Origin: a virus
Length of the DNA: 28,840 bases
Reading direction: 5' to 3' (one strand)
IMG/VR virus record: IMGVR_UViG_3300010354_000440
Span: 1-28,840 of that record
Positions within the stretch are counted from its first letter, which is position 1, and each line of letters starts with the position of its first letter. The notes below the pieces were generated by a model. The model ran no database searches and was not told the origin of the DNA. It saw only the letters and a list, made by a program, of their open reading frames with translations. Positions 1 through 28,840 of the stretch are shown here, piece by piece. Both the position numbers and the translations under genes were made by a program.

Positions 1-36
1 GGTTTAGCAAAATAATATTCAAGGAGAAGACATAAA

Positions 37-1212
37 ATGTCAAAACTTTTAAATGAAAGATGGTCAGAGACCAAAGACGCTCTGCTTGAAGGCCTATCTG
101 GTAACCGTCGTCAATCTATGGCAGTATGCTTGGAAAACACACGTCGTTACTTGGCAGAGGCTGCAACCGCAGGAGCAACAAGCACTGGTAATATTGCTAC
201 ACTAAATCGTGTAATTCTACCAGTTATTCGTCGTGTTATGCCAACTGTTATTGCTAACGAAATCGTTGGTGTGCAGCCAATGACCGGTCCAGTTGGTCAA
301 ATTCATACTCTACGTGTTCGTTACGCTGACAGCGGTGACGGCGTTGTAGCAGGTGAAGAAGCACTAAGCCCATTCAAGATTGCTGCTGCTTACTCTGGTA
401 ATAACGTAGATGCTAATCCTAAGGCTGCTGTAACAAGTTCCTTAGAAGGTGCACCAGGTAAGCGTATGAGCATTCAAATCTTGAAGACACCAGTTGAAGC
501 AAAGAGCCGCAAGCTATCTGCTCGCTGGACATTCGAGGCTGCTCAAGATGCACAAGCCCAACAAGGCATTGACATCGAAGCAGAAATTATGGCTGCTCTA
601 GCACAAGAAATTACAGCTGAAATTGACCAAGAGATTCTAACATCTCTACGTTCTTTAGCTAGTGTTGAAGAAACATATGACCAGTCATTAGTTTCTGGAA
701 CTGCAACATTCGTTGGTGACGAACACGCTGCTCTAGCAATTCAAATTAACCGTGTTAGTAATTTAATTGCTCAGCGCACACGTCGTGGTGCTGCTAACTG
801 GGCAGTTGTTTCTAACCAGGCTCTAACAATTCTACAAAGCGCAACAACTTCTGCTTTTGCTCGCACAACAGAAGGCACATTTGAGGCTCCAACAAACACC
901 AAGTTCGTTGGAACACTAAACGGTGCAATGCGTGTTTATGTAGATTCTTATCTAAGCGACACACTAGACAATCAACAGGTTCTAGTAGGTTATAAGGGAA
1001 CAAGCGAAGCTGATGCTGCTGCTTTCTATTGCCCATATATTCCTCTAATGAGCTCTGGTGTTGTTCTAGATCCAGCAACATTCGAGCCAGTAGTTGGCTT
1101 CTTAACACGTTACGGCTATGTTGAGCTAACAAATACAGCTAGCTCACTAGGTAACGCTGCTGACTACCTAGGTAAGGTTGCTATCACATCTGCAAACGTA
1201 AGCTTCAAGTAA
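37..1212 (+). CDS. 23: Major capsid protein, T4 gp23-like
   Basis: This protein forms the hexameric capsomers of the phage head. The stretch at residues 55-97, with VIRRVMPTVIANEIVGVQPM followed by TGPVGQ, is the hallmark of the gp23 family. At 391 residues it is shorter than T4 gp23 (521). The N-terminal segment carries YLAE|A at residues 38-42, matching the T4 prohead-protease consensus (L/I)-x-E and the LTE|A site of T4 gp23. A mature protein starting at Ala42 is therefore inferred. The start is set by an excellent ribosome-binding site, AAGGAG at 21-26. All but the first of about 21 arginines use CGT or CGC, whereas neighbouring genes prefer AGA, consistent with very high expression. A strong terminator follows. 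Identity is near certain; the cleavage site is inference. Confidence 0.96.
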   Translation: MSKLLNERWSETKDALLEGLSGNRRQSMAVCLENTRRYLAEAATAGATSTGNIATLNRVILPVIRRVMPTVIANEIVGVQPMTGPVGQIHTLRVRYADSGDGVVAGEEALSPFKIAAAYSGNNVDANPKAAVTSSLEGAPGKRMSIQILKTPVEAKSRKLSARWTFEAAQDAQAQQGIDIEAEIMAALAQEITAEIDQEILTSLRSLASVEETYDQSLVSGTATFVGDEHAALAIQINRVSNLIAQRTRRGAANWAVVSNQALTILQSATTSAFARTTEGTFEAPTNTKFVGTLNGAMRVYVDSYLSDTLDNQQVLVGYKGTSEADAAAFYCPYIPLMSSGVVLDPATFEPVVGFLTRYGYVELTNTASSLGNAADYLGKVAITSANVSFK

Positions 1213-1238
1213 TTTGAACTTATAACAGAGCAAACATT

Positions 1239-1261
1239 AAGCCCGCAAATGCGGGCTTTTT
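1239..1261 (+). terminator. Intrinsic terminator after gp23
   Basis: The perfect 8-bp stem AAGCCCGC / GCGGGCTT has the loop AAAT (1247-1250) and runs into five T residues (1257-1261). It lies 27 nt after the gp23 stop and should end the capsid transcript. Confidence 0.9.
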
Positions 1262-1269
1262 GTTAAATA
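1262..1269 (+). promoter_or_regulatory. Candidate late promoter (GTTAAATA)
   Basis: A TAAATA box begins directly after the gp23 terminator and could restart transcription for the gene at 1336. If T4 late geometry holds, RNA would start near 1275. That gives a leader of about 60 nt, with a small hairpin (GTCTA 1274-1278 / TAGAC 1304-1308, enclosing GCGG 1289-1292 / CCGC 1299-1302) and a clear SD. The box is a weaker match than TATAAATA. Confidence 0.45.
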
Positions 1270-1335
1270 TTGAGTCTAGAAGATTTATGCGGCACCCACC
1301 GCGTAGACCTAGAACGTCATTAAGGAGATAAACAA

Positions 1336-2043
1336 ATGGGACGTCCGATTAAAGAAAAGTTTTTTGGTAACATTAGCTCACCATACAGCAATTTTGCAGT
1401 AGGTGGCGAAACTGGAAAAGGTGGCGAAGGATTTAGTTCTATTATTGTAACTAATACCACTACCAATGGATTATATTCAACTGCAACTACTGTTTCTTGG
1501 GTAGCAAGCAGTCCTCAACTACCAGGCGGAACTGCCGCATCTGGAACTGCAAACGTAAGTGGTGCTGGAAGAATTACCAGTTTAAATTTAGCTGTTGCAG
1601 GAACTGGTTATACTTCTACAGGAAGCGTAACGGTAACATTTTCACCCGCTACAACTGGCACGGCAGCTACAGTTTCTATTGCATTGACTAGCTCTGTTCA
1701 AAATGCAATTTCTGGTCAAGCATATCTAACCACAGGATCTTCTGCTGTTGCTTTTGATATTCAAAAGCAAGAATCTAGTCGTAGATACTTAGTAAGAACA
1801 AGCCAAGGTCAAGGCATAGTGAAATTAAAAGCTGTTCCTGCTGCTTCTCTAGTAGCAGGAGAGATGAATATTGTTGCTACAGATGCAAATGGTAGCACAT
1901 ACTTTGTTAAGAAACTAACTGCAAGAAGGGCAGTTCTTGTTCAAAGCACAGCTTCTACTTCATTCTTGTTCAATACTGATCAAGCAGCTGGTTGGACTTT
2001 AAACAGCGCCTATACCGGCACAGTATCTATTGCAAGTGCTTAA
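1336..2043 (+). CDS. Probable virion structural protein, Gly/Ser/Thr-rich (235 aa)
   Basis: The N terminus MGRPIKEKFFG resembles a small protein that I recall, without having searched, encoded beside structural genes in marine T4-like phages. Residues 75-118 carry the Gly-rich beta motif AGRITSLNLAVAGTGYTSTG followed by SVTVTF, common in phage surface proteins. The middle is very rich in Ser, Thr, Ala and Gly; the C-terminal third (about 145-235) is a more ordinary beta-type segment. There is no signal peptide or membrane segment. The start is fixed by AAGGAG at 1322-1327. It sits between two terminators with its own candidate promoter, so it is probably a separate late unit. Position after gp23 suggests a capsid-decorating or other head-surface protein, but that role is a guess. 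Confidence 0.75.
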   Translation: MGRPIKEKFFGNISSPYSNFAVGGETGKGGEGFSSIIVTNTTTNGLYSTATTVSWVASSPQLPGGTAASGTANVSGAGRITSLNLAVAGTGYTSTGSVTVTFSPATTGTAATVSIALTSSVQNAISGQAYLTTGSSAVAFDIQKQESSRRYLVRTSQGQGIVKLKAVPAASLVAGEMNIVATDANGSTYFVKKLTARRAVLVQSTASTSFLFNTDQAAGWTLNSAYTGTVSIASA

Positions 2044-2064
2044 TAGGTAATTTGTTAGTCAACA

Positions 2065-2088
2065 GGGGGGATTTATCCCCCCATTTTT
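2065..2088 (+). terminator. Intrinsic terminator (G6/C6 hairpin)
   Basis: Six G (2065-2070) pair with six C (2077-2082) around ATTTAT, with a following T-rich tract ATTTTT. It ends the transcript of the gene at 1336. Confidence 0.88.
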
Positions 2089-2094
2089 ATTTCT

Positions 2095-2102
2095 GGTAAA
2101 TA
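2095..2102 (+). promoter_or_regulatory. Late promoter box GGTAAATA, leaderless geometry
   Basis: The box lies 6 nt after a terminator and exactly 5 nt (TAGTC) before the ATG at 2108. In T4 late promoters the box spans -13 to -6, which would put +1 on the A of this ATG. No Shine-Dalgarno sequence precedes the gene. Confidence 0.6.
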
Positions 2103-2107
2103 TAGTC

Positions 2108-2632
2108 ATGTCAACCCCTTGGGCTTTACCTACAAATATATCTCAATATGCAGAAACTGGAGCTGAAGATAGCCATGTTTCTTGGTTAGAAGTAGATAAT
2201 TTTAGTGCAATTAAAACTTTAGATTTACGCTCTGTTAAAACATCTAGAGACCTAGTTCATATAGCTAGAGATCCTAGACATGATATCACTGAAAAAACAT
2301 ATTATCTCAAAATAACAAATTTTAATTTTTATAATCTTCCTCAAACGTTAAGCGGTATTGAACTAAAAATTTCTATGAATAGGTTTGGAAGGATCACAGA
2401 TGACGCTATACATCTTTGCTTAAACAACGAAATCATAGGTGAAAATCAAGCTTCGTTAATTCTTGATCCTATTAAGATTTACGGGAATTCAACAGAGCTA
2501 TGGAATACAAATCTTACTATAACAGATATACAAGATCCTTCGTTTGGTTGCATTATAAGATTTCAAAGTCATCCTAAATGGCCACATAAGTGCTCTGCAT
2601 TTATTGATGCAATTGAAATTAGAATTCATTAA
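2108..2632 (+). CDS. Hypothetical virion protein (174 aa)
   Basis: I do not assign a named family. The protein is a predicted soluble beta protein. The pattern at residues 92-110 (LSGIELKISMNRFGRITDD region) and the C-terminal segment (PSFGCIIRFQSHPKWPHKCS then AFIDAIEIRI) resemble a conserved protein I recall, without a search, near fibre genes of cyanophage-like T4 relatives. The C-terminal strands look like a jelly-roll-type sandwich. No signal peptide or transmembrane segment is seen. There is no SD, and the ATG sits 5 nt after a late box, so the mRNA may be leaderless. It is followed within 30 nt by the giant fibre gene, which has its own late box. A fibre-associated or baseplate-decorating role is plausible. 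Confidence 0.7.
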   Translation: MSTPWALPTNISQYAETGAEDSHVSWLEVDNFSAIKTLDLRSVKTSRDLVHIARDPRHDITEKTYYLKITNFNFYNLPQTLSGIELKISMNRFGRITDDAIHLCLNNEIIGENQASLILDPIKIYGNSTELWNTNLTITDIQDPSFGCIIRFQSHPKWPHKCSAFIDAIEIRIH

Positions 2633-2634
2633 AA

Positions 2635-2642
2635 AATAAATA
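2635..2642 (+). promoter_or_regulatory. Late promoter box AATAAATA for giant fibre
   Basis: AATAAATA lies just after the preceding stop codon. T4 spacing predicts an RNA start near 2648, giving a 13-nt leader that begins with AGGA (2648-2651), the SD of the giant gene at 2661. Confidence 0.6.
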
Positions 2643-2660
2643 TACTGAGGATCGATAAAA

Positions 2661-5600
2661 ATGGCCGTTACAAATATTTCAAAATTTCCAGGTAATTACA
2701 AAATCCTAGTAAACAATGGTGACCTTACTATAGAGGCTGATAATTCTATCAACACCATTGACGGTGATATTACAACTGAAGCTGGTGGTAATTTAACAAA
2801 TACAATTTCTGGTGATATTAGTTTTGACGGCGGCAATTTAACAAACACAATTTCTGGCGACATTGTAAATGAAGGCGCTAATTTAACAAACACAATTTCT
2901 GGCGACATTATAAATGACACCGGTAATCTAACTAATACTGTATCTGGTGATATAGAAAACACTGTTGGTGGCAATTTAACCAATACCATATCTGGTGATA
3001 TTACCAATGATGGGGCAAATTTAACGAATACAATTTCCGGTGATATAACAAATGATGCTGGAAATGTTATCAATACTGTTGCTGGTGACATTACAACAGA
3101 TACAGGCGGCAATGTAGAAAATACAATTGGCGGATATCTAATCAACGATGTTACTGCACAAATTCAAAATCAAGCAGGTGGAGAAATTACTAATCAGGCA
3201 GGAGCCTATATTAGTAACGACGCAGGCGGGTATATTGAAAACATTGCAGGCAGTTATATTCAAAATGATGCCGGCGGCTACATAGAAAATATTTCCGGCG
3301 ATTATATAGACAATCAAGCCTCAACCTATTTTAATGTAGATGCAGGCTCGTATGCTAATTTTAACGTTGGTTCATTTTTAAATTTTACTGTTGGAACTGA
3401 TGTAACGTTTACGGCAACAAATGATTTCTTTGTCGATGCACTCAATATTCAAATTGGAACAGATAGAACTCAAACAATTGATACACAAGGTTCATTTGTA
3501 AACGATCTAATTCCATTAACGTCATCTACTTTTAATTTAGGAACTGATACTAATACATGGAAAACTCTATACGTTGATAAGATTCAAAGTTACGATACAA
3601 CTAACGTAGGTAATCCGTTATTTAGAGCTTACGATCCTTTAGATGTTTATGGTGCCGAGCCAGGTAATCTTGTTCAGATAGCTATTGCTAATGCTCAAAG
3701 AGAACAAAGTAACAATTTCTTTAGGGGCGGTGTTGGTATTCAAAAGGATCTTAACGTAGGTGGTTTTATCTATGGTAGAATTGAAACAGCGAATACCAGT
3801 TTCAGTGTTAGTGTTACAGCTACTAATGTAGATCAAACATTTTTCCCAACTTTTGCGCTATCAACCGGTAACGCATTTTTATTCATAGACAACGTTGGTT
3901 TAAAAAATGGATTGAGCTACAATCCTAGCAGAGGCCTGCTAACTGTTGATAGGGCAGGTGTATTTTCAACTGATAATTCTGTAAGCACAACTACTGGGGC
4001 ATTTACAGTCACAGGTGGTGTAGGTATTGGCAGAGATGTCTATATTGGTGGTAATGTTATACCGGGCAATGCTACATCATCAACTATTGGAACAATAGAT
4101 CAAACTTGGACTGAAGCGTTTTTAGATAAAATTTATTCTCAGATTTTAACTAATACAAGTTCTAACATTGTTATTGATCCAGGTGCAGGTTTAACTGACA
4201 TCATTGGTAACATTAGAGTTAGAGGTAACAATCCTATTGGAACACATCCTGTAGTTACTAACACTTTGTATGTAACAGTTGACGGAGATGATACCAATGA
4301 CGGTAGGGCAATGGACCCAAGTCGTGCTTGCCGCACAATTGGCGGCGCAATGAAATCTCCATATTATCAACCTGGAACACAGATTCTTGTATCAGCAGGA
4401 CGCTATTTAGAAGATAATCCTTTAAGGATGCTACCATACACTAGTGTTAGAGGTTCTGACATTAGAACTACATTCATTGAACCAATAAACAAAACGCAAG
4501 ACCTGTTTCATATGGACAGTGGTTGCTATCTAAATTATATGACGTTCTTAAATGGTCGTAGTGGACTATTAGAAGGTCAGTATGTTCCTGAATTGAATAG
4601 AGGTGCTTATACCACTGCATTTCCTCCCTTAGAAGGTGATGAAAAAATTGATCTATTCCATTCGCCATATGTTCAAAACTGCACGAATCAAAGCGGACCG
4701 TGGCTAAAAGATGGCACAATGTTCCAGCCAAACAATACTGTGCAAGTTCCGGCAGCAGTAGGAACAGGAACTTGGAAAGCAAATACTACTACACTAATTG
4801 TTCAGGTAAGCACTGGAACTATTGAACAAGGAATGTTTGTAAATGCAGGTTATCAAAATCCGGGATTCTTTAATGCCAGGACATTACTACTAGCTAACAA
4901 ACCTTTTATTCAACAACAGACTGTGGCATTTGTTGATCAAGAATTTAACAGCGGTAACTTTACCTACGATGTTACAAAATGCCGTAGAGACACAGAATTA
5001 ATTATTGACAGCATTGCAACTGATATGTTGCAAGACAGTGAAAGCGAGAGTATATTTGCTGGCCTACAGTATTGGAGACAAAGCGGATATGTAGACGCAA
5101 TTGGTGGACAGATTACAACAACTTCTGCTGCTATTTCTTATCTAAGAGATATCACTACAAATACTATTGCTACAACAACTGAAAGAGATGTTGTTAATGC
5201 AAGATTTAACAATATTTTAACAATTTTAAATACTTCAACTGCTACTCTTGTTAACGGTGATTTTGCACAATGGGTAACTGATAGTATTCAACCTAATACT
5301 ACTGCATCTACAACTGCGTCGATTGTTAATGCCTATAATTCAATTTTAACATGGAAAAATTCTTTAACAAATCAAACGATTAGTTATATCAACAGCACAT
5401 TAGCTCCGTTTGTCTATGATTCTACTAAGTGTAGTAGAGATGTTGGACTAATTGTTGATAGTATTGCCTTAGATCTATTGTTTGACGGTCAAAGCCAAAC
5501 TAAATTTGCAGGATTACAGTATTGGAATCAAAGTTCTAATATTTTAGCGTTGTCAGGTGAACTAACTACAACAACTAATGCTCTCAATTACCTTAAATCT

Positions 5601-8600
5601 CTAGTGCAGAAAATTATTGTTTCAGACACTTCTGCTCCAAGGTATCAATCAACGCTTAGTCAGTTTACAAGTGTAAACATTGGAACAGCAAGTGAACAGG
5701 CAAAATTAAACACAGAATACAATTTAATAATTAATATCTTAAACAGCGGAACTGTAGGTGTTTCAGATATTATAGTTCCAAATGGTATTGCAGCAAGCAG
5801 CAATACTAATGTTATTAATTCTTATAATTTATTACTAGCAAATAGAAACTATCTTATTAAAGAAACAATTGCCTATGTTGAAACAACCAAAGCACCGGGA
5901 TTCGTTTATGATGTTTCTAAGTGCGAAAGAGACACGGCCTATATCTTAGATAGTGTTGCATTTGATCTTTTATACGGTGGCAATAGACAAGCTGTAATGA
6001 GTGGTGTCTACTACTTTAATTTTAATGCTGGTTCTACAGCTATTCCTAATGAGATACCACAAACTACTGCTGCATATGAATATATGAAAGAGTTGTTTAG
6101 TAGCGTTATAAGAGGCATTCCAATTGACACTGCTACACTCTATCAAACAACAGTAACTCAAGTCACAGCTTTCCCTGCAGGAACTTATGTAGAATCTGAT
6201 CAAGCTGATAAACTAATGGATATTATTCTAAGTATTATCAATAATGGTCCTACAGGAGTAATTCCAGAACCAATTAGTTTAGATCGCTCAACTGATCCTG
6301 CTGTTATAATGGCTTCAAGTTTGTTGAATAGCAACAGAAACTTCTTAAGAGCGGAAGTTGTAGCCTATGTTAACACTCTTAAAGCATTCTTATATGACGA
6401 AACTCTTTGCAGAAGAGACATAGGCTTTATATTAGATAGCGTAGCATATGACCTTAGACATGGCGGTAACAAACAAAGTATTAAGAGTGGTGTCTATTAC
6501 TTTGGCTATACAACAACATCGTCTGAAGTTCCTAATGAACTTCCGCAGACTGTAAGTGCATATAGATATATCAAATCATTAGTAAGTGATATTGTAAGAG
6601 CTAAACCAATTCTCACCAAATATCAAACTACCATCACACAGGTAACTAATATTAATTCAGCATCAATTTACGAAGCTGAACTGTTACAAGATAAAATTGA
6701 TATTATTACAAATATCATTAGAAATGGACCAGAAGATTACCAAGCACCTGGTAGAAGAATTCCTATTAATTTAACAAGGAACACTTCTACTAATATTACT
6801 AATGCCTATAATCTATTAATGGCTAATAAGTCATTTATTAGAGAAGAAACAATTGCCTACATTAATTCTACAAGCAACAGCTTCTCATATAACAGAGAAA
6901 AATGCTTTAGAGATGTTGGAATTATTATTGAAAATGTTAGTTACGATGCAACATTTGGAGGAAATGAAAAATCAGTTCAAGCAGGTCTAGCATATTACGA
7001 CGGAGTGGTTAGCTTAATTGCTGGACAAGAAACACAGACTATTGCTGCAATTGATTATATCAATTCACTAGCACAAAAAATCATTACAAATACATCTTGC
7101 ACAAATATTTTAGGATCAAGTGCAACTTTTGCACAAGTTATTAATACTGCATTAGTTGGAGGATCAATAGCTAGTGAAAGCATCAACGATCTTATTAATA
7201 TTATTACTACTATTATAGATAATGGACCAGATGCTGCTCCTGCAATCTACAATAGTCCTGGTCCAGATGCTGCATTTATTTCAGCTGAAACTTTAATACA
7301 GGCAAATCGCAAATTTATCCAAGAAGATACTATCAATTGGATTAATAGTAAAGTTCAGGCATTTCCATATAGTGAAATAGAATGTAGAAGAGATACAAGT
7401 TTAGTAATTGATGCTGTAGTTCAAGACTTATTATACCCAACTACAGGACGTAGTCAATCTACATTTGCCGGATTACAATATTGGAATCAAGGCGCTTATG
7501 TTGGTCAAATTCAAGTTCAATTAAATCCGACTATAGAGGCTATAAAGTATCTGAGAGATTTATCTGTAAAAATTGTGTTAAATGTAACTCCAGCAGATGA
7601 CTTAATTCCTCGCTATCAATCTGTTATTGCACAAAATACTACTACATTCCAAAGTGCTACAGCAGCAGAAGTAGAAGTTATAACAGACAGATTTAATGAT
7701 ATCATAGAAATAGTCGGCGGTGTAAAAACAGGTTGGACTGATAGAATTATTCCTAACGGTGCTCCTAGCAGAATTCAAAGCATCTATAATGCAATAGATA
7801 ATTTGATGTTGAATAAGACGTATTTGGCAGCTGAAGTTAATGCATATGTAACTGCTACTAATTTTGGCTTTATTTACGATGCTGCAAAGTGCGCAAGGGA
7901 TGTTGGTTTCATGATTGATGCAGTTTCATTTGATTTGAAACATGGCGGAAACAGACAGTCTGTTCAAAACGGTTTGTATTATTACGGGTTTAGCACAACT
8001 GCCTCAAACATCACAAATGAAACAACTCAAACTGTAGCTGCATTTAATACACTGTCATTTATTATCAGTAGAGTTGTCCAAAATATTCCTGTAGTCCCAA
8101 GACAGACAAGTGTGTTACAGGTGTTCTCTGCGACAACAGCCACATCATGGGAAGCAGTTTCTTTAGCACTAAATGTTTCAACAATTACCAGCATTATATC
8201 AAACGGACCAAGCGTTGCAGCAAGTCCTAGTGCTATTGCAATGACAGCTTCAACCACTGCTACTGTAATAAATGCTGTTAACTTGGTAAATCTTAACAGA
8301 CAGTTTATTGTTGAAGAAGTTATTGCATTTATTGATCAAACATTTAATCCAAATAGTTTTAACTATGATGAAGCAAAGTGCTACAGAGATGTTGGACTAA
8401 TTTTAGACGCAGTAAGCCAAGACATCATTCTTGGTGGTAACAGTAAGAGTATTGAAGCTGGTGTAGCCTATTGGGGTTCTGGGTATAATTACGTAGCAGG
8501 CCAAGAATCAACTACAACATTGGCAATAAACTATGCAAGAGATTTATGCTTACAGGTTATTGCAAACAAAGCTGTTACACCTCATTATAAAACTGATACT

Positions 8601-10739
8601 CCTCAAGTAATTAATACCTTCTTCCAATATGGTGGAGATTACATGCCTCAGCAGGCTGTAAAGAGAAACTTTAAAATTATTACAGACATTATTACTAATG
8701 GGGTAGAAATTGCTCCTCCCTATTTCTCAGGAAGTGAATTAACTGCTTTAACTGGCCTAAATGGTTCAGATGTTAGACCAGCTGCTGAAGTTGTGTCTGT
8801 AGATCAAATTGGAACTAGCACATTTAGAATTGGAATTAATCAAGCAACAATAGGATTTGGTAATAATGCTACATTGTTCTTTGGCGAAACAGGACCAAGA
8901 CCATTGACAGACTCTGATGTTGAGGCAGCAAGTTTACTTTATACCGGAACTGCAACAACTTGGAATGCTAGAAAATTAGATCCTATTGGAGCTATGGGAG
9001 GAACGCTTGTTGACGGTGGAGTTATCAGCGAACGCAGCCCAATTCAGTCGTTTGTGTTTGACGCTTTCACTCAGTTGAACCAAGGTGGTATAGGAATGCG
9101 TATTACTAGAAACGGTTATGCGCAGCTTGTATCTGTGTTTACAATCTTCTGTTCAGTCGGTGTGCAAGTTGATAACGGCGGTATTGCTTCTATTACAAAC
9201 TCTAACTGTAACTTTGGTGATGTATCATTGTTAGCTAAGGGTTATGGTAGAAGGGATTTTAGTGGAACAGTTTTCAACCCAACATTTAGAGCTTACCCAT
9301 TTAGTCCGACTGGTGTTCTAGGTAGTAACGAACTTGACCAATATTACCCAAATGGATTCTTCCCAAATATTGGTAGAGTAAATATCTATACACCAGACTT
9401 ATTGAATAGGCCGCATATTTCCTTAGTAATGGAAGTTGAACCTCCAGATGGTCATCTAAATGAACAAAACTTCCCAGGGTTCTTAAATGCGTTCCCAAAT
9501 ACTTCTACATTAACAACATCTACTATTAACCTGGTCAATATTGACACCACTGATATTGCTATTGGTAATGAATTATTCATTAGAGATCAATTTGGTAGAC
9601 AATTTGACGATAACGGAGTATGGTATGCTGCAACAGGAACCATTGTTACAGATCTAGGATATAACAGCATTGTTCTTAACAAGGCATTAACCAGCGGCGG
9701 GGGTGATCCAACTAATCCTAATTTCTTTACTTTGTATTTCTGTGGAAATGCCTATTACACAGTGTTATCTAGTAATGTAGCTGACAGTCCATATTACCCA
9801 AATCAAAATATATTAGATCCTGTGCCATTAGGTGTAGAACCATTATTATATCAAAACCCAACAACTTCTCAAGTTGTTTATCATGCTAAAGCAATTGAAT
9901 ACCTACAAAGTTTAAGTAATTTTGTAATTACAAATACGTTGTTTACATTAACAAATACAACTACAAACCAAGTTATTCAACCTTTAGTATCGGGCGGCGG
10001 ACAAGCACAGGCATTTATTGATCTAAGATTTAATATTATTAGAAATATTCTTACTGCTACAAATATTACAGCAGCGCAACAGGTTGTTCCATCTGGTGCA
10101 ATTAGTAAGATTGGAACTGTTGTTCCTGGAGCAGGAAGTGCTGTAACTTTATTAGAAGCTAATTACGACTTCCTAGCAGATGAAGTAAGTGCGTTTGTGT
10201 TTAATGATCCTTTCTTTACACCTCTAGTGTCTGGATTTAGTCCTGAAGAGGCTGCGTTCGTAACTCAAAAGTGTAAGAGAGATATCAAGATAATTATAAG
10301 ACAAATAATATACGATTTACAAGGAGGAGGAACATACTACAGTGTATATGCCGGCTTAAGCTATTGGGCTCGACCAGGTTCACACCATATTGTAGAATTA
10401 GGTGAAGCTGTAACTAGAACTGATTTATTCCCAGACGGGTCAATTGTAAACTTCTATCAAAGAAGCTATATCAGTGCTAGCGGATACTTATTTGAATACG
10501 TTGGAGCAGGAACAAACTATGGTGCTCTACCTCAGGTAGGTCGTGCTGATCCAAATCAAAGTAAAGAAGTTGTTCAGTTAGACGGAGGTAAAGTGTTCTT
10601 TACTTCTACTGATCAAAACGGTGACTTTAGAATTGGTAAGGGGCTTGTTATTAGCCAGGCAACTGGTGTTCTAAGCGGTAGAACATTTGTTCAATCTCTA
10701 TATGCTAATATGACACCATTTATATTAGCAATACAATAA
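2661..10739 (+). CDS. Giant tail-fibre / adhesin-like virion protein (2692 aa)
   Basis: The layout, N to C, is as follows. Residues 31-240 are 15-16-residue repeats of the form N-L-T-N-T-I-S-G-D-I. Residues 280-310 hold the LGTDTNTWKTLYVD motif. Near 450 is TGGVGIGRDVYIGG, shared with the fibres downstream. Residues 535-685 begin a pectate-lyase-like beta-helix (DDTNDG, then AGRYLEDNPLRMLPYTSVRG). Residues about 740-2090 hold eight copies of a module of about 160 residues with the signature CxRD-x7-D-x3-D-x~16-GLxYW. Residues 2110-2215 resume the helix (GGIGMRITRNGYAQLVSVFT). A ninth CxRD module lies at 2538. The C terminus, TDQNGDFRIG to ANMTPFILAI, is the usual end of fibre-like proteins in marine T4-like phages. 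No chaperone domain or catalytic site is evident. SD AGGA precedes the ATG. It is probably a long tail fibre or whisker-like adhesin. Confidence 0.88.
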   Translation: MAVTNISKFPGNYKILVNNGDLTIEADNSINTIDGDITTEAGGNLTNTISGDISFDGGNLTNTISGDIVNEGANLTNTISGDIINDTGNLTNTVSGDIENTVGGNLTNTISGDITNDGANLTNTISGDITNDAGNVINTVAGDITTDTGGNVENTIGGYLINDVTAQIQNQAGGEITNQAGAYISNDAGGYIENIAGSYIQNDAGGYIENISGDYIDNQASTYFNVDAGSYANFNVGSFLNFTVGTDVTFTATNDFFVDALNIQIGTDRTQTIDTQGSFVNDLIPLTSSTFNLGTDTNTWKTLYVDKIQSYDTTNVGNPLFRAYDPLDVYGAEPGNLVQIAIANAQREQSNNFFRGGVGIQKDLNVGGFIYGRIETANTSFSVSVTATNVDQTFFPTFALSTGNAFLFIDNVGLKNGLSYNPSRGLLTVDRAGVFSTDNSVSTTTGAFTVTGGVGIGRDVYIGGNVIPGNATSSTIGTIDQTWTEAFLDKIYSQILTNTSSNIVIDPGAGLTDIIGNIRVRGNNPIGTHPVVTNTLYVTVDGDDTNDGRAMDPSRACRTIGGAMKSPYYQPGTQILVSAGRYLEDNPLRMLPYTSVRGSDIRTTFIEPINKTQDLFHMDSGCYLNYMTFLNGRSGLLEGQYVPELNRGAYTTAFPPLEGDEKIDLFHSPYVQNCTNQSGPWLKDGTMFQPNNTVQVPAAVGTGTWKANTTTLIVQVSTGTIEQGMFVNAGYQNPGFFNARTLLLANKPFIQQQTVAFVDQEFNSGNFTYDVTKCRRDTELIIDSIATDMLQDSESESIFAGLQYWRQSGYVDAIGGQITTTSAAISYLRDITTNTIATTTERDVVNARFNNILTILNTSTATLVNGDFAQWVTDSIQPNTTASTTASIVNAYNSILTWKNSLTNQTISYINSTLAPFVYDSTKCSRDVGLIVDSIALDLLFDGQSQTKFAGLQYWNQSSNILALSGELTTTTNALNYLKSLVQKIIVSDTSAPRYQSTLSQFTSVNIGTASEQAKLNTEYNLIINILNSGTVGVSDIIVPNGIAASSNTNVINSYNLLLANRNYLIKETIAYVETTKAPGFVYDVSKCERDTAYILDSVAFDLLYGGNRQAVMSGVYYFNFNAGSTAIPNEIPQTTAAYEYMKELFSSVIRGIPIDTATLYQTTVTQVTAFPAGTYVESDQADKLMDIILSIINNGPTGVIPEPISLDRSTDPAVIMASSLLNSNRNFLRAEVVAYVNTLKAFLYDETLCRRDIGFILDSVAYDLRHGGNKQSIKSGVYYFGYTTTSSEVPNELPQTVSAYRYIKSLVSDIVRAKPILTKYQTTITQVTNINSASIYEAELLQDKIDIITNIIRNGPEDYQAPGRRIPINLTRNTSTNITNAYNLLMANKSFIREETIAYINSTSNSFSYNREKCFRDVGIIIENVSYDATFGGNEKSVQAGLAYYDGVVSLIAGQETQTIAAIDYINSLAQKIITNTSCTNILGSSATFAQVINTALVGGSIASESINDLINIITTIIDNGPDAAPAIYNSPGPDAAFISAETLIQANRKFIQEDTINWINSKVQAFPYSEIECRRDTSLVIDAVVQDLLYPTTGRSQSTFAGLQYWNQGAYVGQIQVQLNPTIEAIKYLRDLSVKIVLNVTPADDLIPRYQSVIAQNTTTFQSATAAEVEVITDRFNDIIEIVGGVKTGWTDRIIPNGAPSRIQSIYNAIDNLMLNKTYLAAEVNAYVTATNFGFIYDAAKCARDVGFMIDAVSFDLKHGGNRQSVQNGLYYYGFSTTASNITNETTQTVAAFNTLSFIISRVVQNIPVVPRQTSVLQVFSATTATSWEAVSLALNVSTITSIISNGPSVAASPSAIAMTASTTATVINAVNLVNLNRQFIVEEVIAFIDQTFNPNSFNYDEAKCYRDVGLILDAVSQDIILGGNSKSIEAGVAYWGSGYNYVAGQESTTTLAINYARDLCLQVIANKAVTPHYKTDTPQVINTFFQYGGDYMPQQAVKRNFKIITDIITNGVEIAPPYFSGSELTALTGLNGSDVRPAAEVVSVDQIGTSTFRIGINQATIGFGNNATLFFGETGPRPLTDSDVEAASLLYTGTATTWNARKLDPIGAMGGTLVDGGVISERSPIQSFVFDAFTQLNQGGIGMRITRNGYAQLVSVFTIFCSVGVQVDNGGIASITNSNCNFGDVSLLAKGYGRRDFSGTVFNPTFRAYPFSPTGVLGSNELDQYYPNGFFPNIGRVNIYTPDLLNRPHISLVMEVEPPDGHLNEQNFPGFLNAFPNTSTLTTSTINLVNIDTTDIAIGNELFIRDQFGRQFDDNGVWYAATGTIVTDLGYNSIVLNKALTSGGGDPTNPNFFTLYFCGNAYYTVLSSNVADSPYYPNQNILDPVPLGVEPLLYQNPTTSQVVYHAKAIEYLQSLSNFVITNTLFTLTNTTTNQVIQPLVSGGGQAQAFIDLRFNIIRNILTATNITAAQQVVPSGAISKIGTVVPGAGSAVTLLEANYDFLADEVSAFVFNDPFFTPLVSGFSPEEAAFVTQKCKRDIKIIIRQIIYDLQGGGTYYSVYAGLSYWARPGSHHIVELGEAVTRTDLFPDGSIVNFYQRSYISASGYLFEYVGAGTNYGALPQVGRADPNQSKEVVQLDGGKVFFTSTDQNGDFRIGKGLVISQATGVLSGRTFVQSLYANMTPFILAIQ
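2754..3380 (+). repeat. In-frame tandem repeats, N-terminal fibre region
   Basis: This region encodes repeats with consensus N-L-T-N-T-I-S-G-D-I plus a variable 5-6-residue linker (starts at residues 44, 59, 74, 89, 105 and 120), then degenerating GGYIEN / GDYIDN variants. A perfect 30-nt copy occurs at 2835-2864 and 2880-2909, offset 45 nt, showing recent duplication. The regular period suggests a beta-solenoid or trimeric beta-prism shaft. Confidence 0.85.
4950..8560 (+). repeat. Eight tandem CxRD modules of ~160 residues in giant fibre
   Basis: The cysteine of each CxRD signature is at residues 774, 924, 1088, 1250, 1415, 1575, 1744 and 1907, giving spacings of 150-169. Each copy reads roughly Y-D-x3-C-x-R-D, then I-D-x-V-x2-D, G-G-N-x2-S and G-(L/V)-x-Y-(W/Y/F), followed by a diverged linker containing N-A-(Y/I)-N and Y-(I/V)-N. 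The copies are strongly diverged at DNA level, so the array is old. A ninth copy sits apart near 10260-10370 (Cys2538). Confidence 0.88.
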
Positions 10740-10749
10740 AGGATAAAAA

Positions 10750-11163
10750 ATGGCACAGTTACCATTAAATAAATTTTTAACAAAAACGTTTATTTTAACT
10801 ACAGCGTCTACATATTATACGTTTAGTGGTTCAAATACAACTACAGTCTATACTGCTCCAATTGGTGTCACTAGCATTGTGCTGATGTCTCAACTATCTA
10901 ATCTTACTTCCTCATCAACACAATTAGTTAGTTTTGTTCATCATAGAAATAGACCAGTTCTTGCTGATGCTCAAGGTAACGGTGCCCAGGCAGCTAACAT
11001 TGATAGTTTCCTAGTGAGAGACTTTGCAATACCTCCAAACGATGCTGCTAATGTGCTATCTGGAAAATTAGTAATTGAAAGTTTAGATAGTCTACGAGCA
11101 TTTGCTAGCAACACAGGATCTGTGCAATTAGTATTAAGTATATTAGAGACTGCTAACCAATAA
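10750..11163 (+). CDS. Small virion structural protein (137 aa)
   Basis: This is a compact, probably all-beta protein (MAQLPLNKFLTKTFIL...). It has alternating hydrophobic strands such as TTTVYTAPIGVTSIVLMSQL and a C-terminal SVQLVLSILET strand. There is no membrane segment or catalytic motif. I recall a similar small protein after the giant fibre gene in marine T4-like phages, but cannot verify this. SD AAAGGA (10738-10743) lies just after the stop of the giant gene, so the two are co-transcribed. It may be a fibre tip, adaptor or assembly factor; the function is unknown. Confidence 0.7.
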   Translation: MAQLPLNKFLTKTFILTTASTYYTFSGSNTTTVYTAPIGVTSIVLMSQLSNLTSSSTQLVSFVHHRNRPVLADAQGNGAQAANIDSFLVRDFAIPPNDAANVLSGKLVIESLDSLRAFASNTGSVQLVLSILETANQ

Positions 11164-11176
11164 TTAGAGAAATATA

Positions 11177-12862
11177 ATGCCATCATTATTAAGCGGATCA
11201 TTACTGAGAAGAGGAACAAGCGGAGAGTTCATTGATCTCGCTGGTGCGCAACCTCAATTACCTGCTACAGAAACCACTGCTACAGGTTTCACTGTAGCGA
11301 CAGATAACGCATTAAGAACAACATATAGATCGAGTTTAGGTTTTGTTCAAATTTATACTGCATCTATGTATAGTCTTCTTCCTGAAGGCACAATCAGAAT
11401 ATTAGCATCAGGAACTGCATTTTTATCTACTACAACTGCTAGCGGAACCTTAGTTGTTACAGGCGGTATTGGTGTAGGCGGCAATATGAATATTGCCAAA
11501 GATATTGTTGTAAATGGACTTACTATTGGTCAAGGTTGGGAAGGTATAAACAACATTGTTGTTAGAGGGACTGCTAGCACAGCTACAGGATTTGAAACTG
11601 GACAAAATAGTATTGCCATAGGTTATGATACCCTCATTGGTATAACTGCTACAAACAAGGTTATTGCAATTGGTAGAAAGGCAATTAGTTCTGGAACAAA
11701 TATTAGTAATACAATTGCTATAGGTGATACTGCTCTTACTCTAATGGGCACAAACAATTTTCCTATACTTGCAACAATTACGAATATAACATTAGTCAAT
11801 TCTAGCACTGTAACAGCAGCTACAAATGCACAACCAATTGTTGTTACTGCTCTATCACACGGACTTTCAACAGGTAGTCAAATCTTAATTACGGGCGCTC
11901 AAGGACTAAGCACCGCAACAACTTCTACAAGTGTGCTCAACGGTGTAAAATATTGGGTAAATGTAATCGATACTGATACATTAGAATTGTATGTTGATAA
12001 AGGACTTACAAGTCCATCAAATGGTGTTACTGCGACAGTTGGAACTACCGTATATGCTCTAAACAGTTATACAGGTGGGGGAGTCATAACAAGTCCTGTG
12101 CTTATAACATCTCCTGGACATAATATAGGCACTGGAACAGGTGTATATTTAGATGGCATTGTAGGCACTACGCAACTAAACGCAGGTATTTTCTATGTAG
12201 ATCAAATTGACAATTCTACACTTGCACTTTTTGGTGGTGCTGCTCTTGTAAATCCAATTAACGGAACAGGCTATACACCTTACACCAGTAGTGGAACTAT
12301 CTATAGATACACGCTCAATGATGATAATATTGCCATAGGACATAATGCTGCTCCTAAATTAGTAAACGGATCTGATAATTTCTTCTTTGGTAATAATATT
12401 GCTGTAAATCTAACAACAGGTTCTAACAATACTATCATTGGTCATAATCAGTTTAATAATCTTACTAGTGCTAGTGGTATTATTGCAATTGGTGCAGATA
12501 ATTTAGTTGACCTAAAAGATAATCAAATTAACATCGGTAGTCTGCTATATTATGATGGTGGCGGCAATACTGATATTAACGGAAATGTAAGACTTGGTCT
12601 AGGCACAGCGTCTACTTCAACAAATTCTGGAGCACTTGTTGTTGTTGGCGGCACGGCAGTATTAGGAAAAGTTTATAGCTATGGCAGTGGAGCTCCTGAT
12701 GAAGAATTTGAATTATACACCCCTGTAATTACAGTGAACACTGGCACCGCACCTGCTAATCCACGGATAGGAGATATATGGATCAACAGTATTACTAATG
12801 CTTACCTTCAATATATTAAAGATGGAACTAGCACGTTCTGGTTACAAACCATACAATTGTAA
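11177..12862 (+). CDS. Tail fibre with YadA-head-like and E1-FCCH-like modules (561 aa)
   Basis: The N-terminal region (MPSLLSGSLLRRGTSGEFID) is typical of marine phage fibres. It is followed by TLVVTGGIGVGGNMNI at about 91-106. Three YadA-head/Hep_Hag-like repeats follow at about 144-186 (NSIAIGYDTL, KVIAIGRKAI, NTIAIGDTAL). At about 222-278 and 310-354 are two modules of the form H-(G/N)-x-x-T-G-x-x(4)-G-x(8-16)-LN-x(3)-Y-x-V-x(2)-I-D-x-x-(T/S)-L-x-L, resembling the FCCH domain found in many phage fibres. YadA-like repeats then resume at about 382-443 (NIAIGHNAA, NTIIGHNQF, IIAIGADNL). The C terminus holds NPRIGDIWIN and a final Trp. YadA-head repeats form trimeric left-handed beta-rolls in bacterial adhesins, so a trimeric receptor-binding fibre is inferred. 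The upstream SD is weak (AGAG). Confidence 0.85.
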   Translation: MPSLLSGSLLRRGTSGEFIDLAGAQPQLPATETTATGFTVATDNALRTTYRSSLGFVQIYTASMYSLLPEGTIRILASGTAFLSTTTASGTLVVTGGIGVGGNMNIAKDIVVNGLTIGQGWEGINNIVVRGTASTATGFETGQNSIAIGYDTLIGITATNKVIAIGRKAISSGTNISNTIAIGDTALTLMGTNNFPILATITNITLVNSSTVTAATNAQPIVVTALSHGLSTGSQILITGAQGLSTATTSTSVLNGVKYWVNVIDTDTLELYVDKGLTSPSNGVTATVGTTVYALNSYTGGGVITSPVLITSPGHNIGTGTGVYLDGIVGTTQLNAGIFYVDQIDNSTLALFGGAALVNPINGTGYTPYTSSGTIYRYTLNDDNIAIGHNAAPKLVNGSDNFFFGNNIAVNLTTGSNNTIIGHNQFNNLTSASGIIAIGADNLVDLKDNQINIGSLLYYDGGGNTDINGNVRLGLGTASTSTNSGALVVVGGTAVLGKVYSYGSGAPDEEFELYTPVITVNTGTAPANPRIGDIWINSITNAYLQYIKDGTSTFWLQTIQL

Positions 12863-12874
12863 ATGAGATAAAAC

Positions 12875-13870
12875 ATGGCAATTTTAAATTTTCCAGTAAA
12901 TCCTACACTAGGTCAAACACATGTGATAGGAACTACCACATATTCGTGGAACGGCTCAGCTTGGGTCATTCAGTCAAAAGTTGCTACTTTTAACAGCACT
13001 ACAATTCAATCTTTAATTATAACTACTACAACAAACGCTATTAGTGTTTCTAACGGGGGAGCTCTTACAGTAGCAGGTGGAGCAGCAATTGCTGGAGATT
13101 TGTTTATTGGTGGTTCAGCGAATTTTTCAACAAGTAGTTTTTTAAGTTTAAACGTAACCGGAACTACAGAGTCAAATAGCACAAATACTGGAGCCTTAGT
13201 AGTAACAGGTGGGATTGGAATTGGTGGAAATTTATATATTGGTGGAACTTTATTCAGTCAAGGTGCTCCTGTTTTAACTACTGCAAGTTTTAATAATACA
13301 CCGCAAGACGGAACTGACATTGACATTGTAGATGTAGGTGGAGGAATTTTAGAATTTAACAATATTTCTACGTTACAATCTGTTACAACTAGAGGCGCTA
13401 GTTCTAATAGACAAATTACTTTAACAAATTCAACTATATCTACAGGAACTAACAGCGGAGCTCTTGTAGTTACAGGCGGTATTGCATCAAATAATAATGT
13501 TAGTGCCAGAAGCTATAATTTACAGTATGGAAATATAAGTTCTACTATTCAAACTGTTAGCACAACTTCTGCCACAATTATTGACTCTTTCTTTTTCAGT
13601 CAATACAGATCTGCCAAATATATTGTGCAAATTTCTGAAGGAAGTTCACTAACTGATAGAAGCCAAACTAGCGAGCTTTTAGCGGTAGCATTTAATACAG
13701 GAACATCGAGTTTAGTTGAATATGCCTCAGTGTTTTCAACAACTGATTTGGGTAGTTTTGATACGCTAATGAATAATATAGGAACTGATACTGTAGTTAA
13801 CCTTTATTTTATATCAAATGATAGTGTGCCAAAAACAATAAAAATTATTAAAACTTTGATAACTCCATAA
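12875..13870 (+). CDS. Short tail fibre / adhesion protein (331 aa)
   Basis: The N terminus FPVNPTLGQTHVIGTTTYSW followed by NGSAWV is a Trp-rich motif common at fibre attachment ends. Three fibre motifs follow: ALTVAGGAAIAGDLFIGG (about 64-81), GALVVTGGIGIGGNLYIGG (about 107-125) and GALVVTGGIASNNN (about 196-209). The C-terminal domain, from FFFSQYRSAKYIVQISEGSS to the end, looks like a globular head common in marine phage fibres. A GAGAT sequence lies upstream of the ATG. It shares modules with the 561-residue fibre 12 nt upstream, implying a common operon and recombination between fibre genes. It is the last gene before a structured intergenic region. Confidence 0.83.
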   Translation: MAILNFPVNPTLGQTHVIGTTTYSWNGSAWVIQSKVATFNSTTIQSLIITTTTNAISVSNGGALTVAGGAAIAGDLFIGGSANFSTSSFLSLNVTGTTESNSTNTGALVVTGGIGIGGNLYIGGTLFSQGAPVLTTASFNNTPQDGTDIDIVDVGGGILEFNNISTLQSVTTRGASSNRQITLTNSTISTGTNSGALVVTGGIASNNNVSARSYNLQYGNISSTIQTVSTTSATIIDSFFFSQYRSAKYIVQISEGSSLTDRSQTSELLAVAFNTGTSSLVEYASVFSTTDLGSFDTLMNNIGTDTVVNLYFISNDSVPKTIKIIKTLITP

Positions 13871-13871
13871 T

Positions 13872-13948
13872 AACATAGATTATTTTAGTTAACTATCGGA
13901 AAATGAATCCCGATAAATAGTTTGTTATTCAAAAAAATTATCTATGTT
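13872..13948 (+). other. Folded intergenic element after the fibre operon
   Basis: AACATAGAT (13872-13880) pairs perfectly with ATCTATGTT (13940-13948), extended after one mismatch by five A-T pairs. Inside it, AACTATCGG (13891-13899) pairs with CCGA (13910-13913) and TAGTT (13918-13922), leaving TAAA bulged out. A T-rich stretch (CTTTTTTT near 13956-13963) follows about 8 nt later. It could be a weak terminator, an RNA-processing site or a small structured RNA; no known family is recognised. Confidence 0.45.
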
Positions 13949-13984
13949 CACATTTCTTTTTTTAAATCACCTATTATATACCCA

Positions 13985-13992
13985 TATAAATA
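13985..13992 (+). promoter_or_regulatory. Consensus T4-type late promoter TATAAATA
   Basis: This is a perfect TATAAATA with predicted start near 13998 and a leader of about 16 nt containing AGAGGA (14003-14008) 5 nt before the ATG at 14014. A second weaker box, GATAAATA (13912-13919), lies inside the folded element upstream. Confidence 0.8.
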
Positions 13993-14013
13993 AAGGTGCC
14001 ATAGAGGACTAAT

Positions 14014-14247
14014 ATGGCAATATTACCCGCAACAGGTGCAGAAATAGCGTTTGGTAAAGTTCACCAAGCGTTTACTAATGTAGCTCGTGGTAGTGCTGGC
14101 AATGCACCTACCGGCGGTAGTAATATTAAGCTGAGTGCGGTCCTCGGAGCAAATGCTGCCTACGGAATTAATCAAGCCCCAGGGACACAGATTAAGTTCT
14201 CGCAGACGTTTGGTGGCAAAGTTTCACCTTTCCCTTATCCTAGTTAA
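14014..14247 (+). CDS. Small virion-type protein (77 aa)
   Basis: The protein is Gly/Ala-rich (MAILPATGAEIAFGKVHQAF..., ending FGGKVSPFPYPS). It carries the short pattern (A/S)G-x-I-x-F/L-x-x-(I/V) that starts many small structural or fibre proteins of marine phages. There is no signal peptide or transmembrane helix. It has the best promoter (TATAAATA) and a good SD (AGAGGA), so abundant late expression is expected. It heads a three-gene unit with the next two genes. The exact place in the virion is unknown. Confidence 0.7.
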   Translation: MAILPATGAEIAFGKVHQAFTNVARGSAGNAPTGGSNIKLSAVLGANAAYGINQAPGTQIKFSQTFGGKVSPFPYPS

Positions 14248-14250
14248 CAT

Positions 14251-14721
14251 ATGAAATTAGAAGACATAGATAAAATTTTAGAAAGTGCAGATACAAGTCC
14301 AAGCAAATGGGAATTAGATAACATAGTATATTGGGATAGAACTTCAAACCCAAAATCTCTAATTTTATTTCTTCAACGTATAAAGCACCTTAGCAATTTA
14401 AGTGTTAAAACCTTTTCAGAAGAAAAAGAATTATCTAAACTTTTAGAATTGTTAGATGAAACTGAACTTGAAGATTGTCAGGATTTAGTAGCGTCAGACG
14501 ATGATGAGCTCAAAGACACTTTCATAGAAAATTTAGCAAGAGAAAATGCTATTCAAATTCTTACAGTGGGCAGAATTGAAACGGCTAATATGGAAACTGC
14601 TTGCAAATTAAGTCCTAATGATTTTATACTATGTGCAAAACGCACTCAAGATTTAATTAATTCTATTCAAAAATTAGTTATCAAGGGCGAAACATTAAGT
14701 AACGACGTAGCAGGCGCATGA
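14251..14721 (+). CDS. Hypothetical protein, acidic and helical (156 aa)
   Basis: I do not recognise a family. The protein is predicted mostly alpha-helical and acidic in its middle (LLELLDETELEDCQDLVASD, then DDEL), with hydrophobic helices at both ends and no motif or membrane segment. It starts 3 nt after the previous stop with no visible SD, so translation is probably coupled. Its last 4 nt overlap the start of the glycosyltransferase gene (ATGA). The T4 neighbourhood allows a chaperone or assembly role, or a partner of the glycosyltransferase, but nothing in the sequence proves either. Confidence 0.65.
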   Translation: MKLEDIDKILESADTSPSKWELDNIVYWDRTSNPKSLILFLQRIKHLSNLSVKTFSEEKELSKLLELLDETELEDCQDLVASDDDELKDTFIENLARENAIQILTVGRIETANMETACKLSPNDFILCAKRTQDLINSIQKLVIKGETLSNDVAGA

Positions 14722-15383
14722 AAAAGAAAAAATCAGTATTTGCAACCAGTTCTTGGACAACAACAAAAAATAAATTAGCAGTTTGTATTCCGACTAGAGA
14801 TGTCTTACATTCTGCCCATGCTATGTGTCTAGCAGAAATGATCAAATTGAATACTCAAAATGATCTTGACACTGAAATTTTTATGGACGCTAGCACCATT
14901 CTTCTTACTCAGAGAGAAAGATTAGCTACACAGGCAGTTGAACTAGGAGCTGAATATACTCTTTGGTTAGATAGCGATGTAACATTTCCAGCTAGTCTAG
15001 CACTTAGACTATTAGCACACAATGAACCTGTAGTTGCCTGTAATTATATTAGACGACAACTACCACCAAAAGGTGTTGCCTATAAGGTTATTGGAGATTG
15101 GACTAACCCATTACCTTGGGATATAGAAGATGACCTTGTAGAAGTTCAAGGTGTAGGCATGGGTTGCATGTTAATGAAAACTGAAATTTTTACAGAAATG
15201 CCTAAGCCGTGGTTTGAGTTTGGTTGGAGCTCTGCTACTAACGATTATCTAGGTGAAGACATGCTTCTTTGCCAAAAAATGGCAGCAGCAGGATACACAG
15301 TAAAAATTGACACGGCGCTAAGTCATGAACTTCGCCATCTAGGCACCTGGGCATTTGGACCAGATCTTCTAAAGAAGTTCTAA
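14718..15383 (+). CDS. GT-A-fold glycosyltransferase (221 aa)
   Basis: The N-terminal beta strand KLAVCIPTRD (19-28) opens a GT2-like Rossmann core. The metal/nucleotide-sugar motif is D85-S86-D87 in TLWLDSDVTFP. Conserved-looking elements downstream are VACNYIRR (107-113), GVGMGCMLMK (145-154), a GED acceptor/catalytic motif at 189-191, and His213/His217 near the C terminus. Such small glycosyltransferases are common in T4-like and other large phages. They may glycosylate virion proteins or modify host surface sugars; the sugar and acceptor are unknown. It overlaps the previous gene by 4 nt (ATGA). Its 3' end overlaps the convergent Nudix gene by 15 nt with no terminator between them. Confidence 0.85.
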   Translation: MKKKKSVFATSSWTTTKNKLAVCIPTRDVLHSAHAMCLAEMIKLNTQNDLDTEIFMDASTILLTQRERLATQAVELGAEYTLWLDSDVTFPASLALRLLAHNEPVVACNYIRRQLPPKGVAYKVIGDWTNPLPWDIEDDLVEVQGVGMGCMLMKTEIFTEMPKPWFEFGWSSATNDYLGEDMLLCQKMAAAGYTVKIDTALSHELRHLGTWAFGPDLLKKF

Positions 15384-15809
15384 CAAAATTTCTAGTTTAG
15401 CTTTGATGATTTTGTTATTAAAGCTCTGACCTACTCTTTGATGTAATGGCCTCGGCCACGATTTATAAGAGCACCAAGCGTATGCAGAATGCTCAGAATT
15501 TAAAATTGGCACAAATTCGTCATCTACAATTAAAACATAAGTGTTATACTTAAATTTTTGATCTGGGCTAACAAACAATTCTAACGGAACAAACTTTTTA
15601 ATATTAGGAATTGTTCCTAGTTCTTCCTCTATTTCTCTGTTGAGAATGTCCAGGCTTGTGCTGTCAGAAGGTTCTTTTTTGCCTCCAACGAATCCCCAAG
15701 TGCCTGCTGTTTTACCGTTCGTTCTTAATAATAATAAAAACCTTTTAGTTTTAGAAGATAATATTAAACCACCACTACAAACAACATTTTTTAAAGAATT
15801 AGTCGCCAT
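15369..15809 (-). CDS. Nudix hydrolase (146 aa)
   Basis: Nudix enzymes cleave nucleoside diphosphates linked to another moiety, such as oxidised dNTPs, ADP-ribose, NADH or RNA caps. The box is visible at about residues 42-66: GGKKEPSDSTSLDILN then REIEEELGT. The catalytic REUxEExGU half is intact. The spacing from the leading glycines is not the textbook G-x5-E-x7-REU: the fit needs a slightly longer loop, and Ser falls where the first Glu normally sits. The WGFVGGK strand before the box and the C-terminal PLHQRVG region are typical. Its start overlaps the gp15 end by 19 nt, so it is translated with the neck/tail operon. T4 encodes NudE elsewhere; the substrate here is unknown. Confidence 0.9.
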   Translation of the reverse strand: MATNSLKNVVCSGGLILSSKTKRFLLLLRTNGKTAGTWGFVGGKKEPSDSTSLDILNREIEEELGTIPNIKKFVPLELFVSPDQKFKYNTYVLIVDDEFVPILNSEHSAYAWCSYKSWPRPLHQRVGQSFNNKIIKAKLEILLELL

Positions 15810-17191
15810 AACTGCCTGTCATAAATTCCATCATAACTTTTATTCCATTCACCTCCTTCGTATTGATATTGAACACCGGTAAATGAATTAGTAGTGTATA
15901 TTACACTATTAGATGCTGAGGCGTCAAATACTATATTCCAGTTTGACCCGTTCCATTCAATAATGTCATTCGCACTTGCTTGAAAATCAGACGTATCTAA
16001 ATTTTTCCATGCAGTAGGACCAACATATCCTACATCACCGAATTGATCGTTATCGTTAATACCTTCTAAGATTAAAAATCTTGTGCCTGCTGTGAGACTT
16101 GTAGGATTGTATGTCAATGGATTTACTATAGCATCAACTGTTCCTCTACTAGCAATTACAGTGTTTGTAGGTATAGTGTCGGGATCAATATTTAAAATCA
16201 TTTCTTTTTCATTACTAGGATTTAAACTTATTGTCGCTATAATTTCACTGCCTGAATCTTGTTGAAATCTTAGTTGACTTAGTCCTGCTCTAAATTTACC
16301 AGGATACAAATCTAAAAGTTTTAGCCATGATGTTGAATTTCGTGGGTCATCTAAATCAATATCAGTTCCTAATGCTGTAATATTAATAATTCTAGCTATG
16401 CCGTTCATTACCAGTAAACTAAAATTTCCAGATGTCACTACAATTTCTTCATCAGGGCTAACATTTTCAAATATTTCACTTGCTCCATCAATCCTATAGT
16501 TAGTTTGAATATAACCTTCTGTATTGCTTGCAAAAACATTACTAATAATTTTTGTTACAATACCTAGTTTTCTAACTTTAGCTGGTGGAGTAATCCATAC
16601 TGGCGCTGTAAAATTTAATGTCAATACATCTATGTCTTCATTAACACCTTGCGGAACTGTTCTGCTGGTCCAATTTTGTGTCTCTAGAGTTACTGTGCTT
16701 AAACTAGTCCAATCAATGTAATTATCTGTAGTTTGAATTTCAAAACTAGGATTAAAAAATACAACAATTTGTTCCCAAATTTGTAGTTTCTGATCCATGC
16801 TAGTGGTCCAAATATCTGCTGAAAGACTTAATGTCCACGGGCTTGGCATAATTCTTTCTACTGTGTAATTCTGCCCTTGATTATTAAGATAGCTATTTGT
16901 AGCCGTGTTAAACTCACGCTCTCTTATATGTATTTTAGAAATAAAGGTAGGATCTTGTAACCTAGCTCTATCAAACTGTAAATCCTTAATGTAACAGGCT
17001 ATAAAAGGAGCTGAAGGGACACTGTTCTCGCTGTTCTTTCTTAATATCTGTGCTACTTGCCTACTCATATCACCGTATCTTACTGGCACAGTGACTAAGT
17101 TACCTTTGGCATCCTTATATGAAAAATTACTAAAGATGTTTATAAATTGTGCCAAATATCTTCTTACTTGGCCGTCATAAAAATAATCCAT
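15791..17191 (-). CDS. 15: Tail sheath stabiliser, T4 gp15-like (466 aa)
   Basis: gp15 caps the proximal end of the tail tube and sheath and joins the tail to the neck. The N terminus YFYDGQVRRYLAQFINIFSN followed by VPVRYGD matches T4 gp15 (YFYNSSFRRYATLMGDLFSN ... VPITYAS). Further shared elements are the PSPWTLSLSADIWT strand and the APVWITPPAKV segment, matching the WMYPP region of T4. The protein is much longer than T4 gp15 (272). The extension after residue ~225 includes a Trp-rich C-terminal part (407-450: DIIEWNGSNWNIVFD, YQYEGGEWNKS). Its ATG shares one nucleotide with the gp14 stop codon. It lies on the opposite strand to gp13 and gp18, unlike T4. Confidence 0.88.
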   Translation of the reverse strand: MDYFYDGQVRRYLAQFINIFSNFSYKDAKGNLVTVPVRYGDMSRQVAQILRKNSENSVPSAPFIACYIKDLQFDRARLQDPTFISKIHIREREFNTATNSYLNNQGQNYTVERIMPSPWTLSLSADIWTTSMDQKLQIWEQIVVFFNPSFEIQTTDNYIDWTSLSTVTLETQNWTSRTVPQGVNEDIDVLTLNFTAPVWITPPAKVRKLGIVTKIISNVFASNTEGYIQTNYRIDGASEIFENVSPDEEIVVTSGNFSLLVMNGIARIINITALGTDIDLDDPRNSTSWLKLLDLYPGKFRAGLSQLRFQQDSGSEIIATISLNPSNEKEMILNIDPDTIPTNTVIASRGTVDAIVNPLTYNPTSLTAGTRFLILEGINDNDQFGDVGYVGPTAWKNLDTSDFQASANDIIEWNGSNWNIVFDASASNSVIYTTNSFTGVQYQYEGGEWNKSYDGIYDRQLWRLIL

Positions 17192-18378
17192 TATAAGTCT
17201 GCCTTGGGTTTAAGTGCTTTGCTAAGAGCTTGCTTTTCTTTTACAACTTCACCAGCAATGGTGCTAGTGTTTTCATTGTTTATAAAGCTAGCCTTTAATT
17301 TTTGTCTAATCAATTCTGGATCGTTAGTTTGAGTCAAACCTAACATACTAGTTGTCATTCTAACATTATCTTCAAATTTAATCCAATGGGTTCCATTATA
17401 TCTATACATCCGATTTGGAAGATAATCAGTTCTTAGAAAAAATTCTCCTTCTACTGGATTAGGAGGGAACGTTATGCCAAAATTATATGGTGAGCCGTTG
17501 GGTGGAACACCATCTCCAGTTAACCATCCTACATAATAGTTTTTATTTGGTGTAGATAATACCGCAGAAGCATCAAATGCATTTTCAGTGATATCTATAG
17601 TCTCACTAGCATCTAACACATTTACAAATCCAGTTCCTTCTTCAACTGGGATAACAAATAAATGTCTAGTTTCATAGCCACTCTTTGGCACATCTTCTTC
17701 TGCCTGAAGTATAACTTGATTGTTTATATCAATAGATTTCTGATATTCTGAAATTAAATTTCTTAAAGTAGAGCCGTCGTCTGCACCTGCATCTTTATCA
17801 AAAATTTCTTTAAATTGTTGACTGTCAACAAGAGGTTGACATTTAGCCCTAATTAAATGTGGATACCATGTTTGACTATACCCAGTTGCAGGTCTTGTTA
17901 CTTCTGAAACAACATAAAATCTTTTCAGCGCAACTAAACTATCATCCAAAGCATACTCGTCCTTTTGATGAGGAAGTTCTAATACATCACCTGCCATAAT
18001 TTTACGACCTAGTGCATCTACACTTGAACGTAGATGAAAAGTTACCATTATGTTGTCGTTTTGCAGAAACAAACCAAATTGGCTTAAATTAAAATCTATG
18101 TCTTGTAGTGTATAGATTCCTCGTATTACATAAACATCTTCGCTATAATGCCTATCTCTATTTTCTAAAAATAATAAATCTTGTATGCCTAATTCTGGAA
18201 TTTCATTAGTTTGATTAGGTTGAGCAGGACTGCTGTCACCTTCTTGAGGGCTTACAGGACCTAAATACTTATGAATGTAAACGTCTGTTCCGCCCACTTG
18301 AAATTGCTCGTTTATTGCTCGATCTATAAAACGAAAATCGTTGCCCTTTTCGGGACGGTATAATGAAAGTCTTGGCAT
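17191..18378 (-). CDS. 14: Neck protein, T4 gp14-like (395 aa)
   Basis: gp14 forms part of the neck, where the finished tail attaches below gp13 and the portal. The call rests on recognisable features of the cyanophage-like gp14 group: MPRLSLYRPEKGNDFRFID at the start, IQDLLFLENRDR (65-76), GIYTLQDIDFNLSQFGLFLQ (87-106), and the gp14-type segment DVLELPHQKDEYAL (131-144), comparable with DLIYFPMDNSLFEI of T4. It is longer than T4 gp14 (256), with a C-terminal addition carrying a Trp-motif at 306-338 (NPVEGEFFLR ... YRYNGTHW). Immediate coupling to gp15 supports the call. There is no SD; the ATG lies 7 nt after a minus-strand AATAAATA, so the leader is only 2-3 nt. Confidence 0.85.
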   Translation of the reverse strand: MPRLSLYRPEKGNDFRFIDRAINEQFQVGGTDVYIHKYLGPVSPQEGDSSPAQPNQTNEIPELGIQDLLFLENRDRHYSEDVYVIRGIYTLQDIDFNLSQFGLFLQNDNIMVTFHLRSSVDALGRKIMAGDVLELPHQKDEYALDDSLVALKRFYVVSEVTRPATGYSQTWYPHLIRAKCQPLVDSQQFKEIFDKDAGADDGSTLRNLISEYQKSIDINNQVILQAEEDVPKSGYETRHLFVIPVEEGTGFVNVLDASETIDITENAFDASAVLSTPNKNYYVGWLTGDGVPPNGSPYNFGITFPPNPVEGEFFLRTDYLPNRMYRYNGTHWIKFEDNVRMTTSMLGLTQTNDPELIRQKLKASFINNENTSTIAGEVVKEKQALSKALKPKADL

Positions 18379-18385
18379 GATAGTG

Positions 18386-18393
18386 TATTTATT
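18386..18393 (-). promoter_or_regulatory. Late promoter box AATAAATA for gp14-gp15-Nudix
   Basis: On the minus strand the box is followed by 7 nt (CACTATC) and the gp14 ATG. It lies one base away from the plus-strand gp13 box, making a back-to-back divergent promoter. Confidence 0.65.
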
Positions 18394-18394
18394 G

Positions 18395-18402
18395 GCTAAA
18401 TA
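18395..18402 (+). promoter_or_regulatory. Late promoter box GCTAAATA for gp13, leaderless geometry
   Basis: The box is separated from the gp13 ATG by exactly 5 nt (CCCAT), so the predicted +1 is the A of ATG. There is no SD. Confidence 0.62.
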
Positions 18403-18407
18403 CCCAT

Positions 18408-19166
18408 ATGACCGAAAACGATCTAGAAAGACAAAAAGTAGTAGATTACATCAAAGCTATGTTGGGCGAAGGCATGATTGATGTAGAGCTAGATGTTCTG
18501 CATTTTAATACCGCTATTGATAGAGCTTTAGGTAAATTTAGACAACGTAGTAGTAATGCTGTAGAAGAAAGCTACGCTTTTTTGACTATCGAAGTTGATA
18601 GAAACGAATACTTTTTACCTAGTGAAGTAATGGATGTTAGGCAAATTTTTAGAAGAAGCATTGGTTCTAGATCTGGTGGCGGACAGGGCGGAACTCTGTT
18701 TGAACCTTTTAATTTAGCATATTCTAATACATACCTATTAACTGCTACAAATATGGGCGGTCTTGCTACCTATTACGCCTTTGCTAGCTATCAAAAACAA
18801 GTAGGTAAAATGTTTGGTAGTGAAATTAATTTCACATTCAATAGAACAAACAAGAAACTAACTTTAATGCAACGCCCTCGAAGCGAAGAAGAAGTTTTAA
18901 TTTGGATTTATAATAAACGACCAGATTTTAACCTACTACAGGATAATTTTGCTGCACAATGGCTAAGAGATTACAGTCTAGCAACGTGCAAAATTATGCT
19001 AGGAGAGGCTCGTGAAAAATTTAATCAAATTGCGAGTCCGCAAGGAGGCACAAGCCTCAACGGAACAGCTCTGAAAGCAGAAGGTAAAGCTGAGCTTGAA
19101 ACATTAGAGCAAGACCTGATCAATTATAAAGATGGTGGGACACCGTTAACCTTTGTAATTGGCTAA
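18408..19166 (+). CDS. 13: Neck protein, T4 gp13-like (252 aa)
   Basis: gp13 binds under the portal and, with gp14, forms the head-tail joining neck. The C-terminal signature is clear: WLRDYSLATCKIMLGEAREK (188-207), then SPQGGTSLNGTALKAEGKAE and a terminal KDGGTPLTFVIG. The N-terminal part (about 1-70) is helical, followed by FLPSEVMDVRQIFRR. At 252 residues it is shorter than T4 gp13 (309). No SD is present; the ATG is 5 nt after GCTAAATA. It is transcribed divergently from gp14, its direct partner in the neck, so both would be made at the same late time from one 29-nt intergenic region. Confidence 0.92.
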   Translation: MTENDLERQKVVDYIKAMLGEGMIDVELDVLHFNTAIDRALGKFRQRSSNAVEESYAFLTIEVDRNEYFLPSEVMDVRQIFRRSIGSRSGGGQGGTLFEPFNLAYSNTYLLTATNMGGLATYYAFASYQKQVGKMFGSEINFTFNRTNKKLTLMQRPRSEEEVLIWIYNKRPDFNLLQDNFAAQWLRDYSLATCKIMLGEAREKFNQIASPQGGTSLNGTALKAEGKAELETLEQDLINYKDGGTPLTFVIG

Positions 19167-19175
19167 TCAAATAGC

Positions 19176-19204
19176 TTGACAAAAAATTAAAAATCTTATA
19201 AATT
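19176..19204 (+). promoter_or_regulatory. Candidate sigma70-type promoter before dNMP kinase
   Basis: A perfect -35 TTGACA (19176-19181) is followed after 15 nt by TATAAA (19197-19202). The same -10 also reads TATAAATT, one base from the late consensus, so dual early and late use is possible. The spacer is slightly short for sigma70. It is the only clear TTGACA/-10 pair I noticed in the window. Confidence 0.5.
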
Positions 19205-19215
19205 ATTGCTACAGC

Positions 19216-19887
19216 ATGGGGGGCAATATGATTATAGGCTTTGTAGGTTTTATTGGGTCAGGAAAAGACACAGCAGCAGATTATCTTGTTAATTTTCACG
19301 GATTTCGTAGAGACAGTTTTGCCAATTCTCTAAAAGATGCTGTTAGTTTTGTCTTCGGTTGGGATAGAACCTTAATGGAAGGTAAAACAAAAGAAAGCCG
19401 AGAGTGGCGCGAAAAAGTAGATTTGTGGTGGGCTGAGAGATTAAACATACCACACTTAACTCCTAGGTGGGTTTTACAAAATTGGGGAACAGAAGTCTGC
19501 AGACAAGGATTTCATGATGATATCTGGATCGCAAGTTTAGAAAACCGAATGCGTAAAACTACAGATAATATTGTAATAAGTGATGTTAGGTTCCCAAATG
19601 AAATCAAAGCCATTCATAAAACTGGTGGCATTGTTGTAAGAATAAAGAGAGGACCAGATCCAGACTGGTATCAAGATGCCGCTAATGTCAATGCTGGCCC
19701 TACGAATATGAGTTGGGCCATAAGCAAAGCAAGAATGCAGGAATTAAAGATTCATGCTAGTGAAACAAGTTGGGTAGGATTAGATATTGACCATACGATT
19801 GAAAATAACGGATCAATAGATGAGCTTTTTCTAACTATTGCTAATTTAGTTAAAAATCAGGAACAAGATCACCTCGTCGCCATTTAA
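19216..19887 (+). CDS. 1: Deoxynucleoside monophosphate kinase, T4 gp1-like (223 aa)
   Basis: The enzyme phosphorylates dNMPs to dNDPs for phage DNA synthesis. The P-loop GFIGSGKDTAADYL is at 11-24. Further family elements are DSFANSLKDAVSFVFGWDR, the PRWVLQNWGTEVCR segment (83-96) that follows the lid-type region, and VISDVRFPNE (120-129), which carries the conserved Asp and Arg. The size is close to T4 gp1 (241). Two starts are possible: ATG 19216, or ATG 19228, which is preceded by a run of six G (19218-19223) and begins MIIGFVGF; the second looks better. This is a nucleotide-metabolism gene among late genes and has a sigma70-like promoter. Its 3' end overlaps the convergent HNH-like gene by 38 nt. 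Confidence 0.9.
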   Translation: MGGNMIIGFVGFIGSGKDTAADYLVNFHGFRRDSFANSLKDAVSFVFGWDRTLMEGKTKESREWREKVDLWWAERLNIPHLTPRWVLQNWGTEVCRQGFHDDIWIASLENRMRKTTDNIVISDVRFPNEIKAIHKTGGIVVRIKRGPDPDWYQDAANVNAGPTNMSWAISKARMQELKIHASETSWVGLDIDHTIENNGSIDELFLTIANLVKNQEQDHLVAI

Positions 19888-20185
19888 TTTCTTCTTTATT
19901 AAGAATTCTTTGGCAATTAGCACAGACAGTTTTAAGGTTGGCATGTCTACAATTTAATAAATTTCCGTCAATATGGAAAACATTGAACTGTTCGTGATGC
20001 TTTGACATAAAGCCGCATTTATCGCAGGTATTCTTTTTCTTATACCCTGTTTTTTCCCAGGGAAAGAAATTTTTTATCCTGTTTTTGCTACAATGATCGC
20101 AGATTGATCTATAGAATACTTTATTATCTTTGTAGTAATTTATAGCTACTTGTCTTTCGCCACACTTTTTACAAATTTTACGCAT
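19850..20185 (-). CDS. Zinc-ribbon HNH-like protein (111 aa)
   Basis: Two pairs of CxxC are visible early (C5/C8, C29/C32) and two later (C54/C57, C88/C91). The second set encloses FNVFHIDGN (68-75) and HANLKTVC (81-88), the shape of an HNH nuclease core (His71 and Asn83 or His81). The family, with WxxxGYKKKxxCDKCGF, recurs as small proteins in marine T4-like phages and is usually called HNH endonuclease. Activity is unproven: it may be a homing-type nuclease or a DNA-binding zinc protein. Upstream on the minus strand lie AAAAGGG as SD and a CTTAAATA box (20216-20223). It is convergent with, and overlaps, the dNMP kinase gene, as an inserted element might. Confidence 0.75.
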   Translation of the reverse strand: MRKICKKCGERQVAINYYKDNKVFYRSICDHCSKNRIKNFFPWEKTGYKKKNTCDKCGFMSKHHEQFNVFHIDGNLLNCRHANLKTVCANCQRILNKEEIKWRRGDLVPDF

Positions 20186-20215
20186 TTGGCGCCCTTTTAG
20201 TTGCCCTTTTCATAG

Positions 20216-20223
20216 TATTTAAG
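20216..20223 (-). promoter_or_regulatory. Weak late-type box CTTAAATA for the HNH-like gene
   Basis: On the minus strand CTTAAATA lies 30 nt upstream of the HNH-like ATG, with an SD (AAAAGGG) in between. It is a one-base variant of the boxes elsewhere, so support is modest. Confidence 0.35.
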
Positions 20224-20245
20224 CCATAAAAAAATTTCGGAATCC

Positions 20246-20253
20246 GCTAAATA
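20246..20253 (+). promoter_or_regulatory. Late promoter box GCTAAATA for gp18
   Basis: The predicted start is near 20259, with a 26-nt leader holding GAGGAG (20271-20276) 8 nt before the gp18 ATG. The box lies in the loop of an imperfect inverted repeat, GGAATCCG (20239-20246) / CGAATTCC (20260-20267), with one mismatch. Confidence 0.6.
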
Positions 20254-20284
20254 ATTTAACGAATTCCATTGAGGAGATTTTAGA

Positions 20285-23257
20285 ATGGCAACATTGACTT
20301 CACCAGGTGTATCAGTTACAGTAATAGATGAAAGTTTTTATACACCTGCTGCTTCGGGCACAACACCTCTAATTTTTGTTGTTTCTGCGCAGGATAAAGA
20401 TAATCCAAGCGGAAGCACAGCGGCTGGAACATTGGCAGCAAATGCTGGCAAAGTTTACCTAATTACCAGTCAGAGAGATCTAACTGATACATTTGGAACT
20501 CCATTATTCTACACAGATGCCAGTGGAAATCCTCAACACGGCAATGAATTAAATGAATATGGACTTCAAGCTGCATACAGCAGCCTAGGAGTAAGTTCCA
20601 GAGCTTACGTAGCTAGAGCAGACATTGATCTAAATGAACTTCTTCCGTTAGAAACTATACCTAAAGGAGAACCAGTAAACGGCACCTATTGGGTAGACAC
20701 TGCTAATTCTAAATTTGGTATTAAAGAATGGAGTTCTATTAGTCAAAGATTCACAGACGTAACTCCATTAATATTAGATGACAACACAGGAACTACATTA
20801 CTCGTGGCCGGAACCCCAGCTCCAAGTTTTGGAAAAGCCGGTGATTATGCTATGGTTATTACTAATTCTAATGCCAATGTTTTATGGTATAAGAATGCTA
20901 GCCAAAGTTGGATTCCTGTTGTAAACAATTTTGAAATCACTAAAAAATTACAACTAAGTCCTCATTTTAATTATCCAGTTTATAACGCTAGCACAGCATC
21001 CGGTAGTGTGTGGGTAAACACTACTGTTCCAAATAATGGTGCAGATTGGTCTATCAAGTATTACGACTCGACTAAAAAAGAATGGACTGATGTCGATGCG
21101 CCATTGTATGCTTCTAGACAAAGTGCAACTTATAACCTAGATCCAATTGGCGGCGGTATTAATATCGCAGCAGGTTCTTTATACATAGATTGGAACACTG
21201 TTGATTCTGCCAGTCCAGAAGCAGCGAACTTTGAAATTCGTAGAAGAACTCGCAAGGGCACTACAGTTATGACTGCTAGCCCCGTGTCTACCTTTGCAAC
21301 AAGCGGAACTACTTATTCATTCACAATTGCAGAAACTGTAGCAGGATCAGAAAATTTTAACCCTGCATACACAGTTTCGATGACAGCAACAAATTCAACA
21401 ACTTATCTAGGATCACTTGTTGTTGGTGCTGTTATTGCACAACCAAACTTAACAAATGTTGAAGCACTTTGGAATTCTGCAAACAACGTTCTAACAATTG
21501 CACATAGATTAGGCGGTGAAATTAGAATTACAAATCTTAGCACTTCAACAAGAAACTTGTTAGGTCTAACACCTTATGATATCATTAATCAAATTGGTAA
21601 CAACAACTTCTTTATTGCAGACACTTCAACATTTGTAATATCTAACTGGAAGCCTTTAGTTTACGAAGCAAGTAAATCTGCTCCGTATACAGATCCAGCG
21701 GACGGAACATTATGGTATAATAATGTTATCGATGAAGTAGATATTATGGTTAATTCAGGAACTCAGTGGGTCAGTTATAATGCGTTCTATCCATTAACAG
21801 ATCCCGAAGGTCCTATCATTCAAGCAACAGAACCTGTAGATGGTGATAGAAGTGATGGCGGAAGCCTTGCAACTAATGATATTTGGATTGATACTAGCGA
21901 CTTAGAAAATTATGGTAAAAACATCTATGTCTATGACGCTTCGGTTATCATAGGTAGTAAATGGGTTCTACAAGATACTACAGATAATTCAAGTCCAACA
22001 GGATGGGTATTTGCTGACGCACGTTGGGGTATAACTGGCGATGCTATAGAAGCGGCTACTATTAAAGAGTTAAGAACAAATAACTATGTAGATCCAGATG
22101 CTCCTAACCCTGCTTTGTATCCAAGAGGTATTAAGTTGTGGAATACAAGACGATCTGGTTTTAATGTTAAGAAATATGTTAGAGGATATATTGATACTGC
22201 AAATGTAAACACAAGATTCTTTAATGAATCTACTAGTGCTTACAATCCAGATCGTTGGGTAAGTCAATTCCCATTAGCAGATGATGGATCTGGTGTATTT
22301 GGAAGGAAATCACAGCGTCAAGTTGTAGTAAAAGCACTAAAGGCGCTTGTAGACAATAACCTAGCCATTAGAGATACAGATGCTTTAAACTTTAACCTAA
22401 TTGCTACTCCTGGTTATCCTGAGCTAATTCAAAACATGGTAACTTTGAATAACGATAGAGGTATTACAGCGTTTGTAATTGGTGATACACCATTTAGATT
22501 ATTGCCAACTGGTTCAAGTTTATCCAACTATGGCTTAAATTCTTCAGTTGCAACAGATAATGGAGAAAACGGAGCTGTTACATATAATGAGTATATGGCT
22601 ATGTATTATCCTAGTGGACTAACTACAGATAACAGCGGAAACAAAATTGTTGTTCCACCAAGCCATATGATGCTGAGAACATACATCAACAGTGATGCTA
22701 AGAGTTATCAATGGTTTGCTCCGGCTGGAACAAGAAGAGGTAATATTGACAATGCTACCAGCATTGGTTACATTGACAGCGAAGGAGAATTTAGATCACA
22801 AGCTATTTCTCAATCACTACGAGATGTAATGCTAGATCCAAACACTAAGGTTGCAATTAATCCAATTAGTAACCTAACAGGTGTAGGTTTGGTAGCTTAT
22901 GGTCAAAGAACAAGAGCTGCAAATGCTAGTGCATTAGACAGAGTCAATGTTGCAAGATTAGTTGCCTATCTAAGACGTCAACTAGATGTGTTAGCAAGAC
23001 CATTCTTGTTTGAACCAAACGATGCACAAACAAGAAGAGAAATTAAGGCAGCAGCAGAAAGCCTAATGCTAGAGCTTGTAGGTCAACGTGCTCTATATGA
23101 CTTTATTGTAGTGTGCGATGAAACAAATAACACACCTGCTAGAATTGATCGCAATGAACTTTATGTTGATATTGCAGTTGAACCAGTTAAAGCAGTTGAG
23201 TTCATCTACATTCCATTAAGAATTAAAAACAGAGGCGACATAGCAGCAGGACTATAA
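20285..23257 (+). CDS. 18: Tail sheath protein, T4 gp18-like (990 aa)
   Basis: This is the contractile sheath subunit. The N terminus MATLTSPGVSVTVIDES and the conserved C-terminal part support it: from about 615 (RGIKLWNTRRS), through LLPTGSSLSNYGLNSS, to LRRQLDVLARPFLFEPNDAQ, AESLMLELVGQRALYDFIVV and the final AVEPVKAVEFIYIPLRIKNR. At 990 residues it is about 330 longer than T4 gp18 (659). The extra length lies mainly between residues 120 and 590. It contains six Trp-rich units (near 133, 186, 240, 297, 474 and 531) of the form G-x-x-W-(V/I/Y)-(D/N)-T ... Y-x(~6)-W, probably surface-exposed insertions. A strong SD and late box precede it. It is followed 22 nt later by gp19 without a terminator. 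Confidence 0.94.
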   Translation: MATLTSPGVSVTVIDESFYTPAASGTTPLIFVVSAQDKDNPSGSTAAGTLAANAGKVYLITSQRDLTDTFGTPLFYTDASGNPQHGNELNEYGLQAAYSSLGVSSRAYVARADIDLNELLPLETIPKGEPVNGTYWVDTANSKFGIKEWSSISQRFTDVTPLILDDNTGTTLLVAGTPAPSFGKAGDYAMVITNSNANVLWYKNASQSWIPVVNNFEITKKLQLSPHFNYPVYNASTASGSVWVNTTVPNNGADWSIKYYDSTKKEWTDVDAPLYASRQSATYNLDPIGGGINIAAGSLYIDWNTVDSASPEAANFEIRRRTRKGTTVMTASPVSTFATSGTTYSFTIAETVAGSENFNPAYTVSMTATNSTTYLGSLVVGAVIAQPNLTNVEALWNSANNVLTIAHRLGGEIRITNLSTSTRNLLGLTPYDIINQIGNNNFFIADTSTFVISNWKPLVYEASKSAPYTDPADGTLWYNNVIDEVDIMVNSGTQWVSYNAFYPLTDPEGPIIQATEPVDGDRSDGGSLATNDIWIDTSDLENYGKNIYVYDASVIIGSKWVLQDTTDNSSPTGWVFADARWGITGDAIEAATIKELRTNNYVDPDAPNPALYPRGIKLWNTRRSGFNVKKYVRGYIDTANVNTRFFNESTSAYNPDRWVSQFPLADDGSGVFGRKSQRQVVVKALKALVDNNLAIRDTDALNFNLIATPGYPELIQNMVTLNNDRGITAFVIGDTPFRLLPTGSSLSNYGLNSSVATDNGENGAVTYNEYMAMYYPSGLTTDNSGNKIVVPPSHMMLRTYINSDAKSYQWFAPAGTRRGNIDNATSIGYIDSEGEFRSQAISQSLRDVMLDPNTKVAINPISNLTGVGLVAYGQRTRAANASALDRVNVARLVAYLRRQLDVLARPFLFEPNDAQTRREIKAAAESLMLELVGQRALYDFIVVCDETNNTPARIDRNELYVDIAVEPVKAVEFIYIPLRIKNRGDIAAGL
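20681..22006 (+). repeat. Trp-rich repeated units inserted in gp18
   Basis: Six degenerate in-frame units start at residues 133 (GTYWVDTANS), 186 (GDYAMVITNS), 240 (GSVWVNTTVP), 297 (GSLYIDWNTV), 474 (GTLWYNNVID) and 531 (NDIWIDTSDL). Most end in an aromatic-x-W hairpin 15-30 residues later. They are protein-level repeats; I saw no long DNA identity. Confidence 0.7.
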
Positions 23258-23279
23258 TGATTTAATAAGGAGCATTTAA

Positions 23280-23930
23280 ATGCCAATTGCAAGTTTAAGA
23301 AATTTCACAGTTCCTATCGCAGGAGCTCAGGCCGCTACTACACAAGGCTTGTTAATGCCAAAATTAAAGTATCGCTTTCGCGTTACTATGGATGGTTTTG
23401 GAGTAGCAGGTGCTCCTACTACTGAACTGACAAAGCAGGTAATGAACGTAGCTAGACCTGATGTAACATTTGATACTATAGAATTACCAGTTTACAACAG
23501 TAAGATAAAATTGTTAGGCAAGCATAATTGGGCTGATACAAAACTTACACTTAGAGACGATGCTAGCGGGGTAGTTAGTCGTAAAGTTGGTGAACAGCTT
23601 CAAAAACAGTTTGACTTTTTTGAACAAGCTAGTGCTCAAAGCGCAATTGACTATAAATTTAGAATGAGAGTAGAAGTTCTAGATGGCGGTAATGGCGGAT
23701 TTGAACCAGTAACACTTGAGAGCTTTGAGTTTTTAGGCTGTTTTGTTAAACAGGCGACATATGCTCAAGGTGATTATTCAAGCAACGAAATTATGGATAT
23801 TGCATTAACAATTAGTTATGATAATGCTATCCAGCTAGAAGCACCTGGGGGAGCAGCCAGCGGAGTTGGTGTAAACGTTGGAAGAGTAGTTCGTCCTGGA
23901 AACGCTCAAGGATTAGCTACTGGTGGTTAA
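23280..23930 (+). CDS. 19: Tail tube protein, T4 gp19-like (216 aa)
   Basis: Hexamers of this protein stack into the inner tail tube through which DNA passes. Family features include LKYRFRVTMDGFG (29-41), ARPDVTFDTIELPVYNSKIK (58-77), LGKHNWADTKLTLRDD (79-94), FEFLGCFVKQATYAQGDYSS and the final strand IMDIALTISYDNA. It is longer than T4 gp19 (163), with extra residues at both ends, including a Gly-rich tail after ~190. SD AAGGAG (23267-23272) is close to ideal, as expected for an abundant protein. It shares the gp18 transcript and is ended by a strong terminator. Confidence 0.93.
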   Translation: MPIASLRNFTVPIAGAQAATTQGLLMPKLKYRFRVTMDGFGVAGAPTTELTKQVMNVARPDVTFDTIELPVYNSKIKLLGKHNWADTKLTLRDDASGVVSRKVGEQLQKQFDFFEQASAQSAIDYKFRMRVEVLDGGNGGFEPVTLESFEFLGCFVKQATYAQGDYSSNEIMDIALTISYDNAIQLEAPGGAASGVGVNVGRVVRPGNAQGLATGG

Positions 23931-23947
23931 TCCACGTTAACTCCGAT

Positions 23948-23973
23948 AAAAAGCCCGTTAATCGGGCTTTTTT
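23948..23973 (+). terminator. Intrinsic terminator after gp19
   Basis: AAAAAGCCCG (23948-23957) pairs with CGGGCTTTTT (23963-23972) around TTAAT, with a T run at 23968-23973. The A run on the 5' side makes it symmetrical, so it could also stop leftward transcription. Confidence 0.9.
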
Positions 23974-23978
23974 ATTCA

Positions 23979-23986
23979 TATAAATA
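23979..23986 (+). promoter_or_regulatory. Consensus late promoter TATAAATA before the tube-like gene
   Basis: A perfect TATAAATA lies 5 nt after the terminator. The ATG at 23995 is 8 nt downstream of the box, so the predicted leader is only 2-3 nt and there is no SD. Confidence 0.78.
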
Positions 23987-23994
23987 TATATTAT

Positions 23995-25272
23995 ATGAGC
24001 TACTCTAGAAATTATCTTACCACTAACAATGCTCCATCACAATTGATAAATGGTGCAGATCAAAGCGGATTCCCTCAACTGTTAGATTATGCACATGCTT
24101 CTAGATTGTATGTGCAGGACTTTCAAGAAAGAGCACCAAAGCATGGATTTCTTTATTATGTAAAATTTATAACAAATAAAGAAGCAGAAGTAAGTGATGT
24201 AGATAAAAACGTAGGTATTTTTGTTAAGAAAATTGATCTACCTAAGTTTCAAATTAAAACTGAAACATTAAATCAATATAATAGAAAAACACAGGTTCAT
24301 ACTGGGTTGAGCTATAATCCAATTAATATTGATTTTCATGATGACACAATAGGTATAACAAATAGTTTATGGGTAAATTACTATAAAAATTTAATTGCTG
24401 ACGGTAATTATGATACAGAAACTACAAATTCACCTAGGCAATTTAGTAATACCAAATATGGCAAAGATGATTACGAGTATGGCATATACAATAGAGGTGT
24501 AGCAAAAAGTTTCTTTGAGCGTATTGACATATATATTCTTCATCACACAAAGGATCATACCTTAATATCCTTAATTAATCCTAAAATTACAGATTGGAGG
24601 CACGATTCGCTTAACCAAGCTGAAGGAACAAAAGTATTACAAAACAGCATGACAGTTGTCTATGAAAATGTTCTTTATTACAAAGGCGGTTCAAATAAAA
24701 GAATTGACGGCTTTGTTAATGAGTTTTACGATACTACTCCAAGTCCACTAACAAAGCCTAATACTGCACCTGTTGGCACGAACGAAAGTTTAAACGCTGA
24801 TCCTAGACCAGAAAATGCTGTAATTTTTAATAGAGCAACAGCACCTATTCAGTCAGGAAATCCATTGTTTGATAAACAAGGAGTAGCAAGAACTTATAGC
24901 ATTCCTGGAAAACAAGTTACAAATTTATTTGATAGACCAGGAAAGCCTAGACAGTATGGTCTAGTTAATCCTCCAAATACTTTAAACAATCCTTTCTTAG
25001 ATATAGCAGCTATATTAGCTAAAGATTATGTAAATCAGAATGGATTTGGTAGAGTAGGTCCTAGAGGATATAACATAGCATCTTCTGCCTTGAATGCTAG
25101 CATAAGAAATCCTGCGGGAAAATATTACGAGCCTCCTTCTACGCAACGGGTTCCGGGTCTGTTTAATTTGCCAGGTGGTATTGGAATAAATGTTTTTAAG
25201 GCATTTAATAGGGGAGTAGATGGCAAGCTAAGAGTTAATCCAGCAGCCATTATTTTTCCTCCTAGAAGGTAA
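23995..25272 (+). CDS. Probable tail-tube-like / baseplate tube-initiator protein (425 aa)
   Basis: Residues about 50-235 look like the tail-tube fold: HGFLYYVKFITN strand, VKKIDLPKFQIKTETLNQYN (77-96), a loop, LSYNPINIDFHDD (104-116), then KITDWRHDSLNQAEGTKVLQ and MTVVYENVLYYKGG, as in tube and gp54-type proteins. The C-terminal ~190 residues are Pro/Asn/Gly-rich and look extended. The start MSYSRNYLTTNN resembles a conserved structural protein of cyanophage-like phages, as I recall without a search. Position after gp18-gp19 fits a baseplate tube initiator (T4 gp54 role) or another tube-contacting protein; the specific T4 equivalent is not proven. Translation must start from a near-leaderless mRNA if the TATAAATA promoter is used. 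Confidence 0.6.
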   Translation: MSYSRNYLTTNNAPSQLINGADQSGFPQLLDYAHASRLYVQDFQERAPKHGFLYYVKFITNKEAEVSDVDKNVGIFVKKIDLPKFQIKTETLNQYNRKTQVHTGLSYNPINIDFHDDTIGITNSLWVNYYKNLIADGNYDTETTNSPRQFSNTKYGKDDYEYGIYNRGVAKSFFERIDIYILHHTKDHTLISLINPKITDWRHDSLNQAEGTKVLQNSMTVVYENVLYYKGGSNKRIDGFVNEFYDTTPSPLTKPNTAPVGTNESLNADPRPENAVIFNRATAPIQSGNPLFDKQGVARTYSIPGKQVTNLFDRPGKPRQYGLVNPPNTLNNPFLDIAAILAKDYVNQNGFGRVGPRGYNIASSALNASIRNPAGKYYEPPSTQRVPGLFNLPGGIGINVFKAFNRGVDGKLRVNPAAIIFPPRR

Positions 25273-25275
25273 TTT

Positions 25276-25644
25276 ATGAGAGCAAATTTTACTAATCTTC
25301 CTACAGACCCAAATAAAAATCAAACTATTAAAGAGTTTGAAGGATATCAAAATATTAGACCAAGCACTGATCCAAATGTTTACTCTGCAATGGTTGGATT
25401 TTTTTCTAGTAAGGGATTTGAAACTGTAGCAGCAGAATTAATTACAGAAACCATAATGACTCAAGCTAAAAGTGACGGCTATAGTGCAATGCAGATTTTA
25501 GATAGCATGAGATCTTTAAATGAAATTGAATTATCTGCTATTGTTGCTGAAATTTTAAATTTCAATAGATACAAGAGTAGTAGTTTAGGTTTTTATCCTC
25601 AATCTAATTCTAATCCTGAAATACTAAGAAATATAATAGCATGA
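25276..25644 (+). CDS. Hypothetical structural-operon protein (122 aa)
   Basis: No family is recognised. It has a polar N terminus, then a helical stretch (ELITETIMTQAKSDGYSAMQ, ILDSM, LNEIELSAIVAEIL) and a short C-terminal tail rich in Ser and Asn. There is no membrane segment. The SD AAGG (25267-25270) lies inside the end of the previous gene. Its stop overlaps the gp4 start by 4 nt (ATGA), so it is coupled to head completion on one side and the tube-like protein on the other. It may be a virion or assembly protein. Confidence 0.68.
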   Translation: MRANFTNLPTDPNKNQTIKEFEGYQNIRPSTDPNVYSAMVGFFSSKGFETVAAELITETIMTQAKSDGYSAMQILDSMRSLNEIELSAIVAEILNFNRYKSSSLGFYPQSNSNPEILRNIIA

Positions 25645-26087
25645 CTTTAAAGTTTAGTCAGGGCATTTATAAAATTAAAAACCCAGAAAAGTATATTGGA
25701 AGAAGTGCTCCACGATATAGAAGTAGTTGGGAACTAACATTTATGATGTTCTGCGACAACAATCCTTCTATTCAACAGTGGGCAAGCGAAAGTGTAAAAA
25801 TACCATACCGCGATCCGTTGACTGGAAAGCAAACGGTTTATGTTCCAGATTTTCTAATTACATACATTGATAAAAATATGAGACAACATGCTGAGTTAAT
25901 TGAAATAAAACCGGCAAATCAAACTTTGAAAGAACGTGTAGGCAAAAATGTCTATAACCAAGCTCAATATGTTAAAAACATGGCAAAGTGGAGTGCAGCT
26001 AATGAATGGGCACAAAATCATGGATTACGTTTCAGAGTTATAAACGAAGAGGACATTTATCATAAACCTAGCAAGAAAAAAAGATAA
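25641..26087 (+). CDS. 4: Head completion nuclease, T4 gp4-like (148 aa)
   Basis: gp4 acts late in head maturation, before tails can join; the family has a PD-(D/E)xK nuclease fold. The match to T4 gp4 (150 aa) runs almost end to end: KNPEKYIG (14-20), YRSSWELTFMMFCDNNPSIQ (26-45), QWASE, IPYRDPLTGK, YVPDFLITY (67-75), IEIKPANQTL (87-96), and MAKWSAANEWAQNHGLRFRV. The likely active-site residues are Asp70, Glu88 and Lys90, all present, with Glu31 nearby. It is coupled by ATGA overlap to the gene before it and lies 10 nt before gp16. In T4, gene 4 is not beside 16 and 17. Confidence 0.93.
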   Translation: MTLKFSQGIYKIKNPEKYIGRSAPRYRSSWELTFMMFCDNNPSIQQWASESVKIPYRDPLTGKQTVYVPDFLITYIDKNMRQHAELIEIKPANQTLKERVGKNVYNQAQYVKNMAKWSAANEWAQNHGLRFRVINEEDIYHKPSKKKR

Positions 26088-26097
26088 GTAAAAAACT

Positions 26098-26577
26098 ATG
26101 ACTAAAAAGCTAGAACAGATACTTGATTTGCCTCCTTCAGATGACCCGTATATTGATCCAAAATCAGTAGCAGTTACTAAGACTGAGACTATTGATCTAC
26201 AGCAAAAACTTGAAGAATTTGACAAAATTTCTGCTGCTTTGCCTAGAGTTAAGGGGCTAGGTGATATGGCCGACAGCGAATTAGACGCTCTCGCATCTAA
26301 AGCTGAACAGGCTTATGACGATTTAATGGATTTAGGCATGAATGTAGAGGTGCGTTATGGTGCTAGAATGTTTGAAGTTGCTGCACAAATGATGAATGCT
26401 GCTATAACTGCAAAATCTTCAAAAATTGACAAAAAGTTAAAAATGGTAGAATTACAGCTAAAGAAGCTAGCAATAGATAAGAAGAACGGTGAGACAGAAA
26501 ACGCTATAGAAGGCGAAGGATACATAATTACAGATCGCAATAGCCTCCTAGAAAAACTTAAAAATATGAATAAATAA
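26098..26577 (+). CDS. 16: Small terminase subunit, T4 gp16-like (159 aa)
   Basis: gp16 recognises DNA and regulates the packaging motor. The size matches T4 gp16 (164). The protein has a disordered N terminus rich in Pro and Asp (LPPSDDPYIDPK), a long helical middle (about 65-135: ELDALASKAEQAYDDLMDLG, and MFEVAAQMMNAAITAKSSKI followed by DKKLKMVELQLKKLAID) forming the coiled-coil oligomer core, and a C-terminal YIITDRNSLLEKLKNM similar to the T4 C-terminal FMGSPTELMDEI. Position upstream of gp17 supports the call. The SD is weak. Two extra genes lie between it and gp17. Confidence 0.82.
   Translation: MTKKLEQILDLPPSDDPYIDPKSVAVTKTETIDLQQKLEEFDKISAALPRVKGLGDMADSELDALASKAEQAYDDLMDLGMNVEVRYGARMFEVAAQMMNAAITAKSSKIDKKLKMVELQLKKLAIDKKNGETENAIEGEGYIITDRNSLLEKLKNMNK
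26569..26576 (+). promoter_or_regulatory. Late promoter box AATAAATA, leaderless geometry
   Basis: The box overlaps the gp16 stop codon. Exactly 5 nt (AAATT) separate it from the ATG at 26582, and there is no SD. Confidence 0.6.
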
Positions 26578-26581
26578 AATT

Positions 26582-27175
26582 ATGAAAACATTCAAAGAAT
26601 ATCTAACCGAAAGTCAAAAGCGATACGATTTCAAAATAAAAATCGCTGGTGAAATGACCACTGAACAAGAAAATGTTCTAAAAAATAGTCTTGAGCGTTT
26701 TGTAACAAATAGTTTTAAAAAGTCTGGAAAAACGCCTATTCAAGAATTGCCTTTAGATTTTCCTAATGTAAAAAACCTTGAAGTAAACATCTATGAGGTA
26801 AGTTTAGATTATCCGGCTACTCAACATGAACTAACTGAATATGTAGCACAGGCATTAAAGATGCACACTTCTCATGTTGTTGTTAAACGTCCAGGCGAAC
26901 CAAGTGAAGAATACCAAACACCTGTTACTCCACGTAAAGGCGCTCTTTTAGATGATCCAAATTATAGCGAAGCACCAAATGCTAAATTTGAAGATTTTTA
27001 CGGTGATAAGTATAATTCAGGTTTTGTTAAAGAGCTTAACGACATCTTAAAATTACAAAGACGCGAACGTGGAGAAGAAAGACCTACTGAGGGTGCTGCT
27101 AAGTTTAATACAGATTCCCCTGAAGGTAAACAAAGTCCTATTAAAGCCACGGACTATGACCCATTAAGGAAATAA
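26582..27175 (+). CDS. Probable head-internal protein with capsid-targeting-like N terminus (197 aa)
   Basis: The first 11 residues, MKTFKEYLTES, closely resemble the T4 capsid-targeting sequence of internal proteins and Alt (MKTYQEFIAEA). LTE|S fits the prohead-protease consensus (L/I)-x-E. This suggests the protein enters the prohead core and is trimmed after Glu10. The rest has an alpha/beta N-terminal domain (about 14-105: YDFKIKIAGEMTTEQENVLK ... NVKNLEVNIYEVSLDYPA ... MHTSHVVVKRPGE). A disordered charged C-terminal part follows (GDKYNSGFVKEL, QRRERGEERPTEG, ATDYDPLRK). I recall relatives in marine T4-like phages as head-associated proteins of unknown role. Possible functions are core/scaffold or an injected internal protein. 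The mRNA may be leaderless. Confidence 0.72.
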   Translation: MKTFKEYLTESQKRYDFKIKIAGEMTTEQENVLKNSLERFVTNSFKKSGKTPIQELPLDFPNVKNLEVNIYEVSLDYPATQHELTEYVAQALKMHTSHVVVKRPGEPSEEYQTPVTPRKGALLDDPNYSEAPNAKFEDFYGDKYNSGFVKELNDILKLQRRERGEERPTEGAAKFNTDSPEGKQSPIKATDYDPLRK

Positions 27176-27177
27176 CT

Positions 27178-27891
27178 ATGCAAATGTTAGATGTATTAAA
27201 AAGATTAGCAGAATTAGATTCTGGTAACCCTAATGTTTATAAAGATACTCCTATTCTTAACAATGAGAGTAAAGAAGTTGATGAGGAAAAAGCAGATGAA
27301 GGTCCAGAGATTTTAAAAATTAAATCTGACCAAGCAAAGGCTAAGGGCGAAAAATCTTTTACAGTCGGAGAGAAAACATTTCCTGTAAAAGAAGGCGAAG
27401 ATGAACAAGTCGAAGAATGCGGTATGATGCCACCAATCAGTGGAATGCATGATCATCATACTCCGGCAAGTATTAATATTACAGCAGATAGCGGCGACGA
27501 ATTAAGTGCAATGCTAAGAGACATTATGACTCTAGCTGGACGCGGATCTCCATCACTTGATACAGAACCTGATATGCCTGCTGAAATGCCTCCTCCTGCA
27601 GAAGTAGATGTAGATGGCAAAGACGACTCAGATGTTATGCGCAGTATGATTGACAAACTTAATCCTGCTGACGACAACGACGATGACATGGATAAAGTTC
27701 GTGAATATGATAACGAACCTTCTCCAGAAACATCAGGTTATGATAGTATGACTCCAACTGGCAACGATCTAAATAGCAAAGGCGACAGCGAAGCCAGCAA
27801 AGTAAACGGTGGCGGCAACCCCTATACTAGAACAATGGAGCAGGTTGAACATGATTTATTTGCAGAGTATCGCAAATTTATCGGTGAATAA
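27178..27891 (+). CDS. Very acidic head-associated protein (237 aa)
   Basis: Asp and Glu make up 56 of 237 residues. It has a short helical start (MLDVLKRLAELDSGNPN), a middle element ASINITADSGDELSAMLRDI followed by MTLAG (about 97-121), Pro-rich (MPAEMPPPAEVDVDG) and Asp-rich (NPADDNDDDMD) linkers, and a conserved-looking C-terminal helix (TMEQVEHDLFAEYRKFIGE). I recall the middle element and overall layout, without verification, from structural proteins of cyanophage-like T4 relatives. Low complexity and strong negative charge resemble prohead core/scaffold proteins (T4 gp22, gp67, gp68) or DNA mimics; neither is proven. SD AAGGA (27166-27170) lies in the end of the preceding gene, 2 nt apart, so the two are co-expressed. 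A strong terminator follows. Confidence 0.7.
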   Translation: MQMLDVLKRLAELDSGNPNVYKDTPILNNESKEVDEEKADEGPEILKIKSDQAKAKGEKSFTVGEKTFPVKEGEDEQVEECGMMPPISGMHDHHTPASINITADSGDELSAMLRDIMTLAGRGSPSLDTEPDMPAEMPPPAEVDVDGKDDSDVMRSMIDKLNPADDNDDDMDKVREYDNEPSPETSGYDSMTPTGNDLNSKGDSEASKVNGGGNPYTRTMEQVEHDLFAEYRKFIGE

Positions 27892-27908
27892 TATAAATTA
27901 ATTCACCA

Positions 27909-27935
27909 AATAGCCCCTTAGGGGGCTATTTTTTT
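27909..27935 (+). terminator. Intrinsic terminator before gp17
   Basis: AATAGCCCC (27909-27917) pairs perfectly with GGGGCTATT (27922-27930) around TTAG and runs into seven T (27929-27935). It isolates the terminase large-subunit gene from the upstream transcript. Confidence 0.92.
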
Positions 27936-27936
27936 C

Positions 27937-27944
27937 AGTAAATA
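27937..27944 (+). promoter_or_regulatory. Late promoter box AGTAAATA for gp17, leaderless geometry
   Basis: The box lies one base after the terminator T run and exactly 5 nt (ATTAC) before the gp17 ATG. No SD is present. Because the terminator cuts off read-through, this is the likely main promoter of gp17. Confidence 0.65.
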
Positions 27945-27949
27945 ATTAC

Positions 27950-28840
27950 ATGGCTATTACCAAAGATTATAAACTTGTTAAGAATGCTAATGTCCAACAA
28001 AAATGGACACAGGAGCATATTGATGATTTAATCGCTTGTCAAAATCAAGAAACTGGTCCGCACTATTTCCTTAATAACTTTTTTTACATACAACATCCTG
28101 TTAGGGGTAAGTTAAAATACGAAGCATTTGATTATCAAAAACGCTTAGTTGATAGTTATCATAATCACAGATTTAATATTAACCTACTGCCCCGACAGAC
28201 AGGTAAGACCACTACAGCCGCAGGATATCTACTTTGGTATGCTATGTTTATACCTGATAGCACAATACTTGTGGCAGCACACAAATATACAGGTGCTCAG
28301 GAAATCATGCAGCGTATTAGATATGCCTATGAATTATGTCCAGATCATATTCGCTGCGGTGTAGTAAGTTATAACAAACAGAGCATAGAGTTTGACAACG
28401 GTAGTCGCATTGTAGCACAGACAACTACAGAAACAACAGGTCGTGGTATGAGTATTTCTCTACTTTACGCTGACGAGTTTGCCTTCGTAGAACCAAACAT
28501 TGCTACAGAATTTTGGACTTCAATTCGTCCTACCTTGGCCACAGGTGGTAAGGCCATACTTACATCTACACCTAACTCAGATGAAGATCAATTTGCTCTA
28601 ATTTGGAAAGAAGCAAGTTATAGGTTTGACGAACACGGCAATACAACTACAGTAGGAAGAAACGGATTTTTTCCATTTAAGGCACACTGGAGCGAACATC
28701 CAGAACGTGATGAAACATGGGCCGAAGTAGAGCGTGCTAGTATAGGTGAAGAACGATTCCGTCGTGAGCACGAATGCGAATTTTTGGTCTTCGATGAAAC
28801 ACTGATCAGCAGCCTAAAATTGGCTACCTTAGAGGGCAAA
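27950..28840 (+). CDS. 17: Large terminase subunit, T4 gp17-like (N-terminal 297 aa, runs off window)
   Basis: This is the ATPase motor that packages DNA into the head. The reading frame stays open for 297 codons to the window edge. The ATPase domain is complete in its key parts: Q-motif region FDYQKRLVDSY (60-70), Walker A LLPRQTGKTT (79-88, Lys86), Walker B LLYADEFAF (171-179, with catalytic Glu176) and the coupling motif LTSTPNS (about 209-215). T4 gp17 has the corresponding SRQLGKTT, MIYIEDCAF and TTPNG. The C-terminal RNase H-like nuclease domain lies outside the window. The start is supported by MAITKDYKLVKNANVQQKW. No SD precedes it and the mRNA may be leaderless. This is a truncation by the window, not a broken gene. 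Confidence 0.95.
   Translation, partial: MAITKDYKLVKNANVQQKWTQEHIDDLIACQNQETGPHYFLNNFFYIQHPVRGKLKYEAFDYQKRLVDSYHNHRFNINLLPRQTGKTTTAAGYLLWYAMFIPDSTILVAAHKYTGAQEIMQRIRYAYELCPDHIRCGVVSYNKQSIEFDNGSRIVAQTTTETTGRGMSISLLYADEFAFVEPNIATEFWTSIRPTLATGGKAILTSTPNSDEDQFALIWKEASYRFDEHGNTTTVGRNGFFPFKAHWSEHPERDETWAEVERASIGEERFRREHECEFLVFDETLISSLKLATLEGK

Follow-up and report, generated by a model that had tools for sequence, protein, structure and literature searches.

What does a phage use nine copies of one module for in a single giant tail protein? The question is raised by an open reading frame (ORF) in the 28,840-base fragment that makes up virus record IMGVR_UViG_3300010354_000440, which we analyzed over its whole length and call the window here. 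A first-pass annotation of its letters had singled out nine stretches with the signature Cys-x-Arg-Asp (CxRD), eight of them in tandem. We asked whether these stretches are equivalent, which protein family they belong to, and what the conserved Cys may hold.

Nine equivalent modules in a giant tail protein

The ORF encodes the giant tail protein of an aquatic jumbo-type, T4-like phage. It is assigned to PHROG tail fiber, short tail fiber, and virion structural families, its relatives were labeled structural or tail by their depositors, and it lies in a T4-like tail-protein setting, among gp23, gp15, sheath, and terminase genes (Table 1). Only its first ∼135 residues resemble a T4 gp5-type baseplate-spike beta-helix, with weak E-values (matches to 6p20, 3a1m, and other gp5 chains in the PDB; best E = 3.4e-4). 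At 68 to 71% identity, the major capsid protein of the window resembles those of Rak2/CBB-type jumbo phages, which infect heterotrophs, rather than cyanophage capsid proteins. Amid the tail and packaging genes, an ORF at 25641-26087 carries a TnsA-like endonuclease N-terminal domain (PF08722; E = 9.4e-22).

The motif occurs exactly nine times in the protein, at the residues first annotated, with spacings of 150, 164, 162, 165, 160, 169, 163, and then 631 residues; shuffled versions of the protein contain it 0.03 times on average. An alignment of the nine stretches spans ∼128 columns, in which F, C, R, D, D, G, and Y never vary, and one hidden Markov model (HMM) finds all nine copies (the tandem eight at 123 to 148 bits and the ninth at 64 bits). 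The modules are thus equivalent, each with a single conserved Cys beside Arg-Asp, as had been claimed, and in a structure prediction that includes the adjacent modules 7 and 8, their six helices are identical in kind and order. The ninth copy, previously described as detached, is likewise an equivalent module, although its peculiarity lies elsewhere: it is circularly permuted, since its helices run G-H-A-B-E-F in the model and its profile matches are reversed, with the second half of the profile matching first (26 bits) and the first half later (52.6 bits).

Table 1 Features of the window, with CpeT genes of two relatives (positions are in the window unless a contig is named)
Feature	Position	Strand	Basis
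Gp23/major capsid protein	37-1212		Pfam scan of window
Giant tail protein ORF, 2692 aa	2661-10739	+	PHROG tail/structural families
N-terminal repeats like T4 gp5/phage baseplate-spike beta-helix (residues 10-135)	2688-3065	+	phmmer
Array-carrying beta-helix, first half (residues 536-655)	4266-4625	+	Spacing in relatives
Module 1, CRRD at residue 774, Cys codon 4980	4842-5290	+	Motif, alignment, HMM
Module 2, CSRD at residue 924, Cys codon 5430	5292-5753	+	Motif, alignment, HMM
Module 3, CERD at residue 1088, Cys codon 5922	5784-6245	+	Motif, alignment, HMM
Module 4, CRRD at residue 1250, Cys codon 6408	6270-6731	+	Weak Pfam Phycobilisome match, E = 0.12
Module 5, CFRD at residue 1415, Cys codon 6903	6765-7226	+	Pfam Phycobilisome, E = 0.02
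Module 6, CRRD at residue 1575, Cys codon 7383	7245-7706	+	Motif, alignment, HMM
Module 7, CARD at residue 1744, Cys codon 7890	7752-8213	+	Six helices in model
Module 8, CYRD at residue 1907, Cys codon 8379	8241-8702	+	Pfam, AlphaFold, VIA-align
Array-carrying beta-helix, second half (residues 2111-2210)	8991-9290	+	Spacing in relatives
Module 9, circularly permuted, CKRD at residue 2538	9870-10379	+	Reversed profile matches, model
Module 9 helices	G-H, residues 2404-2476; then A-B-E-F, residues 2491-2573		
gp15-like ORF	15791-17191		
Sheath C-terminal domain	20285-23257		Pfam scan of window
Terminase	27950 onward		
CpeT genes, contig G019	14624-15124 and 53278-53697		
CpeT gene, contig G018	8675-9094		

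Sequence matches to phycobiliproteins

Judged by sequence profiles and predicted structure, the nine modules are phycobiliprotein-fold domains, i.e., bilin-binding globins of the kind that cyanobacteria use for light-harvesting pigments. In a Pfam scan of the whole ORF, the sole family found was Phycobilisome (PF00502), at 44.4 bits against a curated cutoff of 22.2. Single window modules score 12.6 to 17.8 bits, below this cutoff (best E = 0.0033, module 8), and we therefore gathered related modules and scanned them one by one. Phycobilisome was matched by 34 of these 111 modules (best E = 4.3e-6), and any other family was matched by 2 at most; unlike phycobiliproteins, most single phage modules score under the cutoff.

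Searches of PDB sequences gave the same family. All 46 matches of the nine-copy profile were phycobiliproteins, and the best match of a 111-row module profile was phycocyanin alpha (1f99; E = 1.8e-4). In these alignments, the phage Cys-x-Arg-Asp falls on Cys84-x-Arg86-Asp87 of phycocyanin alpha, which is its bilin attachment motif. When the module profile was compared by hhalign with a profile of 18 CpcA sequences, the two matched with a probability of 92.7% (E = 4.3e-7) and with K-C-x-R-D-(I/V)-G in register; control comparisons with reversed and column-shuffled CpcA profiles found nothing. Searched against whole cyanobacterial genomes, the phage profile had the cpcA locus as its top match in seven of eight.

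Predicted structure of the modules

The AlphaFold model of module 8, built with 111 alignment rows, has six helices in globin order (pLDDT, 89.2; pTM, 0.87). It aligns with the phycobiliprotein 7s96_B over 140 residues (VIA-align Z, 16.7; rmsd, 2.5 Å), and all 50 matches listed by Foldseek and VIA-align were phycobiliproteins except 8u0f, which is titled "Bacterial fluorescent protein." A second model, which covers the last 997 residues beginning with module 7 (pLDDT, 77.9), contains modules 7 and 8, beta-rich parts, and the ninth copy; here, modules 7 and 8 match phycobiliproteins over parts only, with Z up to 9.4. The nearest phycobiliprotein is CpcA by sequence and phycoerythrin or phycocyanin beta by fold. 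Tested for membership of PF00502, the phage protein exceeds the profile cutoff, has the A-B-E-F-G-H globin core, and carries the counterparts of Cys84, Arg86, and Asp87. The modules share with the family the six-helix core, the K-C-x-R-D-(V/I)-G site in register, and a GG turn ending helix E; they differ in standing in tandem in a tail protein, in their site being a putative bilin site, and in having no X-Y hairpin. This N-terminal helical hairpin of antenna subunits is used in alpha-beta assembly. As no helix precedes helix A in either model, we do not class the modules as antenna-type phycobiliprotein subunits.

An unrelated six-helix bundle could have come to carry a CxRD motif by chance or convergence. 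Sequence identity to phycobiliproteins is just ∼14 to 21% in the VIA-align matches, and helical bundles inflate structural scores. Such a resemblance is nevertheless very improbable, given that four independent searches list almost purely phycobiliproteins, that the Z of 16.7 exceeds the level of ∼14 that the tool quotes for helical models, that the functional residues are in sequence register, and that the shuffled and reversed controls fail.

Conservation of the putative bilin site

We examined 165 modules that are nonredundant at 80% identity. The Cys is present in 97%, the Arg in 93%, the adjacent Asp in 99%, the later Asp in 97%, and the Tyr in 96%, and a Lys precedes the Cys in 70%; the loci were found with patterns that partly contain the motif, which may inflate these values somewhat. 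Mean column identity in the module alignment is 21%. Among cyanophage modules, 43 of 55 have a strict CxRD; many cyanophage proteins have a CxDD position, and a few sites are lost, some of them without the Cys.

The Cys had been proposed to bind metal or to pack against a neighbor. A ligand site is indeed likely, but Cys-x-Arg-Asp corresponds to the bilin attachment motif and is not evidently a metal site. Neither a conserved His nor a second Cys was found in the 165 modules, and a metal or disulfide site was rejected because no further ligand set is conserved. More broadly, the same site might hold heme, a metal, or a nonbilin tetrapyrrole from the host, as the globin-like pocket and the conserved Cys and two Asp would allow. 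The missing His and second Cys and the exact register with the bilin site make any such ligand very unlikely.

Cellular relatives of phycobiliproteins offer a parallel. The modules share the CXRD motif with the bilin biosynthesis-associated globins BBAG-1 and BBAG-3, which we compared by their description (PMC10151467); these are stand-alone proteins of cells whose genes are associated with those for heme oxygenase and bilin reductase, whereas the phage modules are tandem domains of a tail protein. BBAG-1/3 globins with this motif need no lyase to bind bilin (PMC10151467), and by analogy the phage modules could perhaps do the same.

A variable array in one beta-helix loop

The modules had been pictured as part of a fiber shaft, with copy number as a likely control of length or valency. 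The shaft was not borne out, as the modules are globular six-helix domains inserted into one beta-helix loop. Across 129 nonidentical relatives, the gap between the flanking beta-helix halves grows by 159 residues per module (r = 0.90), and in relatives with no modules, the halves are 23 to 145 residues apart. The array is therefore a side insertion in a single loop, and we rejected the notion of a ruler for shaft length. Copy number does vary among relatives rather than being fixed, with 0, 1, 2, 4, 5, 6, 7, 8, 9, 10, or 11 modules seen in the main array; what it sets is the size of a side appendage.

Even copy numbers were found in 102 of the 118 ORFs with a nonzero count. When ORFs were merged at 65% identity, even counts outnumbered odd counts by 18 to 8, and we rejected a strict rule of evenness; the counts give only a hint that modules may come in pairs. 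No alternating alpha- and beta-like subtypes were seen when modules were compared.

Modules at different positions of the window protein are 19 to 51% identical, whereas those at equivalent positions of different phages mostly share 50 to 83% identity (69 to 83% between the window and relative L013). The four tandem modules of relative L003 correspond to window modules 5 to 8, and the six of relative L020 correspond to module 1, module 4, and modules 5 to 8. By these sequence comparisons, individual modules are old and position specific. Recent tandem slippage as the simple cause of the repeats is ruled out, because positions are orthologous across phages and divergent inside one protein.

Modules in other phages

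A search with module 8 found modules in 313 of 50,697 phage records, of which 312 are named Synechococcus, Prochlorococcus, or "Cyanophage" and one "Marine." The same modules occur in giant tail or structural proteins of cyanomyoviruses (S-PM2 T4-GC 830 and 734, S-WAM2, the S-RSM4 "short tail fibre," and S-CAM1), which are annotated only as tail, structural, or hypothetical. The cyanomyovirus proteins checked have two to seven modules each at >25 bits, and the fold is matched in predicted viral structures. S-PM2 has modules in two giant tail-region proteins and also a CpeT gene. Neither modules nor a bilin reductase was found in Phosso or Vibrio 2.275, two jumbo phages that infect heterotrophs and whose capsid proteins are nearest. 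The photosynthesis gene psbA is present in 2 of 28 large environmental relatives of the window. Relatives with psbA (G019 and G018) also have CpeT genes, G019 apparently two (Table 1).

The fold family is known; its tandem use in a phage tail protein appears to be new. In the open-access literature, outside which most subscription journals lie, we found no paper linking phycobiliprotein domains to phage tail proteins.

Bilin genes in module-bearing phages

A heme oxygenase gene adjoins an Fe-bilin reductase gene in four module-bearing relatives (323 to 383 kb), and two further module-bearing relatives have a bilin reductase. The reductase is thereby present in 6 of 11 module-bearing contigs of at least 200 kb, which were chosen independently of this gene. 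In one relative (locus L232, positions 852-2061, on the 327-kb contig G020), the heme oxygenase and bilin reductase genes overlap, follow ClpS-like and Hsp20-like ORFs (named by eye from their translations), and are distant from the module gene. Scanning from the reductase side, we found modules in all five reductase-bearing contigs of at least 100 kb; however, seven of eight capsid relatives of at least 100 kb have modules regardless of the reductase. A bilin reductase and modules occur together in P-SSM4, P-SSM7, P-RSM4, S-SSM6b, and MED4-213, whereas the genomes of P-SSM2 and Pelagibacter phage Mosig encode the reductase but yielded no module. Because of the 7/8 baseline and these two phages, we rejected the reductase as a predictor of modules and regard the relation as co-occurrence only; P-SSM2 and Mosig also mean that modules do not explain all phage bilin genes. 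In Mosig, the bilin reductase and heme oxygenase genes (L405, 39650-40886) lie ∼6 kb from a tail fiber gene.

In 12 of 13 cyanophage genomes from ten genera, the gene of the giant module protein is closely preceded by a gene of the CpeT bilin-lyase family, located 0.3 to 2.0 kb upstream on the same strand. The adjacency holds in all seven genomes inspected from the module side and in five of six inspected from the CpeT side, with P-HM1 as the exception. The identity of CpeT was verified with PF06206 in S-CAM1 and S-RSM4 and elsewhere follows annotation or tblastn. This adjacency may reflect one inherited gene order. CpeT was detected in 66 records versus 313 for modules, so that most module carriers have no detected CpeT. 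A CpeS-type lyase was found in none of 36 viral records. Known T-type lyases act on the Cys153 site rather than on Cys84 (PMC10452541). In P-SSM7 (L524, 13407-17127), cpeT, pcyA, and gp5 stand in a row; this is a Prochlorococcus phage, from a host group without standard phycobilisomes.

The strongest rival to bilin binding takes the homology as given. The modules could descend from bilin-binding globins and now serve only as adhesive or spacer domains, with Cys-Arg-Asp kept for folding or for packing against neighbors and with no pigment. Consistent with such a domesticated fold, modules occur in relatives with neither bilin genes nor psbA detected on their contigs, the X-Y hairpin is lost, P-SSM2 and Mosig have bilin genes and no modules, and some modules have CxDD or no Cys. 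Two observations argue against it: the set of bilin-contacting residues is kept (Cys, 97%; Arg, 93%; Asp, 99%) against a mean column identity of 21%, and in isolates the modules are confined to phages whose hosts make bilins or are equipped by the phage to do so. We regard pigment-free modules as a serious possibility, though not the probable one.

A probable bilin-carrying tail appendage

Our preferred reading, which we consider probable, is that the modules of this giant T4-like tail protein bind bilin through Cys-x-Arg-Asp and give the virion a pigmented appendage. Computation establishes homology, fold, site conservation, insertion into a beta-helix, and variable copy number; from sequence and models, we infer bilin binding itself. 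Eight phycobiliprotein-fold domains are threaded into one beta-helix loop, with a permuted ninth near the C terminus, and each domain retains the Cys-x-Arg-Asp that serves phycobiliproteins and BBAG-1/3 globins as the attachment site for a linear tetrapyrrole. As phage particles assemble in the infected cell, the modules would bind biliverdin, phycocyanobilin, or phycoerythrobilin through the Cys. The bilin could come from the cyanobacterial host or be made by phage heme oxygenase and bilin reductase, and its attachment might be spontaneous or, in cyanophages, aided by the CpeT-like protein that the upstream gene encodes. Phage particles may then themselves be pigmented, and candidate roles of the pigment are light-gated adsorption, photoprotection, or merely that of a structural cofactor.

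The customary answer for phage bilin genes is that they maintain the host antenna. For Prochlorococcus phages, whose hosts have no standard phycobilisomes, the purpose of these genes is unclear (PMC2984593), and for phages of heterotrophs, bilin-making genes are "still enigmatic" (PMC11480375). A candidate bilin acceptor in a tail protein, beside a CpeT gene in ten cyanophage genera, offers an alternative and testable answer. More tentatively, and with less confidence than in the preferred reading, we suggest that the virions of many aquatic T4-like phages could be biliproteins and that phage heme oxygenase, bilin reductase, and CpeT may at least partly serve to make bilins and attach them to the tail modules. 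If so, free virions could use a pigmented appendage, e.g., in light-dependent adsorption, which has been reported for several cyanomyoviruses (PMC2984593). The finding provides an annotation for one of the largest proteins in aquatic T4-like phages and would extend bilin-binding globins beyond cells.
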